A DNA stretch of 64,000 nt. It comes from Acidobacteriota bacterium (GTDB lineage Bacteria; Acidobacteriota; Holophagae; Holophagales; Holophagaceae). The stretch's first letter is position 1; every line of letters begins with the position of its first letter. A program made the translations under genes and the position numbers. The DNA lies in contig JACQZU010000024.1 of NCBI GenBank assembly GCA_016213735.1, forward strand, positions 1-64,000, read 5' to 3'. The notes below the pieces were generated by a model. The model searched no databases. It was not told the DNA's origin and was given only the letters and a program-made list of their open reading frames with translations. Positions 1 through 64,000 of the stretch are shown here, one piece after another.

Positions 1-1
1 C

Positions 2-679
2 GGACAGCGGGTGTCCCGGTCCCTCGTCAAACTGCTCCAGGCCGGGGGTGTCTCCTTCGCCATCCTGGGCACGGAGGAGTCCTGCACCTGCGAGTCGGCC
101 CGGCGCCTTGGGAACGAGTACCTCTTCCAGTCCGCCACCGAGACCAACGTGGAACTCCTGAAGGGCTATGAGGTGAAGAAGATCGTCACCAACTGCCCCC
201 ACTGCCTGAACACCCTGAAGAACGAGTACCCGGACTTCGGCGGGGGCTTCGAGGTGGTGCACGGCACCGAGCTGGTGGCCCACCTGGTGGCTTCGGGGAA
301 GCTCAAGCTGGAGCAGGCGGTGGAGGTGGATCTCACCTACCACGATCCCTGCTACCTCAGCCGCTACAACGGCCAGGTGGACGCCCCCCGGGCCATCCTG
401 GGCGCCATTCCCGGGGTGAAGCTCACCGAGATGGAGAAGCACGGCGAGGCGACGATGTGCTGCGGGGCCGGAGGCGGCCGCTTCTGGCTGGAGGAGCACC
501 TCGGGAAGCGGGTCAACCACGCCCGCTTCGAGCAGGCCCTGGAGACCAAGGCCTCCTGCGTGGCCGTGTCCTGCCCCTTCTGCAACGTCATGCTCGGGAA
601 CGCCGCCGGGGAGACCGGCCACGAGCAGGTGGGCACCCAGGACGTGTTGGAACTCGCCGCCAAGGCGCTGAAGGCCTGA
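2..679 (+). CDS. (Fe-S)-binding protein with cysteine-rich CCG domain, C-terminal part (5' truncated by window)
   Basis: The reading frame is open to the first base of the window, so only the C-terminal 225 or so residues are present. It carries the two CCG-type cysteine repeats of the heterodisulfide reductase/glycolate oxidase (GlpC/LutA/HdrB-like) superfamily: a TNCPHC motif near residue 64, a HDPCYL motif, then MCCGAGGG and SCPFC. Such domains bind a Fe-S cluster and pass electrons in membrane-associated or flavoprotein-linked oxidoreductases. The missing N-terminus probably holds ferredoxin-like clusters, as in the EtfAB-linked oxidoreductases, but that is inference. The specific electron donor cannot be told. 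Confidence 0.85.
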   Translation, partial: GQRVSRSLVKLLQAGGVSFAILGTEESCTCESARRLGNEYLFQSATETNVELLKGYEVKKIVTNCPHCLNTLKNEYPDFGGGFEVVHGTELVAHLVASGKLKLEQAVEVDLTYHDPCYLSRYNGQVDAPRAILGAIPGVKLTEMEKHGEATMCCGAGGGRFWLEEHLGKRVNHARFEQALETKASCVAVSCPFCNVMLGNAAGETGHEQVGTQDVLELAAKALKA

Positions 680-694
680 GAGGGCCGATCCCGG

Positions 695-985
695 CTACCA
701 GCCGCGCTTCCCCACGATCTCCCCGTGGTGCGTGGCGTGGTAGCGCGCCGGGTTGCGCAGCTTGATCAGGTCGTTCGCGACCAGGTAGGCCAGGTCCGCG
801 TCCCCGACGCCCGGAATGGCCAGGAGCTTCACCCTGGGCACCCCGGGGAATCGCACGATGAGCTGGAGCAGGGCGATGCGGCCCGGGGACAGGGCCCGGA
901 CCAGGGGCAGGTCACCGAGTTTGGGCTTGGGCGCGCGGGAGACTTTCGGCGGGGTCGGGCTGGTCGGGTTGTCTGGGCTGGCCAT
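695..985 (-). CDS. small hypothetical protein with Pro/Lys-rich N-terminus
   Basis: I do not recognise this 96-residue protein. The first 30 residues are rich in Pro, Ser and Lys. The rest looks like a small helical domain with an IPGVGDADLAYL stretch that resembles a helix-hairpin-helix turn (PGVGDA), which might bind nucleic acid. The start was chosen at the ATG preceded by GAAAGAG, in preference to an ATG nine codons upstream that lacks a ribosome site. It converges with the Fe-S protein gene, whose stop lies 15 bases away. Confidence 0.55.
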   Translation of the reverse strand: MASPDNPTSPTPPKVSRAPKPKLGDLPLVRALSPGRIALLQLIVRFPGVPRVKLLAIPGVGDADLAYLVANDLIKLRNPARYHATHHGEIVGKRGW

Positions 986-1192
986 GGAAACTCTTTCCGG
1001 GCCCCCTTCCACCGTGCGGGCTCCAACCTCATCATGGGCGCATTCCCCCGGACCTGCCGGAATTGTTGAGGCCCCTTCCTGGAACGAGTCTTTCTCCGGG
1101 AGCCTATGGGACCCGGTGTGTGGATCCTTCCGGCCCCGGTGGCCGACCCGATGCTTTGGGGCCTTTCCGGGAGCCCCGGAGGGAGGGCGGGC

Positions 1193-1870
1193 TCAGAGCC
1201 TGAGGGACCCGAACACGCGCTGGAGCAGCTTGCTGCCCTGGGCGACGGGATCGGCCCGGATGGCCTTCTCCTGTTTTGCGATCATGAGAAAAAGGCCGTC
1301 CACGGCCTTTTCGGCGATGTACTGGTCGAGGTCGGCTTCCTTGGGGTCCAGGAGACCGAAGCGGACCGCGGGGGCCGCGAAGCGGCCGTAATCCTCCGCC
1401 AGCTTGACCCGGGCGGTGGCAGCCCTGACCTTCGGCAGGAATTTCTTCGCGATGGCCTCCCCGCTGCTATTTCGGAAGTAGCGGGTTGCGCTGTCCTCCG
1501 GCCCCGTCAGGATGGCCTTCGCATCGGCCAGGGTCATCTTCCGCACGCCGTCCAACAGGATGGGCTTGGCCTCGGCCACCGCCGATTCGGCAGCCCGGTT
1601 CATGGTGGTCACCAGTTCGTCGGCCTGACGGCCCATTCCCAGATTCCGCAGGGCCCGCTCGGCCCGGGCCAGGGCCGGCGGGAGGGGGATCTTCACCTCG
1701 GGATTGCCGAGGAAACCGTCGGCGGCGCTCAGGCTCCCCACCGCCTTGGCCACGCCCTGGGCCAGGGCCTCCCGCAGTCCCTGTCCCACCTCCCGGTTGG
1801 ACAGGGATTCCAGGTCCGAGGCGGAGAGGGGCAGGGCAAGGAGCGCGAAGAAGGGGATCAGGAGGCGCAT
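1193..1870 (-). CDS. DUF4197 family exported protein
   Basis: This is a 225-residue protein with a hydrophobic signal sequence (MRLLIPFFALLALPLSAS) and an all-helical body that matches the DUF4197 pattern. The visible cues are the early LSNREVGQGLREAL segment, the MNRAAESAV segment and the conserved DGLF near the C-terminus. Function is unknown in the family; members are periplasmic or envelope-associated. The ATG is preceded by GGAGATCCC. An upstream in-frame start exists but would put 30 arginine/glycine-rich residues before the signal peptide, so it is rejected. It is divergent from the Trm112-like gene. Confidence 0.75.
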   Translation of the reverse strand: MRLLIPFFALLALPLSASDLESLSNREVGQGLREALAQGVAKAVGSLSAADGFLGNPEVKIPLPPALARAERALRNLGMGRQADELVTTMNRAAESAVAEAKPILLDGVRKMTLADAKAILTGPEDSATRYFRNSSGEAIAKKFLPKVRAATARVKLAEDYGRFAAPAVRFGLLDPKEADLDQYIAEKAVDGLFLMIAKQEKAIRADPVAQGSKLLQRVFGSLRL

Positions 1871-1958
1871 GGGATCTCCAGGAATGCCCAGGCGCCCGGA
1901 CCCGCCAGGGCACCTGATCCTACCAAGGGGGAGGTGCCAATTCCGATAAGCTACCCCC

Positions 1959-2141
1959 ATGGCCCTGGACCCCCGACTCCTCGCGATCCTCTGCTGCCCC
2001 GCGGACCACGAGAATGCTCCCTGCCGCGGAGATCTGGAGGAGCGCGAGGACGGCCTCCTCTGCGGGAAGTGCGGGCGCCTCTATCCCATCGAGGAGGGTA
2101 TCCCCGTGATGCTCGTGGACCGGGCGGTGGGGACCCGATGA
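1959..2141 (+). CDS. Trm112 family zinc-ribbon-like protein
   Basis: This is a 60-residue protein with the Trm112/YcaR signature: an N-terminal LLAILCCP, a central CGKCGRLYPI and a final GIPVML segment. In bacteria these small proteins are thought to be partners of methyltransferases or of LPS-biosynthesis enzymes, and they often sit next to lpxK or kdsB. Here the TGA overlaps the ATG of the heptose kinase gene in an ATGA, so the two are translationally coupled. That places the protein in an envelope-biosynthesis context. The second cysteine pair is intact; the first is CC instead of CxxC. Confidence 0.85.
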   Translation: MALDPRLLAILCCPADHENAPCRGDLEEREDGLLCGKCGRLYPIEEGIPVMLVDRAVGTR

Positions 2142-3142
2142 GGCTCGACCGGGACCAGGCCGAGGCGCTGCTCGCCCGCCTGCGGGGCTGCCCCGTGGCG
2201 GTGCTGGGGGACCTCATGCTGGACGAATACCTCTTCGGGGAAGTGAACCGCATCTCCCCGGAAGCCCCTGTCCCCATCGTTCGGGTGCGACGGGAGAAGG
2301 CGGTCCTGGGGGGCGGAGCCAACGTGGCTGCCAACCTCAAGGCCCTGGGGGCCGAGCCCCTCCTGGTGGGGACCCTGCAGCAGGATCCGGCCGGAGAAAG
2401 GCTCCTGGGCCTGCTGGCGCGCCTGGGAATCCGCGCCGACAACCTCGTCGTGGACCCTGCCCGGCCCACCATCATCAAGACCCGGGTCATCGGGCACCAG
2501 CAGCAGATGCTGCGCATCGACCGGGAGGAGGCCCGCCCCGCGGAGGGCAAGGCCCTGGACGCCCTCCGGAACGCCCTGGCCCAGGTTCTGCCTGCGGCCA
2601 AGGCCCTGGTGGTTTCCGACTACGCCAAGGGCGTGGTCTGCCCCGCGGTCATGGACGTGGTGCGGGAGCAGTGTGCCTTCCATGGTCTCCCCTGGATCGT
2701 GGACCCCAAGCCCGCCCAGAAGGAACTCTACCGGGGGGCCAGCCTGATGACCCCCAACACCAAGGAGACCGCCGAGCTCACGGGCCTGCCGGCGGGCAGC
2801 GACGCCGAGGTGGCCGTGGCCGGACGAAAGCTGGAGGCGGACCTGGGCCTCCAGGGTCTGCTGGTGACGCGCAGCGAGAAGGGCATGGCCCTCTTCGCGC
2901 CGGATGCCGAGCACCGGGAGCCCTGGCTGATTCCCACGGAGGCCCGGGAGGTCTTTGACGTCAGCGGCGCCGGAGACACCGTCATCGCCGCCTTCGCCGC
3001 CTCCGTGGGCAGCGGGGGGGACTGGCGCGACGCCGCGATGCTGGCGAACGCCGCCGCGGGAGTGGTGGTCGCCAAGATCGGCACCGCCACGGCCACGCCT
3101 CAGGAAATCCTGGACCACTACCACGACCAGGAAGCGGTCTGA
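2138..3142 (+). CDS. rfaE1: D-glycero-beta-D-manno-heptose-7-phosphate kinase
   Basis: This is a 334-residue PfkB/ribokinase-fold kinase that phosphorylates heptose 7-phosphate at C1 on the way to ADP-heptose for the LPS inner core. The N-terminal GDLMLDEYLFG and RISPEAPVPIV motifs are typical of RfaE/HldE kinases. The GGGANVAANL loop binds sugar, and the C-terminal DVSGAGDTV holds the catalytic Asp. It ends at the kinase domain, so the nucleotidyltransferase half of HldE is absent and should be encoded elsewhere. It overlaps the Trm112-like gene by ATGA. Confidence 0.93.
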   Translation: MRLDRDQAEALLARLRGCPVAVLGDLMLDEYLFGEVNRISPEAPVPIVRVRREKAVLGGGANVAANLKALGAEPLLVGTLQQDPAGERLLGLLARLGIRADNLVVDPARPTIIKTRVIGHQQQMLRIDREEARPAEGKALDALRNALAQVLPAAKALVVSDYAKGVVCPAVMDVVREQCAFHGLPWIVDPKPAQKELYRGASLMTPNTKETAELTGLPAGSDAEVAVAGRKLEADLGLQGLLVTRSEKGMALFAPDAEHREPWLIPTEAREVFDVSGAGDTVIAAFAASVGSGGDWRDAAMLANAAAGVVVAKIGTATATPQEILDHYHDQEAV

Positions 3143-3163
3143 CTCGCCTGCAGGGGGATCCCC

Positions 3164-3826
3164 ATGGCCGATTTCAGCGCGACGGAGAGCGTACCCAGCC
3201 TGGGAATCCTCGGAGGCGGCCGCGGCGGCACGGTTCTCTTCGACTTCTTCATCAGCAGCCGGCTGGTGGAGCTGCGCTTCGTCGTGGATCCCAATGTCAC
3301 GGCGCCGGCCGTGGTGAGGGCGAAGGAACGCGGCCTTCCGACCTTCACCAACCTCGAGGCCGCGCTCCGCGGCCCCTCCGTGGACTTCGTCGTCGAGACC
3401 ACGGGCTTGGAGGGCTTCGAGGCCCAGCTGGCCCAGCGCCTGGCCGGGACCCGGACCCGGATGCTCACCCACGGAATGGCCCGCCTCATGGTGATGGTGA
3501 TGGAGGAGCACCGGAGGGACACCCAGGAGGGCGTGACGGGCATTGTGAGGCCCATCCAGGCCGAGCTCGCCACGGGCCTGGACGGGATCCAGGCCATCGT
3601 CGGCCAGATCAACCAGGTCATGGGCAGCATGCAGATGCTCGCCCTCAACGCCAGCATCGAGGCCGCCAAGGCGGGCCGCCACGGACGGGGCTTCGCCGTG
3701 GTGGCCGACCAGATGGGCAAGTCCGTCGAGACCGTCCGGGGCCTCACCCAGGAGATCGAGGCGGTGAACAGGAACATCCACGGCGTCGCCCAGCAGATCG
3801 AGGCGGTCCTCGAAAAGCTCAAGTAG
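3164..3826 (+). CDS. soluble Rossmann-domain / MCP signalling-hairpin fusion
   Basis: This is a 220-residue protein with no membrane segment. Residues 10-110 look like an NAD(P)-binding Rossmann fold of the oxidoreductase/homoserine-dehydrogenase type: GILGGGRGGTV, a strand ending in VVDPN, then VVETTG. Residues 120-220 form a short MCP cytoplasmic hairpin with an almost canonical tip (LALNASIEAAKAG, then GRGFAVVADQM). No HAMP and no periplasmic domain are present. The inference is that it passes a nucleotide or redox signal to CheA/CheW, but no other che gene lies in the window. A ribosome site (AGGGGGATCCCC) precedes the ATG. It lies 21 bases after the heptose kinase. Confidence 0.8.
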   Translation: MADFSATESVPSLGILGGGRGGTVLFDFFISSRLVELRFVVDPNVTAPAVVRAKERGLPTFTNLEAALRGPSVDFVVETTGLEGFEAQLAQRLAGTRTRMLTHGMARLMVMVMEEHRRDTQEGVTGIVRPIQAELATGLDGIQAIVGQINQVMGSMQMLALNASIEAAKAGRHGRGFAVVADQMGKSVETVRGLTQEIEAVNRNIHGVAQQIEAVLEKLK

Positions 3827-3831
3827 TCCCG

Positions 3832-3941
3832 GGCGGCGGAGCCGCCGTTTGCCCCCACGAAGAAAAGCCCGAGCCAGGCTATGCCTGGAGAGGGCGCGGG
3901 GTGTGGGGGCCCAGGCGGCGGAGCCGCCGTTTGCCCCCACG
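3832..3941. repeat. pair of 28-bp direct repeats, each containing a GGCGGC/GCCGCC hairpin
   Basis: Positions 3832-3859 and 3914-3941 carry the same 28 bases, beginning GGCGGCGGAGCCGCC and ending GCCCCCACG. Each copy contains a 6-bp stem with a GGA loop. The second copy is also enclosed by an outer stem, GTGGGGGC at 3903-3910 pairing with GCCCCCAC at 3933-3940. The pair fills the space between two convergent genes, so one role may be termination. The duplication itself suggests a dispersed repeat family. Confidence 0.7.
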
Positions 3942-3946
3942 GAGAA

Positions 3947-4993
3947 TTACCCCGGCTCCTGCTGGCTCAGGCAATGGAGCGTGCCCAGTCCCCACACCAG
4001 GTCTACCGCGTGGATGCCAACGACGGGGCGGTCCGGGATCAGCTCGGCGAGGATCCCCAGGGCCACGCGGTCCTGAGGGTCATTGAAGGTGGGCACGAGC
4101 ACCGCGGCGTTGCAGATGTAGAAATTGGCGTAGCTGGCGGGCAGGCGCATTCCGTCGAAGTGCAGCGGCGATGGCATGGGCAGGCGGACCACCTGCGGCC
4201 GTGCGCCGTCCTCCAGCCTGGCCCCTTCGAGACGCTCCCGGTTCTCTTCCAGGGCGGCGTGGTTGGGATCGGCGGGGTCCTTCTCCTCGCAGAGCACCAG
4301 GGTCCGGGAATCCACGAAGCGGCAGAAGTCGTCCACGTGGCCGTGGGTGTCGTCCCCGGCGATGCCCCGGCCCAGCCACAAGGTGTTCGGGGCACCCAGT
4401 TCCGCGGCGAAGAGCGCCTCGTAGTCCCGTGCCGTGAATCCGGGATTCCGCACCTGGAGCGACGGATCGAGCAGACACTCCTCCGTGGCCAGGACGGTGC
4501 CGCGCCCGTTCACGTCCACCGCCCCCCCTTCGAGCACCACAGTCCGGCCGCGATGCAGGACGGAAAGCCGCTCGACGCCCAGGAGCCTGGCCGCCCGTTC
4601 CGGCACCCGGGCGTCCAGGCGCCAATCCGGGTATTTCGCCCATGCGTTGAACCCGAAGCCCGCGATCACCCTCCGGCCCCCCGTCGTCAACCAGATGGGG
4701 CCCGTATCCCGGGTCCAGCCCCGGTTCGTGGGGATCCGCAGGAAATCCACGGGGTCCAGGGGGACCCCTACCCGGCCCAGGATCCGGCGGGCTCGGGATT
4801 CGAGGGCGGCGTCCTTCACCGCCAGTCGCACCCGCTCGCCCCGGACCACCTGGCGGATGATCTCGGTGTACACCCAGGGGATGGGGGCGAATTTCCCGGG
4901 CCAGTCCTTGGCGTTGTGCGGCCACACCAGCCAGGTGGCGGCATGGGGCTCCCACTCGGCGGGCATCCGGGGGGCCGTGGATCGCGTCGGCAC
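3947..4993 (-). CDS. aguA: agmatine deiminase
   Basis: This is a 348-residue member of the peptidyl-arginine deiminase-like family that converts agmatine to N-carbamoylputrescine. Visible family marks are MPAEWEPHAATWLVWP at the N-terminus, EGGAVDVNGRGT in the middle, GDDTHGHVDD, and the C-terminal GTLHCLSQQ that carries the catalytic Cys. It starts four bases after the stop of the aguB-like gene, so the two steps from agmatine to putrescine are co-transcribed. It is the last gene of a five-gene minus-strand cluster. Confidence 0.92.
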   Translation of the reverse strand: MPTRSTAPRMPAEWEPHAATWLVWPHNAKDWPGKFAPIPWVYTEIIRQVVRGERVRLAVKDAALESRARRILGRVGVPLDPVDFLRIPTNRGWTRDTGPIWLTTGGRRVIAGFGFNAWAKYPDWRLDARVPERAARLLGVERLSVLHRGRTVVLEGGAVDVNGRGTVLATEECLLDPSLQVRNPGFTARDYEALFAAELGAPNTLWLGRGIAGDDTHGHVDDFCRFVDSRTLVLCEEKDPADPNHAALEENRERLEGARLEDGARPQVVRLPMPSPLHFDGMRLPASYANFYICNAAVLVPTFNDPQDRVALGILAELIPDRPVVGIHAVDLVWGLGTLHCLSQQEPG

Positions 4994-4996
4994 GAC

Positions 4997-5881
4997 TCAG
5001 TCCAGGAAGCGCTGGGTGATGCCGCCGTAGGCGTCCACGCGTCGGTCCCGCAGGAAGGGCCAGTGGCGGCGGGCCTCCTCCACCCGGCCTGGGTCCACCT
5101 CCGCCAGAAGGACTTCCTCACGGTCGATGCTGGCCTCGGCCACCACCACCCCGTAGGGATCGCAAAGGAAGGTCGTGCCCCAGAACTCCAGGCCATCGTC
5201 GGAGGGTGTTTCCCGCTCGTGGCCCACGCGGTTCACCGCGGCCACGTAGCAGCCGTTGGCGATGGCATGGCTGCGCTGGATGGTTCGCCAGGCGTCCCGC
5301 TGGGCCGCGCCGAATTCGGCCTTCTCGGAGGGATGCCACCCGATGGCCGTGGGGTAGAACAGCAGTTCGGCGCCTGCCAGGGCCGTGAGCCGGGCGGCCT
5401 CGGGGTACCACTGGTCCCAGCAGATGAGGACCCCGATCCGCCCGGTGGGCAGGTCGAAGGTCCGGAAGCCCAGGTCTCCCGGCGTGAAGTAGAACTTCTC
5501 GAAGAAACAGGGGTCGTCGGGGATGTGCATCTTCCGGTAGGTTCCGGACAGAGAACCGCCCCCGTCCAGCACCGCGGCGCTGTTGTGGTAGAGGCCCGGC
5601 GCCCGCCGCTCGAAGAGCGGGGCCACCACCGCCACCTTCCGGGCCTTCGCCACGGCCCCGAGGCGCTCCGTGGAGGGACCGGGCACGGGCTCGGCGAGGT
5701 CGAAGTGGGCGTGGGTCTCCGACTGGCAGAAATAGGGCGTGCGGAACAGCTCAGGCAGGCAGACGATCTCCGCGCCCCTCTCCGCGGCCTCCTCGACCCG
5801 CGCCGCCGCCTGGTCCAGATTGGCCCGGGGATCGGGGCCCATGGCCATCTGCACCAGACCCACCTTGAATGCGCGCGCCAT
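4997..5881 (-). CDS. aguB: N-carbamoylputrescine amidase
   Basis: This is a 294-residue nitrilase-superfamily amidase. The triad is visible: Glu in CLPELF, Lys in YRKMHIPDD and Cys in LICWDQWYPE. The last motif and HIPDDPCFFEKFYF are typical of carbamoylputrescine amidases. It removes the carbamoyl group to give putrescine. The ATG follows GAGGAAGG; a much longer in-frame extension upstream is arginine/proline-rich and overlaps the next gene in another frame, so it is not used. It lies directly upstream of aguA. Confidence 0.93.
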   Translation of the reverse strand: MARAFKVGLVQMAMGPDPRANLDQAAARVEEAAERGAEIVCLPELFRTPYFCQSETHAHFDLAEPVPGPSTERLGAVAKARKVAVVAPLFERRAPGLYHNSAAVLDGGGSLSGTYRKMHIPDDPCFFEKFYFTPGDLGFRTFDLPTGRIGVLICWDQWYPEAARLTALAGAELLFYPTAIGWHPSEKAEFGAAQRDAWRTIQRSHAIANGCYVAAVNRVGHERETPSDDGLEFWGTTFLCDPYGVVVAEASIDREEVLLAEVDPGRVEEARRHWPFLRDRRVDAYGGITQRFLD

Positions 5882-5919
5882 GGCCTTCCTCGCCGGGATT
5901 CGATCCCCGAAGGGGGAGC

Positions 5920-6504
5920 TTATCCCCTTTCCTGGGATTGATCCAAAGCCGCCAGCTCTCCCCGGGCTTCCTCGTGACCCCCTTCGGCGGCCACCCGGAG
6001 CCATTCCTGGGAGCCCCTCCGGTCCCGGAGGACCCCCTGCCCATGTCCCAGGAGCCGCGAGAGACGGTAGGCCGCCTCGGGATCGCCGCGCTCCGCGAGC
6101 CGCCGCAACCACCAGGCGGCCTGGGCCGGGTCCCGGCGGAAACCCTGCAGGCCCTCCTGGTGAAGGTCTGCCAGCGCCAGGATGGCCTCCCGGTCCCCCT
6201 TTTCCGCGCCTTCGAGGATGCGGCGGGTGGCGCGGTTCCACCCCCGCTCCTTCGGAAGGAAAAAGGCCACCGAGCCCGCCAGGAGCGCCCAAATCACCAG
6301 CGCCGACAGGCCCCAGGTCCTTGCGAATTCCGGGGAGACGGACCAGGAGAAGAGCACCGCGATCACGAGCACCGCCGTCACCAGGAGGGCGGGAAGGCCC
6401 GCCAGGGCCAGCAGCAGTGTCGCCGCGAAGCCCGGGGAGGCCAGGATCCGCTCCACCCAGGCCCGGCCCCTGGCGCGGAAGGCCTCCCCCTCCGGAAGGG
6501 TCAC
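5920..6504 (-). CDS. membrane protein with Sel1-like repeats
   Basis: This is a 194-residue protein. Two hydrophobic segments at about residues 26-52 and 64-82 are followed by a cytoplasmic or periplasmic C-terminal half with Sel1/TPR-like repeats; the pattern G-D-x-E-A-x-x-x-L-(A/S)-x-L appears three times, e.g. GDPEAAYRLSRLLG. Such repeats mediate protein contacts. The start is a GTG at 6504, one base after the stop of the upstream gene, which indicates coupling. It sits 38 bases before aguB. Function unknown. Confidence 0.75.
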   Translation of the reverse strand: MTLPEGEAFRARGRAWVERILASPGFAATLLLALAGLPALLVTAVLVIAVLFSWSVSPEFARTWGLSALVIWALLAGSVAFFLPKERGWNRATRRILEGAEKGDREAILALADLHQEGLQGFRRDPAQAAWWLRRLAERGDPEAAYRLSRLLGHGQGVLRDRRGSQEWLRVAAEGGHEEARGELAALDQSQERG

Positions 6505-6505
6505 G

Positions 6506-7000
6506 CTAGCGCAGCTCCACCGCGAGCACGAAGTGGTCGCCCCGCGGCAGGCGCTCCTTCACCTGGGTGAAGTTGAGGTCGAAGGTCTCGGTCTGGCCGG
6601 GCTTCACCACGCCGATCTTGGTCCCCCCGCTGGCCACGCCAAGCAGCTGGCCCTCCTTGTCGAACACGGCCACCGCGAAGCCCGGGACCCGGTCGGCCTT
6701 GGCGGTGTTCGTGACCTCCAGCTGGGCCCGGGTTCCGAAGTTCGCGTCCTTCAGCCACCCACTCTTGATTTCCCGGTTGTTGAAAAAGACCGTGTTCACC
6801 CGGAGGCCGTCCACCTCCAGGCCCACGGGAAGCTGCTGGTCCCACTGGAAGGGCAGGCGCCGGCTCCCGAACCCCAGGGGAGCCAGGGGCGCGGGGCTCT
6901 GGGGTGGAGGGGCCGTCTCTGCGGCGGGGGCCGGCGGACGCGGCTCCGCGGGTTTCTCCTGGGGCAGGACGAGAAGGAGAAGGAACAGGGGCGCAAGCAT
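6506..7000 (-). CDS. exported protein of unknown function
   Basis: This is a 164-residue protein with a short hydrophobic leader (MLAPLFLLLLVLP), a Pro/Ala-rich linker to about residue 45, and a C-terminal domain of alternating strands. The pattern of polar turns (RAQLEVTNTAKADRVPGFAVAVFD, then a VKPGQTETFDL segment) resembles FxLYD/DUF3426-like beta sandwiches in which a conserved protein describes change in a secreted property. That is only a fold guess. The ATG overlaps the stop of the upstream zinc-ribbon gene. Confidence 0.7.
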   Translation of the reverse strand: MLAPLFLLLLVLPQEKPAEPRPPAPAAETAPPPQSPAPLAPLGFGSRRLPFQWDQQLPVGLEVDGLRVNTVFFNNREIKSGWLKDANFGTRAQLEVTNTAKADRVPGFAVAVFDKEGQLLGVASGGTKIGVVKPGQTETFDLNFTQVKERLPRGDHFVLAVELR

Positions 7001-8185
7001 TCAATTGCCCTTGCCGAACAGGCCCCCGAAGAGGCTTTTCTTGATGGGGGCCGTCTCCAGTGGAGAGGCGGGGGGCGGCTCGGCGAGCCGGGCCTTGCGC
7101 AGCCGCTCGAACGTGGGGCGCAGGCCGGGAACCTTGGAGGCCTCCAGCCAATTGTCGCTGAACTGCCGGGCCACCATGTGGTACTCGGCCAGGCGGCCCT
7201 GCTCGGCCAGGCCCACCAATTGCTCCATGGTCAGGTTGCTGTAGAGCTCGGTGCCCATCTGGACCTTGAGGAGGTTGGGATCCATCGCCGGGGGCGGAGG
7301 GCCACCAGGGGCCATGCGAAGCACGACCGTGGATTCCGCCGCGCTGCGGTCCAGGTTTAGCGCCACGGTGGGCTCGGGGGGCGGCGAGGGCCGCGGCGCC
7401 GGGGGAGCCGCCTGCTGCATGGCCGCAGCCACTTCCGCGCGGCTGAGCTGGACCGTGGCCCCCGCGGGAGGGGGGAGGTCGGAAGGCTGCAGGACCGACC
7501 CCAGGGGGGGGTGGGTCTGGGTTCCGGGAACGCCCCCCAGGGTGTTCTCCAGGGCGCTGAGGGTGGCCTCCACGTCCATGGCGGCCCCGCCCCGGGCGGA
7601 ATGGGGCCTGTAGGCCGGCGGCGGGGGGGCTTCCCCCAGGAGTTTGGCAATGGCGTCCTTGGCGCTGGAATAGGATCCGGACGCCGCGAGGAATTCCTCC
7701 TCGTCCTGCACCGGCGGCACCTGGGGCGGAGTGGGACGGACTTCCGGATGCTCCTCGGGCTGGAAATCCACCAGGGTCTTGTCCAGGATCTCCGCCTCGG
7801 CTCCCGTGAGGTCGTCGGGGCTCAGGATCCCTTCCATCACCGGGGCATCGGGCTCCAGGGCCTCCGCGGGTTCCAGCACCTCCAGGGGTTCCAGGGCCTC
7901 CGTGGCGGCTTCCAACTCTTCAAGGCTTGGAAGGTCCAGGTCCGCCTCGGCGACGGGGGGGAGGGGCGGGGGAGGCTCGGCCAGGGCCGGTTCAAGGAAG
8001 TCCGACGCCAGGGGCGGCGCCGGGACGTCAGGACCGGAGAGGGAGGTGAGCAGTCCCATCACCTCGGCTTCGATGCCGAAGAGGGTGCCGCAGCGGTAGC
8101 AGCGGGCCCGGCGGATCCCGGGCCGCACCCGGGCGCGCCTCAGCCCGTAGTGGGTGTCACAGCTGGGGCAGTGCACCGATCGCAT
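7001..8185 (-). CDS. MJ0042-type zinc-ribbon protein with long acidic/proline-rich middle
   Basis: This is a 394-residue protein. The N-terminus has a zinc ribbon (CPSCDTHYGL, then CYRCGTLFGI) of the MJ0042/zinc_ribbon_5 type, often found in delta-proteobacterial and acidobacterial regulators. Residues 45-130 are very rich in Glu/Leu/Pro, residues 130-290 in Pro/Ala. A C-terminal conserved block (about 320-375) begins MGTELYSNLTMEQLVGL and looks like the GYF_2/DUF4339-type domain that follows such ribbons elsewhere. Start chosen at MRSVHCPSC, right before the ribbon. It is the first gene of the aguA cluster. Function unknown. Confidence 0.72.
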   Translation of the reverse strand: MRSVHCPSCDTHYGLRRARVRPGIRRARCYRCGTLFGIEAEVMGLLTSLSGPDVPAPPLASDFLEPALAEPPPPLPPVAEADLDLPSLEELEAATEALEPLEVLEPAEALEPDAPVMEGILSPDDLTGAEAEILDKTLVDFQPEEHPEVRPTPPQVPPVQDEEEFLAASGSYSSAKDAIAKLLGEAPPPPAYRPHSARGGAAMDVEATLSALENTLGGVPGTQTHPPLGSVLQPSDLPPPAGATVQLSRAEVAAAMQQAAPPAPRPSPPPEPTVALNLDRSAAESTVVLRMAPGGPPPPAMDPNLLKVQMGTELYSNLTMEQLVGLAEQGRLAEYHMVARQFSDNWLEASKVPGLRPTFERLRKARLAEPPPASPLETAPIKKSLFGGLFGKGN

Positions 8186-8295
8186 CACGGCGGACTCCGG
8201 GGATTTGCACCAGGATAAGGCCTTTGCAGCGGAATTGCAGCAGCGGGGCGGACCGGACACAGCCTCCAGGTATGCTCAACGGTCGAGGGGGGACC

Positions 8296-8961
8296 TTGAA
8301 CGGCGTGTTCATCAGCGTGGAGGGCGTCGAAGGCTCGGGGAAATCCACCCAGATCCTGCGCCTGTCCGAGCGCCTGCGTCGCCTGGGTGTTCCGGTGACC
8401 GCGTCGAAGGAGCCCGGCGGGACCCCCCTCGGATCTGAGGTCCGGCGCCTCCTGCTCACCCATCACTCCAGCGGGGAATCCTGGTGCCCTGACGCCGAAC
8501 TGCTCCTCTTCTACGCCGACCGCGCCCAGCACCTCGCCCAGGTGATCCGCCCCGCCCTCGCGGAGGGCCGGGTCGTCCTCCTGGATCGTTTCGAGGACAG
8601 CACCCGGGCCTACCAGGGTGCCCTGGGCGTGCCCGAGGCCACCCTGGACCGCCTGAGTGAGCTCGTGGTGGGACGGACCCGCCCCCACCTCACCCTGCTG
8701 CTGGACATGGACCCCGAGTCCAGCCTGGTGCGGGTGGACACACGCAACCTTGACCTGGGGGAGGGCTTCCGGGAGACCCGGTACGACGAGAAGTCCCTTG
8801 CCTTCCATCGTCTCGTCCGGAGCCGTTTTCTCGCCATCCACCAGAAGGAGCCCAATCGCGTCCGGGTCATCCCAGCCCGGCTGGATCCGGGGGAGGTGGA
8901 GCGGGAAGTGTGGCGCCAGGTGGCTCCCCTGCTCCGAAACGCCGGCTTCCGGGTGGAGTGA
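8296..8961 (+). CDS. tmk: thymidylate kinase
   Basis: This is a 221-residue dTMP kinase making dTDP. It has the P-loop EGVEGSGKST, the DRFEDSTRAYQG motif (DRF in place of the usual DRY/DRH) and a LID-like segment ending RETRYDE. I prefer the TTG at 8296 because GAGGGGGGA lies just upstream and it gives the usual short N-terminus before FISVEG. An ATG at 8272 in the same frame has a poor ribosome site but cannot be excluded. Its stop overlaps the holB start by one base. Confidence 0.92.
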   Translation: MNGVFISVEGVEGSGKSTQILRLSERLRRLGVPVTASKEPGGTPLGSEVRRLLLTHHSSGESWCPDAELLLFYADRAQHLAQVIRPALAEGRVVLLDRFEDSTRAYQGALGVPEATLDRLSELVVGRTRPHLTLLLDMDPESSLVRVDTRNLDLGEGFRETRYDEKSLAFHRLVRSRFLAIHQKEPNRVRVIPARLDPGEVEREVWRQVAPLLRNAGFRVE

Positions 8962-9959
8962 TGTTCGATCCTGGCCTCGCCGGGCACCTCCCCCTCCGGG
9001 AAAGACTGCGGGGCCGCCTGGAGAAGGGTGCCCTTCCCGGATCCCTTCTCTTCGCAGGGCCCGAGGGGGTCGGGAAGCGGAGGGTGGCCATGGAATTGGC
9101 CCAGCGGGAGCTTTGCTTCCGGCGCAGCGCCTGCGGCCAGTGCGAAGGCTGCCGGGCCTTCCAGTCCGATCCGCCCCCCCTGGAACTCCCCAACTTCCTG
9201 CGGGTGGCCCCCGAGGGGAAGGCGGGACTGATCCGCATTGGTGCCATCCGGGACCATGACCTCGTGGAGGGAGGCGTCATTGCCTGGGCCCACCGGGCTC
9301 CCCCCCCGCGCTGCCACCGCTGGATCATGGTGGAAGACGCCCACCGCCTCAACGGGGCCAGCGCCAACATCCTGCTCAAGACCCTGGAGGAGCCTCCCCC
9401 GGGCACCCACTTCGTCCTCGTGACCCACCGGCCGGAGGCCCTCCTTGCCACCATCCGGAGCCGCTGCGAACGCATCTCCTTCGCGCCCCTCTCGGCGGAG
9501 GAGGCCTGGAAAGTGGCCCTGGCCGCGGGCTGGGAAGAGGCCGACCGGGAGCGCTGGACCGCCCTCTCCCAGGGCAGCCTCCGCCTCCTGGACCCGGCGG
9601 ATTTCCACCGGGCCGTGGGCCAGGTGGAGGCTTGGCTGGACCTGGTCTCGGGCCAGCCCCTGGCCGTCGCAGGGGCCCCGCTTCTTCCCGACAAGGCGGC
9701 GAGCCAGGCTCAGAGCGAACAGCTCCGCCAACCCCTGGAATTGCTGCTCCTCCTGCTGCGGGAATCCGAATCTCTTCGTGTGGGCGGGGAGGTCCTGCTG
9801 GGTCCCTGGAGGGCCCGTCTCGCCGAGCTTGCCCCGCGGCTGCCCCGCCCCCGGCGCCCGCAGGCCGTGGTCGCCGCCGCGCTCCGCAGCCTCGGGCGCA
9901 ACCCCTCCGCGGAAGGCCTCCTGAGGGAAGTGGCCCTCTCCCTGGGACCGGAGCGCTGA
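8961..9959 (+). CDS. holB: DNA polymerase III delta' subunit
   Basis: This is a 332-residue AAA+ clamp-loader protein. It has a Walker-A-like GPEGVGKRR, a four-cysteine zinc module (CFRRSACGQCEGC) as in delta'/gamma subunits, a MVEDAHRLN Walker-B-like segment, NILLKTLEEPP, and the SRC motif (RSRCERISF) that supplies the trans-acting Arg. tmk-holB is a common bacterial pair. It starts on the last base of the tmk stop (TGATG). Confidence 0.9.
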   Translation: MFDPGLAGHLPLRERLRGRLEKGALPGSLLFAGPEGVGKRRVAMELAQRELCFRRSACGQCEGCRAFQSDPPPLELPNFLRVAPEGKAGLIRIGAIRDHDLVEGGVIAWAHRAPPPRCHRWIMVEDAHRLNGASANILLKTLEEPPPGTHFVLVTHRPEALLATIRSRCERISFAPLSAEEAWKVALAAGWEEADRERWTALSQGSLRLLDPADFHRAVGQVEAWLDLVSGQPLAVAGAPLLPDKAASQAQSEQLRQPLELLLLLLRESESLRVGGEVLLGPWRARLAELAPRLPRPRRPQAVVAAALRSLGRNPSAEGLLREVALSLGPER

Positions 9960-10010
9960 GAGCCGGATCACAAGATTCCCTTCCCATCCGCATTGATTTC
10001 AGGCCGGGAG

Positions 10011-10016
10011 TAGACT
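10011..10016 (+). promoter_or_regulatory. candidate -10 box (TAGACT) of the HD-GYP gene
   Basis: TAGACT lies 21 bases before the ATG in a more AT-rich gap after holB. The same hexamer, or a close variant, precedes several other genes here at similar or shorter distance. No convincing -35 box is seen at 16-18 bases. Confidence 0.35.
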
Positions 10017-10037
10017 GTGGCTCCTACCGGGGGGCCC

Positions 10038-11195
10038 ATGATCCGGCCTGAGGTGAACGGGGAGCACCAGGACCACCTGGCCCGGTTGAACTTGCGCACC
10101 ACCCTGAAGGACAAGGTGGTGGCCGTGCACGCGGATATCCGCGGAGAGTTCTCCTTCGTGGACCGCATCGCGGTTGCGCTCTACGACGAGCGGACCCGGA
10201 GCCTGAGGACCTTTCTTCACAGCAGCGGCGAGCACCGCCCCCTGGAGAACTACGAGGCCCTGATCACCGACGCTCCCGGATTGCTGAGCCTCCTGGAGTC
10301 GGGCCGTCCCCGGGTGCTGAATGACCTCTCGGTGCTCGAACCCAGCGACCACCCCCATTCCCGGGCGCTCGTGGAACAGGGGTACGGATCGAGCTACACG
10401 CTGCCCTTCTACGCCCAGGGGGTCTTCGAGGCGTTCATCTTCTTCAATTCCTTCCGCAAGCACGTCTTCACTCCCCGGGTGGTGAAAACCCTGGACCTCT
10501 ACGGCCACCTCATGGGGAACTTGATCCTCGCGGAGATCCAGGCCCTGCGCACGCTCCTGGCCGCCCTGCGCACGGTGAACCACATGGTCCACCTCCGTGA
10601 CCCCGAGACCGGCGGGCACCTGGAGAGGATGGCCTACTATGCGCGGCTCATCGCGCGGGATCTGGCTCAACAGGGGATCCAGGATTTTTCCGACGAGGTC
10701 ATCGAGCACCTGTTTGCCTTCGCTCCCCTGCACGACATCGGGAAGATCGCCATCCCGGACCGGGTGCTGCTCAAGCCCACCTCTCTGGACCCGGAAGAGC
10801 AGGAACTCATGCGGACCCACACCACCCTTGGGCGGAAAATGGTGGAGTCCATCGTGGCCAACTTCGGGCTCGAGAGCCTTGAGCACGTGGACATCCTCAA
10901 GGCCGTGGCGGAATACCACCATGAAATGCTGGACGGGAGCGGTTATCCCTCCGGCCTGCAGGGGAGTGCGATTCCCATTTTTGCCAGGATCATCGCGGTG
11001 GCGGACGTCTTCGACGCCCTGACCTCGCGACGGCCTTACAAGTACGCCTGGTGCGTGGCCGACGCCCTGATCCACATGGGACGACTGGCCGGGGAGAAGC
11101 TGGACCGGGACTGCGTGGAAGCCCTCGTCCGGAACCGGGAGCAGGTGGAGCGGATCCTCCGGGCCTTTCCAGAAGAACTCCAGGTTTCGGATTAA
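10038..11195 (+). CDS. HD-GYP domain protein, probable c-di-GMP phosphodiesterase
   Basis: This is a 385-residue soluble protein. Residues 1-165 look like a GAF-type sensor domain. Residues 180-365 are an HD-GYP domain: HLERM, HDIGKIAIPDRVLLKP, THTTLGRKMVE, the signature YHHEMLDGSGYPSGL, and ADVFDALTSRRPYK. HD-GYP proteins hydrolyse c-di-GMP to GMP or pGpG. The HHE..DG.GYP residues needed for catalysis are all present, so activity is likely. Three PilZ proteins in the window are potential readers of the same messenger. Confidence 0.88.
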   Translation: MIRPEVNGEHQDHLARLNLRTTLKDKVVAVHADIRGEFSFVDRIAVALYDERTRSLRTFLHSSGEHRPLENYEALITDAPGLLSLLESGRPRVLNDLSVLEPSDHPHSRALVEQGYGSSYTLPFYAQGVFEAFIFFNSFRKHVFTPRVVKTLDLYGHLMGNLILAEIQALRTLLAALRTVNHMVHLRDPETGGHLERMAYYARLIARDLAQQGIQDFSDEVIEHLFAFAPLHDIGKIAIPDRVLLKPTSLDPEEQELMRTHTTLGRKMVESIVANFGLESLEHVDILKAVAEYHHEMLDGSGYPSGLQGSAIPIFARIIAVADVFDALTSRRPYKYAWCVADALIHMGRLAGEKLDRDCVEALVRNREQVERILRAFPEELQVSD

Positions 11196-11220
11196 TCAAT
11201 CCTAATCGCTTTTTCCCCGC

Positions 11221-11226
11221 TAGACT
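11221..11226 (+). promoter_or_regulatory. candidate -10 box (TAGACT) of the YecH-like gene
   Basis: TAGACT lies 16 bases before the ATG, behind an AT-rich stretch, with a ribosome site (TCGGAGGG) between it and the start. No clear -35 element. Confidence 0.35.
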
Positions 11227-11242
11227 GGTATCGGAGGGTTCC

Positions 11243-11506
11243 ATGTCCGAACAGTCCCAGACCACGGAGGGCATCTACGGCCACGAGGTGCTCCGGATCC
11301 TGGCGGACCATCAGGGGGCCATGCCGGTGGAGGCCTTGCGCACGGCCGCGGCGGAAACCTTCGGCCCCGGCGCGGTCTTCTGCAATTGCCACGGAGACAG
11401 TTTCGACTTCGACGGGCTCCTCGCTTTCCTGGCATCCAGGGGAAAACTCGTCGTCCAGGGAGGGGTGGCGGCCCTGGGCTGGGTCCCGGGTTGCGAAGGG
11501 CATTGA
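11243..11506 (+). CDS. YecH family (DUF2492) metal-binding protein
   Basis: This is an 87-residue protein that matches the YecH/DUF2492 pattern: an N-terminal IYGHEVLRIL, a middle FGPGAVFCNCHG and FDGLLAFLASRGK near the C-terminus. The His, the CxC-H cluster and similar residues suggest a metal site; the family's role is not established. The GGAGGG ribosome site fits the ATG chosen. Confidence 0.78.
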   Translation: MSEQSQTTEGIYGHEVLRILADHQGAMPVEALRTAAAETFGPGAVFCNCHGDSFDFDGLLAFLASRGKLVVQGGVAALGWVPGCEGH

Positions 11507-11512
11507 TTCCCT

Positions 11513-11548
11513 CCGGGGGGCAAACGGCCTTCGGCCTGGGCCCCCCGG
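11513..11548. terminator. GC-rich hairpin between convergent genes
   Basis: CCGGGGGGC at 11513-11521 pairs perfectly with GCCCCCCGG at 11540-11548, with a smaller GGCC-TTC-GGCC stem inside. It lies just after the YecH-like stop and before the 3' end of the opposite-strand gene. No T-run follows, so termination is plausible but not proved. Confidence 0.45.
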
Positions 11549-11637
11549 ACCCCCGCGCCCTTCGCAGGGGGACCCTGCTCCGGGCGTGATTGTGCCGGGG
11601 GCACGGCCCCGGAAGGCCCTGGACTGCAGATTCCAGG

Positions 11638-12192
11638 CTATTTCTGGGGCTGTCCCTGGGCCTTGACCTGACGGGTCTCCAGGCCTGGGGTCTGGAGGGG
11701 GTGGTCCACGGGAAGCACCAGTTCGGCGTCGGGGTTGCGGACCTTGCCCCCGGGCTTGGAGCCCTGACGGGCCAGCCGGACGGGACTCCGGGGGTCCTCC
11801 CGGTCCCGCTGCATTTCGGAGCGGGAGGCCTCCTGGGTCGAACGGCGGGCGCTCTCGGCCTGAGCCTGAGCCTCCTGGGCCGCCTGGAGGGCGCGCAGGT
11901 GGGCCTCGTCGGCGCGGCGCTTCTGCTGGACGCCCCAGGAGGCCACCCCGGCCACCGCCAGAAGGAAGGGAAGGGCGGCGGCCATCAGCATCCAGGCGGG
12001 ACGCTTCCGGGAGGTGTGCCGGCGGCGGTCGGCCTCGGCCCGGAGCTTGTCGGCCAGGGCGGTGAGTTCGGGGGTGGGCTCGACCCCGAAAAAGTTGCGT
12101 GAGGCGGGAGCCCCAAGGAGTTCGGCCAGTTCCTCGCGCAGGGCGCGATCCTCGGCCGGCTCGAAGCGGCGGGCGGGATCAGACCAGGACAT
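11638..12192 (-). CDS. single-pass membrane protein encoded with an ECF sigma factor, possible anti-sigma factor
   Basis: This is a 184-residue protein: a cytoplasmic N-terminal 65 residues, one membrane segment at about 68-88, and a C-terminal helical coiled-coil rich in Ala/Gln/Arg. It overlaps the sigma-factor gene by 14 bases, the arrangement typical of sigma/anti-sigma pairs. The zinc-binding HxxxCxxC of the common anti-sigma domain is absent, so the role is inferred from position and topology only. Confidence 0.65.
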   Translation of the reverse strand: MSWSDPARRFEPAEDRALREELAELLGAPASRNFFGVEPTPELTALADKLRAEADRRRHTSRKRPAWMLMAAALPFLLAVAGVASWGVQQKRRADEAHLRALQAAQEAQAQAESARRSTQEASRSEMQRDREDPRSPVRLARQGSKPGGKVRNPDAELVLPVDHPLQTPGLETRQVKAQGQPQK

Positions 12193-12688
12193 GGGCGCCT
12201 CCGGGGTTCAGCTGATCGCGAAGCTGGGCCTTCGCGCGGTGGATGCGGGTCTTGACGGTGGCCTCCGGGATGGACAGGATCTCCGCGATCTCCCGGATCG
12301 AGAGCCCCTCCACCACGAAGAGCCACAGGGCCTCCCGGAAGGTGGGGCTGAGGGTGCGCATGCGCTCACGGACCTCGCGGTTGAGCAGGTGGTCCTCGGC
12401 GTCCGCATTCCGGCCAGGCTCCATCACCGATTCCAGGCTCAGGTTCTGGTTCTTCATGGGCCGCCGCTCGGTGAGCGAGAGGGTCCGGACCGTCCCGTAG
12501 AGGAAGGCGGTGGGGTGTTCGACCGGCTCTTCCCGCTGCATCAGGATGACGAAGGCCTCCTGGGCGATGTCCTCGGGATAGGTGGCGCCATACCGTCGGC
12601 CGTAGCTCACCAGCCGCGGGTAGAGCTCCGCAAAGGCCGAATGGAAGTCACGGGTATCCCCGAAGGGGGTGGGCGAGTGGGGCTGCAT
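12179..12688 (-). CDS. ECF-type RNA polymerase sigma factor
   Basis: This is a 169-residue sigma-70 family protein. Region 2 is at about residues 15-75 (DIAQEAFVIL) and region 4 at 110-160 with a helix-turn-helix (LSIREIAEILSIPEATVKTRIHRA, shown here only as the core LSIREIAEIL). It lacks regions 1 and 3, as ECF factors do. Followed and overlapped by a membrane protein that may hold it inactive. It is divergent from the uracil-DNA glycosylase gene; whether it regulates that gene is unknown. Confidence 0.88.
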   Translation of the reverse strand: MQPHSPTPFGDTRDFHSAFAELYPRLVSYGRRYGATYPEDIAQEAFVILMQREEPVEHPTAFLYGTVRTLSLTERRPMKNQNLSLESVMEPGRNADAEDHLLNREVRERMRTLSPTFREALWLFVVEGLSIREIAEILSIPEATVKTRIHRAKAQLRDQLNPGGAHVLV

Positions 12689-12756
12689 GCAAGGCTCCGG
12701 CCTGTGGGTGCCCCGGGGGATCGGGAAGTTCCCGGCCCGGGCCTGGGCCGAGGCAT

Positions 12757-12762
12757 TAGTCT
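12757..12762 (+). promoter_or_regulatory. candidate -10 box (TAGTCT) of the uracil-DNA glycosylase gene
   Basis: TAGTCT ends only seven bases before the ATG, so the transcript would start at or very near the start codon (leaderless). AAGGG next to the ATG is too close to act as a normal ribosome site. Confidence 0.35.
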
Positions 12763-12769
12763 ACAAGGG

Positions 12770-13561
12770 ATGGACATCCCCCTTCAGCCCTGGCGGGACA
12801 CCCTGGAAGACCTGGGACTGGCCGGGCTGGTCCGGGACCCACCGGCCCTCCCCTCGCCGGCCCCGCGCCCCCCCTCCGAAGCCCGGCCCCCCCGGCCAGG
12901 CCCCGGGGTCCCCCCCGCCGTCCAGCCGGATGGACCCGGTGCCCGTCCAGACCCCGCTGCCGTCGCCGCCGCCCCGAGCCTGGAGGCCCTCCAGACCCTG
13001 ATCCAGGACTGCCAAGCCTGCCCCCTCGGGGCCGGGCGAATCCGCCTGGTGTTCGGCGAAGGGAACCCTTCCGCCAAACTCCTTTTCGTAGGCGAGGGCC
13101 CCGGGCGGGACGAAGACCTCCAGGGTCGGCCCTTCGTGGGCCGGGCGGGGGAGCTGCTGGACAGGATGATCGCGTCCATCGGGTTGCAGCGGACCGAGGT
13201 GTGGATCGGGAATGTGGTGAAGTGCCGCCCCCCGGACAACCGGACCCCCACCCCCCAGGAATGCCAGGCCTGTTCGGGCTACCTTCGGCGCCAGATCGAG
13301 CTGATCCGGCCCCGGGTGATCGTCACCCTGGGGGCCACGCCGTTGCGGGAGCTTCTGGGGATCACCACGGGCATCACGCGGATCCGGGGGCAGTGGCAGC
13401 GCCTGGAGATGCTCGGCGGCATCCCGGTGATGCCCACCTTCCATCCCGCCTACGTCCTCCGGCAATACACCCAGGAGGTGCGGCGGGCGGTCTGGGAGGA
13501 CCTCAAGGCGGCCAAGAATTGGGCGGACGGTCCCGGGGAGGCCGGGGCTGCCCCGTCATGA
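12770..13561 (+). CDS. uracil-DNA glycosylase, family 4 (Fe-S)
   Basis: This is a 263-residue protein that removes uracil from DNA. Residues 25-80 are a Pro/Ala-rich linker. The catalytic domain starts with a CQACPL cluster motif, then GEGPGRDEDLQGRPFVGRAG, the Fe-S cysteines KCRPPDNRTPTPQECQAC and the second catalytic motif TFHPAYVLR. The four spaced cysteines fit the 4Fe-4S cluster of family 4 enzymes. It is longer than the archetypes (about 200 residues) because of the linker. Confidence 0.9.
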   Translation: MDIPLQPWRDTLEDLGLAGLVRDPPALPSPAPRPPSEARPPRPGPGVPPAVQPDGPGARPDPAAVAAAPSLEALQTLIQDCQACPLGAGRIRLVFGEGNPSAKLLFVGEGPGRDEDLQGRPFVGRAGELLDRMIASIGLQRTEVWIGNVVKCRPPDNRTPTPQECQACSGYLRRQIELIRPRVIVTLGATPLRELLGITTGITRIRGQWQRLEMLGGIPVMPTFHPAYVLRQYTQEVRRAVWEDLKAAKNWADGPGEAGAAPS

Positions 13562-13698
13562 CTCCAGTGGGCAGGGAAGTCTGAACGCGAAGGGGGCCGA
13601 AGGCTGCCGGGGCCTGTTCGGACGGGAGGGGGGAAGGCTGAAGCCCCGGTCCCGGGAATTTCCCGCCCCTGTCATGCTGTTTCCATCGGAACGGCGCC

Positions 13699-15066
13699 AT
13701 GAAGACCATTCACCTCATCATCATCCTGCTCGTGCTCTTCGCCTTCGCGGCGCTGGGGAACCTCTACCTCACCAACCATGAGCTGCTGAACCGGGAGCTG
13801 CTCCTTCCGGGCGACACCAAGGCCAAGATCTGGTGGGTGATCCTGGGGATTTTCGCCCTGGGATTCCTCCTCAACCTGGTCTGGACGGCGGGCATCGAGA
13901 CCTACCGGGCCCTCAAGGGGCTCGGCGCCTCGGCGGCGACCCGCGCCGGGCAGAAGCTTGAGACCCGGCTCCGCGAGGTGCGGGAGCTCATGGCCCACGG
14001 CCAGTTCACCAAGGCAAGGACCCAGTTGGGGCAGATCCTCGAAGATTGGCCCGACAACCTCGGCGCCAACTTCCTCCGGGGGGAAGTCCTGATGAAGCTG
14101 GGCGAGGGTCCCGAAGCCATCCAGCACTTCGAGGCCATGCGCTCCAAGTTCCCCGCGCTCGTGGAGGTCCGCTATCAGCTCGCGGATGCCCTGGTGGCCG
14201 GTCGACGCGGGGATGAGGCCCTCGAGATCCTCCGGAAGCTCGCCCACGACCATCCCAAGCTCGCGCTGCGCGCACTTCGCCGGCTGAGGGCCATCCATGC
14301 GGATGCGGGACGCTGGGAGGAGGCCCTGGAGGCCCACAAGAAGCTGGCCGGGGCCTTCCCCGCCGAATTGAACCAGGCCGAGCGGGCCCAGGGGGTGGCC
14401 CTGGTCTTTCAGGTGGGCCTGCTGAAGGTGGACTCCGACCAGTTCAAGGAAGCCACCCAGGTGTTCCAGCAGGTGATCAAGGAGGACCCGCAGTTCGGTC
14501 CCGCCTACCTCTCCCTGGGGCGCTGCATGATCCTGCAGGACCAGGAGGCCCAGGGGCTGGAACTCTGGCTGGAGGGCTTCCGGGCCACGGGCGAGGGGGC
14601 CTTTCTCCAGGAGGTCGAGGACTACTTCATCCAGAGCGGTCGTCCCGAGGAGGGCCTGGCCCTCCTGCGCCGGGTCAGCGCCAGCAGCGAGCACGCCACC
14701 ACGGCCAAGTTCTTTCTCGGGAAGATGCACTACCGCCTGGAGATGCTCGAGGAGGCCCTGGACCTCTTCCAGGAAGTGCGCTCCCAGGTGGTCTATTCGC
14801 CCATCCTGTTCTTCTTCATGGCCAAGATCCACGCCCGCCGCGGACGGTTGGAACCGGCGCTGAACGAGTACCGGCAGCTGCTCCGGAACCTGGGGATCCT
14901 CAAGATGCGCTACGAGTGCGCCGTCTGCGGCCACCGCAGCCAGGAATACGGCGACCGCTGCGAGTCCTGCAGCAGCTGGAACAGCGTGCATTTCCTCTTT
15001 AAGGAGAGCGAACTGCCGGAATTCCCCCTGCGCCCGGAGAGCGGATCCTGGATCCTGGGGGCCTGA
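13699..15066 (+). CDS. LapB-like TPR protein with LapA-like membrane anchor and C-terminal zinc ribbon
   Basis: This is a 455-residue protein with two membrane segments (about 4-20 and 43-62), a long run of TPR repeats (about 78-395), and a rubredoxin-like ribbon with cysteines at 407, 410, 421 and 424 followed by SSWNS. TPR plus C-terminal YxCxxCG...C..C..W is the layout of LapB/YciM, which helps tune LPS synthesis through LpxC turnover and co-ordinates transport. In most bacteria lapA and lapB are adjacent genes; here a double-membrane-span LapA-like portion is fused. Function by homology of layout, not proved. Confidence 0.78.
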   Translation: MKTIHLIIILLVLFAFAALGNLYLTNHELLNRELLLPGDTKAKIWWVILGIFALGFLLNLVWTAGIETYRALKGLGASAATRAGQKLETRLREVRELMAHGQFTKARTQLGQILEDWPDNLGANFLRGEVLMKLGEGPEAIQHFEAMRSKFPALVEVRYQLADALVAGRRGDEALEILRKLAHDHPKLALRALRRLRAIHADAGRWEEALEAHKKLAGAFPAELNQAERAQGVALVFQVGLLKVDSDQFKEATQVFQQVIKEDPQFGPAYLSLGRCMILQDQEAQGLELWLEGFRATGEGAFLQEVEDYFIQSGRPEEGLALLRRVSASSEHATTAKFFLGKMHYRLEMLEEALDLFQEVRSQVVYSPILFFFMAKIHARRGRLEPALNEYRQLLRNLGILKMRYECAVCGHRSQEYGDRCESCSSWNSVHFLFKESELPEFPLRPESGSWILGA

Positions 15067-15081
15067 CGAAAATTCGACAGG

Positions 15082-15564
15082 TCAGACCAAGTCCCCCAGA
15101 TCCGCCAGCAGCCTGGACAATTGGCCCTCCGAGAGGCGAAGGGGCACCTGCTGTTTGACCTCCTCCTTGCGGAAGAAGGCGATTCGCTTCACCACCACCT
15201 TGTTGCGGCCGATGGAAATCTCGTTGTACTGGATCTGGGTGTCGTCCTTGTAGGGTGGAAGGCTCCGGAGCTGGATGTACATGCCGCGCCGGTCGTGGTC
15301 GACCACCTCCAGGCGCTCCCGCAGGTAGGTCACCTGCTCGGCCAAGCCCTCGGCCTTGCTGCGAAGCTTGGCGAAACTCTGCTTGCGAGGGCTGTGGCGT
15401 TCCAGGCTGAGCTGGGCCACTTCAACATTTTCACCGTTCCGCCGCATCTGGCCCTGGAGGAGGGTCCCATCGGCGTTGGAGCGCTCCTGGAATTCCTGGA
15501 ATCCCCCGAATTCACCCGGCAGCACTGAATCGTCGTAGCGTTTCGCCTTCCGGGACTGGCGCAT
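15082..15564 (-). CDS. hypothetical protein, basic and coiled-coil-like
   Basis: This 160-residue protein is not recognised. It begins MRQSRKAKRYDD, has a central helical segment (SKAEGLAEQVTYLRERLEV) that may be a coiled coil, and a C-terminal segment rich in charged residues with RKEEVKQQVPLRLSEGQ. No signal peptide and no membrane segment. The ATG is preceded by AGGAG, and a good sigma-54-type promoter lies 28 bases upstream. Converges with the LapB-like gene. Confidence 0.65.
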   Translation of the reverse strand: MRQSRKAKRYDDSVLPGEFGGFQEFQERSNADGTLLQGQMRRNGENVEVAQLSLERHSPRKQSFAKLRSKAEGLAEQVTYLRERLEVVDHDRRGMYIQLRSLPPYKDDTQIQYNEISIGRNKVVVKRIAFFRKEEVKQQVPLRLSEGQLSRLLADLGDLV

Positions 15565-15591
15565 GGGGGACTCCTGGGTGAAGGCTGCCCG

Positions 15592-15608
15592 AGCCAAAGC
15601 CGTGCCAG
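15592..15608 (-). promoter_or_regulatory. candidate sigma-54 promoter
   Basis: On the minus strand CTGGCACG is followed, after the required ten-base gap between GG and GC, by a GC dinucleotide (TGGC in place of TTGC). The -12 GC lies about 28 bases before the chosen ATG, which leaves room for the ribosome site. The 150 bases upstream are AT-rich for this genome and could hold activator sites. Confidence 0.4.
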
Positions 15609-15758
15609 GAATACCTTGCCGATTCCAAATGATCCAAATCGGGATCCTGCCTTGAATTTAGGTCATTCCTGACCGATCCACCCCCGCCGCCGTGGAGGAT
15701 CGGGGAATAAAGAATCGACCAGATATTGCCATGGGGAAAAAATACTGTCGAATTTTGG

Positions 15759-16742
15759 TCAATCCGAAAGTCCCGCTTTGGGCCAGCGGACCTTGTAGGT
15801 CATTCGTTCCAGGGACCGGGAATAAGGTGTCCAGTTCCCCTCTCCTCCATCCTCCCGGATGCTACGGAACATGCCTTCCAGTTTCCCGTCCAGATCGTCC
15901 AGGTAGTGGACCAGCAGGGCCTCCGGAGTCTTGGGAAGCACGGGGGACCCGAATTCGAGCTTCCCGTGGTGGCTGAGGACGATGTGGAGGATCTGGGTCC
16001 GGAGTTCCTCCGGGAATCCCGGCACGCCGGCCGCGGCCTTGTTGATCCACTCGCACTCCATGGAGATGTGCCCGATCAGGTTGCCGGGATCCGTGTAATT
16101 GAAGCTGCGCTCGTAGGAGAGTTCGGCCGTCTTGCCCACGTCGTGCAGGAGCACGCCGGCCAACACGAGGTCCCGGTTCATCTCCCCGTAGTGCCCGCAG
16201 GCCAATTCCGCCATGCGAGCCACCGACAAGGTGTGCTCCAGGAGGCCGCCAAGGTAGACGTGGTGGAGGCTCTTCGCCGCGGGAGCCTTGGCGAAGGCCG
16301 CCCGCAACTCGGGATCGTCCTGGAAAAGGGCCTTCAAGAGGCCCCGGATCCAGGGGTCCCGGATCGAGGCCACAAGGGCGTCGAGCTCTGCGAGCATTTC
16401 GGGCACCGGCCGGATGCTGGTGGGGAAGAAGTGCGAGAAATCAGGAACCTCAGCGTCGGCCGCGTGGCGCACCTTGTCCAGTTTGAGTTGGAGGCGGCCG
16501 TTGAAGCTGGTGACGCTGCCCTTCACCTTCAGGAAGGCGTCGGGGCGGATGGCGTCGTGGTCCCCCTCCACGCAGCGGATGTCCCAGAGGAAGGCCTTGA
16601 GCTCCCCGGAGGCGTCCGACAGCTTGAGCTCCAGGTATTCGGAGCCCTTGGCGCTGGTCTTGTAGGCCGCTTCCTGGGCGAGCAGGAGGCCCAGGAAGGA
16701 ATCGCCCTCCTTGAGGGACTTCAGGTAGGGCTGGGAATCCAT
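15759..16742 (-). CDS. YhaM-like 3'-5' exoribonuclease (OB-fold plus HD domain)
   Basis: This is a 327-residue protein with an N-terminal OB-fold for nucleic-acid binding (about 1-100) and a C-terminal HD phosphohydrolase domain: HHVYLGGLLEHTLSVARMA, then VLLHDVGKTAEL and ILSHHGKLEFGSP. This layout matches the YhaM/CBF1 family, which degrades RNA from the 3' end. It is the last gene of a cluster with two periplasmic isomerases and an S4 protein; eight bases separate it from the S4 gene. Confidence 0.85.
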   Translation of the reverse strand: MDSQPYLKSLKEGDSFLGLLLAQEAAYKTSAKGSEYLELKLSDASGELKAFLWDIRCVEGDHDAIRPDAFLKVKGSVTSFNGRLQLKLDKVRHAADAEVPDFSHFFPTSIRPVPEMLAELDALVASIRDPWIRGLLKALFQDDPELRAAFAKAPAAKSLHHVYLGGLLEHTLSVARMAELACGHYGEMNRDLVLAGVLLHDVGKTAELSYERSFNYTDPGNLIGHISMECEWINKAAAGVPGFPEELRTQILHIVLSHHGKLEFGSPVLPKTPEALLVHYLDDLDGKLEGMFRSIREDGGEGNWTPYSRSLERMTYKVRWPKAGLSD

Positions 16743-16750
16743 GGGTGACC

Positions 16751-17071
16751 TCAGTGCTGGGTGGGGGGCTTGGGAGGAGGGGCGAAGGGATCGGTCCAGG
16801 GCCCCTCGTCCACCGGCAGGCGCTTGTCCTCCAGTACCTCCACGAAGCTCCACTGACTGCCCTTGGGAACTTGTCCTTCGGGAATGCCCAGGACCCGCAC
16901 CTTGAGCGAGCGGTTGTAGAGGGGGAATTCCAGCATGTCGCCCGCCCGCAGCTCCCAGCTCCCCTTCTTGGGCGCGCCGTTCACGCGGACCAGGCCCTCC
17001 TCACAGAGTTCCTTGGCCAGTTCCCGCCGCCGGAGGAGGTGGGTCTTCTTAAGGAAGGCGTCCAGCCGCAT
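16751..17071 (-). CDS. S4-domain RNA-binding protein (HslR/RqcP-like)
   Basis: This is a 106-residue protein dominated by one S4 domain (MRLDAFLKKTHLLRRRELA, then GLVRVNGAPKKGSWELRAGD). Proteins of this shape bind stalled 50S subunits with peptidyl-tRNA (HslR, RqcP). The last 20 residues are Pro-rich. It starts on the last base of the upstream isomerase gene's stop (TGATG). Role in ribosome quality control is inference from domain type. Confidence 0.85.
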   Translation of the reverse strand: MRLDAFLKKTHLLRRRELAKELCEEGLVRVNGAPKKGSWELRAGDMLEFPLYNRSLKVRVLGIPEGQVPKGSQWSFVEVLEDKRLPVDEGPWTDPFAPPPKPPTQH

Positions 17072-18078
17072 CAGGAGCCCTTGAGGATCTGTTCCTTCGG
17101 GACATTGAAGCGAATGTTGGAGCGCAGGCGAAGGTTCTGGAGGTAGTTCTGGATGGCGTTCTCCGCCTTGGGCTCCCGCAGCTTCTCGAGGATCTGGGGC
17201 CTCACCTCGCTGAAAGGCTTCACCAGGTCCAGCTCGGCTGAGACGAGTTGGATGATATAGGTGTCCTTGTCGGTCTCGATGGGCCCGGATACTTCCCCGG
17301 GCTTGAGGCCCAGGGCGGCGTTCTCGATGGCAGGACGGAGCAGGCCCTTCCCGATCCACCCGAGATCCCCACCGGTGGCCTTGCTGGGGCTGGTGCTGTG
17401 CTCCCGCACAAGGTCCTCGAAGGAAGTTCCCTTCTTGAGGGCCTCCTGGATTTGGGCGAGGACGGTCCTGGCCGCGGCGCGTTCCGCGGGTCCGGCGCCC
17501 TTGGCCACCACGAGTTCCCGGATCCGGAAACGGCTGGGCTGTCGGTATTCGTCCCGGTGGTCCTGGTAATAGGCCAGCAGCTCCTGGTCCTCCACGGCGA
17601 CCTTCTGGAATACCTCCCGGCTCATGACGGCCTGGTTCAAGATCTGGCGCTTCTGGAACTTCTTGAACTCCTCGAGGCCGATTCCCTGGCTGGTCTGCAG
17701 GGCCCGCTCGAAGTCGGCGTCGGTGGCGAAGCTGTACTGCTTCTTGATGTCTTCGATGATGCCCCGGATGTACTCGTCGTTGACGTTCTGCTTGATTCCC
17801 AGGTCCTCAGCCTTGTCCTCGATGAGGAAGGCGTCGATGAGCCCCTGAAGGGTCTTGTCCCTGGCGTCGCGCAACTTCGCGTCGAGTTCCTTGCCCGAGT
17901 ACTGGCGATAGAGGGAGGCGTGCTCCTGCTCCACGGCCTGCTGGAGAGACTTCCGGGTGATGACGTGGTTGTTGACGATCACGAGGATTTCCTCCCGAAC
18001 CTCCGCTCCTCCGGCCGCGAAGGGCGCGGCCAGGGCGAGGGCGGCGAGGAGGATCGGGCGCTGCAGGCGGAATCGCAT
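17071..18078 (-). CDS. SurA-like periplasmic peptidyl-prolyl isomerase
   Basis: This is a 335-residue exported protein with a signal peptide (about 1-24), a SurA N-terminal-like helical domain that begins after VIVNNHVITRKSL, and one parvulin (PpiC) domain at about 185-285 (VREHSTSPSKATGGDLGWIGKG). SurA escorts outer-membrane proteins across the periplasm. Only one parvulin domain is present, as in shorter SurA homologues. It lies two bases after the second isomerase gene. Confidence 0.86.
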   Translation of the reverse strand: MRFRLQRPILLAALALAAPFAAGGAEVREEILVIVNNHVITRKSLQQAVEQEHASLYRQYSGKELDAKLRDARDKTLQGLIDAFLIEDKAEDLGIKQNVNDEYIRGIIEDIKKQYSFATDADFERALQTSQGIGLEEFKKFQKRQILNQAVMSREVFQKVAVEDQELLAYYQDHRDEYRQPSRFRIRELVVAKGAGPAERAAARTVLAQIQEALKKGTSFEDLVREHSTSPSKATGGDLGWIGKGLLRPAIENAALGLKPGEVSGPIETDKDTYIIQLVSAELDLVKPFSEVRPQILEKLREPKAENAIQNYLQNLRLRSNIRFNVPKEQILKGS

Positions 18079-18080
18079 GG

Positions 18081-19127
18081 TCACCTTCCCCCCGGTGCGA
18101 GGCGCCGGGACTCCTTCGTCTTGGGGGCCTCGGGCTTGGGCGCGGGCTTGGGGGCGGGCTTGGCCGCGGGGGCGGGAGCCGCCTTGGCCCCTTCCTGGGT
18201 GCCGGCCATGGAGAAGGGAATCTCCTTCTTGATGCCGGCGATGAACTCGTTCCAGACCTTCTCCTGGCGTTCGGCGGTGGCCTTCTGCTTGGCCTGCTCC
18301 TTGACGGCGTCGAAGGCGGGAATTTCTCCCTCGTTGCGGCTCTCCACCTGGATGACGTGGTAGCCGAACATGGACTTCACAGGCTCCCCGACCTTCCCGA
18401 CCTCCTGCTTCTTCACGGCCTCTTCGAATTCGGGGACGAACTGGCCGTAGGCGATGCCCTCGTAGAGGCCGCCCTTGTCCTTGCTGCCCGGATCCTCGGA
18501 ATACTTCTTCGCGAGGTCGTCCCACTTGCCGCCCTTGGCGAATTCGGCCTTGACCTCGGTGGCCTTCTTGAGGGCCTCCTCTTCCGTGAGCCCCTTGTCT
18601 CCGCCGGAGGGGGATCCCTTGGTGGGGATGAGGATGTGGCGGGCCGAGAACTTCCCGGGGACCTTGAAGTCCGCCTTGTGGGTCTCGAAGTAGGCCTTCA
18701 CGTCGTCGTCGCTGAGGTTGGTCTTCTTCTGCAGTTCCGGGGTGCTCTTCTGGAGGAGTTCCGAGGCCAGGAGCTGGGAAGCGGTCTGCTCCAGCTTCTT
18801 GGCGTAGTCAGGGGTCTTGTCCAGGCCGTCCTTCCGGCCCTTGGCCACCAGGAGGCGGAACTCGAGGTAGTTCTGCACCATCTTCTCCCGGCCGGCGCCC
18901 GCCAACTGCTGCCGCTGCTGGGGATTCATGTTCCCGAACATGGCGTTCATCTCGGATTCCTTGATGGCCACGCCGCCGACACTCCCGATGACGGGGTCCT
19001 CCGCCGGGGCCGGGGCGGCCTTGGCTTCGGCCTTCGGGGCGGGGGCGGGCTGGGGGGCGGTCTGGGGCGCGGGGGTCTGGGCGCCGAGGCCCAGAGCGAC
19101 GGCGGAGAGGAGGGCGGTGCGGAGCAT
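18081..19127 (-). CDS. PrsA/PpiC-like periplasmic parvulin isomerase
   Basis: This is a 348-residue protein with a signal peptide, an Ala/Pro/Lys low-complexity linker (about 18-45), a chaperone domain, a parvulin domain at about 160-260 (ARHILIPTKGSP, YSEDPGSKDKGGLYEG, FGYHVIQVESR) and a second Ala/Pro/Lys-rich tail. It likely helps exported proteins fold. First gene of a tight four-gene cluster with SurA-like, S4 and YhaM-like genes. Confidence 0.86.
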   Translation of the reverse strand: MLRTALLSAVALGLGAQTPAPQTAPQPAPAPKAEAKAAPAPAEDPVIGSVGGVAIKESEMNAMFGNMNPQQRQQLAGAGREKMVQNYLEFRLLVAKGRKDGLDKTPDYAKKLEQTASQLLASELLQKSTPELQKKTNLSDDDVKAYFETHKADFKVPGKFSARHILIPTKGSPSGGDKGLTEEEALKKATEVKAEFAKGGKWDDLAKKYSEDPGSKDKGGLYEGIAYGQFVPEFEEAVKKQEVGKVGEPVKSMFGYHVIQVESRNEGEIPAFDAVKEQAKQKATAERQEKVWNEFIAGIKKEIPFSMAGTQEGAKAAPAPAAKPAPKPAPKPEAPKTKESRRLAPGGR

Positions 19128-19166
19128 GGAGGGTCCTTGGGTGGAAAGAAGCGCCGAAGGGTTCGG

Positions 19167-19850
19167 TCAGCTTCGGCGGTTGCCGAGTAGGTTGAGGAGC
19201 GAAATGAAAATGTTGTAGAGGCTGACGAAGAGCGAGAGGGCGAATCCCGCGGGGTCCTCCAGGTCCCCCGTCCGAAGCATGGCGCTGGTGTCCCAGAGGA
19301 GCTTGGCCGAGCACGCGATCACCGCCACCGCGGAAACGAGAAGGCTGAGGGTCGAAAGGTTGAAGATCGCCGCGATCAGGCCGCCGAAGAACATGATCGA
19401 AATGCCGACGATCACGAAGCTGCGCAGGAAGGAGAAGTCCCGCCTGGAAACCATGGCCACCGCGGTGAGCACCAGGAAGTCCGCCGCGGTCATCCCGAAG
19501 GCCGCCAGCACCGTGCCCAGGCCCGCTTGCCGCGCCACGACCAGGGAGAGAATCCCGGCGATGACCCCGGAGACGAAGGTGAAAACGCCAAAGGCCAAGC
19601 GGTTCATGGGCTTCCGCCGGCTGACCGCGCTGGCCCACAGAAGGGTCCCGAACTGGGCCCCGAAGAGCACCCAGACGAAGAATCGCCCCGTCAGGGGGAG
19701 GAGCCACGCGGCCACGAAGGGGCCGCTCAGGGCGCCGAGGCCGGCAACGGCGAATCCGCCCACCAGCCAGAGGTAGACCTGGCGGACGAAGGCGATCCGG
19801 TCCTGCAGGCCTGCCGCCGCCGGAATCCCCCCTCTCGTGTCCCAGGCCAT
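19167..19850 (-). CDS. Bax inhibitor-1 / YccA family membrane protein
   Basis: This is a 227-residue inner-membrane protein with seven hydrophobic segments. The family's marks are visible: QVYLWLVGGF at the N-terminus, FGMTAADFLVLTA after the fourth span and the final LYNIFISLLNLLG. The typical last helix carries an Asp/Asn-rich pattern (LYLDFINLFL) and here reads SLYNIFISLL. Bacterial members act as Ca2+-leak or quality-control partners of FtsH; here only the family can be stated. It lies 39 bases upstream of the isomerase cluster. Confidence 0.88.
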   Translation of the reverse strand: MAWDTRGGIPAAAGLQDRIAFVRQVYLWLVGGFAVAGLGALSGPFVAAWLLPLTGRFFVWVLFGAQFGTLLWASAVSRRKPMNRLAFGVFTFVSGVIAGILSLVVARQAGLGTVLAAFGMTAADFLVLTAVAMVSRRDFSFLRSFVIVGISIMFFGGLIAAIFNLSTLSLLVSAVAVIACSAKLLWDTSAMLRTGDLEDPAGFALSLFVSLYNIFISLLNLLGNRRS

Positions 19851-19982
19851 CCGCCTTCCTCCTCCAGACCCCCTTCGGGGGAATCGTTCATCTTAGCATT
19901 TCCGGCCATTCCGGCCCATGATTCCTTTCCGGGGGAATGCCCGCATCGTTGCTTCATGCCGACATCCCGCCCGAGGTTCCCC

Positions 19983-21122
19983 ATGCCCCACACCCTCCCA
20001 GCGCCCTGGTCCGACCGCCTCGCGGGGGCGGCAGCCCAGCGGCGCGCCTGGAACCGGGAGCGTGGACTCCAGCCCCCCGCGGGCCTCGATTTCTGTTCCA
20101 ACGACTACCTGGGTCTGAGGAGGGACCCGCGTCTGGCGCGGGCGGCCGCCGAGGCCGCGGAGGCCTTCGGCGCGGGGAGCGGCGCGGCCCGCCTCCTGCG
20201 CGGGGACACCCCCCTCCACCACACGCTCGAGCAGACCCTGGCCCAATGGAAGGGAGCGGAGAGCGCCCTCCTCTTCAACACGGGCTTCCAGTGCAACGCC
20301 ACCGTGATCCCCGCCCTGGCCGGGAAGGGCGACGCGGTGTTCTCCGATGCCTTGAACCACGCCTCCCTGGTGGACGGCTGCAGGATGGCCCGGGCAGGGG
20401 GGGCAGCCGTGGAGGTCTACCGGCACCTGGACCTGGAGGACCTGGAGGCGCGCCTCCGCCGGATTGGGCGGCAGGCAGCCGGGGGCCTGGCCCTGGTGGC
20501 CACGGACGCGGTCTTCAGCATGGACGGGGATGCCGCCGATCTGCCCGCCCTGGTGGAGGTCTGCGCCCGGCACGATGCCCTCCTCCTGGTGGACGAAGCC
20601 CACGCCACCGGCCTGCTGGGCGAGACGGGGGCCGGGCTGGCGGAGGACCAGGGGCTCAAAGGCCGGATCCCCCTCCTCATGGGGACCCTGGGCAAGGCCC
20701 TGGGCTCCTTCGGGGCCTACATCGCCTGTCCCGCTCCGCTGCGCGAGCACCTCCTGAACACCTGCCGGGGCTTCATCTTCAGCACGGCCTTGCCGCCGCC
20801 GGTGCTGGGGGCCTCCCTGGAGGCGATCCGCGTCGGCCGGGAGGAGACCTGGCGCCGGGAGCGGGCCCTGGGCCACGCCGCTGCGCTCCGCCGGGCCCTC
20901 TCCCTGCCCCCGGGGCCCTCGGCGATCGTCCCCCTGATCCTTGGGGAGGACCGTCGGGCCCTGGCCTGGGCCCAGGCCCTCCAGGCCCAGGGCTTCGACG
21001 TCCGGGCCGTCCGCCCCCCCACCGTGCCCGAAGGCTCGGCCCGCCTGCGCATCACCACCGGGGCGCACCTGGAGGAAGCCCAGGTCCAGGACCTGATCTC
21101 CGCCCTGGGAGGCCTGTCATGA
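19983..21122 (+). CDS. bioF: 8-amino-7-oxononanoate synthase
   Basis: This is a 379-residue PLP enzyme that condenses pimeloyl-thioester with alanine in biotin synthesis. It has the FCSNDYLGLRRDPR start, the GSGAARLLRG loop, VDEAHATGLLG and the PLP-lysine motif GTLGKALGSFGAY. The ATG overlaps nothing upstream; GAGGTTCCC precedes it. It begins a bioF-bioD-bioA set in which the bioF stop and the bioD start share four bases. Confidence 0.94.
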   Translation: MPHTLPAPWSDRLAGAAAQRRAWNRERGLQPPAGLDFCSNDYLGLRRDPRLARAAAEAAEAFGAGSGAARLLRGDTPLHHTLEQTLAQWKGAESALLFNTGFQCNATVIPALAGKGDAVFSDALNHASLVDGCRMARAGGAAVEVYRHLDLEDLEARLRRIGRQAAGGLALVATDAVFSMDGDAADLPALVEVCARHDALLLVDEAHATGLLGETGAGLAEDQGLKGRIPLLMGTLGKALGSFGAYIACPAPLREHLLNTCRGFIFSTALPPPVLGASLEAIRVGREETWRRERALGHAAALRRALSLPPGPSAIVPLILGEDRRALAWAQALQAQGFDVRAVRPPTVPEGSARLRITTGAHLEEAQVQDLISALGGLS

Positions 21123-21736
21123 ACCTTCAGGGCCTCGATCGTCTCCCCTCCCCCCTCTGGATCCTCGGGACCGACACCGGAGTGGGCAAGACCTTCGTGG
21201 CCGTCCAGGTGGCCGCGGCGTGGGCCCGCGAAGCTCCCGTGGTGTACCGCAAACCCCTTCAGACGGGCGTCACGGGAGACGGGGATCCCAGGGCCGACCA
21301 GGCCGCGGTGGCAGGGCCGGGCATCACGGTCGAGACCGGCCTCACCCTCCGGGAACCCCTGTCACCCCTCGCCGCGGCGGAGGCCGAGGGTCGCAACCTG
21401 GACCTCGCGGCCCTGGCCGCATGGTGCCGCCGCCCCATTCCGGAAGGCGCACGGTTGCTGCTGGAGGGAGCCGGTGGGGTGATGGTGCCCCTTTGGGGCC
21501 GGACCCCCTTCGCCGCCTGGGGGGCCGAGCTGGACATCCCCGCCTTTCTGGTGGCCCGGGGCGGGCTCGGGACGCTCAACCACACCCTCCTCAGCGCCGA
21601 GGCCCTGATGATGAGGGGCTGGCGCCTCGCGGGGGTGGCGCTGAATCCGGGCCTGGACGGCAGCCACGGGGCCGCCAGGGCCAACGCGGAGATCCTCGGT
21701 CGCTTCCTGCCCGTGCCGGTGGCCGTGCTGGAATAG
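21119..21736 (+). CDS. bioD: dethiobiotin synthetase
   Basis: This is a 205-residue ATP-dependent carboxylase/ligase that closes the ureido ring. It has the P-loop GTDTGVGKTFV, RKPLQTGV in place of the common KPIxTG, and EGAGGVMVPL. It overlaps bioF by ATGA and is followed after three bases by bioA. Confidence 0.93.
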   Translation: MNLQGLDRLPSPLWILGTDTGVGKTFVAVQVAAAWAREAPVVYRKPLQTGVTGDGDPRADQAAVAGPGITVETGLTLREPLSPLAAAEAEGRNLDLAALAAWCRRPIPEGARLLLEGAGGVMVPLWGRTPFAAWGAELDIPAFLVARGGLGTLNHTLLSAEALMMRGWRLAGVALNPGLDGSHGAARANAEILGRFLPVPVAVLE

Positions 21737-21739
21737 GGC

Positions 21740-23104
21740 ATGGCCTCCTTCCTTCCCCCCGACTGGCCTGCCCGCCTCGCCCTGGACCGCGCCCACCTCT
21801 GGCATCCCTTCACCCAAATGAAGGAGCACGAGGCCGACCCACCGGTCCCCGTCGTGGCGGGGGAGGGCTGCGACCTGGTCCTGGGGGACGGACGGCGGGT
21901 GCTGGACGGGATCAGCTCCTGGTGGACCTGCCTCCACGGGCACGGCCACCCGAGGCTCCTCGGGGCCCTGGAGCGCCAGGGCGCGCGCCTTGATCACGCC
22001 ATGTTCGCGGGGTTCACCCACGAACCGGCCATCGAACTGGCCGCCCGGCTGCGTCGGCGCCTCCCCCCCCGCCTCACCCGCTGCTTCTTCAGCGACGACG
22101 GCTCCACCTCCGTGGAGGTGGCCCTGAAGATGGCCTTTCAGGCCCAGCTTCAGCGGGGGCAACGGGACCGCACGCGCTTCGGGGCCCTCCAGGGCGGCTA
22201 CCACGGGGACACCCTGGGGGCGGTGGGCGTGGGAGAGCTGGACAACTTCATGACCGGGATCTTCCGTCCCTTGCTGCTGGCTTGCGCGCGGGTGGCGGTC
22301 CCCGAAGATCCGCGCCGCCAGGTTCTGCCCGAGCTGGAGGGCTGGGAGGTCCGGCTGGAGGACGCCCGGGCGGACCTGCGCGCCTTTTTCGGGGAGCACG
22401 GGGCCCACCTGGCGGCCTTCATCGCCGAGCCCCTCGTGCAGGGGGCGGCAGGGATGCGGATGTGGCCGCCCGAACTGCTCCAGGAACTGCGGGCCCTGTG
22501 CGACGCCCACGGGGTCTACCTCATCCTCGACGAGGTGATGACGGGCTTCGGGCGCACGGGGACCCTCTTCGCGCACACCCAGGCCGGAGTGGACCCGGAC
22601 CTGCTCTGCCTCTCCAAGGGGCTCACGGGGGGACTCCTTCCCCTGGCGCTGACCTGGGCCTCCGAGGACATCTACCAGGCCTTCTGGGGCGACTACACCG
22701 AGGGCCGGGCCTTCCTCCACGGGCACAGCTTCACCGCCAATCCGCTGGCCTGTGCCGTTGCCTGCGCCAGCCTGTCCCTCTTCGACGAGGAGCCCGTGCT
22801 GGCCCGGGCGCAGGAATTGGGAACCGCCCTCCGGGCCTCCTGGTCAGGACTGGCCGGGCACCCCGCGGTGCGGGACGCGCGCCACCTGGGCTGCATCGCC
22901 GCCTGCCGGATCGTGGATCCCCGGACCGGAGCGCCCCATCCCCCGGAGGCGCGCTTCCCCTGGCGCTTCCATCGGAAGGTCCTGGACCACGGCCTCCTCG
23001 TCCGCCCCATCGGAGACTGCCTTTACCTTCTGCCCCCTCTGGCCACGCCCCCAGGACGCATCCGGGAAGCCGTGGAGGTCCTGGGCCGTCTTCTGCCCAA
23101 TTGA
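21740..23104 (+). CDS. bioA: adenosylmethionine-8-amino-7-oxononanoate aminotransferase
   Basis: This is a 454-residue class III aminotransferase that uses SAM to convert KAPA to DAPA. Visible are LWHPFTQM, ISSWWTCLHGHGHP, the GGYHGDTLGAVGVG loop, LDEVMTGFGRTGTLFA and the PLP-lysine segment SKGLTGGLLPLA. Third gene of the biotin set; bioB, bioC and bioH are not in the window. Confidence 0.94.
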   Translation: MASFLPPDWPARLALDRAHLWHPFTQMKEHEADPPVPVVAGEGCDLVLGDGRRVLDGISSWWTCLHGHGHPRLLGALERQGARLDHAMFAGFTHEPAIELAARLRRRLPPRLTRCFFSDDGSTSVEVALKMAFQAQLQRGQRDRTRFGALQGGYHGDTLGAVGVGELDNFMTGIFRPLLLACARVAVPEDPRRQVLPELEGWEVRLEDARADLRAFFGEHGAHLAAFIAEPLVQGAAGMRMWPPELLQELRALCDAHGVYLILDEVMTGFGRTGTLFAHTQAGVDPDLLCLSKGLTGGLLPLALTWASEDIYQAFWGDYTEGRAFLHGHSFTANPLACAVACASLSLFDEEPVLARAQELGTALRASWSGLAGHPAVRDARHLGCIAACRIVDPRTGAPHPPEARFPWRFHRKVLDHGLLVRPIGDCLYLLPPLATPPGRIREAVEVLGRLLPN

Positions 23105-23134
23105 CCCGGGCCGGGCGTCCAGGATTCCCGGGCG

Positions 23135-23173
23135 AACCCTCCGGACTCAAGGGTCGGGGACCCCTGGAGGGTT
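23135..23173. terminator. hairpin after bioA
   Basis: AACCCTCC at 23135-23142 pairs with GGAGGGTT at 23166-23173, and GGGTC-GGG-GACCC forms an inner stem. It lies about 30 bases after the bioA stop and before the 3' end of the opposing PilZ gene. No T-run follows. Confidence 0.45.
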
Positions 23174-23205
23174 CCAGGCGCGTTCCGGGCCGGCCTTCCG
23201 GCCTC

Positions 23206-23565
23206 TTACTCGTTCGCCTCCAGCAGGCGCTCCACGAACCGGTCCAACTCGTACTCCACCAGGTCAGGGAGCCGCAGCCAGTTCACGCCGACACCCACCA
23301 CTCCCATGCCCGGGCTGGGGGCGAAGGCGTAGGCCACGGCCCCGGTGATGGCCACCTGGGGCAGGCCGCTGGTCTCGAAACGGAACTGCTCCAGCAGGCC
23401 CCCGGGCTGGAACAGCCCGGCGCTGGCCCGGGGGGCGAGGATGAAGCATCCCCCGGCGCTGAGGTTGGCCAGTCGGATCCCCTGGAAGGGGTGGCCTTTC
23501 AGGACGAAACGCACGGTGTGCTCATGACTCAGATTCACCCGGGCGAAGGCGCGGCGTTCCGGCAC
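23206..23565 (-). CDS. single-domain PilZ protein
   Basis: This is a 119-residue protein that consists of one PilZ domain. The c-di-GMP-binding RRAFAR motif (RxxxR) is near the N-terminus and NLSAGGC (D/NxSxxG) follows at about residue 34. Such proteins are c-di-GMP receptors. It follows a second PilZ gene by eight bases, so the pair is co-transcribed. Confidence 0.85.
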   Translation of the reverse strand: MPERRAFARVNLSHEHTVRFVLKGHPFQGIRLANLSAGGCFILAPRASAGLFQPGGLLEQFRFETSGLPQVAITGAVAYAFAPSPGMGVVGVGVNWLRLPDLVEYELDRFVERLLEANE

Positions 23566-23573
23566 GGGGTTCC

Positions 23574-23936
23574 CTAGTCCGGATCCGGGATGCCATCCAC
23601 CAGGGCCTGGAGGGAGTTCCGAAGGGCGGGACCCATTTCCAGGAACTGGACGCCGATGCCGACCCAGGTCATGTCCGAATCCCCGGCTCCCAGGGCATAG
23701 GTGACCCGGCCGGTGAAGGAATCGCTGGGCAGGAGTTCATGGTTCAGGGTCAGGGCTTCCAGTTCCTGGCCGGATTCAAAGTCGGCCGACCGCTCCCCCG
23801 GGATCAGGGCCATGCAGCCCCCCAGGCTCACGTTGCCCAGTCCGATGCGATGGAACAGCTGCCCCCCGTGGACGAAACTCGCGGTGAGTTCCGGGCCCAC
23901 GACCACGCGGCGGAACTTGCGGTTTTCGATCCCCAT
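23574..23936 (-). CDS. single-domain PilZ protein
   Basis: This is a 120-residue PilZ protein. RKFRRV supplies the Arg motif and NVSLGGC the second motif. It is related to the neighbouring PilZ protein (both end in a helix after GVGV/GIGV) and probably arose by duplication. The ATG lacks an ideal ribosome site; the upstream extension is basic and unlike PilZ, so it is not used. Confidence 0.83.
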   Translation of the reverse strand: MGIENRKFRRVVVGPELTASFVHGGQLFHRIGLGNVSLGGCMALIPGERSADFESGQELEALTLNHELLPSDSFTGRVTYALGAGDSDMTWVGIGVQFLEMGPALRNSLQALVDGIPDPD

Positions 23937-24023
23937 GTGGCCTCGGCGGCTGCCCTCCCAGCACTTTCCCAAAAAGGCCGCCATTCCACAAGGCGGCACC
24001 TGGGCAGCCGGCCGGTTTTGGGG

Positions 24024-24159
24024 TAGGATGGTCCGTTCTGAAGGCCTAACCCAACCGGGGAACGGGCACCGTTGCAAGCGGGCCCTGGCAGGAGCGGGAC
24101 TCCTGCCTAACCAAGAGGGGACAGCGGCGCCGCGCTGGCCGGGAAAAGGAGTCCGATTC
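24024..24159 (+). promoter_or_regulatory. long structured leader of rplI
   Basis: A TAGGAT hexamer at 24024 resembles the -10 boxes of other genes, and about 125 bases follow before the rplI start. The leader holds a perfect 8-bp hairpin (GGCAGGAG at 24087-24094, CTCCTGCC at 24100-24107, loop CGGGA) and two copies of GCCTAACC, each followed by a G-rich run. It may be a ribosomal-protein autoregulatory leader; no known class was recognised. Confidence 0.4.
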
Positions 24160-24609
24160 ATGGAAGTGCTTCTGATCGACAACGTCGTGAACCTGGGTTC
24201 CCGCGGTGACGTGGTGAACGTCAAGGACGGCTATGCCCGAAACTACCTTCTTCCCCGGAAGCTGGCCCTTCCTGTCACGGCTGGGAACAAGCGCCAGATC
24301 GAGCTGGAGAAGCAGCGCGCCGAGAAGATCCGTGCCAAGGAACTCGCCGAGGCCCAGTCCTTGAAGGAGAAGCTGGAGCAGGTGAGCCTCACCGTCGCGA
24401 AGAAGGCCGGGGAGAACGGGCACCTCTTCGGCTCCGTCACCAACGCGGAGGTCGCCGAGATGCTCAAGGCCAAGGGCTTCACCGTGGAGAAGCAGGCCAT
24501 CAGCCTGCCCCACGTCAAGGCCGTGGGCGCCTTCTCCGTGGACGTGCGCCTTTACAGCGGCGTCCACGCCAAGCTCAGCCTGGAAGTCACCGCACTGGAA
24601 GCCGAATAA
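24160..24609 (+). CDS. rplI: 50S ribosomal protein L9
   Basis: This is a 149-residue protein with the typical L9 start MEVLLIDNVVNLGSRGDVV, the conserved GYARNYLLPRKLA and a long connecting helix of charged residues, then the C-terminal domain with GHLFGSVTNAEVAEML. L9 binds 23S rRNA. AAAAGGAGT precedes the ATG. It stands alone here without rpsF/rpsR/ssb. An HU gene follows 82 bases later. Confidence 0.95.
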   Translation: MEVLLIDNVVNLGSRGDVVNVKDGYARNYLLPRKLALPVTAGNKRQIELEKQRAEKIRAKELAEAQSLKEKLEQVSLTVAKKAGENGHLFGSVTNAEVAEMLKAKGFTVEKQAISLPHVKAVGAFSVDVRLYSGVHAKLSLEVTALEAE

Positions 24610-24628
24610 ACCCCGACCAAAACCTCGG

Positions 24629-24649
24629 CGGGCCCGAGGAGAGGGCCCG
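24629..24649 (+). terminator. hairpin between rplI and HU gene
   Basis: CGGGCCC at 24629-24635 pairs with GGGCCCG at 24643-24649, loop GAGGAGA. Only TCCGTTCC follows, so it could be a weak terminator or attenuator. Confidence 0.35.
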
Positions 24650-24691
24650 TCCGTTCCAATCCCCATTCCACCCGTTCCATGAGGAGCCACC

Positions 24692-24991
24692 ATGAGCAAG
24701 TCTTCCGCCAAGCCCGAGACCCTCGGCATTCCTGAACTGGCCGCCAAGCTGGCCGAGTCCCACGACCTCACCAAGGCCAAGGCCAAGGCCTTGATGGACG
24801 AGCTGCGCGACAACATCGTCACGGGCCTCCTGGCCGGCCACAAGGTGAGCATCTTCGGCCTCGGCACCTTCGAGGTCCGCGCCACCCGGGCGAAGGTGGG
24901 CCGCAACCCCAAGACCGGCGAGAAGATCGACATTCCCGCCGGCCGCAAGGTGGTGTTCAAGGCCGCCAAGGGACTGAAGGAGCAGATGTAG
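24692..24991 (+). CDS. HU family DNA-binding protein
   Basis: This is a 99-residue HU/IHF-like protein: TKAKAKALMDELRDNI helix, VSIFGLGTFEVRATRAKVGRNP arm and FKAAKGLKEQ end. The GRNPKTGEKIDIPA segment is the canonical DNA-binding arm. GAGGAGCC precedes the ATG. A strong terminator follows. Confidence 0.93.
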   Translation: MSKSSAKPETLGIPELAAKLAESHDLTKAKAKALMDELRDNIVTGLLAGHKVSIFGLGTFEVRATRAKVGRNPKTGEKIDIPAGRKVVFKAAKGLKEQM

Positions 24992-25012
24992 GCCGCGCGG
25001 GTCCTGCCGGAT

Positions 25013-25042
25013 GAAGAAGGCCGCCCTTGGGCGGCCTTCTTC
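25013..25042 (+). terminator. strong hairpin terminator of the HU gene
   Basis: A perfect 13-bp stem (GAAGAAGGCCGCC / GGCGGCCTTCTTC) with a CTTG loop, 22 bases after the HU stop. The TTCTTC in the 3' arm partly serves as the T-rich tract. Opposing gene lies 130 bases on. Confidence 0.75.
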
Positions 25043-25175
25043 GTGGAGGGGACCGCTCCCCGACCGCCTGGAGCCTCAAGTCCTCGATCCAGTGGCCGGC
25101 AGGGATTCCCCCGGAGGCCCGGGGCAAGGAACACCCCACCGGGCTTCGATCCTGGGGGCGGGATTCCGCCCCCAT

Positions 25176-25730
25176 TCAGATCCGAAGCGACAGTTCCGCC
25201 GCGTGCTCGTCCTGCTCCTTCAACTGGTCATACAGCAGGAGGTACCAGCCCACGGCTGCGAGCAGGGCGTGGTGCCATGGTTTGCGGGGCGTCAGGCCCA
25301 GTTCCACCTCGCCCAGCCCGGAGCCCCTTGATCCCGCCCTCCAGGCGTCCCGGATGGCGTGGATCCGGACCAGGGGCATTCCCTCGGGGTCCATGAAGAC
25401 CCCGCCGGGACGGAGGTCCTGGAGCCAGGACCAGTGGAAGTCCGTCCCGTCCTTGAACTGGAGCCGGCCGTGCCGGAGGGCGTGGGGATGGAAGACCGCC
25501 AGGTTCTCGTGGGATCCCTCCTCCCGCAGGGTGACGAGCGGGGCCATCAGGCCCATGTGCCTCAGGGTCCATGCGCCCTCGGCCGTCTCGATCCTGGCCA
25601 GGCCGTTCACCTTGTCCAGGAATTCGAGCCTTGCCACGGAGTCCTCCTTGGCCCGCAACTCGAAGGCCTCCGCCTTGCCGTCCGGGTGCCACGCCAGCAG
25701 GACGGCTTTCAGATCGGTGAGTGATTTCAT
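25176..25730 (-). CDS. hypothetical protein, LURP/tubby-like in character
   Basis: This 184-residue protein is not firmly recognised. It is made of alternating strands with charged turns (KAEAFELRAKEDSVARLEF, then GLARIETAEGAWTL) and a short hydrophobic helix near the C-terminus (HHALLAAVGWYLLLYDQL). The strand pattern resembles the tubby/LURP-one fold, but that is a guess. No signal peptide. It converges with the HU gene and diverges from the C45-like gene. Confidence 0.6.
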   Translation of the reverse strand: MKSLTDLKAVLLAWHPDGKAEAFELRAKEDSVARLEFLDKVNGLARIETAEGAWTLRHMGLMAPLVTLREEGSHENLAVFHPHALRHGRLQFKDGTDFHWSWLQDLRPGGVFMDPEGMPLVRIHAIRDAWRAGSRGSGLGEVELGLTPRKPWHHALLAAVGWYLLLYDQLKEQDEHAAELSLRI

Positions 25731-25850
25731 GTCATCCCCCTTTTTCCTGCGGGGAATCGTCCTCGCAGGGGAAATGTACGGCCCGCGGGGAGGGTGGGGT
25801 ATCCATCGCAAAACGAGGCACCACCTGGAACAATGGAGCCGGAGTTCCCC

Positions 25851-28800
25851 ATGACGATCCTCCGTTTGGCCCTCACCTCCGTCCTCCTCTGCCTGGCCTG
25901 CACGGCCGCGGAACCCTCCGTCCAAAAACCGGGGGGCTGGTCCATGGCGGAGGCGCCCAAGGGCGCCACGCTGGCCAGGGAGGCCGGCGGCCTGCGCATT
26001 GCGGCGGCGCCTGAAGGCTCGGAGATCACGGTGGGTTCCTCCCCCGTGCAGCTCGCCGTGGGGCAGCTCTATCGGCTATCCGCCACCATCCGCACCGAGG
26101 GCGTCCGGGCGGACCGTGAGGCGCGGTACCCCACGGCCCTGGGGGCCTGCCTCTCCATGGAGAGTTTTCCCTTCACCAACGCCTCGCCCCAGGTGGCGGG
26201 AACCCGGGAACAGAAGGTGGAACTGCTCTTCCTGGCCCTCGCGGGCAGGGACCGCGTGCAGCTCCACCTGGGCCGCAACGGAAAAGCCTGGGGCCGCGCG
26301 TGGTTCCGGGATGTCCGCGTGGAGAAGGTGGAGGACGTCACGGCCTTCATCCCCATGGAGACCGTTCGCTGGGCGGGGAAGGGCTACCGCTACGACATGG
26401 GGGGCTGGATCTTCGTGCACATCGAGGGCGAGCCCTACGCCCGCGGACGCCAGTACGGCGAGCTGGTGGCCTCCGAGATCGTGGCCTACATGAACAAGCT
26501 GGGGATCCAGAAGAACGCCGCGGATCCTTCCAAGGGCTGGCAGCAGATCCGCCTGATGAGCGACGCCCTCTTCTTCCGTAAATACGACCTGGAGTACCTC
26601 GAGGAAATGAAGGGCATCGCCGAGGGCGCCCACAAGGGCGGGGCGAAGTTCCGGGGCCGGGACCTTGATCTCCTGGACATCGTGGCCCTCAACAGCGTGG
26701 TGGACGCGGACTACGTGGAATCGGCGCTTCGGGTGACGCCCTCGCCCTTGGCCAACCGAACCTTCATGAAGGGGGAGGACGAGGCGGAGCATGGCGGCAA
26801 GGGCGACCATTGCTCCTCCTTCGTGGCCACCCAATCGGCCACGAAGGACGGCCGCTTCGTCATGGGTCAGATGTTCATGTGGAACGGCTACACCGGCGTG
26901 CACTGGGACCTGATGGTGGACGTGGCCCCGGCCCAGGGGCACCGCCTGGTTTACCAGACCTTCCCCGGTGGGCTGCACAGTGGCGCGGACTGGTACATCA
27001 ATTCGGCGGGCCTCGTCATCGGCGAGACCACCGTGGGCCAGACCCCCTTCGATCCCGAGGGCACGCCCCAGAGCAACCGCATCCGCAAGGCCGCCCAGTA
27101 TGCCTCCAGCATCGACGAGGCGGCGAAGATCCTCACGGAGAAGAACAACGGACTCTACACCAACGACTGGACGATGGCCGATGCCAAGACCCAGGAGGGT
27201 GCCTGCTTCCTCCTGGGTACGAAGAAGGCCCGGCTGTGGCGCACGGGCAATGGCGACACCCCCGGCAGGCTGAAGGACTTCATCTGGGCCAACAACAACA
27301 ACCGGGACCTGGAGGTGCGGTCCGAGTACGGCCCCAACGCCGAGAACGCCCCGGTGGACCTGGCCTTCAACACCTGGAACCGGGACATCGCCTTCCAGGA
27401 GGCTTTCCGGGCCCACGGGAAGGGCGGCTTCGACATCCCCACCGCCGCCCGGGTCATGGCCTCCAGCCCCATCAACCGGCCCCACGCCTGCGATGCCAAG
27501 CTCACCACCGGGGAGATGGCGGAAAAGCTCATGTTCCTGGCCCACTTCGGCAAGACCACCCAGCGCGAGAAATGGGTGGGCGGACGCTGGATCCAGGACC
27601 TGCCCGGGGCCACCCCCCACCTGACCCTGGGCTACACGGCCTTCAGCCCCGTGTGGATCACCGGGAAGCTCCAGGCGGCCAAGGCTTCCTGGAAGCCCGC
27701 TGTCGAGGCCAAGGCGCCTCCCCGGCCCGAGCTGGGTGGCGCCCGGGAGGCCTGGAGCTTTCCCCGGCGCCTGCTGTGGAACGGAACGGTGCTGCCTGCC
27801 TCGGATGCGGACAACTGGTTCGTGAGCGCCTCGGCGGCCTACTGGCAGATGTTGAGGCGCCTGCCCGAGGATCCTTCCAAAGCCTTCGAAACGCTTCGGG
27901 AAGACCTGGCGGACCTCGCGGTGCGCCACGCCTGGCTGGCTCAGCGGGAGGGTGCCGCCGCCCCCGCGGCCACCGCCACCGCCTACGACAGGTACGGGAC
28001 CTACCAGATCCCCCGGATCCGGGGCCTCTTCGCCCTCCACCAGCTCCGTTTGCACCTGGGGAATGCCACCTTCTCCCGGGCCATGCGGGCCGCCCACGAC
28101 CGTTTCGCGGGGAAGCGTGCGGGGACCGACGCGATCCTGGCGGCCCTCTCGGAGGGGGCGGGCCGGGATGTCCGGGGCATCCTGGCCCCCTGGTTCGAAA
28201 AAGGGGTCCTTCCTTCCCCCCGAATCTCCGCTTCCGTCCAGGCGGTGGAAGGAGCCTTCGAAGTGGCCCTGGAGGTGGCCCAGGCCGGCACGGCCTTCCC
28301 CTTCGTGGTCTTCGCGGAGATCCAAACGGAGAAGGCCTCCCGGCTGGAGCGGCTGGAAGGGAAGGGTGCCCTCGCCCGGTTCACCCTCCGCTGTGTGGAC
28401 AAGCCCTTGCGGCTGGTGTTCAACGCTGGGCATGACCTGGCCCAGGACCGGGCGAACCCCTTCGCTCCGGGCAACCTGCTGGACGACTGGAGCCGTGGCC
28501 TGATGGTGCACGGAACCAGCCGCGCCCCGGAGGCTCAGCGGAGCCTCGCCCTGCAGTGGCGTGACGCCCTGGCGGACAACATGACGGAAGTGCTGCTGCC
28601 CCTGGCCTCCGATGCGGCGCCCACGGACGAAGAACTGAAGTCCAGGGACCTCGTGATCCTCGGGGGTCCCGCGGACAACGCCCTGGCGGCCCGGATGGCG
28701 GCGGAAGGGAAGTGGCCCATCGACTCCGGGCCGGGCTTCTTCCGTTGGGAGGGGCGCCTCCTCGCCCGGCCCGAGGACGGCCTGCTGGCGACCTTTCCCA

Positions 28801-28973
28801 ATCCCTGGAATCCCGCCCGGAGCTTGACGATCCTCCAGGCCAACAGCGCCCTCCAGCTCTATCACATGACCCGGAGCATCCCCCGGGGCCTGCCCCAGTG
28901 GGCCCTGTACCGGGGGGCCGAGGTGGCCAGGAAGGGCAACACCCTTCCCGGAGGCACCGAGGTGAAGTTCTGA
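25851..28973 (+). CDS. large secreted C45-like acyltransferase/hydrolase with M1-peptidase-like C-terminal region
   Basis: This is a 1040-residue exported protein. A signal peptide (1-20) is followed by a beta-sandwich-like N-terminal module, then from about residue 180 a C45/phospholipase-B-like Ntn-hydrolase region. The candidate nucleophile is Cys321 in DHCSSF, expected to be freed by autocleavage as in that superfamily; PGGLHSGADWYINSAGLVIGET follows. About residues 700-800 look like the C-terminal part of M1 aminopeptidases (GTYQIPRIRGLFALHQLRLH, LAPWFEKGVLPSPRIS) but without HExxH. Substrate unknown. GGAG precedes the ATG. The next gene follows after 13 bases. Confidence 0.75.
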   Translation: MTILRLALTSVLLCLACTAAEPSVQKPGGWSMAEAPKGATLAREAGGLRIAAAPEGSEITVGSSPVQLAVGQLYRLSATIRTEGVRADREARYPTALGACLSMESFPFTNASPQVAGTREQKVELLFLALAGRDRVQLHLGRNGKAWGRAWFRDVRVEKVEDVTAFIPMETVRWAGKGYRYDMGGWIFVHIEGEPYARGRQYGELVASEIVAYMNKLGIQKNAADPSKGWQQIRLMSDALFFRKYDLEYLEEMKGIAEGAHKGGAKFRGRDLDLLDIVALNSVVDADYVESALRVTPSPLANRTFMKGEDEAEHGGKGDHCSSFVATQSATKDGRFVMGQMFMWNGYTGVHWDLMVDVAPAQGHRLVYQTFPGGLHSGADWYINSAGLVIGETTVGQTPFDPEGTPQSNRIRKAAQYASSIDEAAKILTEKNNGLYTNDWTMADAKTQEGACFLLGTKKARLWRTGNGDTPGRLKDFIWANNNNRDLEVRSEYGPNAENAPVDLAFNTWNRDIAFQEAFRAHGKGGFDIPTAARVMASSPINRPHACDAKLTTGEMAEKLMFLAHFGKTTQREKWVGGRWIQDLPGATPHLTLGYTAFSPVWITGKLQAAKASWKPAVEAKAPPRPELGGAREAWSFPRRLLWNGTVLPASDADNWFVSASAAYWQMLRRLPEDPSKAFETLREDLADLAVRHAWLAQREGAAAPAATATAYDRYGTYQIPRIRGLFALHQLRLHLGNATFSRAMRAAHDRFAGKRAGTDAILAALSEGAGRDVRGILAPWFEKGVLPSPRISASVQAVEGAFEVALEVAQAGTAFPFVVFAEIQTEKASRLERLEGKGALARFTLRCVDKPLRLVFNAGHDLAQDRANPFAPGNLLDDWSRGLMVHGTSRAPEAQRSLALQWRDALADNMTEVLLPLASDAAPTDEELKSRDLVILGGPADNALAARMAAEGKWPIDSGPGFFRWEGRLLARPEDGLLATFPNPWNPARSLTILQANSALQLYHMTRSIPRGLPQWALYRGAEVARKGNTLPGGTEVKF

Positions 28974-28986
28974 TCCCGATGCCATC

Positions 28987-30111
28987 ATGGAGCCCATGCG
29001 CCGCCTGGCCTGGCTCCTTCCGCTCGGGATCGCCGCCGCCATCGCGGCGCTGAGCCACCGCACCAGCCTTCCCCTGGACCTCTCTCTGCCCCACGGCCTG
29101 GACAAGGTGGCGCACTTCCTGGCCTTCGGCACCCTGGCCTTCAGCCTCGACCTTGCCATGGCCCAGCAGGGGAGCCGACCCCCGTACCGCAGGCACCTCC
29201 TGGTCTTCGTGGGGGTGGCCCTCTACGGGCTCCTGGACGAATGGCACCAGTCCTTCTTTCCTGGACGGGAGGCCTCTCTTGGGGACTGGGTGGCGGATGC
29301 CATCGGGGGGATGGCGGGCCTCGCCGCCCGAACCCTTCCCCTCCTGGGCTCCCGCCGCCTGGGGACTCTCTCTTGGCAGCAGGGCCTCGCCCGGCGACCC
29401 GATCCCGCCCGGCCCCTCATCCTCGTGGCGGACCCCCACTGGGCCGGGGAGCGCCCGGGGCTGGCCGAAGCGGCCGCCGCCAACCCCCGGGCGGACTGGC
29501 TCTTCCTGGGGGATCTGTTCGATGTGTGGATCGGACTGCCCGGCCTCGAGGGGGAGGCCCAAGCGGGATTCCTGGCCTGGGTGGACGCACGGCGGGCCGA
29601 GGGCGCCTGGGTGGGTCTCTGGACCGGGAACCGGGAATTCTTCCTGGACCGCCACGCGGGCCGCTTCGACCTCATCGGGGAGGGGACCGGCGGCGGGCTG
29701 CCCGAGGAGGGCCTCGCCTTCGAACACGGGGACCTGGTCAACCCCGCGGACTGGAAATACCGCCTCTGGCACCTGGTCTCCCGCAGCGGCTTCTCTTGGC
29801 TGGCCGTGCGGGTCTTGCCTGCCCCGGCGGCCCGGCGCCTGGCCGCCTCCCTGGAACGCCGCCTCCGCACCGCCAACCGGGACTACAAACTGGATTTCCC
29901 CCGGGAGGCCTTCGCACGGGCCGCTGGGGAGCACGCCGGGCGGCGCTTCCTGACGGGCCACTTCCACACCCTGGAGACGGTGGAGAACGGCACGGCGCTG
30001 CCCTGGGCCCACCAGGGCACCTTCATGCTCTGGCTTGGAGGGAAGCTGGAGCCCTTGCCCGCCCCGGGGATCGCTTCAACCCTGGGGGGACCGGGCGGTC
30101 CAAGGTCCTGA
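28987..30111 (+). CDS. VanZ-like membrane domain fused to LpxH-like metallophosphoesterase
   Basis: This is a 374-residue protein. Residues 1-120 are a VanZ-like membrane domain (DKVAHFLAFGTLAF, LLDEWHQSFFPGREASLGDWVAD). Residues 140-360 are a metallophosphoesterase with the metal-binding order of LpxH: ADPHW (about 148), GDLFDVW (177), GNREFF (216; LpxH has GNRDF), HGD (248) and GHFHTLE (325). LpxH cleaves UDP-diacylglucosamine in lipid A synthesis, so a lipid A or related phospho-lipid substrate is possible. The fusion is unusual. Start could also be the ATG at 28996. Confidence 0.8.
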   Translation: MEPMRRLAWLLPLGIAAAIAALSHRTSLPLDLSLPHGLDKVAHFLAFGTLAFSLDLAMAQQGSRPPYRRHLLVFVGVALYGLLDEWHQSFFPGREASLGDWVADAIGGMAGLAARTLPLLGSRRLGTLSWQQGLARRPDPARPLILVADPHWAGERPGLAEAAAANPRADWLFLGDLFDVWIGLPGLEGEAQAGFLAWVDARRAEGAWVGLWTGNREFFLDRHAGRFDLIGEGTGGGLPEEGLAFEHGDLVNPADWKYRLWHLVSRSGFSWLAVRVLPAPAARRLAASLERRLRTANRDYKLDFPREAFARAAGEHAGRRFLTGHFHTLETVENGTALPWAHQGTFMLWLGGKLEPLPAPGIASTLGGPGGPRS

Positions 30112-30133
30112 GAACGAATCGCGGGAGGATGCC

Positions 30134-30700
30134 GTGAAATCCTTGAAACTCGTGGCCAGGGCCCTGCTGCTTGCCGTCCTGGCGGCCTGCATCGGCTACT
30201 CCGTCAAATACGACTTCGACCCCGGGGCCAACTTCAAGAGCTACCGGAGCTTCGACTGGTACGCCGCCAGCAAGGCCGCCAAGGCCAAGTCCCAGGGCCA
30301 GGCGAGCCCCCTGGTGGACAAGCGGGTGCGCCTGGCGGTGGAGCAGCAGCTCGTCGCCAAGGGCTACCGCCTGGAGACCCAGGGCGACCCGGACTTTCTC
30401 GTGACCTACTACCCCGTATTCCGAAACCGCCAGGTTCGCACCCGCACCACCGTGGGGACCGGGGGCTGGGGCTGGCACCGCCCCTGGGGCTATCGGGTGG
30501 GGGCCCGCTTCACCACCGCCGAGACCCACAACTACCGCGAAGGGACCATCATCCTGGAGATCGTGGACTTCCGGACCGACCAGCTGGTGTGGCACGGCGC
30601 GGCCCAGGGCGCCCTCACGGGCCTGGACAACCCCGAGGAGGCCCAGCAGCAGATCAGTCAGGCGGTCCGGGACCTTCTGGAGAAGTTCCCCCCGCGCTGA
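30134..30700 (+). CDS. DUF4136 domain lipoprotein
   Basis: This is a 188-residue protein with a GTG start after GGGAGGA. The leader ends in LAAC, which fits a lipobox, and is followed by YDFDPGANFKSYRSFDWY, the mark of DUF4136 proteins. The body carries a Gly/Trp-rich strand (GTGGWGWHRPWGYRVG) and a final region that includes LVWHGAAQGAL. Such lipoproteins occur in outer-membrane neighbourhoods; function unknown. It follows the VanZ-LpxH gene by 22 bases. Confidence 0.8.
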   Translation: MKSLKLVARALLLAVLAACIGYSVKYDFDPGANFKSYRSFDWYAASKAAKAKSQGQASPLVDKRVRLAVEQQLVAKGYRLETQGDPDFLVTYYPVFRNRQVRTRTTVGTGGWGWHRPWGYRVGARFTTAETHNYREGTIILEIVDFRTDQLVWHGAAQGALTGLDNPEEAQQQISQAVRDLLEKFPPR

Positions 30701-30706
30701 TTCTGT

Positions 30707-30769
30707 CCGGGGGACCGGGCTGCGCTGGTTTGGGGCCAAGCGCAACGTGAGGAAACGGGTCCCCCCCGG
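30707..30769. terminator. two-stem structure between convergent genes
   Basis: CCGGGGGACC at 30707-30716 pairs with GGTCCCCCCCGG at 30758-30769 (two extra C), and TGCGCT at 30721-30726 pairs with AGCGCA at 30739-30744 inside. It lies between the stops of the DUF4136 gene and the kinase gene. Confidence 0.4.
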
Positions 30770-30778
30770 TGAGAATTC

Positions 30779-32893
30779 TCAGCGGGTCAGGGGCTGGAAT
30801 ACGAAGGAGATGTCCACGGTGCCCGGGGCGGGGCGGCCGTTGCGCTGGCCCGGGGAGAAGCGGCTCTTCTGCGCCGCTTCCACGGCGGCCTCGTTGAATC
30901 CGTAGGGCCCGGAAACCCCCTCCAGGACCTGGACCTGCTGGGGTCGGCCGGCCTCGTCCACCTGGACCCGGACGCGGACCCGATGGGCCTTGTTGGGCTC
31001 GAAACGCATCACCCTTGCCCGGGAGGGAAACTCCGGAAGGGCCTGCTGCATCAGGCTTGGGGGGAAGCTGGGCCCGTTCTCGGGTTCGGCCTTCGTGGGG
31101 GCGGGGGGCGCCTGGGGCGGCGTGGAAACTGGGGCGGGCGAGGAAACGGGGGGCGAAGCCGGCACCTGGGCCGGGGGCGCTTGAGGAGGGGCGGACTTGT
31201 TTCCGGGGGGGGCCGCGGGTACCGGACCCTTGGGCGGGGTCTGGGGCGTGGAGGGCTTGCCTTGCTCCCGGAGCTTCCGGATGCGCTCCTCCTCCTGCTG
31301 GATCCGGGCCTTCAGTTCCTCTTCGCGCTTTTGCATGGCCAGGAGCTCGGGATCCTGGGGGGCCGCGGCCACCAGCTCCACCACACCAAGGTCCCGGTCC
31401 TGGGGCAGGAGGGCAATCTTGCGGGCCTCGTAGCCCGGGAGGGTCAATTCAAGGCTGCCCGCCCGCTTGGCCACCTTGGCCTTGGTCAGGGGCGTGGTTC
31501 CGAGGTCCTTGCCATCCACCCGGACCAGGGCCCCGGAGGGTTTGCTGTCCAGGCTCAGCTCCCTGGACCCGAAGCCCAGGGCCCGGACCCCGAAGAAGAC
31601 CGCCACCAGGATGAGGAGGGCTCCGGTGGCTGAGGCCGCCACGGCCAGGAGGGTTCTCCGCCCCTCCCGGGCGGGGGCTGGGGACGGGGGAGTCGCGGAG
31701 ACGGTCGGGGGCGGTGGCCGCTGGGGCCCCGACTCGGGGCGGGGCCCAGCGGCGGCGGGAGCGGGTTCGGGTACGGCTCGGGTGGCCAACTCCCCGGAAC
31801 CCCTGCGCGGGGAAGGCTCGGGCGGCGGGGTGGGCGTCCGGGGCAAGGGTGCGGCGGTGGGGAGAGGAAGGGGGGTCGGGGTCCGGGCGACGGCCGTGCC
31901 TCCGACCGGGGCGGAGGAGGGACGCGGGGTCGGAGGACGCTGCAGCGGCGTCCCGGCGCCGGGGATGGGGGCTCCCGAAGGCAGGGGGGTCTGTCCGGCC
32001 GGCACGGGGCCCCCGCCCAGGTGCGCTCCGGTCAAGCTGGCGTCCTCCCCGGCCAGGAGGGTGGAGAGCTTGGCCCGGTAGCTGGCGTTGATGGGGTAGG
32101 CCTGGATCAGGGCCGCCATGAAGCTGTAGAGGTCGGGGTAGCGGTCCTTGGGATTCTTGGCCAGGGCCTTGAGGAAGACGGCCCTGGGCGCCGGCGCGAC
32201 GTGCTCGGGGACGGCCGGGGGCTCATTGACGATGCGCAGCAGGGTGGAGGCCACGCTGTCCCCCTTGAAGGGGAGGCTGCCGGTGAGGAGTTCGAAGGCC
32301 GTCACCGCCAGCGCGTAACAGTCCGTGGCGGAGGAAGCCTCGGCGTCCACCAGCAGCTCCGGCGCGATGTAGGAGGGCGTCCCGAACACCCCGCCCACGG
32401 TGGTGAGGCGGCTCTCGCCGGTGCGGGCGATGCCGAAATCGGTGATCTTCACCCGACCGTCCCGGCCCACCAGGATGTTCTCGGGCTTGATGTCCCGGTG
32501 GACGATGCCGAGGGCCTCCGCGGCCATGAGGCCCCGGGCGCCTTGCACCAGGATGCGCAGGGCGGCCTCCAGGGAGAGTGCCTGGGACTGGATGAGGGCC
32601 GCCAGGCTGGAGCCCTCAACATATTCCATGGCGATGAAGGGGCCCGCGTGCTCGTCCTGTCCCACGTCGTGGACCGTGATGATGTTGGGGTGGTTCAGCT
32701 TGGCGGAGACCTCCGCCTCCCGCTGGAAGCGCTCCAGGGCGTGGGCGAAGCCCGCTCCTCCCTCGTGGACCACCTTGATCACCACCTGGCGCTTGAGGAG
32801 GGGGTCGAAGGCGAGGTACACGGTCCCCATGCCCCCCCGGCCCAGCATGCTCTGGACCTGGTAGCGCCCGATGGCCTTGGGATCTGGCGGCAT
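30779..32893 (-). CDS. Ser/Thr protein kinase with PEGA domain and TonB-like C-terminal domain
   Basis: This is a 704-residue protein. Residues 8-270 are a PknB-type kinase: GRGGMGTVY loop, VIKV Lys, HRDIKPEN catalytic loop, DFGIA. A Pro-rich linker (270-412) leads to one membrane segment (about 415-440), a PEGA domain (441-501, SKPSGALVRVDGKDLGTTPL), a coiled coil with charged repeats (504-545), a Pro/Ala linker, and a TonB C-terminal domain (611-704, VRVRVQVDEAGRPQQVQVL). So a cytoplasmic kinase is joined to a periplasmic TonB-like end. Start ATG at MPPDPK; an earlier ATG has no ribosome site. Confidence 0.85.
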   Translation of the reverse strand: MPPDPKAIGRYQVQSMLGRGGMGTVYLAFDPLLKRQVVIKVVHEGGAGFAHALERFQREAEVSAKLNHPNIITVHDVGQDEHAGPFIAMEYVEGSSLAALIQSQALSLEAALRILVQGARGLMAAEALGIVHRDIKPENILVGRDGRVKITDFGIARTGESRLTTVGGVFGTPSYIAPELLVDAEASSATDCYALAVTAFELLTGSLPFKGDSVASTLLRIVNEPPAVPEHVAPAPRAVFLKALAKNPKDRYPDLYSFMAALIQAYPINASYRAKLSTLLAGEDASLTGAHLGGGPVPAGQTPLPSGAPIPGAGTPLQRPPTPRPSSAPVGGTAVARTPTPLPLPTAAPLPRTPTPPPEPSPRRGSGELATRAVPEPAPAAAGPRPESGPQRPPPPTVSATPPSPAPAREGRRTLLAVAASATGALLILVAVFFGVRALGFGSRELSLDSKPSGALVRVDGKDLGTTPLTKAKVAKRAGSLELTLPGYEARKIALLPQDRDLGVVELVAAAPQDPELLAMQKREEELKARIQQEEERIRKLREQGKPSTPQTPPKGPVPAAPPGNKSAPPQAPPAQVPASPPVSSPAPVSTPPQAPPAPTKAEPENGPSFPPSLMQQALPEFPSRARVMRFEPNKAHRVRVRVQVDEAGRPQQVQVLEGVSGPYGFNEAAVEAAQKSRFSPGQRNGRPAPGTVDISFVFQPLTR

Positions 32894-33109
32894 GCCGGAC
32901 TCCAGGTGGGGTGGAGGGTGGGATGGTGGGCTTGTAGTGTCCCACAAGTCCCGCCGGGGAAAAATCCGGGGCGATTGTGGCCTTTCTGACCCTTCCCGGA
33001 GCCTGGGTCCCCCACCCCTGGAATGGGAGTCCCCTCCCTCGACCGGGGCCCCCCTGGACCCCGCCGCCCCCCCCCGGGGGGCAGGTTCTTCCCCCCACGG
33101 AGGGGAGCC

Positions 33110-33988
33110 TCACCCTTCCTGAAGCAGCTTCGGAAGGATCTTGGCCGGGACCTTCGGCCGGATCTGCACCAGGGCCACGGCGGCGAGGATCACCGCCATG
33201 CCCAGGGCCATTCGGAGGTTGAAGGGTTCGTGGAGGAAGGCCACGCCCAGGAGGACCGCCACCAGGGGATTGAGGTACGCGTAGGTGCCCATCTTGCTGG
33301 GAGGCCAGGCCCGGGCCAGGTAGATGAAGGCGCTGTAGGCCGCGAGGCTCCCGAAGACCATGAGGTAGAGCACCGCCAGGCCGGCGCGCCAGGTGAGGGG
33401 ATGGTGGAGGAAGCCCCCGGTGAGGGGCGCGGCCACCAGGCCGATCGTCCCCCCCGCCAGCATCTGCACCGCCACCTGCCCGAAAAGCCCCCGGCCCTTC
33501 ACATGCCGCCGCCCGTGGAGGGTCCCCCAGGCCCACACCACCGTGGCGAGCAGGATCGCGAACACTCCCGTGAGCTTCATGGCGCCGCCCAGGGGGTTCA
33601 CCAGGATCGCCACCCCGGCCACCCCGAGCAGCAGGCCGCCCCAGCCCCGTGCGTCCAGCCGCTCGCCCCCCATCAGGCCGTAGAGAAGGGGCGTGATGGA
33701 GCAGATCACCGCCGCCACGCTGGAGGCCACCTCCTTCTCCGCCCAGGTCACCAGGGCGTTGGAGACCGAGAGGAGGAGGGCGCCCTGGACCACGAGGTGG
33801 CGGACCTCCTCCCGGGAGGGCAGGGGCTCCCCGGCGAGGCGGCTCAGCCCCAGGGCCGCCACCCCGGCCAGCAGGTAGCGGCTGGCCACCATCCCGTAGG
33901 GGGTGAAACTCTCGATGCCGACGGCGATGGCGAAGTAGGTGGAGCCCCACACCACCGCCACCACCCCGTAGGCGATCCAGGCGAGCAT
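33110..33988 (-). CDS. EamA/DMT family transporter
   Basis: This is a 292-residue inner-membrane protein with ten hydrophobic segments in two EamA repeats (WGSTYFAIAVGIESFTP; GTYAYLNPLVAVLLGV). Family members move metabolites such as amino acids; the adjacent Lrp-type regulator suggests amino-acid export, but that is inference. Its start overlaps the stop of the monooxygenase-like gene by one base. Confidence 0.85.
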   Translation of the reverse strand: MLAWIAYGVVAVVWGSTYFAIAVGIESFTPYGMVASRYLLAGVAALGLSRLAGEPLPSREEVRHLVVQGALLLSVSNALVTWAEKEVASSVAAVICSITPLLYGLMGGERLDARGWGGLLLGVAGVAILVNPLGGAMKLTGVFAILLATVVWAWGTLHGRRHVKGRGLFGQVAVQMLAGGTIGLVAAPLTGGFLHHPLTWRAGLAVLYLMVFGSLAAYSAFIYLARAWPPSKMGTYAYLNPLVAVLLGVAFLHEPFNLRMALGMAVILAAVALVQIRPKVPAKILPKLLQEG

Positions 33989-34314
33989 CAGACCCCCCCG
34001 AAGAAGGCCTGGCGCTCCACCCTGGCCACGCGCAGGGCGTAGGTGGCGTAGAAGCGTTCCCGGCCGAGGCGCTGCGCCTCACGGTGCTCGGCCACCGCCT
34101 TCCAGGCGAGGGCCGCGGCCTCATCCTTCCAGTAGCTCACGGTGAGGCCCAGGCCCCGCTCATCCCGGACGCTCTCCACACCCAGGAAGCCCGGCTGCAG
34201 GCGAGCCAGGGTGAGCATGCGCTCCGCCACCACCTCGTAGTCGAGCGCGTCGGCCCTGAGCAGGTTGGTGAAGATGACCGCCACGTAGGGGAGGTCGGGG
34301 GTCCGGGCGATCAT
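33988..34314 (-). CDS. antibiotic biosynthesis monooxygenase (ABM)-like protein
   Basis: This is a 108-residue dimeric ferredoxin-like-fold protein of the ABM family (YVAVIFTNLLRADALDYEVVAER; QPGFLGVESVRDERGLGLTVSYW). Several members act on haem or quinones, others have no known substrate. Overlaps both neighbours: ATGA with the Lrp gene upstream and one base with the transporter downstream. Likely one operon. Confidence 0.82.
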   Translation of the reverse strand: MIARTPDLPYVAVIFTNLLRADALDYEVVAERMLTLARLQPGFLGVESVRDERGLGLTVSYWKDEAAALAWKAVAEHREAQRLGRERFYATYALRVARVERQAFFGGV

Positions 34315-34820
34315 CGCTTGCCTCCCTTCCGGGGCCCCTCCGGCGCGACGAAGGGGCTGGGTCCCGGCTTTTGGAAGTGGGTCTGGAGCACGACGGTGGT
34401 GCGGGTGCCCACCTGGGGCCCCAGGGCGCAGATTCGGCGCAACCTTTCCCCGAGGCCGCGGGGGGTTTCCGCCACGACCTTGAGGAGGAGGCAATCCTCT
34501 CCCGCGACGCTGTGGGCCTCCAGGACGTCGGGCTCCGCCTCCAGGGCCTTCCAGAAGCGCTGTTCCGAGGCCAGGTCCAGGGTGGCCCGCAGGCGCACCG
34601 CCACGAAGGCCACGCAGGGCTTGCCCACGGCCTCGGGGGAGACCAGGGCCGCGTAGCCCGAAATCACCCCCTCGGCCTCCAGGCGCCGCACCCGGTCCAG
34701 CAGGGTGGGCCGGCTGACCCCCAGCCGCTCGGCCAGTTCCGCGTGGCTGAGGCGTCCCTCCGCCTGCAGGGCCGCCACGATCTTCCGGCTCAGGTCGTCA
34801 TCCAGGAGGGGCTTGCTCAT
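34311..34820 (-). CDS. Lrp/AsnC family transcriptional regulator
   Basis: This is a 169-residue regulator with an N-terminal winged HTH (LDDDLSRKIVAALQAEGRLS; AELAERLGVSRPTLLDRVRRLE) and a C-terminal RAM/ASNC ligand domain (AFVAVRLR..., DVLEAHSVAGEDCLLLKV). The tail after residue 150 is basic. GGAGGATCC precedes the ATG. It leads an operon with an ABM protein and an EamA transporter, a common Lrp-exporter layout. A palindrome upstream is a likely site for it. Confidence 0.87.
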   Translation of the reverse strand: MSKPLLDDDLSRKIVAALQAEGRLSHAELAERLGVSRPTLLDRVRRLEAEGVISGYAALVSPEAVGKPCVAFVAVRLRATLDLASEQRFWKALEAEPDVLEAHSVAGEDCLLLKVVAETPRGLGERLRRICALGPQVGTRTTVVLQTHFQKPGPSPFVAPEGPRKGGKR

Positions 34821-34881
34821 GGATCCTCCACCGGACCAAGTATGAGTTGTGTTGACAAACAAGAAATAGAAAATAAAAAAT

Positions 34882-34900
34882 TATTTACACTTTGTAAATA
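34882..34900. promoter_or_regulatory. 19-bp palindrome, candidate Lrp operator
   Basis: TATTTAC at 34882-34888 and GTAAATA at 34894-34900 form a perfect 7-bp inverted repeat around ACTTT, in a strikingly AT-rich stretch of this GC-rich region between the divergent Lrp and kdsA genes. A TTGACA on the plus strand (34852-34857) precedes it. Autoregulation of the Lrp gene is inferred. Confidence 0.5.
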
Positions 34901-34977
34901 CCGGATCCTCCCGCCGCCTTTGGATGCCGCCCCCGGCCCCTTGCCCCCCGGCGCTACACTGGGCCGCGGGAGGGAAG

Positions 34978-35811
34978 ATGGATTTCCGGCGGCCGTTCTC
35001 GGACCAGAGCTTCTTCCTCATCGCCGGACCCTGCGTCATCGAGAGCCGGGACCACGCGAGGCACATGGCGGGCCAGCTCCGGGACCTCGCCGAGAGCCGG
35101 GGCATCCCCTTCGTCTACAAGTCCTCCTTCGACAAGGCCAACCGCACCTCCGGCGCCAGCTACCGCGGCGTGAGCCTGGAGGAGGGCCTGGACGTGCTCG
35201 CGGAGGTGCGCACGCGCTACGGCGTGCCGGTGCTCACCGACGTCCACGAGAGCGCCCAGTGCGCGCCCGTGGCCGCGGCGGTGGACGTGCTCCAGATCCC
35301 CGCCTTCCTCTGCCGCCAGACGGACCTGCTCCAGGCCGCGGCCGCCACCGGCCGCACCGTCAACGTGAAGAAGGGCCAGTTCCTCGCCCCCTGGGACCTC
35401 CGGCACGCCGTGGAGAAGATGCGCGCCGTGCCCGGGCACGGCCCCCTGTGGGTCACCGAGCGCGGCGCCACCTTCGGGTACGGCCAGCTGGTGGTGGACT
35501 TCCAGTCCTTCCCGCACCTGCGGCGCACTGGCTGCCCCGTGGTCTTCGACGCCACCCACAGCGTGCAGAAGCCCGGCGCCCTTGGGAACGCCACCGGCGG
35601 CGCCCGGGAGATGATCCCTGCGCTGTCCCGCGCGGCGGCCACCCTGGTGGACGGCTTCTTCTTCGAGGTCCACGAGTGTCCCGAAAAGGCCCTCAGCGAC
35701 GGCCCGAACGCCATGCCCCTGGCGGCCTTCGGGACCCTGCTGGACGAACTGTTGGGGATCTGGCGGGCCGCCCGGCGGGCCGCCCTGGACGATCCCGCCG
35801 GGCGAGGCTGA
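34978..35811 (+). CDS. kdsA: 3-deoxy-8-phosphooctulonate synthase, metal-dependent class
   Basis: This is a 277-residue aldolase-like enzyme that joins phosphoenolpyruvate and arabinose 5-phosphate to KDO-8-phosphate for lipid A-core. LIAGPCVIES is followed by KSSFDKANRTS and the GRTVNVKKGQFLAPWD segment. The Cys in GPC replaces the Asn of the E. coli enzyme and matches the metal-ligand Cys of the Aquifex type; the other ligands are present as DATHS, FFFEVHE and DGPNAMP. So a divalent metal is probably required. GGGAGGGAAG precedes the ATG. The folC gene follows. Confidence 0.93.
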   Translation: MDFRRPFSDQSFFLIAGPCVIESRDHARHMAGQLRDLAESRGIPFVYKSSFDKANRTSGASYRGVSLEEGLDVLAEVRTRYGVPVLTDVHESAQCAPVAAAVDVLQIPAFLCRQTDLLQAAAATGRTVNVKKGQFLAPWDLRHAVEKMRAVPGHGPLWVTERGATFGYGQLVVDFQSFPHLRRTGCPVVFDATHSVQKPGALGNATGGAREMIPALSRAAATLVDGFFFEVHECPEKALSDGPNAMPLAAFGTLLDELLGIWRAARRAALDDPAGRG

Positions 35812-35837
35812 GGCCTTTCCCCTTCCTGGAGGCACCC

Positions 35838-37106
35838 ATGCCCTCCGCACCCGTCACCCAGGGTCCCCGCGCCGGGGACGAGGAACACCCCTCCACGCAC
35901 CTCGCCCGGCTGGAGGCCCGGGGCCACTGGGGCATCAAGAAGGGCCTGGAGCACCCCCGGGCCCTGCTGGAGAACCTGGGCCGGCCGGACCGGAACTTCC
36001 CCATCGTGCTGGTGGCGGGCACCAACGGAAAGGGCAGCGTGGGAGCCTTCCTGGCCCACGCCTTCCGCGCCGCCGGCCTCGTGGTGGGCTGGACCACCTC
36101 GCCCCACCTGGTCTCCCCCACGGAGCGCGTGTGGGTGGACGGCTCCTTCATCGGCGAGGGCGCCCTGGACCTGCTCGTGGGCGAGGCCTTCGAGGCGGAG
36201 GAACGCCTGGGCATCCAGGCCACCTACTTCGAACTGATGATCGTGGCGGCCCTGCTGGGCTTCCGCATGCTGGGCGCCGAGATCGCCGTGGTGGAGGTGG
36301 GCCTGGGGGGCCGCTGGGACGCCACCAACGCCACGGACCCCATCCTGACGGTGCTGACCTCCGTGGGGCTGGAGCACCAGGTGCACCTGGGGGAGACCCG
36401 GGAGGCCATCGCCCGGGAGAAGCTCTGCACGGCCCGGGAAGGTCGCGCCCTGGTCCTGGGCCCCACCCTGGATCCGGCCTGGGTGCGCCCCCTGCTGGAG
36501 TGCCGCCCGGCGGTCTTTCCCGCCCTGGACCTCTGGGCCGAGTCCGTCGCCTGGGACCACTCGGTGGTGCGGGGCCACCGCATCGCCCTGGCCGGCGCCC
36601 ACCAAGTCCAGAACCTGAGCACCGCCCTGGAGGCCGTCCGCCAACTCCGCTACCTGGGCTTTCCGCTCCCGGAGGAGGCGGTGTGGCGCGGCTTCTCGGA
36701 GGCCCGGATCCCCGGGCGGCTCTGGCGGCTCCCGGGGCTGGACCAGGTCTGGGGCGACGGAGCCCACAACCCGGCCGGGGCCGCCGCCCTGGCCAGCCAC
36801 GCCGTGCGCTGCGGCGTCCGGCCGGACCTCTTCTTCGGCGCCATGAAGGACAAGGATCTTCCCGGCATGGCCGCCGAACTGCGGCGCACCGAACCCCGCA
36901 GCGTGACCCTGGTGCACGGCCCCGGCGAGCGCTACGCCGACGGGGGGGCCCTCTGCGCCGCCTGGGGCCGGGACCTGCCCGTTCTGGACCTGCCCCGCGC
37001 CGCCGCCCGGCTGCGGGAGCCCGGCGAGGGTCCCCGCCTCGTGACGGGATCCCTGTACCTGTTGGGAGACCTCCTGGCGGAGCTGGGGATCAGGCCCGAG
37101 GCCTGA
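35838..37106 (+). CDS. folC: folylpolyglutamate synthase / dihydrofolate synthase
   Basis: This is a 422-residue Mur-ligase-type enzyme. It has GTNGKGSVGAFL for ATP, TSPHL, the YFELM segment, EVGLGGRWDATN and GDGAHNPAGAAAL. It adds glutamate to dihydropteroate/folates. The ATG is preceded by GGAGGCACCC. It lies 26 bases after kdsA, so the two may be co-transcribed although they serve different pathways. Confidence 0.92.
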   Translation: MPSAPVTQGPRAGDEEHPSTHLARLEARGHWGIKKGLEHPRALLENLGRPDRNFPIVLVAGTNGKGSVGAFLAHAFRAAGLVVGWTTSPHLVSPTERVWVDGSFIGEGALDLLVGEAFEAEERLGIQATYFELMIVAALLGFRMLGAEIAVVEVGLGGRWDATNATDPILTVLTSVGLEHQVHLGETREAIAREKLCTAREGRALVLGPTLDPAWVRPLLECRPAVFPALDLWAESVAWDHSVVRGHRIALAGAHQVQNLSTALEAVRQLRYLGFPLPEEAVWRGFSEARIPGRLWRLPGLDQVWGDGAHNPAGAAALASHAVRCGVRPDLFFGAMKDKDLPGMAAELRRTEPRSVTLVHGPGERYADGGALCAAWGRDLPVLDLPRAAARLREPGEGPRLVTGSLYLLGDLLAELGIRPEA

Positions 37107-37126
37107 GCGGGACGAGGTCGAGGCCC

Positions 37127-37717
37127 TCAGGGACCGGGGGCGGGCGACGGTCTCCGGCCCCGGGAGGCCAGCACGGCGCAGGCGCCGTTGAGCAGGAAAA
37201 GGTAGGCCACGAATGCGGTGGTCTCGAAGGTGAAGACCTGGACCGACAGGAGGCTGATTCCGAAGCCCAGGGTGCTGACCGAATAGGCCAACCAGCTCTC
37301 GGATTGCGGATGCTGGTAGGCCTTGAGGAAGGTCGGGAGGCCCGCCAGCCCGTCGGCCAGCAGGGAGAACAGGATGGCCAGGTTCGGTTGGCGTGTGGTG
37401 GCCCAGAGCACGAGGCCGGCCACCGCCGCGGCCATCAGGCCGTAGTCCCGCGGCTCGGTCTTCCAATAGGCCTTCGTGTTGAAGAAGGAGGCGGCCACGA
37501 CCAGCAAGGGGGTGAAGCCTGCGGCGAAGGAGGTCCAGGACAGGCCCTGGACCCCCTGGGCCCTCTGCGCAGCGAAGATGACCATGGGGAAGATGCCCCA
37601 GAGCAGCCAGGTGACGCGGTTGGGCTGCACTTTGCCCACGGCGGTCTCGTACAAGTAGTAGAACCCCCCGAGGGAGCCGAGGATGGCGCCGAGGATGGAA
37701 CAGTTTTCCGGGAGCAT
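37127..37717 (-). CDS. polytopic membrane protein, PQ-loop-like
   Basis: This is a 196-residue protein with six or seven hydrophobic segments. A conserved PNRVTWLLW after the first span and QSESWLAYS after the fifth resemble the proline-glutamine/tryptophan pattern of PQ-loop-type carriers, in two halves. No family is certain. The chosen ATG is preceded by AGGGG; another in-frame ATG ten codons upstream has no ribosome site. It converges with folC. Confidence 0.62.
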   Translation of the reverse strand: MLPENCSILGAILGSLGGFYYLYETAVGKVQPNRVTWLLWGIFPMVIFAAQRAQGVQGLSWTSFAAGFTPLLVVAASFFNTKAYWKTEPRDYGLMAAAVAGLVLWATTRQPNLAILFSLLADGLAGLPTFLKAYQHPQSESWLAYSVSTLGFGISLLSVQVFTFETTAFVAYLFLLNGACAVLASRGRRPSPAPGP

Positions 37718-37828
37718 GGAACCCCTGGGAAGCGAGCGGAGCTTCATTGTTGCACCGGCCTCGGGGGCGGCAGGCCGGGGCAGGGGTGGCGGAGCCAGGG
37801 GGCGCGCATTCGCCGATTCCCCCCGGTC

Positions 37829-38299
37829 CTAGCTTGCGTCCATCGGTCCCCGGGTCTTCCGCATCAGGAGTTCCGAATGCCCCGCCACCACGTAGTCCGG
37901 GATCTCCCCCACGCAGGCGTAGCCCTCCCGCTCGTAGAAGGCCCGGGCCCGGGTGTTGAAGTCCGAGACGCAGAGGAAGACGTTGCGGTGTTCGCGGAAG
38001 ATGCGCGCCTCGGCGAAGCGCAGCAGCTCGCGACCCACCCCGCGGCCCCGGAACGAGGGAGCGGCGGCGAGGATCTGGACGTACCCCACGAAGGCGCCGT
38101 GGAGGTTGAGGACCAGAACTCCGGCGAGGCCTTTCCCTTCCCAGGCGGCGAAGCGCTCGCGGTGGGGGTCCTTGAGGACGGGGAGCAGGTGGCGCAGTCC
38201 CCGGCCCAGGGTGAGCCAGGGGTCGGAGGACGCCAGCAGGGCCGCGCAGGCATCCACCTCCTCCGGGGCCAGGGGCCGGATCTCCAGGTTCCCCTTCAC
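37829..38299 (-). CDS. GNAT family N-acetyltransferase
   Basis: This is a 156-residue acetyltransferase with the acetyl-CoA loop FRGRGVGRELL and the later FLCVSDFNTRARAFYEREGYACVGE that closes the fold. The start is a GTG that overlaps the upstream stop by GTGA. It forms an operon with the reductase-like and DinB-like genes. Substrate unknown. Confidence 0.85.
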   Translation of the reverse strand: MKGNLEIRPLAPEEVDACAALLASSDPWLTLGRGLRHLLPVLKDPHRERFAAWEGKGLAGVLVLNLHGAFVGYVQILAAAPSFRGRGVGRELLRFAEARIFREHRNVFLCVSDFNTRARAFYEREGYACVGEIPDYVVAGHSELLMRKTRGPMDAS

Positions 38300-38835
38300 G
38301 GCGCCGGGTTCCCGGGAAGCACTTGGTAGGAACTCTGGACCATGCCGCTGGGGAAATCGCGGGTGGAGACGTGGCGCAGGCGGATGTCCCGGGTCGTCGC
38401 TCCGAACAGCGGGATTCCCTGGCCGAGGAGGATGGGAATGCGGGTGATCACCAGGCTCTGGATCAACCCCGCCTCCAGGAAGCCCTGGATCGTCACACCG
38501 CCGTCCACGTAGGCGTGGGTGAAGCCGCGAAGCTCCAGGCGGGCCACCACTTCGGCCGGGGTTCCCGACAGGGCCTCGCACACCGCGCCCGCCGGGGGGG
38601 CGATGGCCTGGGGCCGGGAACTCAGCACGACCACGGGCTTGGCCCCGTAGAACCACCCTCCGAAACCCAGGACCGTTTCGTAGGTCTTCCGGCCGATCAC
38701 CACGACGTCCACGGAGGCGATGAACTCCTCGAAACCGTGGGGCTCGCCGCCGCCCTGGGGCAGCCAGTCCAGGCCCCCGTCGGGCCGGGCGATGAATCCG
38801 TCCAGGCTGGTGGCGATGAAGACCGAGGCCCTCAC
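38296..38835 (-). CDS. dihydrofolate reductase-like (RibD C-terminal) family protein
   Basis: This is a 179-residue NADPH-dependent reductase-like protein: ATSLDGFIARPDGGLDWLP, GRKTYETVL, VVVLSSRP, AYVDGGVTIQGFL and ITRIPILLGQGIPLF. The family includes unassigned YyaP/YwjB-like reductases. It lies between a DinB-like gene (four bases upstream) and a GNAT gene. Confidence 0.87.
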   Translation of the reverse strand: MRASVFIATSLDGFIARPDGGLDWLPQGGGEPHGFEEFIASVDVVVIGRKTYETVLGFGGWFYGAKPVVVLSSRPQAIAPPAGAVCEALSGTPAEVVARLELRGFTHAYVDGGVTIQGFLEAGLIQSLVITRIPILLGQGIPLFGATTRDIRLRHVSTRDFPSGMVQSSYQVLPGNPAP

Positions 38836-38839
38836 GGCG

Positions 38840-39370
38840 CTACCACCCCATCCGCTGCCGGAGGTGCGTGACGTGGGCCAGGTGGTGGCGGCCGTGCCAG
38901 GCGTAGAGGGCGAGCTGCTGGTCCAGGCTCATCGGACCGAGATCCGGGTGGCGGAAGCGGCGTGAGAAGGCCTCGGGGGACAGGGCCCGGGCACAGGCCA
39001 TCCAGCGGGCGTGGAGGGCCTGGAGCAGGTCCAGCGACAGGGACGGGGCCCCGCCCTTCGCCTCCGGCAGCTCCGCCCAGCGGGCTTCGAAGTAGGGCTT
39101 GATCAGGGGCTCCTCCTCGGTGAGGGCGAACTTGAAGCGCAGGTAGGCGTTGAGGTGGCTGTCCGGGAGGTGGTGCACCACCTGGCGCACCGTCCACCCC
39201 CCAGGACGGTAGGGCGTGTCCAGCTGGGCTTCGTCGAGGCCCGCCACGGCGTGGCGCAGGTCCAAGGGAAGAGCCTCGATCTGATCGAGGTGCCGTGCGA
39301 GGTCTCCCGGGGCGCAAGTTCCCGGCATCTCGAAAGGGCCGATGGGATAGGCGAGGTCCTCTGAAGGCAT
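38840..39370 (-). CDS. DinB-like YfiT/BstA family protein
   Basis: This is a 176-residue four-helix protein that matches YfiT: YPIGPFEMP at the N-terminus, GGWTVRQVVHHLPDSHLNAY with metal-ligand His, and WHGRHHLAHVTHLRQ at the C-terminus. Homologues in Firmicutes are bacillithiol S-transferases; whether that thiol exists here is not known. The ATG follows GGGGAGG. Confidence 0.86.
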   Translation of the reverse strand: MPSEDLAYPIGPFEMPGTCAPGDLARHLDQIEALPLDLRHAVAGLDEAQLDTPYRPGGWTVRQVVHHLPDSHLNAYLRFKFALTEEEPLIKPYFEARWAELPEAKGGAPSLSLDLLQALHARWMACARALSPEAFSRRFRHPDLGPMSLDQQLALYAWHGRHHLAHVTHLRQRMGW

Positions 39371-39427
39371 GCATCCTCCCCTGGGCAGCGACCACCCCAT
39401 CATTCCACCGCCCAGGCTCGGAAGGCC

Positions 39428-40261
39428 TCAGAAGCGCGCCGTGAACCCCATGCCTCCCGAGGCCCAGCGGTCCCGGCGCACCAGGGGGCCCTGCCGGGCA
39501 TCTCCCTGGAGGGCCGTGGCCCGCAGCACCCAGAAGAGCTGCCAGCGCCGGTCCAGGTGGAGGGCCGCCTGGGCCGTGAGGGCGGTCTCCTTCAGGCCTG
39601 GGCCTGGGGCGAAGGCGCGTTCCTCGCCGGGGCGCAGGCGGGGGTCCCCGGAGGCCATGAGCTTGGCGCGGCGCGCGGCCTGCTCCGGGCTCACGCCGAA
39701 GTCCCAGGCCATGTTCTGGGCGTTGGCCCAGACGGCGGAGAGGCTGAGGCCCGCCGTCATCCGCTCCGCGATCCGGCCGCCGAATCCACCCAGGACGGTG
39801 GCCTTGGCCCCCGCGCCGGACACGAGGCCGGCGGCCACGCTGGCGCTGGCGTGGAAAGGGCCGCCCCGGGCCCGGAATCCGGTGCCGATGAAGAGCTCCC
39901 CCTGGCGGTCGCCCAGACCGGCCAGTTCCTCCGCCCGGGCCTCGGGCCGCCGTTCCCCCAGGCCCAGTCCCACCTCCCACGCGAAGGCTGGGGTGCCCGC
40001 GAGCCTGAGGCCGGCGCCCGCCCCCACGGCCACCAGGCTGCTCCCCAGGACCAGGCGGTCGTCGTAGACGGCCGCGAAGACAGGGAGCGGGAGGACGCGG
40101 TCCTGGCCGCTGCCCGGAAAGGCCGGGGTCGCGAGGACCATGCCCCCCGCGCGGAAGCTCCAGCGCCCGGGCTCGGGGCGCTCCAGCCACAGGGGTGCCT
40201 GCCCCGGGGCCGGCAGGGCCGCGAGAAGACCGGCGACGAGGGCGAGAATGCGGGTGGGCAT
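39428..40261 (-). CDS. MipA/OmpV family outer-membrane protein
   Basis: This is a 277-residue exported protein with a signal peptide (1-20) and a beta-barrel pattern of alternating strands ending in a terminal Phe (GFTARF), as outer-membrane barrels do. Family features are VLPLPVFAAVYDDRL and TAGLSLSAVWANAQNMAWDFGV, then EQAARR. MipA interacts with murein enzymes in E. coli; role here unknown. GGAGGTTCC precedes the ATG. Confidence 0.78.
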   Translation of the reverse strand: MPTRILALVAGLLAALPAPGQAPLWLERPEPGRWSFRAGGMVLATPAFPGSGQDRVLPLPVFAAVYDDRLVLGSSLVAVGAGAGLRLAGTPAFAWEVGLGLGERRPEARAEELAGLGDRQGELFIGTGFRARGGPFHASASVAAGLVSGAGAKATVLGGFGGRIAERMTAGLSLSAVWANAQNMAWDFGVSPEQAARRAKLMASGDPRLRPGEERAFAPGPGLKETALTAQAALHLDRRWQLFWVLRATALQGDARQGPLVRRDRWASGGMGFTARF

Positions 40262-40344
40262 GGAACCTCCGGGCGGGGTCACCCCCTCCCACGGGCCGCA
40301 CCCCTGGTTAGGGAGGGGCTGGAGGCCCCTCCGGTTGAGCCGCC

Positions 40345-41046
40345 TCATCCCTCCATCTCCGCCACACTGGCGCGGAGGTCCCGGATCATGGAGCGGAAGC
40401 CCGGGTCCAGGGCGGGTTCGTCCTGCACCAGGGCCGCGAAGAGGCGGGCCAGGGAGCGGTAGTACCAGAGGGTGCCCTCCCGGTCGGCCTTGAAGCGCCT
40501 GAACACCGCCGGGCCGTGGTCCCGCAGGTCCCGGGCGATGGCCCGGGCATTGTGGAGTTTGTCCGCGCAGGAGACCCGCAGCACCGGAAGGGGCGCCGAG
40601 GCCAGGTGGGCCAGGTAGGCCCGCTTGCGGTCCAGCCAGGGGGCCTTCTCCCCCCCGGAGTCGTCGTCCGTGCAGCCCGCGACGATGGCCGCCACGCCCT
40701 CGCCGAAGCGGGCGCGGATCTCCGCCAGCACCGGGGCCCCGCCGCCGTCCTCCACCGCATCATGGAGCAGGGCCGCCACCAGTTCGTCCTCCCTTCCGCC
40801 ACTCTCCCCCACCAGGGCGCAGACTCCCAGGAGGTGGGTCACGTAGGGGATGGCGGTGCCCTTGCGGAGCTGGGTCCCGTGCACCGCGATGGCGAAGGAG
40901 AGGGCCTCCGCCAGGCGCGGCCCCGGGAATTCCAGCGGCGGGGCCGGGGGCGCGGGGTCCGCACCCTTCGCGGGCAGCACCGCGTCCCGCGCCGCCAGCG
41001 CCGCCTCCAGGGTCTGCTGCATGCCGGGTCGGGGAGGGCGGGTCAT
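40345..41046 (-). CDS. RelA/SpoT-like HD hydrolase, small alarmone hydrolase
   Basis: This is a 233-residue HD protein: HGTQLRKGTAIPYVTHLLGV, ALLHDAVEDG, FGEGVAAIVAGCTD and VSCADKLHNARAIARDL. These match the hydrolase half of SpoT and the Mesh1-type small alarmone hydrolases that break (p)ppGpp. No synthetase, TGS or ACT domain follows. The start is uncertain: ATG at 41046 or 41022, neither with a good ribosome site. Confidence 0.83.
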   Translation of the reverse strand: MTRPPRPGMQQTLEAALAARDAVLPAKGADPAPPAPPLEFPGPRLAEALSFAIAVHGTQLRKGTAIPYVTHLLGVCALVGESGGREDELVAALLHDAVEDGGGAPVLAEIRARFGEGVAAIVAGCTDDDSGGEKAPWLDRKRAYLAHLASAPLPVLRVSCADKLHNARAIARDLRDHGPAVFRRFKADREGTLWYYRSLARLFAALVQDEPALDPGFRSMIRDLRASVAEMEG

Positions 41047-41150
41047 GGAGGGTCCGATGGTTGCCTCCAGGATGGGGCCGGGATCTCCGGGACGCGAGCG
41101 GGAGGGCCTCCTGGACTTCCGCCGGTCCCTGCCCCAGAATCCTTCCACCC

Positions 41151-42512
41151 ATGCCTGAAATATCCAACGACCTCCGGCGGACGGTCGGGCCGGTCCTGCT
41201 CCTGGCCCTGGTGGCCGCGGCCTGGGGGGGAATCCTGGGCGGGGGCTTCCGCTTCGACGACCTCCCGAACATCGTGTACGACCCCGCGACCCGCGAGGGG
41301 GCGGTCTTCCTGGACCGTCTGGGCTGGGGCCTGCGGCCCCTGCTGCGGGCCAGCTACTTTTTCGACCACGCCCTCTGGGGCTGGCGGGCCGCGGGCTGGC
41401 TCGCCACACAACTCCTCCTCCACGCCGCGACGGTCCTGGGGGTGTGGGCCCTGGCCCGGCGGCGCCTGCCGGAATCGGCGGCCCTGCTGGCGGCGGCCCT
41501 CTTCGCGGTGCAGCCCGCCCATGCCGAGGCCGTGGCCTACCTCTCCGGCCGCTCCGTCCTGCTTTCCTCGGCGCTCCTGGTGAGCGCCCTGCTGGCCCAT
41601 GAACGGAGCCAGGACTCCGCCGGCCCGGCCGGGGCCTGGCACCTGGCCTCCCTCGGAGCCTTCGCCCTGGCGGTCCTGACCCGGGAAACGGCCCTGGTCT
41701 TTCCCCTCCTGCTCCTGGCCTGGGAGGGCACACGGACAGAAGGGCCGCGCCTCCGCAGCCTGCTTCCCGCCTTCGTCGCCGCGGCGGTCCTGGGCCTGCT
41801 CCTGGCCCTGCTGCCCCGCTATCAGGTCCTGGGGGCCTACTCAGCGGACCTGCGGAGCCCCGGGGCCAGCCTCCTGCTCAACCTGGCGGCCCTGCCCACC
41901 ACCCTCAGCCTCTGGTTCAGGCCCTGGGCCCTCTCGCTCGTGCATCCCATTCCCGAGGTGGCTGCCGGATCCGTCCTCCTGGGCCTGGGGATCGTGGCCG
42001 CCCTGGCCGCCCTGGCCCTGCTGGGGCGCCGCCGCGGGTCCCTCCCCGCGCTCGGGGCGGCCTGGGTGATCCTGTCCCTGGCACCCACCCACAGCCTGGT
42101 GGCGCGCCGGGACCTGGTCACGGAACGTCACCTCTACCTGGCCTGGATGGGCCCCAGCCTCGTCCTGGGGGGGCTCTGGGCCCGACTGGAGGCGGGGCAG
42201 GGGTCCCGGCTGCTGGGCGCCCTGGGGGCGGGGCTGCTCCTCGGCGGGGGCCTCTGGGCCAGCCAGCAGCGCGCGGCCCTGTGGCGGGACGAGGTGGCCC
42301 TCTGGAGCGACACGGTGGTCAAGGCGCCCCTCTCGGCCCTGGCCTGGAACAACCTGGGCGCGGCGCGGAAGGAGGCCGGGGACATCCCCCGCGCCGCCGC
42401 CGCCTTCCGCCGCGCCCTCGAACTCGACCCCGACGACCGCACCGCGCGGTTCAACCTCCTGGCGCTGGAGATGACTTCCTTCCGCGCCCTGGATTCTGGG
42501 AGCCCCCCGTGA
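41151..42512 (+). CDS. TMTC-like multi-pass membrane protein with C-terminal TPR
   Basis: This is a 453-residue protein with about ten to eleven hydrophobic segments and a final TPR pair (about residues 398-445, WNNLGAARKEAGDIPRAAAAFRRALELDP shortened here to WNNLGAARKEAGD). The first loop carries FRFDDLPNIVYD, and LTRETALVFPLLLL and DLVTERHLYLAW appear later, as in the TMTC/PMT-like O-mannosyl transferase superfamily. A lipid-linked sugar donor is likely but not shown. It starts an operon with two exported proteins. Confidence 0.78.
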   Translation: MPEISNDLRRTVGPVLLLALVAAAWGGILGGGFRFDDLPNIVYDPATREGAVFLDRLGWGLRPLLRASYFFDHALWGWRAAGWLATQLLLHAATVLGVWALARRRLPESAALLAAALFAVQPAHAEAVAYLSGRSVLLSSALLVSALLAHERSQDSAGPAGAWHLASLGAFALAVLTRETALVFPLLLLAWEGTRTEGPRLRSLLPAFVAAAVLGLLLALLPRYQVLGAYSADLRSPGASLLLNLAALPTTLSLWFRPWALSLVHPIPEVAAGSVLLGLGIVAALAALALLGRRRGSLPALGAAWVILSLAPTHSLVARRDLVTERHLYLAWMGPSLVLGGLWARLEAGQGSRLLGALGAGLLLGGGLWASQQRAALWRDEVALWSDTVVKAPLSALAWNNLGAARKEAGDIPRAAAAFRRALELDPDDRTARFNLLALEMTSFRALDSGSPP

Positions 42513-43357
42513 AACGGACACGCCTCGCCCTCCTGCTGCTGCCCCTGGCCCTGCACTCTCAGTCGGGCTTCCAGCTGCCCACCCCCAAGCCCATCGCGCC
42601 CCCGCCCATGCCCGCGCCGGGCCAGCCCGCACGCGCCCCGGCCCCGGCCAAGGCGGGCGAACCGGCCTCCCCGGCGCCCGGGAGCTACCCCAAGAACTGC
42701 GACCGCTGCGAGGACTACCCCAAGCTGATGAAGGAACTCAAGGAACAGGAGTGGCTGCGGAGCAAGTTCCACGAATACTCCCCCTGGTCCTCCTATCAGC
42801 TCAGCGCCTCGGACGTGGAGGACTTGCAGCGCCGGGTGACGCGGTCCTTCAACGAGTGGCTGAACACCCCCGCGGGGGGTGGAGGGGCCGGGGCGCCCGC
42901 CATGGGCACCAACCCCGACGACTGCACCCTGGTCTTCTTCGTGAAGGGTCCCGACGGCAAGACCACCATCAAGCCCTACGACGAGAAGTGGATGAGGGAC
43001 CACTACTGCCCCACGGTGCTGGCCTTCATGAAGGCCCATGAGGCCTCCCACCAGCGCACCTGCAGGGAACTCGGCGCCAAGAACAAGAACTTCCTCACCC
43101 GGCCGGAATTTGTGGCCGCCGACGAAGTGAAGGCCTACGAGGCCGGCATCCGAGTCCTGGAGAAGGCCATCAACGACCTGGCCAAGCGCTGCCACGAAGA
43201 GGGAACCACCGCCACCTACAAGCTGGATCCCAACCAGAAGATCAGCCCCTCCACGGTGTACAAGACGGAGGAGGAGGCCCGCCGGATCGCCGACCTGCTG
43301 GAGCGGCAGCAGCGGGAAGCGGATGCCCAGAAGAACAAGAACCAAGGGAGGAAGTGA
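42509..43357 (+). CDS. exported protein with HExxH motif
   Basis: This is a 282-residue protein with a GTG start that overlaps the upstream stop by four bases. After a signal peptide and a Pro-rich linker (18-55) come a CDRCEDY cysteine pair, a DDCTLVFF segment, and at residues 177-181 HEASH, a gluzincin-type zinc motif, followed by EVKAYEAG. The C-terminus is a helix rich in Glu/Arg/Gln. It could be a metallopeptidase or an inactive relative. It recalls the HERRH protein at 53.4-55.2 kb. Confidence 0.72.
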   Translation: MKRTRLALLLLPLALHSQSGFQLPTPKPIAPPPMPAPGQPARAPAPAKAGEPASPAPGSYPKNCDRCEDYPKLMKELKEQEWLRSKFHEYSPWSSYQLSASDVEDLQRRVTRSFNEWLNTPAGGGGAGAPAMGTNPDDCTLVFFVKGPDGKTTIKPYDEKWMRDHYCPTVLAFMKAHEASHQRTCRELGAKNKNFLTRPEFVAADEVKAYEAGIRVLEKAINDLAKRCHEEGTTATYKLDPNQKISPSTVYKTEEEARRIADLLERQQREADAQKNKNQGRK

Positions 43358-44355
43358 TGCTGAGCCACCTGAGCCTCGCCGCGCTGCTCTGGATCCCCCG
43401 GGGGCCTTCGGGCAGCACCGACCTCCGTCCCGTGATGGACCGTTTCGAGCGGGAGTGCCTGGGCCGGGGGGGCGCAGCCTGCGCCCAGCTCCAGGCCCAG
43501 CTGGAGCGGGCCCTCTACGACGACCTCATGACCATGGAGCTGGGGGGCAAGTCCCCGGACCGGCGCCTGCTGCGGGTGGCGGCCCGGGCCGAACTTCCCG
43601 AGCTGGCGGCCTTCGGCCTGCGCCGCCTGGCGCGGCGCAGTTCCCCCGAGGACGCCCCCCTGGCCCTGGCGGGCCTGGAGAATCCCTGCGCCGCGGTGCG
43701 CGCCGCCGCCTCCGACCTGGCCCGCTCCCTCAACGATCCCCAGCTGCGCCGCCTCAACGCCCGCCGGGGCAACCTGGGCGGGGACTCCAAGTCCGGCCTC
43801 GTGCCCACGCGGGTCCCAGGCGCCGCGGAGCTGGCAGGCGCCCCCTATCCCGGGGCGGCCTACTCCTACGCCACCAGCCGCAAGGACCTGGCGATCTTTC
43901 GCACGGGGGACCCTCCGGACCGGGTCATCGCCGGCCTCCGGGGGAAGCGGGTGCTCAGCGCCTCCGAGATCAAGGCCCTGAAGCCCCCCAAGGGCGGGAA
44001 GGCCCAGGACGAGGCCATGGCCGCCGAGATGATGCAGGCCATGATGAGCGGCAAGGACCCCCAGAAGCTCGTGCAGGAGATGCAGACCCGGGCCCAGGCC
44101 CAGAACGTGGACTGGACCCGGGGCATCGAAGGCGCCGAGGGCGTCGCGAACGTCCGCTACGTGGTGCTGGAGGAAACGTCCCAGAAGCTGCCCGTCAAGG
44201 TGGTGGCGGTGTTCCGGGACGAGGCCCTGGGCGCCACGGGGCTGGCCTACCACCTCACGCCCCAGTCCCCCGGCTACGCCATGGCGGCCAAGGGCGGCAA
44301 GGTGGACGCCGCCTACCTCCAGGCCCTCCAGCAGCTGCAGATGCGGCGGGACTGA
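43357..44355 (+). CDS. exported protein with HEAT-like helical repeats
   Basis: This is a 332-residue protein with a weak signal sequence (HLSLAALLWIP). Residues 60-140 look like HEAT/Armadillo helices (LPELAAFGLRRLAR, LENPCAAVRAAASDLAR). The C-terminal half is mixed, with a Met-rich helix (MAAEMMQAMMSGKD) and strands near VRYVVLEET. Function unknown. The ATG shares a base with the upstream stop. It is the last of the three-gene set with the TMTC-like protein. Confidence 0.68.
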   Translation: MLSHLSLAALLWIPRGPSGSTDLRPVMDRFERECLGRGGAACAQLQAQLERALYDDLMTMELGGKSPDRRLLRVAARAELPELAAFGLRRLARRSSPEDAPLALAGLENPCAAVRAAASDLARSLNDPQLRRLNARRGNLGGDSKSGLVPTRVPGAAELAGAPYPGAAYSYATSRKDLAIFRTGDPPDRVIAGLRGKRVLSASEIKALKPPKGGKAQDEAMAAEMMQAMMSGKDPQKLVQEMQTRAQAQNVDWTRGIEGAEGVANVRYVVLEETSQKLPVKVVAVFRDEALGATGLAYHLTPQSPGYAMAAKGGKVDAAYLQALQQLQMRRD

Positions 44356-44439
44356 CAGCCATCCCCGGGGACCACGGCCACCTTCCGGGACGGGAACGGG
44401 GTCGAAAGGCCAGGGAATCCTTTGTCTGCAGAGCCGGGG

Positions 44440-46173
44440 TCAGGGGATGGGGAGGAATTCGTCCCTCTTCCTTCGGGCGCGGTCCATCAGGACCTTGAAC
44501 GGGGGGTCGCGGCGCAGGGGGGCGAGGAGTGTGTCGACCCGCTCGAAGAAGTCGACGTTGACGAAGCCCAGGTGAATGGTGTTCCCCAACCAGTGAAGGG
44601 CCGCTTTCTTTTCTCCCACGGCCGCCAGGCAGTCCGCGCAGCCCCAGGACATCTCGCGGTCCCGCCGGGCGTAGGGCCCCAGGGCGGCGACGCCGGCCAG
44701 GACCGCCCCGCGGTCCCTCGAAAGCGCGCCCAAGTGCATGTCCGCCCAGGCCGCGTAGGATGGCACCGTGGCCTTGAACGCCTCCAGGTTTTCCCTGGCC
44801 GCTTCTCTGCGTCCCGCATGGATCAGGGCGACGGCCTGGAATCCGAGGATCAGGGGGTCCTCCGGTCGCAGGGCCGCCCCCAACCGGAACCTCTCCTCGG
44901 CGGCCGCCAGGTCGCCGGCCAGCAGCTCGCAGTGGGCGCGCCCCCACAGGGCCCAGGGGTTCAGAGGGTCCATCCAAAGGGCCCGGTCCGCGCATTCCCG
45001 GGACTCCCCGGCCCTTCCCAGAAGGCCCAGGGTATTGGCGAGGAAGGCCAGGGCCTCGCTGCTCCGCTGCTGGGCGGCGGCCTGCGACAGGGTCTGTCGC
45101 GCCGCGCCGAGGTCGCCCCGGGTCCACGCCACGAGCCCCTTGCCCAGGAGGGCCTGGTGGCAGAGCGCGTCGAGGGCGAGCGCTTCGTCCGCACTGCGTT
45201 CCGCCCGAAGCAGGGTTTCCTCCAAAGGCTTGAACCCTGCATTGTGGTACTGCCAATGGATGAGGCCCTGGGTCGCGTGGAGCAGCGCGTGGGCCCCGAC
45301 CAAGGACAGGGCCTGGTCCGTGAAGGCCAGGGCTCGGTCCAAGCCCGATTCCGTAAAGGTGCGGATGTGCTGCATCGCCTGGAGGTAGGCTTCAAGCGCG
45401 CGTATGTCCCGGAAGGGGCGCACCGACAGACGGCGATCCTCTCCCGGGGTCAGCGTGACTTCCAGGGCCTGGACGATGCGTCTGGAGATGCTTTCCTGAA
45501 ACCGGAAAATATCCTCGAAGGGGCCGTCGAATTTCTCGGCCCAAAGGTGCCGCTCCGAGGGAGCGTCGATGAGCCGGACACTGACCCTCAGCCGGCCGTC
45601 CCCTTTCCGGACGCTGCCCTCCAGGATGTACCGCACCTTCAACTCCCGGGCGATCTCCGGCAGCCGCTTGGAAGTCTCCTTGTAGTGCATGGCCGAGGTG
45701 CGGGAGATCACCCCGAGCGCGCGGACCCGCGAGAGGTCCGAGATCAACTCCTCGGTCAATCCGTCGGCGACGTAGGCATTCTCTGGATCAGGGCTGAGGT
45801 TGGCGAAGGGAAGAACCGCGAGGGAGGCCTCGATTCCTTCGATTGACGTGATGTCGTCGCATTCCACCGGCACCAGGAGCCGGTACCCGCGCCGTGGGAG
45901 CGTTTCCACCAGGGCCGGGGCCTTCCCGTCGTCCCCCAGGGCCCGTCGCAGCTTCCGCACGATGGAGTTCAGGCCCCCCTCGAAGTCGCCGTGCCGGCGC
46001 CCCGGCCAGAGCCTCCGCTGGAGATCCTCGCGGCTCACGGGCTGCCCCCTGGCGCGGCAGAGCAGGAGGAGCACCTGGAAGGCCTGCTCCGGAAGTCCGA
46101 TCCGTTCCTCCCCCCGCCGGAGCTCCCCCGTCCGTTCCTCGAGCCGGAAGGAGGAGAAGGCATGGGTGCTCAT
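44440..46173 (-). CDS. winged-helix regulator with FlgO-like and TPR regions
   Basis: This is a 577-residue protein. Residues 1-105 are an OmpR/CadC-type winged helix (FQVLLLLCRARGQPVSREDL, VETLPRRGYRLL). Residues 115-235 match the FlgO-like/adenylate-cyclase-associated segment (LAVLPFANLSPDPENAYVADGLTEELISDLSR, abbreviated as LAVLPFANLS). TPR repeats fill the rest. No membrane span, unlike CadC. It ends in a basic tail with RRKRDEF. Target genes unknown; it is divergent from a lipoprotein gene. Confidence 0.83.
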   Translation of the reverse strand: MSTHAFSSFRLEERTGELRRGEERIGLPEQAFQVLLLLCRARGQPVSREDLQRRLWPGRRHGDFEGGLNSIVRKLRRALGDDGKAPALVETLPRRGYRLLVPVECDDITSIEGIEASLAVLPFANLSPDPENAYVADGLTEELISDLSRVRALGVISRTSAMHYKETSKRLPEIARELKVRYILEGSVRKGDGRLRVSVRLIDAPSERHLWAEKFDGPFEDIFRFQESISRRIVQALEVTLTPGEDRRLSVRPFRDIRALEAYLQAMQHIRTFTESGLDRALAFTDQALSLVGAHALLHATQGLIHWQYHNAGFKPLEETLLRAERSADEALALDALCHQALLGKGLVAWTRGDLGAARQTLSQAAAQQRSSEALAFLANTLGLLGRAGESRECADRALWMDPLNPWALWGRAHCELLAGDLAAAEERFRLGAALRPEDPLILGFQAVALIHAGRREAARENLEAFKATVPSYAAWADMHLGALSRDRGAVLAGVAALGPYARRDREMSWGCADCLAAVGEKKAALHWLGNTIHLGFVNVDFFERVDTLLAPLRRDPPFKVLMDRARRKRDEFLPIP

Positions 46174-46350
46174 GGGGGGGCCGTGGACCCATGGTAGACC
46201 CGAATCCTCCCAGGCCGTGCCCGAGGTGACCCCTGAAGTCATGTGGAGAGCATGTGAAAGTCAGGCCTGGACGCCCCACCCTGGACCCATCCAAGGAAAC
46301 CCCGAGAACCCAGGGCCCGCTCGTCGTCCAGTTCCGTCATGGAGGTCCCC

Positions 46351-46851
46351 ATGAAGTTCATGCTTCCCCTCCTTTTCGCCCTCCTCGCGGTTCCAGGCTG
46401 CAAGGGCCGGGAGTCCACCCTCACCGAGTTCCAGAAGGCGCAGGTCACGGAAGAGGTTCTGGCCGCCATGAAGCCGTTGGCGGAAGCCTTCGCCCGGGTT
46501 GACATCGAGGCCGCCCTGAGGATGTGCCACCGCAGTCCAGACTTCGGGCTGGTGATGCCCGAGGGGAAGGCGCTGGGCTTTGAGGAACTCCGGGCCCTGG
46601 GGAAGGAGATGGCGGGCGGCCTTCAGAAGCAGACCTTCACCCCGGCCCGCGAGAAGGTGATCGTGGTGTCCCCGGACGCGGCGCTCTACTGCTGGCAGGG
46701 GCGCATCGACCTGCTCCAAAAGGATGGGGCCATCCTTCGTTCGGACCCCTACAGCCTCACCTACCTGATTCGCAAGGTTGAGGGACGCTGGAGTTTCGCC
46801 TACGGCCACGAATCCGGGGTGCCCTACCAGGTGGTGAAACAGCCCGGATGA
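46351..46851 (+). CDS. lipoprotein with NTF2-like/SnoaL-like domain
   Basis: This is a 166-residue protein with a lipobox (LLAVPGC) and a domain of the NTF2-like type (MKPLAEAFARVDIEAALRMC, FGLVMPEGKALGFEELRAL, WSFAYGHES), often described as DUF4440/SnoaL-like. Function unknown; the pocket of this fold binds small ligands. GGAGG precedes the ATG. It diverges from the winged-helix regulator. Confidence 0.75.
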   Translation: MKFMLPLLFALLAVPGCKGRESTLTEFQKAQVTEEVLAAMKPLAEAFARVDIEAALRMCHRSPDFGLVMPEGKALGFEELRALGKEMAGGLQKQTFTPAREKVIVVSPDAALYCWQGRIDLLQKDGAILRSDPYSLTYLIRKVEGRWSFAYGHESGVPYQVVKQPG

Positions 46852-46889
46852 AGGGGGGCCGTTCCCCGGTCCAAGGCCCGAGGGCCCGC

Positions 46890-47468
46890 TCATCCCTTGA
46901 CGTGGCACTCCAGGCACTTCACGGGGCCCTTGCCCTGCTTCTCGTGGCAGGCCTTGCACAGGGCGTGGGCGGGGTCCTTGCCGAGGGGGATCTTCTGCGG
47001 GGGTTTGGTGCTGTGGCAGTCGGCGCAGGCCAAGCGTTTGCCGTGCGCGGCGTGGTTGAAGGTCACGGTGCCCATCTTGGTGGCGTAGGTTCGCACGGCG
47101 GGGGGGGCCGGGGCAGCCTGGGACTCGGGTCGGGCTTCCAGAACCTTCGTGGCGGGCGATGATGGGGCCGCGGCGGGAACGGGAGCTGGCCGGGGGGCGG
47201 GCGCAGCCGGTCCAGGGGCCTCGGTCCTGGGCGACGGGGATGCCTTGGGGACGGGGGTTCCGGCGGGGGGGGCGGAGGCCGGCTTGGCGGCCGGAGCCTC
47301 CGGGGAGGCGTGCTCCGCAGGAGGGGGTGAGGTCTTCGGCGAGGCCTGGGCCGGGGCGGGAGCAGCCGCCGGGGCAGCCGCCGGATCTGATTTGGGGGAC
47401 TCCCCCTTGCCGCAAGCCAGGCCGAGGGCCAGGAGAAAGGTCAGGGCGAGCCGATTCCCTCGTCGCAT
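46890..47468 (-). CDS. triheme class III cytochrome c lipoprotein
   Basis: This is a 192-residue protein. A lipobox (LGLAC) is followed by about 110 residues of Ala/Pro-rich linker, then a short c3-like domain with three CxxCH haem sites (CADCH, CKACH, CLECH) and the FNHAAHG segment, which supplies a distal His. Electron transfer at the cell surface or periplasm is the likely role. GGAAGG precedes the ATG chosen; an earlier ATG two codons upstream is also possible. Confidence 0.85.
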   Translation of the reverse strand: MRRGNRLALTFLLALGLACGKGESPKSDPAAAPAAAPAPAQASPKTSPPPAEHASPEAPAAKPASAPPAGTPVPKASPSPRTEAPGPAAPAPRPAPVPAAAPSSPATKVLEARPESQAAPAPPAVRTYATKMGTVTFNHAAHGKRLACADCHSTKPPQKIPLGKDPAHALCKACHEKQGKGPVKCLECHVKG

Positions 47469-47575
47469 GGACATCCCTTCCGGAAGGCCCTCCGGGGCCG
47501 TCAGGCTCCACGGTGACAGGAGGGCCGCGGGGAAGGAAAGGACCCCCGAGTGCAGGCCCAGCCCTATCATGGGGA

Positions 47576-48049
47576 ATGCCGGAGGCCTTGAAACCAAGAG
47601 GGAAGCTCTTCCTGTGGACGGGCGTCGTCCTGGGCCTGGGCTTTTGGGTGATCGAGGCCCTGCTCCACACCTACGTCTTCCACCAGCACCCCCTTCAGGA
47701 GGAACTGTTCCCCTTCGGGGATCCCAACGAAATGTGGATGCGGATCATGATCGCCGTCGGCTTCGTGGTGTTCGGAGTCGTCACCCAAAGGCTTCACGAC
47801 CGGATCGCCGGTGAGAAGGCACGGATCGACCGGATCAACGCGGATCTGGTGCAGGCCATGACGGAGATCAGGACCTTGACGGGGATTCTCCCGGTGTGCG
47901 CCCAGTGCAAGAAGATCCGCGACGGACCGGGGAGCTGGCAGCGCATGGAAGCCTACCTGGCCGACCACGCGGGGGTGGGCTTCACCCACGGGCTCTGCCC
48001 TGAATGCGAGGCGGCCTTCAGGGCGGAATTCCGCCAGGAAGGCCGCTAG
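47576..48049 (+). CDS. membrane protein with a cysteine-rich sensor-type C-terminal module
   Basis: This is a 157-residue protein with two membrane segments (about 10-30 and 50-70), a coiled-coil linker (KARIDRINADLVQAMTEIRTL) and a conserved C-terminal block with LPVCAQCKKIRDGPGSW, then FTHGLCPECE. That block is widespread at the end of sensor kinases and response regulators and probably binds metal through its four cysteines. Here it is without a kinase. TATCAT five bases before the ATG may be a leaderless -10 box. Confidence 0.7.
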   Translation: MPEALKPRGKLFLWTGVVLGLGFWVIEALLHTYVFHQHPLQEELFPFGDPNEMWMRIMIAVGFVVFGVVTQRLHDRIAGEKARIDRINADLVQAMTEIRTLTGILPVCAQCKKIRDGPGSWQRMEAYLADHAGVGFTHGLCPECEAAFRAEFRQEGR

Positions 48050-48060
48050 GCCCTCGGGCC

Positions 48061-48094
48061 AAAAAAGGTGAGGGCCGCTTTCGCGGCCCTCACC
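48061..48094 (-). terminator. intrinsic terminator of citrate synthase gene
   Basis: A 12-bp perfect stem (GGTGAGGGCCGC / GCGGCCCTCACC, loop TTTC) ends on the minus strand in a run of six T, 18 bases after the citrate synthase stop. It may also stop reading from the opposite side. Confidence 0.85.
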
Positions 48095-48112
48095 GGTGGG
48101 TTCACCCGGGCC

Positions 48113-49435
48113 CTACTCGCGGCCGCCGGCGGCGGCCCACTTCTCGAGCATCGCCGTGGTGACCGACTTGGGGCGCTCCAGGGCGTAGCCCAGGCCGCGA
48201 TCCCAAGTGATGTTGGCCATGCAGCCCAGGGCGCGGCCCACGCCGAAGAGGACGGTGTAGAAGTCCCACTCCTTGACCCCGTAGTACCACTGGATGACGC
48301 CAGACTGGGCGTCCACGTTGGGCCAGGGGTTCTTGGTCTTGCCGTGCTCGGTGAGCACGCCGGGGGCCACCTCGTAGATCATGGACACCAGCTTGAAGAG
48401 GGGGTCGTCCTTCAGGCCCGGGGTGGCAAGGCAGAACTCGCGCTGGGCGGCGTAGCGGGGATCGGTCTTGCGCAGGACCGCGTGGCCGTAGCCGGGAACC
48501 ACCTGGCCGGCGTTCAGCGTGTCCCACAGGGCCTTGGTGACATTCTCCTTGGTGGGCTCGGCGCCGTTCAGCTTCTTCTCGAAGTCCATGATCCAGCTCA
48601 GGACCTCCTGGTTGGCCAGGCCGTGGAGGGGGCCCGCCAGGCCATTGAGGCCCGCGCTGTAGGCATAGTAGGGATCGGAGAGGGCGCTGTGCACCAGGTG
48701 GGTGGTGTGGGCGCTGACGTTGCCGCTCTCGTGGTCGCTGTGCAGGATGAAGTACATGCGGGCCACGTCCTCGTATTCCTTGGACTGCCCGATCATCCGC
48801 GCGTAGTTGGCGCCGGCGTCCGCGGTCGGATCGATCGCCCCCTGCTTGTCGCCACGGTACTTCAGGTTGTAGATGAAGGCGGCGATGATCGGGATCCGGG
48901 CCACGAGGTCGTAGGCGTCCTCGTAGACGTATTCCCACGCGGCGTTCTTGTTGAACTTGCCGCTGTTGTAGTAGCCCTTGAACTTCGAGTCCTTCTCCAG
49001 GGCCAGCATGCCCACGGAGAGCATGACCATCGGGTGCGTGTCGGCGGGGAGGGCCCGGATGGCCTTCCAGACGTACTCGGGCACGGCCTGGCGCACCTTC
49101 CACTCGGCCAGAACCTCGTCCACCTCGGCCTGGCTCGGAACGTCACCGGTGAGCAGGAACCACCAGAAGGATTCCACCGTCGGGTAGGTGGAGCCCGGTG
49201 CCTTGGGGAGGGCCTCGAAGGTCTCGGGGATGGTCTTGCCGCGGAAGCGGATGCCTTCCTGGGGGTCCAGGTAGGAAATGTCGGTGACCAGGCAGCGGAC
49301 GTCGCGGGCGCCGCCGATGCACTGGTCGATGGTCACGTGGTCGATGACCACCTTCCCGTGCTCCTTGGTCAGCGCCGTGGTGCGCGGGCGGAACTCGGCG
49401 ATTTTCTCGGCGAGTTTGGTTTTCAGCATGCTCAT
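48113..49435 (-). CDS. gltA: citrate synthase, mitochondrial/eukaryote-like type
   Basis: This is a 440-residue citrate synthase that joins oxaloacetate and acetyl-CoA. Residues 232-270 read HSDHESGNVSAHTTHLVHSA and GLNGLAGPLHGLANQEVL, and near 313 GYGHAVLRKTDPR and near 372 NVDAQSGVIQWYYG. These match mitochondrial enzymes closely; in typical E. coli-type GltA the segments differ. Pig-heart-like catalytic His, His, Asp are all present. The same type is known in Geobacteraceae and other anaerobes. GGAGG precedes the ATG. The gene is alone with a strong terminator. Confidence 0.93.
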   Translation of the reverse strand: MSMLKTKLAEKIAEFRPRTTALTKEHGKVVIDHVTIDQCIGGARDVRCLVTDISYLDPQEGIRFRGKTIPETFEALPKAPGSTYPTVESFWWFLLTGDVPSQAEVDEVLAEWKVRQAVPEYVWKAIRALPADTHPMVMLSVGMLALEKDSKFKGYYNSGKFNKNAAWEYVYEDAYDLVARIPIIAAFIYNLKYRGDKQGAIDPTADAGANYARMIGQSKEYEDVARMYFILHSDHESGNVSAHTTHLVHSALSDPYYAYSAGLNGLAGPLHGLANQEVLSWIMDFEKKLNGAEPTKENVTKALWDTLNAGQVVPGYGHAVLRKTDPRYAAQREFCLATPGLKDDPLFKLVSMIYEVAPGVLTEHGKTKNPWPNVDAQSGVIQWYYGVKEWDFYTVLFGVGRALGCMANITWDRGLGYALERPKSVTTAMLEKWAAAGGRE

Positions 49436-49654
49436 GTGGCCTCCATCAGCAAGGGGTCCCATTGGTTAATGAGGACGGTTGGCTGGAACGGGGTGGGCGG
49501 AGAATGCCCGGGAGATGGAATCCGGGGCGGAATGGGCGTTTCTCAAGGATGGGCTGTGCTGCATCCGATGTGGACCGCCGGGCAGTTTATCGTGATATGA
49601 GGCACATTCGATTCAGATCCCCCGACTTGTCAGCGAATTGAAAGGCAAGGGAGG

Positions 49655-50674
49655 ATGAAAGAGCGCCGGAGGGCCCGGGGGGCCACCTTCCAGGCCCGCA
49701 ACCCGCCGGAGAAACACGCCTTGCACCTGAGACTCTTGTCCATCCTTCTTGGCGCGGCCGCCCTTTTGACGGCGCAGGAAAGCCCTCGCCCCAATCGGGT
49801 CGTGTGGTTCGAGATGCTGCCGGAACCTCTGCCGGACGGGCGTCCCGCCCTGGCCCTCGAGGGAACCAGCCAGTTCCTCCGCCCGGACTTCGAACGCAGC
49901 GGAGACGGCCGAAGCTTCGCCCGCCTGGACGGGGAAGAATGGCAGCTCACCGCGGACCTGCCCCTGCGCCTGGGCCCGGGTTTCCTCAACCTTCGGGTGC
50001 GCGCGGTGAACCGAGGCGGTGGCTTCCTGGACCAGGCTTTTGCCACCTGGCACGCCCTTCTGGGGGTGCCCCAGGGAGGGCGGGACCAGGTTCCCAAATA
50101 TCGTTTCGAATACGCCCTGGTGAGGGATGGACGGGTGGTGGCCCGCCTGGACCATTCCCGCACCACGCTGATGCCCCTGGACCTGAGCTGGCAAATCCCC
50201 TGGGGCGACCAGGGGGCCGGGGCCCGGACCGGGGTTGCCGTGCAGGGGAGCCCCGGAATGGGCAGGGATGAATTCCAGTCCACAGGAGGAACCCACCTTG
50301 TGGTGGGCGCCGCCGCCTGGCGGGGGTGGGGCGCCTTCCGGATCCACGGCCAGGTGGAGCGGGCCTTCCTCGGCCTGCCCGAAGGCAGCCCCTGGCGCAC
50401 CGTCATGGCCCGGCGCCAGGTGAGCCGTGTGTGGGCCGGGGCCGCCTGGGAGGGCAAGGGTGCCGGTCTGCTCTCCGGACTGGGCCTGGACCTGAGCGTG
50501 GGCTACCAGGGCAGCCCCTACCAGGTGGGGATCGCGCGGGTGGACCGTGCCGGATGGCAGCAGCATTGGACCTTCAGCCACCGTCGCTTCCCCCGCTGGC
50601 GCTTCACCTTCAGCGAGGAGGCGGGCACCTATACCGCGCCGGACATCACGGGGGCGCTGGTCTACCGGTTCTGA
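49655..50674 (+). CDS. DUF3187 family outer-membrane protein
   Basis: This is a 339-residue exported protein with a signal segment starting at about residue 23 (HLRLLSILLGAAALLTAQ), so a downstream start near 49721 (TTG) is possible. The body has alternating strands and ends YRF, as barrels do. FLNLRVRAVNRGGGFLD..DAFHxxLG and RTGVAVQGSPGM fit DUF3187, which is found in outer membranes of many proteobacteria. Function unknown. The ATG lies 27 bases after a GGGAGG. Confidence 0.68.
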   Translation: MKERRRARGATFQARNPPEKHALHLRLLSILLGAAALLTAQESPRPNRVVWFEMLPEPLPDGRPALALEGTSQFLRPDFERSGDGRSFARLDGEEWQLTADLPLRLGPGFLNLRVRAVNRGGGFLDQAFATWHALLGVPQGGRDQVPKYRFEYALVRDGRVVARLDHSRTTLMPLDLSWQIPWGDQGAGARTGVAVQGSPGMGRDEFQSTGGTHLVVGAAAWRGWGAFRIHGQVERAFLGLPEGSPWRTVMARRQVSRVWAGAAWEGKGAGLLSGLGLDLSVGYQGSPYQVGIARVDRAGWQQHWTFSHRRFPRWRFTFSEEAGTYTAPDITGALVYRF

Positions 50675-51001
50675 GCGGTGGGGAGGTCGAGGGCCTGGGG
50701 TGCGGTGATTCCGTATGCTCCCTTCCTTCCCGTGCACCGGGGGCTGCATGCGCACGCGAACGCGGCGGACCTGGAGGCGGCCCTGACCCTCCTCCTGGAC
50801 CGCAGGGCCTGCCGGGGTGCCGAAGGGGCCGCCGCGAATCGGCCCGTGGGCGGGTGGAAGCTTTGACCCGGATCCAGGTTCCGCCCCCTGAACCCCCATC
50901 CCCCCCGGGATTCACCAAGCCCCTTCCAGCCTTCACCACGGGCGTGCCTGGGTCCTGTCGACTCGCGACGCCCCTTGCTAGGATGTCCTTGAAGGCGCCC
51001 C
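50675..51001. other. intergenic region, no convincing gene
   Basis: About 330 bases between the DUF3187 and PilZ genes. Short open frames on both strands do not look like proteins. The only feature I see is TAGGAT at 50979-50984, 17 bases before the PilZ start, a likely -10 box. Confidence 0.5.
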
Positions 51002-51358
51002 ATGAACCATAACCCCAACAAGCGGGCCTACGCCCGCATTCCGGTGAACTACCGCGTCAAGGTGGTCACGGCGAGGGACATGGTGCAGTACAGTCTGGCG
51101 CTCAATGTGAGTCGCGGCGGCATCCTCCTGGCCCCTCAGCCCGCCCTGCCCCTCGGGGCCCAGGTGGGCGTGGCGATCTTCCTGACGGACACCGGCGGAG
51201 ACCGGCGCGTCGTCACCCGGGGCATCGTCCTCCGGAGCGACGGCTCGGGCAACGCCATCCGGTTCATCGAGGACATGGACGAGGCCAGCTTCGAGGCCCT
51301 GGCCCGCATGGTTCCCACCCTGGATCCTTGCGGCGAGGCCGCGAAGGCCAGCGCGTAG
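51002..51358 (+). CDS. single-domain PilZ protein
   Basis: This is a 118-residue PilZ protein with KRAYARIPVNYRVKV (RxxxR motif) and NVSRGGIL (second motif), and GNAIRFIEDMDE near the end. Binds c-di-GMP by homology. It lies 52 bases before lysS; a TAGACT between them suggests that lysS has its own promoter. Confidence 0.88.
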   Translation: MNHNPNKRAYARIPVNYRVKVVTARDMVQYSLALNVSRGGILLAPQPALPLGAQVGVAIFLTDTGGDRRVVTRGIVLRSDGSGNAIRFIEDMDEASFEALARMVPTLDPCGEAAKASA

Positions 51359-51379
51359 GCTCCCTCCCGGACCCTCCGG

Positions 51380-51385
51380 TAGACT
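51380..51385 (+). promoter_or_regulatory. candidate -10 box (TAGACT) of lysS
   Basis: TAGACT lies 25 bases before the lysS ATG, with TGGAG ahead of the start. The same hexamer precedes several genes in the window. Confidence 0.35.
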
Positions 51386-51410
51386 GGTCGGCTACGGACC
51401 TGGAGTCTCC

Positions 51411-52967
51411 ATGGAATCCAACCCTTACCGCGAGGCGCGCCTGGAGAAGCTCGCGAAGCTGAAGGCCCTCGGCGTGGAGCCCTGGCCCCGGCGGGCGGTC
51501 CGCAGCCACGGCCTCCGGGAACTGGTCGGGGGCTACGGGGACCTGGAAGCATGGCCCGCCGAGCGACTTGAAGCGGAGCAGGTCCAGGTCTCGGTCATGG
51601 GGCGCCTCATCTCCTTTCGCGAGATGGGCAAGAGCGTCTTCGGGCATCTCTCCGAGAACGGGGCGAAGCTCCAGGCCTTCTTCCGGAAGAACGACCTGGA
51701 CGAAGCGGACCCGAAGGCTTGGGAGATCCTGAAGCTCCTGGACCTCGGGGACTTCGTCCGGGTGGCGGGGCCTCTCATGCGCACCAAGACCGGGGAGCTG
51801 AGCGTGCGGGTCCGGGAGCTCCAGTTCTTGGCGAAGGCCCACCTGCCCCTGCCGGAGAAATGGCACGGCCTGCAGGACAAGGAGCAGCGGTACCGTCAGC
51901 GCTACCTCGACTTGGTCTCCAACCCGGAAGTGATGGACACCTTCCAGAAGCGCAGCCGGATTCTGGCCTGCGTGCGCCGCTTCATGGAGGGACGCGGCTT
52001 CCTGGAAGTGGAGACCCCGATGATGCAGCCGATCCCCGGCGGCGCGACCGCGAGGCCCTTCATCACCCACCACAACGCCCTGGACATGCCGCTGTACCTG
52101 CGGATCGCCCCGGAGCTGTACCTCAAGCGCCTCATCGTCGGGGGCTTCGAGAAGGTCTTCGAGATCAACCGGAACTTCCGAAACGAGGGCCTCAGCGTCC
52201 GCCACAACCCCGAGTTCACCATGCTCGAGTCCTACGCCGCGGGTGAGGACTTGCGGGACGTCATGGCGATGATCGAACAGCTGTTCAACACGGTGGCCCG
52301 GGAGGTGATGGGGGCGGAGGAACTTCCCTGGGGCGTGGACGCGGAGGGCCGGCCCCGGATGATCAGCTACGCCCTGCCCTTCCGCCGCATCACCCTGAAG
52401 GACGCCATCGCCCTGCACGGGGGCATCGCCCGGGAGCGGCTGGAGGACGAGGGTCAGATCCGGGCTCTGGCCCGGGAGGCCCACCTGGAGGACGCGGACC
52501 GGAAGCCCGCGGGCGTCCTCCTTGGCGAGCTCTTCGAACACCATGCGGAGAAGCACCTCTGGCAGCCCACCTTCGTCACGGACTACCCGGTGGAGCTCTC
52601 TCCCCTCACCAAGGAGCTGGAGGGGGACCCTCGCTTCGTGGACCGCTTCGAGCTCTTCATGGGCGGCATGGAGCTGGCCAACGCCTACTCGGAGCTGAAT
52701 GACCCCGTGGTGCAGCTGGAGCGCTTCATGGCCCAGCTCCAGGAGCGCGACGCCGGGAACGACGAGGCCATGATGCTCGACCTGGACTTCGTCACCGCCA
52801 TGGAGCACGGCTTTCCCCCGACGGGCGGCGTCGGCGTCGGCATGGACCGCATGGTCATGCTCATGACCGACAGCCCCAGCATCCGCGACGTCATCCTGTT
52901 CCCGCTGATGAGGCCCCACTCTGCTGAGCGGGGCGAACGCCCCGCGAAGCAGGAGGACGCGACTTAA
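51411..52967 (+). CDS. lysS: lysyl-tRNA synthetase, class II
   Basis: This is a 518-residue enzyme with an N-terminal OB fold (about 55-170) and a class II catalytic core: motif 2 FEINRNFRNEGLSVRHNPEFT (given only as FEINRNFRNEG), motif 3 GVGVGMDRMVM, and the SIRDVILFPLMRP end. Homologues stop at or just after FPLMRP; here the frame runs on for 16 residues (HSAERGERPAKQEDAT) encoded by the first unit of a repeat array, and the stop TAA lies in the loop of its second hairpin. The natural stop was probably replaced by repeat insertion. Confidence 0.93.
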   Translation: MESNPYREARLEKLAKLKALGVEPWPRRAVRSHGLRELVGGYGDLEAWPAERLEAEQVQVSVMGRLISFREMGKSVFGHLSENGAKLQAFFRKNDLDEADPKAWEILKLLDLGDFVRVAGPLMRTKTGELSVRVRELQFLAKAHLPLPEKWHGLQDKEQRYRQRYLDLVSNPEVMDTFQKRSRILACVRRFMEGRGFLEVETPMMQPIPGGATARPFITHHNALDMPLYLRIAPELYLKRLIVGGFEKVFEINRNFRNEGLSVRHNPEFTMLESYAAGEDLRDVMAMIEQLFNTVAREVMGAEELPWGVDAEGRPRMISYALPFRRITLKDAIALHGGIARERLEDEGQIRALAREAHLEDADRKPAGVLLGELFEHHAEKHLWQPTFVTDYPVELSPLTKELEGDPRFVDRFELFMGGMELANAYSELNDPVVQLERFMAQLQERDAGNDEAMMLDLDFVTAMEHGFPPTGGVGVGMDRMVMLMTDSPSIRDVILFPLMRPHSAERGERPAKQEDAT

Positions 52968-53302
52968 TGTCGCGTCCGATCGTGGGTGGAAAGCCCCACT
53001 CTGCTGAGCGGGGCGAACGCCCCGCAAAGCAGGAGGACGCGACTTAATGTCGCGTCCGATCGTGGGTGGAAAGCCCCACTCCGCTGAGAGCAAGCCGAAG
53101 GCGCCGCTCGAAGCGGGAGGGCCTGCCTGAACGGCAGGCCCGATCGTGGGAGGCCCCACTCTGCTGAGCGGGGCGAACGCCCCGCGAAGCAGGGAGGCTC
53201 CGCCTCCGCGAGCCGAGCGAGCGGGAGCACGCTGAGGGGCAGCGTGCCATAGGTGGAGGACGCGACGTGATGTCGCGTCCGATCGTGGGAGCAGGCGGCT
53301 GA
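52913..53302. repeat. tandem array of structured 80-bp repeats
   Basis: Units start at 52913, 52993, 53073 and 53153, exactly 80 bases apart for the first three intervals. Each begins GCCCCACTC, then an outer stem CTGCT/AGCAG around GCGGGGC-GAAC-GCCCCGC separated by GA/GA, then a 9-bp hairpin (GGACGCGAC-TTAAT-GTCGCGTCC in units 1, 2), then CGATCGTGGG. Unit 3 keeps the length but has CCGCT/AGCGG and GGGCCTGCC-TGAAC-GGCAGGCCC instead. After 53193 the array degenerates, with more hairpins (e.g. GCACGCTG-AGGGG-CAGCGTGC) and a last GGACGCGAC-GTGAT-GTCGCGTCC. It overlaps the 3' end of lysS. Confidence 0.9.
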
Positions 53303-53429
53303 ATGTCGCCTGGGTGGGCGGGAAGCCGCACGCTGCAAAGAGGGATCTGGACCCCGCGAGGCACGGGGACGCCGAACCTCCGAAGCTTGGAGCAGGTGGA
53401 TAGGGCAGGGAGCACTCGATGCGGAAGGC

Positions 53430-55241
53430 CTACTTCCCGCCGGGCTGGCCCACTCCGATGGAGAATTTCCGCCATTGGTAGGTGTCCTGCTGGGGCAGGA
53501 CGAGGTCCTTCTTCCAGGTCTGCCGCAGGGGATCCGCCGTGGCGTCGCTCAGGCGCTTCTCCGTTTCCCTGATCCGCTGGTCCGCCTCGGAGCGGAGGCT
53601 GACTTCGTCCTTCCCGAAGGCCCTCTCCGTGTCCCGGGCCGGGTCCCTTCCCTCCAGGGCTTTCTGCATGAGGTCGCTGTGGCGGCGTTCGTGGGCCCGG
53701 GCGGCTGCCAGGTAGCCGGCCGCGTCCAGTCCCCGGTCCGTGTTGGCCTTGAAGAAGTTGTCCAGGCCGGGGAAGGAGGGCGGGCCCTCCGGAAGCAGGA
53801 ACTTGTTCATGGAGGTCTGGCGGTGCACGAGGGCCTTCCAGTCCTTGAAGTACCAGAATCCGTTCCAGGGGCCCTTCGGGTCCTGCACTTGAGCGAGGGT
53901 GTAATGGCTGTCCTTTCCGGCCTTCTTCGGATCCGGGTGGAGGATGTGGACCGGCTCGGCGCTGTTCCTGGGAGGATCCAGGGCGCAGACGTTTTCTCCG
54001 CCGGACAGTACGGCGCTGAAGATCGGGTCGCCCTGCGCATCCTTCTCCCCGGTCGGGTCGCAGCGGGGGCGGATCGAGTCTGCCTGTTGCGACTCCACCG
54101 CCACGTGTTCGAAAGACGTCTTGAAGGCCTCCCTGGGCAGCACCGTGACCTGCACGGCCTTCCGGTGCTCCCTGGCACCGTCCGAGACCGTCAGGAGCAC
54201 CTCCATCGAGTCCAGCAGGATCACGGTGCTTCGGGCGCCCTCCTTCCGGGCGGCCGGATCAGGAAGCTGCCCGGGATTGCCGAGGGGCCGGAAGGTCCAG
54301 AGGTGCTGCCGGACCTGCCCCTTGGAGGCGCTGCCGTCCAAAGTCAGCACCTCGCCGCGCTGCACGGTCCCGGCGACCTGGGGAATGGCCTGAAGTTCCT
54401 CGGGCGGCGCAAAGTTCCAGCTCACCGTGTACTTCACCACCCGGGTGCTGTCGGCCTCGGTGCTTTTCTGATGCCCCTTGTTGGCGCCCTCGGCGAGGCC
54501 CGCGATCCGGACGGCCACCACATCCCAGGTGGAGTTCTGGCCCCGCTCTTCCCAGGAGACCGTGCCTCCGGGCCGGTCGGGTGTGAGGTTTACGTAGAGG
54601 TGCACCCCTACCGCCCCCTGCGGATCGCTCCTCGCTTCGTGTCCCGTCTTGCGGAAGGGGGCGATCAGGCCCACTTCCCGGTCCACCCCCCCGCCGGGGG
54701 CGGAGCGGGCGGCCATGATGCGGCGGGCGTCGGCCTCGAGGTCGGCCCGGCCCGTCTGCGGGTGCTGGGCCAGAAGGTGGCGGGCGTGGTTCAGTGCCCC
54801 GGGGGGCTTGTCCATCATCATGGAAAGGGCGGCGTCCTGGAGGAGGTTGGCGCGTCCCTTCGAGAGGGTGGACCAGGGCGCGATGGGTGCGCTGCCTTTC
54901 CCCTCGGTGCGTTTCGATTCGCCGTCCACGGGGCAGAAGGAGCGGTTCAGGTAGCTCACCTGGCTGCTGCCGGGCTGCGCGTTGCGCCAAATGAGGCCGT
55001 TGTCGGACTCTGCCTCGACGAAGAAGTCCGCCATGAGGCGGCCCTCGTCCCGGCAACTCCTGCATTCCCCCTCCCCGGCCCCGCAGTCCCTGGTGTCGGT
55101 CCAGGTGGCCTGGAATGTGACGCGGACCGGGATCCTGGAGGATTTGGGAGGGACCTTCTGGGTCTGGGCGCCCAGGGTTGCCCACAGGGCCCCGAGGAGG
55201 CCCATGGTCCGTGTCCATGAAACAGGATTCCCCTTGCGCAT
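53430..55241 (-). CDS. exported protein with PKD-like domain and HExxH motif
   Basis: This is a 603-residue protein. A signal sequence (MGLLGALWATLGAQ within the first 26 residues) is followed by a beta-rich region with CGAGEGECRSC, a PKD-like stretch (about 291-371, VLTLDGSASKGQ), and HERRH at residues 517-521 in an AARAHERRHSDLM segment, like zinc metallopeptidases. No recognised peptidase family. The long in-frame extension upstream is arginine/glycine-rich and lies over the OmpA gene, so the ATG at 55241 is used. Probably in one transcript with the OmpA gene, 23 bases upstream. Confidence 0.7.
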   Translation of the reverse strand: MRKGNPVSWTRTMGLLGALWATLGAQTQKVPPKSSRIPVRVTFQATWTDTRDCGAGEGECRSCRDEGRLMADFFVEAESDNGLIWRNAQPGSSQVSYLNRSFCPVDGESKRTEGKGSAPIAPWSTLSKGRANLLQDAALSMMMDKPPGALNHARHLLAQHPQTGRADLEADARRIMAARSAPGGGVDREVGLIAPFRKTGHEARSDPQGAVGVHLYVNLTPDRPGGTVSWEERGQNSTWDVVAVRIAGLAEGANKGHQKSTEADSTRVVKYTVSWNFAPPEELQAIPQVAGTVQRGEVLTLDGSASKGQVRQHLWTFRPLGNPGQLPDPAARKEGARSTVILLDSMEVLLTVSDGAREHRKAVQVTVLPREAFKTSFEHVAVESQQADSIRPRCDPTGEKDAQGDPIFSAVLSGGENVCALDPPRNSAEPVHILHPDPKKAGKDSHYTLAQVQDPKGPWNGFWYFKDWKALVHRQTSMNKFLLPEGPPSFPGLDNFFKANTDRGLDAAGYLAAARAHERRHSDLMQKALEGRDPARDTERAFGKDEVSLRSEADQRIRETEKRLSDATADPLRQTWKKDLVLPQQDTYQWRKFSIGVGQPGGK

Positions 55242-55264
55242 GTTCCGGCTCCTGGCGGCCGCCC

Positions 55265-56089
55265 CTACTCCTTCACCAGTTCCACGCGCCGGTTCTTCGC
55301 CTTCCCCTCCTCCGTATCGTTGCTGGCGACCGGGGCGAGGGGGCCGACCCCGTATCCCTTCAGCCGGGAGGCGGCGACGCCATGCTGGCTGACCAGGACC
55401 TGCACCACCGCCTCGGCGCGGGCCTGGGAAAGTTTCATGTTCGATTCCACGGAGCCCGACATGTCGGTGTGCCCCACCACTTTCAACTTCAGTGCCGGGT
55501 CGGTCTTCAGGAGCTTGGCGATCTCCTCCAGGGCGGGTTTTGAATCGGGCTTCACCTCGGATTTGTTGGTCTCGAAATAGATGCCGTACACCGCCACATG
55601 GCCGGTGTTCTTGAGATCCCCGCCCATGGCCGCGGCGTCGGCGACGATGTATTGCGCCATCCCCTTCTTCTCCACGACCCGCAACCAGATCGTGCCGTTT
55701 CCCCGCTCGGCCTGCACCCAGGCCTCCTGGCCGTCCTTGAGGATCTTTCCGTTCACCCACCAGTCGGGCCGGATGTTCAGGATCTTCCCTCCGGCCTTCA
55801 GAATGGCCTGCTCGAAATTCCGCACGATGGCTACGGCCGATGGCTCGTTCTTCCGGTCCGCGATGCGGTAGGAAATGAAGGTGAACTTCCCTTCCATGGG
55901 CACCTTCTCCCGGGGGTTGAGCGTCCAGAACTCGAAACGCCCGAACTCCTCGGTCTTGCAGTCGACAATCACGTAGCCCGGCATGCGGGTGGGGAGCAGC
56001 GGATGGTCCTTGCAGCCGGCTTTGTCGGCCTGGCAGAAGGCCGGAAGGGCGATCAGAAGGGCCGTGGCGAGGGGAACGCGGAAGTTCAT
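55265..56089 (-). CDS. OmpA family protein
   Basis: This is a 274-residue protein with a signal peptide and an OmpA C-terminal peptidoglycan-binding domain at about 165-274: YFETNKSEVKPDSKPALEEIA, VVGHTDMSGSVESNMKLSQARAEAV, GYGVGPLAPVASNDT. The N-terminal part (20-160) is of unknown type, with several cysteines (CKDHP, DCKTEEF). It likely tethers the outer membrane to the wall. The HERRH protein gene follows. Confidence 0.87.
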   Translation of the reverse strand: MNFRVPLATALLIALPAFCQADKAGCKDHPLLPTRMPGYVIVDCKTEEFGRFEFWTLNPREKVPMEGKFTFISYRIADRKNEPSAVAIVRNFEQAILKAGGKILNIRPDWWVNGKILKDGQEAWVQAERGNGTIWLRVVEKKGMAQYIVADAAAMGGDLKNTGHVAVYGIYFETNKSEVKPDSKPALEEIAKLLKTDPALKLKVVGHTDMSGSVESNMKLSQARAEAVVQVLVSQHGVAASRLKGYGVGPLAPVASNDTEEGKAKNRRVELVKE

Positions 56090-56150
56090 ACGGGCTCCTT
56101 TGTGGGAAAGAGTATCCCCGAATCATCAAAGGAATGGACCTTTCCCGGCG

Positions 56151-56717
56151 CTACCTCAGCCAAGCCCACCAGGCCCAGAAGGCGGCGGGGATGGCGGCGC
56201 CGATTCCGGCCAGCCAGGCGCCCCGTCCCAGGATCCCCTTGGGACCCTTCAGGATCAGGATGCCGGTGAGGGCCAGGGCGAGAAGGCCCAGGGCGTAGAG
56301 ATCCGCCAGGTAGGTCCAGAGGCCCTTCGGTGCGTTGAGGTGCAAGCGGTTCCAGGCCAACAGGACGGGTCGGGGCCGGAGGCCCTGGAAGACCACCTTG
56401 CCGGTGGGCAGGTCGGCCGAGTAGGTGCCTTCCTTGGTGAAGAGTTGGAGGGTGTCCTCATCGGGCTGGAACGCGGCGCGGGGCGGGACCTTCAGCTGCA
56501 GCCGGGCCGCCAGGTCCGCCGCCAGGGCCGACTCCTCCCGGCCCTTGTCCAAGGGGCCCACTTCATAGGTGCGTTCCCCGAGGCGGTAGTTGGGGTTCCA
56601 GTCCGCCACGTGGTTCACGGCGATGCCGGAGACCGCATACACGATCGTCAGGCCCGCCGCGAGGTAGCCGATGTCCCGGTGGATCGCGGCGTTCCAGCGC
56701 CGCCAGCGGCCCGCCAT
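56151..56717 (-). CDS. PepSY-associated TM-helix protein
   Basis: This is a 188-residue protein with an N-terminal WNAAIHRDIGYLAAGLTIVYAVSGIAVNH segment (only the core IHRDIGYLAAG needs to be noted), a periplasmic PepSY-like middle (TYSADLPTGKVVFQG) and two C-terminal membrane segments. Such PepSY-TM proteins often act in metal or redox uptake. The neighbouring DUF4920 gene ends seven bases before it, so they share a transcript. Confidence 0.8.
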   Translation of the reverse strand: MAGRWRRWNAAIHRDIGYLAAGLTIVYAVSGIAVNHVADWNPNYRLGERTYEVGPLDKGREESALAADLAARLQLKVPPRAAFQPDEDTLQLFTKEGTYSADLPTGKVVFQGLRPRPVLLAWNRLHLNAPKGLWTYLADLYALGLLALALTGILILKGPKGILGRGAWLAGIGAAIPAAFWAWWAWLR

Positions 56718-56724
56718 GGACCGG

Positions 56725-57186
56725 TTAGTTTTTCAGTTCGGCGCCCAGGCCGTCCAGGCGGACGACCTTCATGGGGCCCTTGATCTTCTTGGGGTCGAAT
56801 TTGGGGTCCAGGGCCTTCGCCTCGATGGGGCACATTTCCTTCTGCTCGGCCACGCTGAAGGTGGTGACGGCCACGACGCCCTCGGCGACGGCCTCCCTCC
56901 CCACGGCGTCCGCGGGGAACACGATCACGCCGTCGTCCACCTTGAACTGGAGCTGCTGGAACTTCTTGTCGCCCTTCAGGTTCAGGTAACAGCCCCGCTC
57001 GGGGCAGACGTTGGTCACCACGCCCCGCACCTTGACTTTCTTCCCCTGGTACTTGTCGGGATGGGCCAGGATCTCGGAGATCTTGGTCTCTTCCTTGACG
57101 GTGAGGTTCTTCCCGTAGTTCTTCCATTCTCCCGCCCGGAGGGCGAGGGTGGCGGCGAGGACGAGGAGCAGGGCGCGAGGCAGCAT
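56725..57186 (-). CDS. exported DUF4920-like OB-fold protein
   Basis: This is a 153-residue protein with a signal peptide (1-19) and a small beta-barrel domain (HPDKYQGKKVKVRGVVTNV, CPERGCYLNLKG). CPERGC and KEMCPIEA give cysteines that could bind metal. The pattern matches DUF4920, of unknown function. It is co-directional with the PepSY-TM gene. A TATACT (57225-57230 on the minus strand) upstream is a likely -10 box. Confidence 0.75.
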   Translation of the reverse strand: MLPRALLLVLAATLALRAGEWKNYGKNLTVKEETKISEILAHPDKYQGKKVKVRGVVTNVCPERGCYLNLKGDKKFQQLQFKVDDGVIVFPADAVGREAVAEGVVAVTTFSVAEQKEMCPIEAKALDPKFDPKKIKGPMKVVRLDGLGAELKN

Positions 57187-57287
57187 GGGTTCACCTGTGG
57201 AATGGGAAGTGCTTCCCAAAAAATAGTATACGGGATCCCGAGGTGATCAATTTTCCTCATGGGGAATGGGTCTCCGCTCCCGTGCAT

Positions 57288-57293
57288 TAGACT
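57288..57293 (+). promoter_or_regulatory. candidate -10 box (TAGACT), leaderless start
   Basis: TAGACT ends six bases before the ATG of the FAH-family gene (TAGACTGGGCCCATG), so the transcript would begin at or next to the start codon. No ribosome site is seen. Confidence 0.4.
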
Positions 57294-57299
57294 GGGCCC

Positions 57300-58289
57300 A
57301 TGAAGCTCGCCACCTTCGTCCGCGACGGCCGGGAGCACATCGGCGCCGCCCTCCCCGACGGCCGCCTGGTGGACTTCCATGCCGCCGACCCCCGGCTGGC
57401 CGTGGACATGCTCGAGTTGATCCGGCGCCAGGACGAACTTCTTCCCCTGGTCAGGGAATGCTTGCGGAAGCCGGGCCAAGCGGCGGTCGGCCTGGACGCG
57501 GTATCTCTGAGGGCCCCCCTGCCGCGGCCCGCGGCCCTTCGGGACGGCTACGCCTTCCGCCAGCACGTGGCCACGGCGCGGAAGAACCGCGGGCTGCCCA
57601 TGATCCCCGAGTTCGACCTCTTCCCCGTGGCCTACTTCAGCAATCACCAGGCGGTGGTGGGCCCCGGCACCCTGGAGTTTCTTGCGCACCACTTCCAGAA
57701 GCTGGACTACGAGCTGGAGGTGGCTGCGGTCCTGGGCCGGCCCCTGAAGAACTGCAGCCTCGCGGAGGCGGACGCGGCCATCTTCGGTTTCACGGTGATG
57801 AACGACTGGAGCGCGCGCTACCTCCAAATGGAGGAGATGAAACTGAGCCTGGGCCCCCTCAAAGGCAAGGACTTCGCCACGGGCCTGGGCCCCTGGCTGG
57901 TCACCAAGGATGAGCTGACCCTGGAGGCCTCGTCCCGGGGCGCGATCCTCCACGCCCGCATGACCGCCGAGGTGAACGGCCGCCGCCTCAGCGAGGGGAA
58001 CGCGAACTGCATGAACTGGACCTTCGCCCAGATCCTCCAGCGCTGCGCCTATGGGGTTCAAATGCAGCCCGGGGAGGTCCTGGGCAGCGGCACCGTGGGG
58101 ACCGGCTGCCTGCTGGAACTGAATGGATCCCGCGTCACCGACAACCTCTGGCTCCAGCCCGGGGACCGCGTGGTCCTGGAGGTCGACGGCCTGGGCCGCC
58201 TGGAGAACACCCTCCGGAAGCTGCCCGGGCCGGACCTGCCCCCCAGCCTGGTGGCGGAGGGACCGCGCCAGGGTGCAGGAGACCTCTGA
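57300..58289 (+). CDS. fumarylacetoacetate hydrolase family protein
   Basis: This is a 329-residue member of the FAH family. It has YAFRQHVATARKNRG, the metal-site DYELEVAAVLG, GFTVMNDWSARYLQ, and CMNWTFAQIL and GSGTVGTGCLLEL near the C-terminus. Members hydrolyse C-C bonds in aromatic breakdown or decarboxylate oxaloacetate. No other catabolic gene is nearby. An amidohydrolase gene follows after 11 bases. Confidence 0.87.
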   Translation: MKLATFVRDGREHIGAALPDGRLVDFHAADPRLAVDMLELIRRQDELLPLVRECLRKPGQAAVGLDAVSLRAPLPRPAALRDGYAFRQHVATARKNRGLPMIPEFDLFPVAYFSNHQAVVGPGTLEFLAHHFQKLDYELEVAAVLGRPLKNCSLAEADAAIFGFTVMNDWSARYLQMEEMKLSLGPLKGKDFATGLGPWLVTKDELTLEASSRGAILHARMTAEVNGRRLSEGNANCMNWTFAQILQRCAYGVQMQPGEVLGSGTVGTGCLLELNGSRVTDNLWLQPGDRVVLEVDGLGRLENTLRKLPGPDLPPSLVAEGPRQGAGDL

Positions 58290-58300
58290 AGGAGCTGGTC

Positions 58301-59581
58301 ATGGGCCGGATCTGTTCCGCCTTCCTTCTCTGCGCATCCCTCGCCGCCGCCGAGCCGGCCCTCCTCGTCCGCGCCGGGCGCCTGCTGGACGTGCGCACGG
58401 GGGAACTGCGGGCGGACCAGGGAATCCTGGTGAGGGGGGACCGCATCGCATCCGTGGGCCCATGGGTGAAGGTGTCCGCCGAGGCCCCTCAAGGGGCCAG
58501 GCGGTTGGACCTGTCGGGGCGGACCGTGCTGCCCGGGCTCCTGGATGCCCACGTGCACCTCTTTCTCCAGGGAAACCTCACGGGGGCCCACTACGAGGCC
58601 CAGATCCTGAAGGAGAGCATCCCCTACCGGACGCTGCGCGCGGCGGCGGCGGCCCGGCGGGCCCTGGAGCAGGGTTTCACCGCAGTGCGGGACCTGGGCA
58701 CGGAAGGCGCGGGCCATGCGGACACCGACCTGAAGAAGGCCATTGAAGCTGGCGTGGTCCCCGGGCCGCGCCTCCAGGTGGCCGACCTGGCCTTCAGCGC
58801 CACCGGCACTTATCCCCTCCAGAACTTCGCCTGGGAACTTTCTGTGCCTACCGGCGTGCAGGTGGTGGATGGCGCCGAGGAGATCCGCAGGGGCGTGCGG
58901 GAACAGGTTCGCCGGGGCGCGGACTGGATCAAGGTGTACGTGGACCGGGGCTACTGGGTCGCGGAGGACGGCCGCCTTCGTTCCAAGCTGAACTTCACCC
59001 TCGATGAACTGAAGGCCTTCGTGGCGGAGGCGAGGCGCCTGGGCAAGCCCACCAGCGCCCACGCCAGCGGCTGGGACGGCCTGGACGCGGCCCTCACCGC
59101 CGGCTTCGACACCCTGGAGCACGGCTACGGCCTGGACGAGGGGCTCATGGACCGGGCCATCCGGCAGGGCACCTGGTGGTGCCCCACCATGTACACCATC
59201 GTGTTCGTGAACGAGGGCCGGGGCGGGGCGTACCGCCGCATGCCCGAAATCCTCTTCAGGGCCTTCCGCCGGGCCGTGGAGAAGGGCGTCAGGATTGCCT
59301 GCGGCAGCGACGCGGGGGCCTTTCCCTGGAGCGAGCCCCTCTGGAAGGAGCTGGACCAGTATGCCAAGCACGGAATGACCCGGCTCCAGGCCCTCCAGAG
59401 CGCCACCCTCCGCGCGGCCGAATTGATGGGAATCGAGAAGGAGTCCGGCAGCCTGGAGCCCGGAAAGCGGGCCGACCTGGTGGCCGTGGATGGAAATCCG
59501 CTGGAGGACCTCTCCTCTTTGGGAAGCGTGGTCGCGGTGGTGAAGTCCGGCGCGGTGGTGAAGGGCGGGCCGACGAATTAA
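58301..59581 (+). CDS. exported amidohydrolase family protein
   Basis: This is a 426-residue imidazolonepropionase-like amidohydrolase with a short signal sequence. Metal ligands are in LLDAHVHLFLQ, the Lys in WIKVYVD, HA in KPTSAHASGWDG, EHGYGLDE and CGSDAGAF. The final EPGKRADLVAVDGNPLEDL is typical. The export signal suggests a peptide or ester substrate outside the cytoplasm. Co-transcribed with the FAH-family gene by position. Confidence 0.88.
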   Translation: MGRICSAFLLCASLAAAEPALLVRAGRLLDVRTGELRADQGILVRGDRIASVGPWVKVSAEAPQGARRLDLSGRTVLPGLLDAHVHLFLQGNLTGAHYEAQILKESIPYRTLRAAAAARRALEQGFTAVRDLGTEGAGHADTDLKKAIEAGVVPGPRLQVADLAFSATGTYPLQNFAWELSVPTGVQVVDGAEEIRRGVREQVRRGADWIKVYVDRGYWVAEDGRLRSKLNFTLDELKAFVAEARRLGKPTSAHASGWDGLDAALTAGFDTLEHGYGLDEGLMDRAIRQGTWWCPTMYTIVFVNEGRGGAYRRMPEILFRAFRRAVEKGVRIACGSDAGAFPWSEPLWKELDQYAKHGMTRLQALQSATLRAAELMGIEKESGSLEPGKRADLVAVDGNPLEDLSSLGSVVAVVKSGAVVKGGPTN

Positions 59582-59677
59582 GGGCTGTGTCCCAAGGGCT
59601 CTCCGGGCCCTCTCCGGCTGAATTTCAGATGGGAAGGAGCGCTGGGGTCCCGAATCCCGGCGGGGCCTGACGGGCCC

Positions 59678-61624
59678 TCATGGCCTCGCCACCAGGGGCA
59701 GTTCGACGAAGCTCGCCTGCCCCGGGGCGTGGAAGATCCTGTGGACCGCCTTTCGGTAATCCTCGGGCCTCGCCCAGAAGATGCTCGGGACGAAGTTCTG
59801 GGGGTTCCGGTCGTAGAGGGGGAACCAGCTGGACTGCACCTGGACCATGATGCGGTGCCCCGGCAGGAAGACATGGTTGGCCGTGGGGAGGGCGAAGCGG
59901 TAGGTCAGGGCCTCGCCTGCGGGGATCGGCCGGGGCGTCTCCAGGCTTTCTCGGTAGCGGCCCCTGAAGATGTCCGCCGACACCATGAGCTGGTAGCCCC
60001 CCATGGCCGGCTGTTCGGCCACTTCGTCGGGGTAGACGTCGATGAGCTTCACCACCCAGTCGGCGTCCGTGCCCGTGGTGGAGGCCACCAGGTTGGCCAC
60101 GGGCTCCCCGGCGACCTGCACCGGCTCCTTCAGCACCTCGCTGGTGAAGCTGAGCACGTCGGGCCTCCCGCTGGCCTCTCGTTGGTCCGTGACCAGCCAG
60201 GCGTCCCAGGTGGCGGCCGACTGCCGCACCGGACGGGGGAGGAAGGGAACCGGCTTGGCCGGGTCGGAGACGAACTCCTCGAAGGGGGCATCGCTCGCCT
60301 TCGGTGCCTGGAAGCCGACCCGGGACCCCGCCCCGAGGTACAGCGGCGCCGGTTGGATCCGCCCGCCCGCCGCGCCAGGCCAAGAGGGCAGCCGCCGCCA
60401 GGCGTTGGTTCCGGTCTCGAAGGCGAAGACCGGCGGGATGTCGGCGCGAGGAGCGCCCTCCTTCAGGTGCTGGTCCAGGAAGGGCCGGAGGATCTCCCGG
60501 CGGAAGGTGAGGGCGGTGTCGCTCCCGAACCTCAGGGGGCCCAGGCTGCTGCCATCGGCAATCTCCTGGCCGTGGTGCCAGGGCCCCATGACGAGGAAGA
60601 CTTTTTCGTTGGAGGGGTCCTTGGGCTTGAGGGCCTTCCAGACCGCGATGGCGCCGTAGATGTCCTCCTGGTCCCAGAGGCTGTGGACGATGAGCACAGG
60701 CACCTGCAGGGGCCGGGCGGCCAGGATCCGATCCATGGCCTGCTCCCGCCAGAAGGCGTCGTAGGCGGGGTGCTCCAGGAGCTTCCGCCAGAAGCCGAGC
60801 TGCTCCATGCCGTGCCGGCGACCCAGTTCGCCGGCGGATCCCGCCGAGAGGTAGGCGTCGTAATCGTCGTAGTGGCCCGTGCGCCACTTCACCGAGGAGT
60901 CCCGGGTGGCCTGCTGGTCGTGGATGTAGGCCATGCCCTGCTGGCGGAAGGCGCCGAAGTGGAACCAGTCGTCTCCCCGCCAGCCGTCCACCATGGGGTT
61001 CATGGGCACGGAGACCTTGAGCGCGGGATGAGGGTCCACCAAGGCCATGAGAGGGGTGAAGCCGTCGTAGGAGATGCCCAGGATGCCGACCCGGCCGTTG
61101 CTCTCCGGAACGTTCTTCACGAGCCAGGCGATGGTGTCCCAGGTGTCGGTGGCATGGTCCACCGACGAGGGATTCAGGGGCCCGCGCAGCGGACGGTTCA
61201 TGACATAGCCGCCCTCGGAGCCGTGCTTGCCCCGCACGTCCTGCACCACGCGGATGTAGCCTCCTTCCACGATCACGTCCACGGCATTGTCGTAGCCCTG
61301 GAGGGAAGGCCCCAGGTGCCGGCTGGGATTCCGGGAGGTCATGCCCTTCGCGTCGTAGGGAGTCCGGGTGAGGAGCATGGGCGCGCCCTTGGCCCCTTTC
61401 GGCACCAGGATCACCGTGAAGAGCTTCGTCCCGTCCCGCATGGGGACCATGACTTCCCGGCGTTCGTGGTCCCAGCCTTCGGTGGAGAGCTTGAAGGACG
61501 CGGGCGTCTCGCTGGGCAGGGGCTCGGCGGGGGGCCCCTGCTTCGCCCTTGGGACCTGGCCCGAGAGGGGTGGGGCTCCCAGGAGGGCGGCCAGGGTGAA
61601 CGCAAGGAGGGCAGGGGCGGCCAT
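59678..61624 (-). CDS. secreted CocE/NonD family (X-Pro dipeptidyl-peptidase-like) hydrolase
   Basis: This is a 648-residue S15-type alpha/beta hydrolase with a signal peptide (1-23). It has YDAKGMTSR, the nucleophile Ser185 in GISYDGF, Asp in IVHSLWDQED and His in GPWHHGQ, then the C-terminal galactose-binding-like beta domain. Substrates include X-Pro peptides, cocaine or glutaryl-cephalosporins; the actual one cannot be told. It converges with the amidohydrolase gene. Confidence 0.9.
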   Translation of the reverse strand: MAAPALLAFTLAALLGAPPLSGQVPRAKQGPPAEPLPSETPASFKLSTEGWDHERREVMVPMRDGTKLFTVILVPKGAKGAPMLLTRTPYDAKGMTSRNPSRHLGPSLQGYDNAVDVIVEGGYIRVVQDVRGKHGSEGGYVMNRPLRGPLNPSSVDHATDTWDTIAWLVKNVPESNGRVGILGISYDGFTPLMALVDPHPALKVSVPMNPMVDGWRGDDWFHFGAFRQQGMAYIHDQQATRDSSVKWRTGHYDDYDAYLSAGSAGELGRRHGMEQLGFWRKLLEHPAYDAFWREQAMDRILAARPLQVPVLIVHSLWDQEDIYGAIAVWKALKPKDPSNEKVFLVMGPWHHGQEIADGSSLGPLRFGSDTALTFRREILRPFLDQHLKEGAPRADIPPVFAFETGTNAWRRLPSWPGAAGGRIQPAPLYLGAGSRVGFQAPKASDAPFEEFVSDPAKPVPFLPRPVRQSAATWDAWLVTDQREASGRPDVLSFTSEVLKEPVQVAGEPVANLVASTTGTDADWVVKLIDVYPDEVAEQPAMGGYQLMVSADIFRGRYRESLETPRPIPAGEALTYRFALPTANHVFLPGHRIMVQVQSSWFPLYDRNPQNFVPSIFWARPEDYRKAVHRIFHAPGQASFVELPLVARP

Positions 61625-61895
61625 GGCGGCTCCGGGAAGGAGCCTCCATTCTGCCTCATTCAAGGATTCCGGGATCCGCCGTCCCGGAGGAGGGGCGGTC
61701 CGCCGGAAACCTTGATGCCTGGCTGGAGCGGTCTTCCCTTGGACCGCCCCCCGTCCTGGGTGAGCAAGGAGGCTCCGCACGGTGTGCAGGTGGGGAAGGG
61801 CTTCTCCGCGGGGCGGCGCGAGGGCCGAGGGGAACCGCATCCTTTCCCGGGGTCTCCCTCGTTCCGACAGGAATGCCTTTCCCCATCCTCGGGCA

Positions 61896-62564
61896 TCAAC
61901 CAGATGAGGCTTCTCTCCAATCCCGGCCACGGTCGATGCCATGCACCCATAGCATGACGAGGAGCCCCAGAGGCAGCATGGGAAGAACCGCCCGGATGCC
62001 CGGCGGCGGCGGGGCCATGCCCGCGGCGTCGGGCAGGTAGGTCCCGAGGCAGAAGGCCACGAAGAGCCAGAGCAAGGCCGTGCCCCACCAGCGGCGCCCC
62101 CGGGTTCCACGGAGGTACAGCACGAGGCCCAGGACGAAGAGGCCGCCTTCCAGAGCGAGGCTCGGGACCCGGTGGTTCCAGAGACCCAGGCCGAACTTCG
62201 GATTCCCCCACAGAAGGGGCAGGTCGGGGCGGTGGGTGACCCAATCCAGGAGCCAGTGGCTCAGCACCGCCAGGCCCAGCCAGAGGGCGCCGGCCCGATC
62301 CCGCCGCCAGGCGTACCACCCCAGGGAGAACAGCAGGGACCACCCCAGGGTTTCCGCGAGGCCGTGGGACAGGGGGTAGTGCTGGAGATCCAGGGCGTTC
62401 ACCACGGTCGTTCCGGGCTTGACCTCGGCGCGCTCCACGCCCGCGAAGAGCAGCAGCAGCCAGAGGAAGTCGGCCCAGACGGCCGCCAGCCAGAGCAGGG
62501 CCAGGGGCACCCGGGGGGCCCGGGGCCTGAAGGCGAGGGCCACGGCGTAATGGCCGATGTACAT
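61896..62564 (-). CDS. YdjM-like membrane-bound metal-dependent hydrolase
   Basis: This is a 222-residue protein with five or six membrane segments. It has MYIGHYAVALAF, HYPLSHGLAE, HWLLDWVTHRPDLPL and GLWNHR, with His/Asp positions that match the YdjM/DUF457 family. It starts with an ATG that overlaps the MscS stop (a GTG one codon earlier also fits). Substrate unknown. The 271 bases downstream hold no gene I can support. Confidence 0.82.
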   Translation of the reverse strand: MYIGHYAVALAFRPRAPRVPLALLWLAAVWADFLWLLLLFAGVERAEVKPGTTVVNALDLQHYPLSHGLAETLGWSLLFSLGWYAWRRDRAGALWLGLAVLSHWLLDWVTHRPDLPLLWGNPKFGLGLWNHRVPSLALEGGLFVLGLVLYLRGTRGRRWWGTALLWLFVAFCLGTYLPDAAGMAPPPPGIRAVLPMLPLGLLVMLWVHGIDRGRDWREASSG

Positions 62565-63463
62565 CACTCCCCTCCGGGGGGCGCGGGTTCAGGGTCCACC
62601 GGCCGCGCTGCACTGTAAACCCGGCGCTGGGGAATGGGGCTCTCGATCCCCTCGATGCGGAAGCGCTGGAGGATGCGCTTGCGGTATTCCCGGGCCACGT
62701 CCCACTGCTTGCCGGGAGCAGTCTTGGTGAGCGTTCGGAGGGTGCAGCCATCCTTCCCGAACCCCTCCACGCCCTTCACCTCCGTCGGCTCCAGGACGAG
62801 CTCCGGAAGATCCTTGGCCAGCTTGCCGCCGATCTCGGCGAGCAGGGCCAGGACCTTCTCCAGGTCGGCATCGTAGCCGATCTCCACGTCCACCTGGGCC
62901 CGGGCGAAGTCCTTGCTGAGCACCACCAGACGCGTGATGGATCCGTTGGGAAGGTAGTGGGCCCGCCCCTCGGCGTCCCGGATCTGGGTCACGCGGAGGG
63001 TCATGCGCTCCACGGTGCCCACGTGCTTGTCGTCCACGCTGATGATGTCCCCCACCCCGAACTGGTTCTCCATGAGGAGGAAGAAGCCGCTGATGACGTC
63101 CTTCACCAGGGCCTGGGCGCCGAAGCCCAGGGCCACGCCCGCCACCGCGGAGCCCGCCAGGAGGGGCTGGATGTTCACCCCGAACTCCTGGAGGGTCATG
63201 AGCAGGAAGAAGACCACCACCAGCACCCGGGCGGCGTTGTTCAGCACCGTGGAAAGGGTCTCCGCCCGCCGCTCGGCGTCCGTGGTGACCTCGTCGTTGC
63301 CGTCGTCCACGGCCCTCCGCACGGCCTTTCCGATCAGTTTCACGGCGTAGAGCAGGAGCAGGCAGACCGCCACCACGATCGCCAGGCGCTCCAGCTTGAT
63401 CCAGCCCTTGGCCCCCATCCAGGCCAGGAAGGCGTCCCATCGGGCATTCACGAGCATCGGCAT
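62564..63463 (-). CDS. MscS family mechanosensitive channel
   Basis: This is a 299-residue membrane protein. Three membrane segments are seen (about 22-45, 70-92, 98-125); the pore helix is GSAVAGVALGFGAQALVKD. The MscS beta domain follows with FGVGDIISVDDKHVGTVERMTLR (core VGDIISVDD) and PNGSITRL. It opens on hypo-osmotic shock in the family. It is followed directly by the YdjM-like gene. Confidence 0.92.
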   Translation of the reverse strand: MPMLVNARWDAFLAWMGAKGWIKLERLAIVVAVCLLLLYAVKLIGKAVRRAVDDGNDEVTTDAERRAETLSTVLNNAARVLVVVFFLLMTLQEFGVNIQPLLAGSAVAGVALGFGAQALVKDVISGFFLLMENQFGVGDIISVDDKHVGTVERMTLRVTQIRDAEGRAHYLPNGSITRLVVLSKDFARAQVDVEIGYDADLEKVLALLAEIGGKLAKDLPELVLEPTEVKGVEGFGKDGCTLRTLTKTAPGKQWDVAREYRKRILQRFRIEGIESPIPQRRVYSAARPVDPEPAPPGGE

Positions 63464-63795
63464 GAAGGGATTCTAGCGGTGAACGACGCTCCCCCTTTCA
63501 AGGACGGCCGCGATGCCCCCTGGACCCGAATGGTTGGAATGAAAAGCGTCCTTCCTGGAACCCCTCCCAGGGGAACGGGAGGGATTCCTCCCCGGCCCGG
63601 AGCCGCTGGAGAAGGTCCCCGAGAAAGGACCTGGGGATTCCGTTCCGTTCGACCTCCCTCACGGGGGCGGCCCGCCTGGACCCGCCCTGCCTGCCTCGGC
63701 AGCCGTCGAAGGGGGCTTCGCCGCCGTCCTCCCCGGCCGATCCCGGGCATCATTCTGGAAGAAGTCCCGAACCGTCCACACCCCGGAGGACGACC
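63464..63795. other. intergenic region, no convincing gene
   Basis: About 330 bases between the divergent MscS and M20-type genes. Open frames here are arginine/proline-rich and lack ribosome sites. I see no repeat or clear promoter; CATCATTCTGG near 63748 may be part of the downstream promoter. Confidence 0.5.
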
Positions 63796-64000
63796 GTGCC
63801 CCGACGCCGCGCAAGGATCCCGCTGGCCCTTTCCCTTTCGGGTACCATCCTCCTGGCCCAGACGGGCAGGAACCCGCTCGAATCCATCACCGCGGGGCTG
63901 GACCGCCTGTCGCCCAGCCTCCTGTCCCTCTACCAAGACCTTCACCGGCAGCCGGAACTGTCGGGAAAAGAGGTGAAGACCGCCGCCCGCATGGCAGGGG
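63796..64000 (+). CDS. M20-type amidohydrolase/peptidase, N-terminal part (cut by window end)
   Basis: Only the first 68 codons are present. A GTG start follows GGAGGACGACC. A signal sequence (IPLALSLSGTILLAQT) leads to LYQDLHRQPELSGKE, the hallmark N-terminus of M20D amidohydrolases (HipO/IAA-hydrolase type). Further motifs lie beyond the window. Confidence 0.7.
   Translation, partial: MPRRRARIPLALSLSGTILLAQTGRNPLESITAGLDRLSPSLLSLYQDLHRQPELSGKEVKTAARMAG

Follow-up and report, generated by a model that had tools for sequence, protein, structure and literature searches.

The open reading frame at positions 3,164–3,826 of a 64,000-nucleotide stretch of DNA from a Holophagaceae genome (the whole stretch being referred to here as the window) raises the question of what a small protein might do in which a nucleotide-binding-like domain is joined directly to the tip of a chemoreceptor (MCP). 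The first-pass annotation had proposed that it reports cytoplasmic NAD(P)H or another nucleotide straight to the CheA array. The best explanation that we can offer is a cytoplasmic receptor which relays the binding of a cofactor, probably NAD(H), to CheA/CheW, and we hold this reading with slightly less than even confidence.

Gene and reading frame

The 220-residue open reading frame stands just as the first-pass annotation gave it. It begins with an ATG preceded by a Shine-Dalgarno-like site; the stop codon of a PfkB-family kinase gene lies 21 bp before this ATG. The following features were assigned.

3152..3158, + strand: Shine-Dalgarno-like AGGGGGA, 5 bases upstream of the ATG (sequence)
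3164..3826, + strand: gene for the 220-residue soluble Rossmann-MCP hairpin protein (open reading frame; ATG start; full-length homologues)
3197..3469, + strand: N-terminal Rossmann domain, residues 12–102 (AlphaFold, VIA-align, profile match)
3470..3526, + strand: connecting helix, residues 103–121, from the end of strand 5 (AlphaFold; alignment of 38 N-domains)
3527..3823, + strand: antiparallel MCP hairpin, residues 122–220 (PF00015; 3g67 superposition)
3605..3763, + strand: protein-interaction tip, residues 148–200, core QMLALNASIEAAKAGRHGRGFAVVADQMGKSVETVRGLT (20 of the 29 invariant residues)

A chance open reading frame, a misread frame or a chance fusion was ruled out because full-length homologues with the same layout exist. 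Open reading frames on the complementary strand across the gene were also considered and set aside, as nothing of their own supports them. Just 3′ of the gene, ggcggcggagccgccgtttgcccccacg, with an inverted repeat, occurs twice (window 3831–3861 and 3910–3942) and may represent an element of the terminator or REP kind.

A short hairpin with a conserved receptor tip

Structure prediction, which had been recommended as a check, was carried out with AlphaFold using eight sequences and gave a Rossmann domain followed by a helical hairpin (mean pLDDT 83.5), with helices at residues 103–169 and, after a turn, 175–219. Residues 121–215 matched PF00015 with 55.1 bits against a cut-off of 34.6 (E 1e-14). 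Superposition of the hairpin on the soluble Thermotoga receptor 3g67 gave a Z of 11.7 and an rmsd of 1.7 over 95 residues (Foldseek, VIA-align). In VIA-align, helical bundles can often reach Z values as high as about 13; we accept the match here since it is in line with the sequence match to MCPs. Each arm is about 49 residues or 7 heptads long, giving a bundle of about 14 heptads. No membrane span was found either in the model or by hydropathy, the highest 19-residue Kyte-Doolittle mean being 1.35, and HAMP is absent among the Pfam matches. The earlier description of a soluble protein with an MCP tip, a short helical bundle and no HAMP is thus confirmed.

In an alignment of 15 Holophagaceae members, 29 residues are invariant, 20 of them in the tip and 8 in the Rossmann domain. 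Counted from residue 104, the helical part is 117 residues long in 14 of these members and 116 in the other, and the C-terminal arm has the same length, 49 residues, in each of the 17 Holophagaceae members. The positions of Tsr L380, N381, E385, F396 and V398, which face CheW and the CheA P5 domain, are identical in all 15 aligned sequences, with substitutions of I377 by M and R388 by K. In the window protein the retained residues include L161, N162, F177 and V179, with M158 at the position of I377. The trimer-of-dimers residues are changed in every aligned member: the equivalent of Tsr E402 is Q183 (H, Q or N across the family) and that of R404 is G185 (G, T, A, N or S). The QTN triplet has also gone from every aligned member, and the Tsr tip glutamate E391 is replaced by V, R, T, H or Q. 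In the genome's seven other receptors TN is retained throughout, together with E and R/K at the E402 and R404 positions.

Methylation helices are missing: the C-terminal arm has 49 residues, where six of the genome's seven other receptors have 134–190. Such helices are not strictly defining, since accepted receptors such as TlpD do without them. Judged by length, about 7 heptads per arm also place the hairpin outside the described heptad classes (24H or longer). By architecture the protein resembles a cytoplasmic receptor, but two usual receptor features are absent from it. We prefer the name Rossmann-MCP hairpin protein to that of a standard MCP.

Partial parallels are found among known receptors. 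Tm14 of Thermotoga maritima (3g67/3g6b) and TlpD likewise lack a membrane span and carry an MCP tip on an antiparallel hairpin, and canonical methylation sites are absent from TlpD (PMC12871147) as they are here. However, Tm14 has no ligand-binding domain, TlpD has PAS and CZB domains, and the hairpins of both are longer. TlpD moreover keeps E231/R233, named as trimer residues (PMC12871147) and equivalent by register to the Tsr E402/R404 pair lost from the window protein. Trimer and CheA/CheW determinants are located at the receptor tip (PMC4692393). The 24H class, the shortest mentioned in PMC7534058 and PMC4742279, resembles our protein in its short signalling domain and in having some cytoplasmic members, but its 24 heptads contrast with about 14 here and its sensors are PAS or membrane-anchored, unlike the Rossmann domain. 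For membrane receptors, truncation by one heptad already blocks joining of the main cluster (PMC7534058), although no fixed distance from the membrane is imposed on a soluble receptor. The literature searched, with few subscription journals in it, yielded no description of Rossmann or NAD chemoreceptors.

Because E402/R404 and QTN are lost and the hairpin is shorter than 24H, docking may involve a dimer or adaptor and not an ordinary trimer-forming receptor. A rival reading is that the protein serves as an array adaptor or decoy, whose dimeric tip binds CheW or CheA-P5 and forms no receptor trimers, so that true receptors would be displaced or capped and the size or activity of the array tuned by cofactor occupancy. 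The retention of CheW/P5-facing positions alongside the loss of the trimer residues in all members speaks for it, as do arms of merely 7 heptads and the precedent of ParP, which indicates that non-receptor proteins can enter core units (PMC5706961). Trimer residues do vary among receptors, however, and the changes might be accommodated where full-length receptors join in mixed trimers. We consider this proposal, with its consequence for the true receptors, somewhat unlikely.

The N-terminal Rossmann domain and its re-use

Strands of the Rossmann domain were modelled at residues 12–16, 36–41, 75–78 and 99–101, and its features include a GxGxxG loop (G17–G22), an invariant D42 ending strand 2 and VETTG at residues 77–81. 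Foldseek and VIA-align superposed the model on the acylating acetaldehyde dehydrogenase 4lrs (Z 12.4) and on NAD-bound GenD2 6nor (Z 11.8), and a profile of N-domain relatives matched acetaldehyde dehydrogenase structures with an E of 5.6e-7, all of which substantiates the Rossmann fold claimed from first inspection. The match to Pfam GFO_IDH_MocA fell under the cut-off (16.4 bits for a gathering score of 24, E 0.015), and 12 of 13 family members matched this entry at E up to 0.1; no dedicated Pfam family was matched by the domain. The Rossmann fold and glycine-rich loop are common to acetaldehyde dehydrogenases (4lrs, 1nvm) and Gfo/Idh/MocA oxidoreductases (6nor), and GenD2 shares the VVD strand end as well. 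In contrast to these enzymes, the window protein has no catalytic or substrate-binding half, residues 103–220 being modelled solely as a helical hairpin, and its N-domain is instead one that is fused to signalling outputs.

Homologous N-domains, with output types read from the sequences, precede PAS or GAF histidine kinases (L222, L224–L227, L232, L237–L240 and L243), a NarX-like kinase (L236), LuxR-HTH-GAF-GGDEF or GAF-GGDEF proteins (L223, L231 and L233) and sigma-54 activators (L167 and probably also L241, truncated where its contig stops). In these fusions, from Desulfobacterota, Myxococcota and Acidobacteriota, the glycine loop recurs, as do an acidic residue ending strand 2 and a conserved TG following strand 4. 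The motif [AS][RK][LFMV] at the junction with the connecting helix is common to our protein and to the majority of the kinase, GGDEF and sigma-54 fusions (38 N-domains aligned); N-domain and junction are homologous and the outputs differ. Some kinases contain the Rossmann domain twice. In its own genome a clear copy was found solely in the window protein. Domains that recur ahead of unrelated outputs are usually sensory, and the presence of this one before histidine kinases, GGDEF proteins and sigma-54 activators makes a cytoplasmic input module, so far uncharacterised, its most likely identity. The reporter role first suggested for it thereby gained support. The literature searched held no description of such Rossmann-fronted kinases, GGDEF proteins or sigma-54 activators.

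As to the ligand, D or E ends strand 2 in all 38 aligned N-domains, matching NAD-bound GenD2 6nor, and the MCP group has a GxGxx[G/A] loop; NAD(H) would fit the GxGxxG loop and the Asp that ends strand 2. A cytoplasmic receptor whose N-domain senses something else, be it a CoA thioester, ADP-ribose, another small metabolite or a partner protein, could be argued from the best profile matches, which are CoA-acylating acetaldehyde dehydrogenases in which the strand-2 Asp is not aligned, and from the Cys that replaces the third glycine of GxGxxG in some kinase fusions. The near-universal acidic residue and GxG loop, with their match to GenD2, weigh against this, and we judge it distinctly unlikely.

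Family, distribution and chemosensory context

The suggested search for the same layout in relatives returned 17 two-domain members in Holophagaceae, including the window protein, to which the others are 28–66% identical. Full-length members were present in 15 of the 93 genomes of the class, all Holophagaceae, some with more than one copy and one with a tandem pair (L041:6957–7637 and 7711–8370). The nearest relatives are in a Geothrix MAG (L053) and in genomes G071 and G080, of which L053 and G080 appear to be one record. Occurrence is sporadic, as in genus g4, with the gene in 2 of about 40 genomes. Four divergent two-domain members lie outside Holophagaceae: L165 and L166 from another Acidobacteriota family, found in the phylum scan, and L246 and L250, one each from the phylum to which a Desulfatirhabdium (Desulfobacterota) genome belongs and from that of a Myxococcota genome, for which about 300 genomes each were scanned. 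The Rossmann-MCP hairpin protein is, on these comparisons, a real family.

Degenerate tips (LNAKIE..RA; GNAF, GDAF or GRAF) were observed in L165:3618–4505, L166:6134–6814 and L250:1504–2154, which suggests that contact with CheA is relaxed in this branch and possibly that CheA is no longer bound. In an N-domain tree the Holophagaceae proteins group with L246 (91/78) and L165/L166 stand apart; L250 was found later and is outside this tree. As to a single origin of the Rossmann-tip fusion, the tree as it stands needs two changes, but one clade was not rejected (AU p 0.124), so that one or two fusions are possible in the history of the family.

The window protein is the sole MCP-signal match in its contig and one of eight in the genome. 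Two CheA/CheW systems are encoded on other contigs, C15 and C23, in agreement with the earlier remark that the gene stands outside any che cluster, and FliM is also present. The C15 system (L187) comprises CheA, CheW and two long receptors; these adjacent receptors beside CheA (L187:5571–7847 and 7976–10279) have near-identical C-terminal halves and different sensor parts. In the C23 system (L188:8315–12884, genome G000), CheA is accompanied by a triple-CheW protein and by a CheW whose helical C-terminal extension holds a CheZ-resembling FQDIARQKLERV stretch. The C23-type CheW protein occurs in 51 of the 93 genomes of the class and in all 15 that carry the Rossmann-MCP hairpin protein (hypergeometric p 4e-5 in the class and 9e-4 within the family, values that ignore shared ancestry).

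Gene context says little on function, because the upstream gene differs (the PfkB-family kinase here, purF in the nearest relatives, as read from sequence) and no che gene recurs beside family members, whose neighbours are not conserved between lineages; assignment from neighbours was accordingly set aside. In genus g5 (L039:3679–6790 and L045:7051–9864) genes for a histidine-kinase-like protein and a sigma-54 response regulator come immediately after the homologue.

The hairpin could alternatively be a mere dimerisation stalk, no longer in contact with CheA/CheW, in a protein that works elsewhere, for instance alongside the kinase and sigma-54 regulator adjoining it in g5. Tips such as GNAF, GDAF and GRAF in the divergent family f28 and in Myxococcota relatives would agree with this, but 20 invariant tip residues would be superfluous in a stalk, the C23-type chemosensory protein accompanies the family in every class genome that carries it and the neighbours differ between lineages; we find this explanation highly improbable. 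That the gene is a functionless remnant of a dehydrogenase or receptor, left by degradation or truncation, as the missing catalytic half and methylation region might suggest, is scarcely credible and already refuted by conservation, given an intact frame, a 17-member family, a fixed helical length and conserved motifs.

Proposed function

The reading of the protein as an input to CheA/CheW draws on its architecture, predicted fold and conservation, on the re-use of its N-domain and on the fact that the genome encodes CheA/CheW and FliM, and direct signalling to the CheA array is plausible. Counted against a CheA/CheW receptor are the loss of E402/R404 and QTN, the short hairpin, the sporadic gene and its unconserved neighbours. 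We propose that the Rossmann domain would bind a dinucleotide cofactor, most likely NAD+/NADH, and that cofactor occupancy or redox state would alter the packing of the Rossmann domains in a presumed dimer. The change would travel via the helix leaving strand 5 at residue 103 into the short four-helix hairpin bundle, whose conserved tip would dock on CheW and/or the CheA P5 domain, most likely those of the C23 system, and either raise or lower kinase activity. Internal redox or energy state could in this way control motility without a membrane receptor and without a methylation region.

More tentatively, the protein may be an NAD(H)-sensing receptor with a natural hairpin of about 14 heptads that acts on CheA without trimers or methylation, and at the same time represent, on the chemotaxis side, a Rossmann input domain, as yet undescribed, that in several phyla precedes histidine kinases, diguanylate cyclases and sigma-54 activators; taken as a whole, this combination is possible rather than probable.

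Significance

Energy and redox taxis are usually ascribed to flavin or haem receptors (Aer, HemAT). If our proposal is true, a direct dinucleotide sensor on CheA ties metabolism to movement via one small soluble protein. The hairpin may approach the smallest unit still able to control CheA, and could be used to test how much receptor CheA needs and whether trimers are required. What is new here is that histidine kinases, GGDEF proteins and sigma-54 activators can begin with the same Rossmann domain, and the N-domain of this small protein would mark a sensory module common to them.
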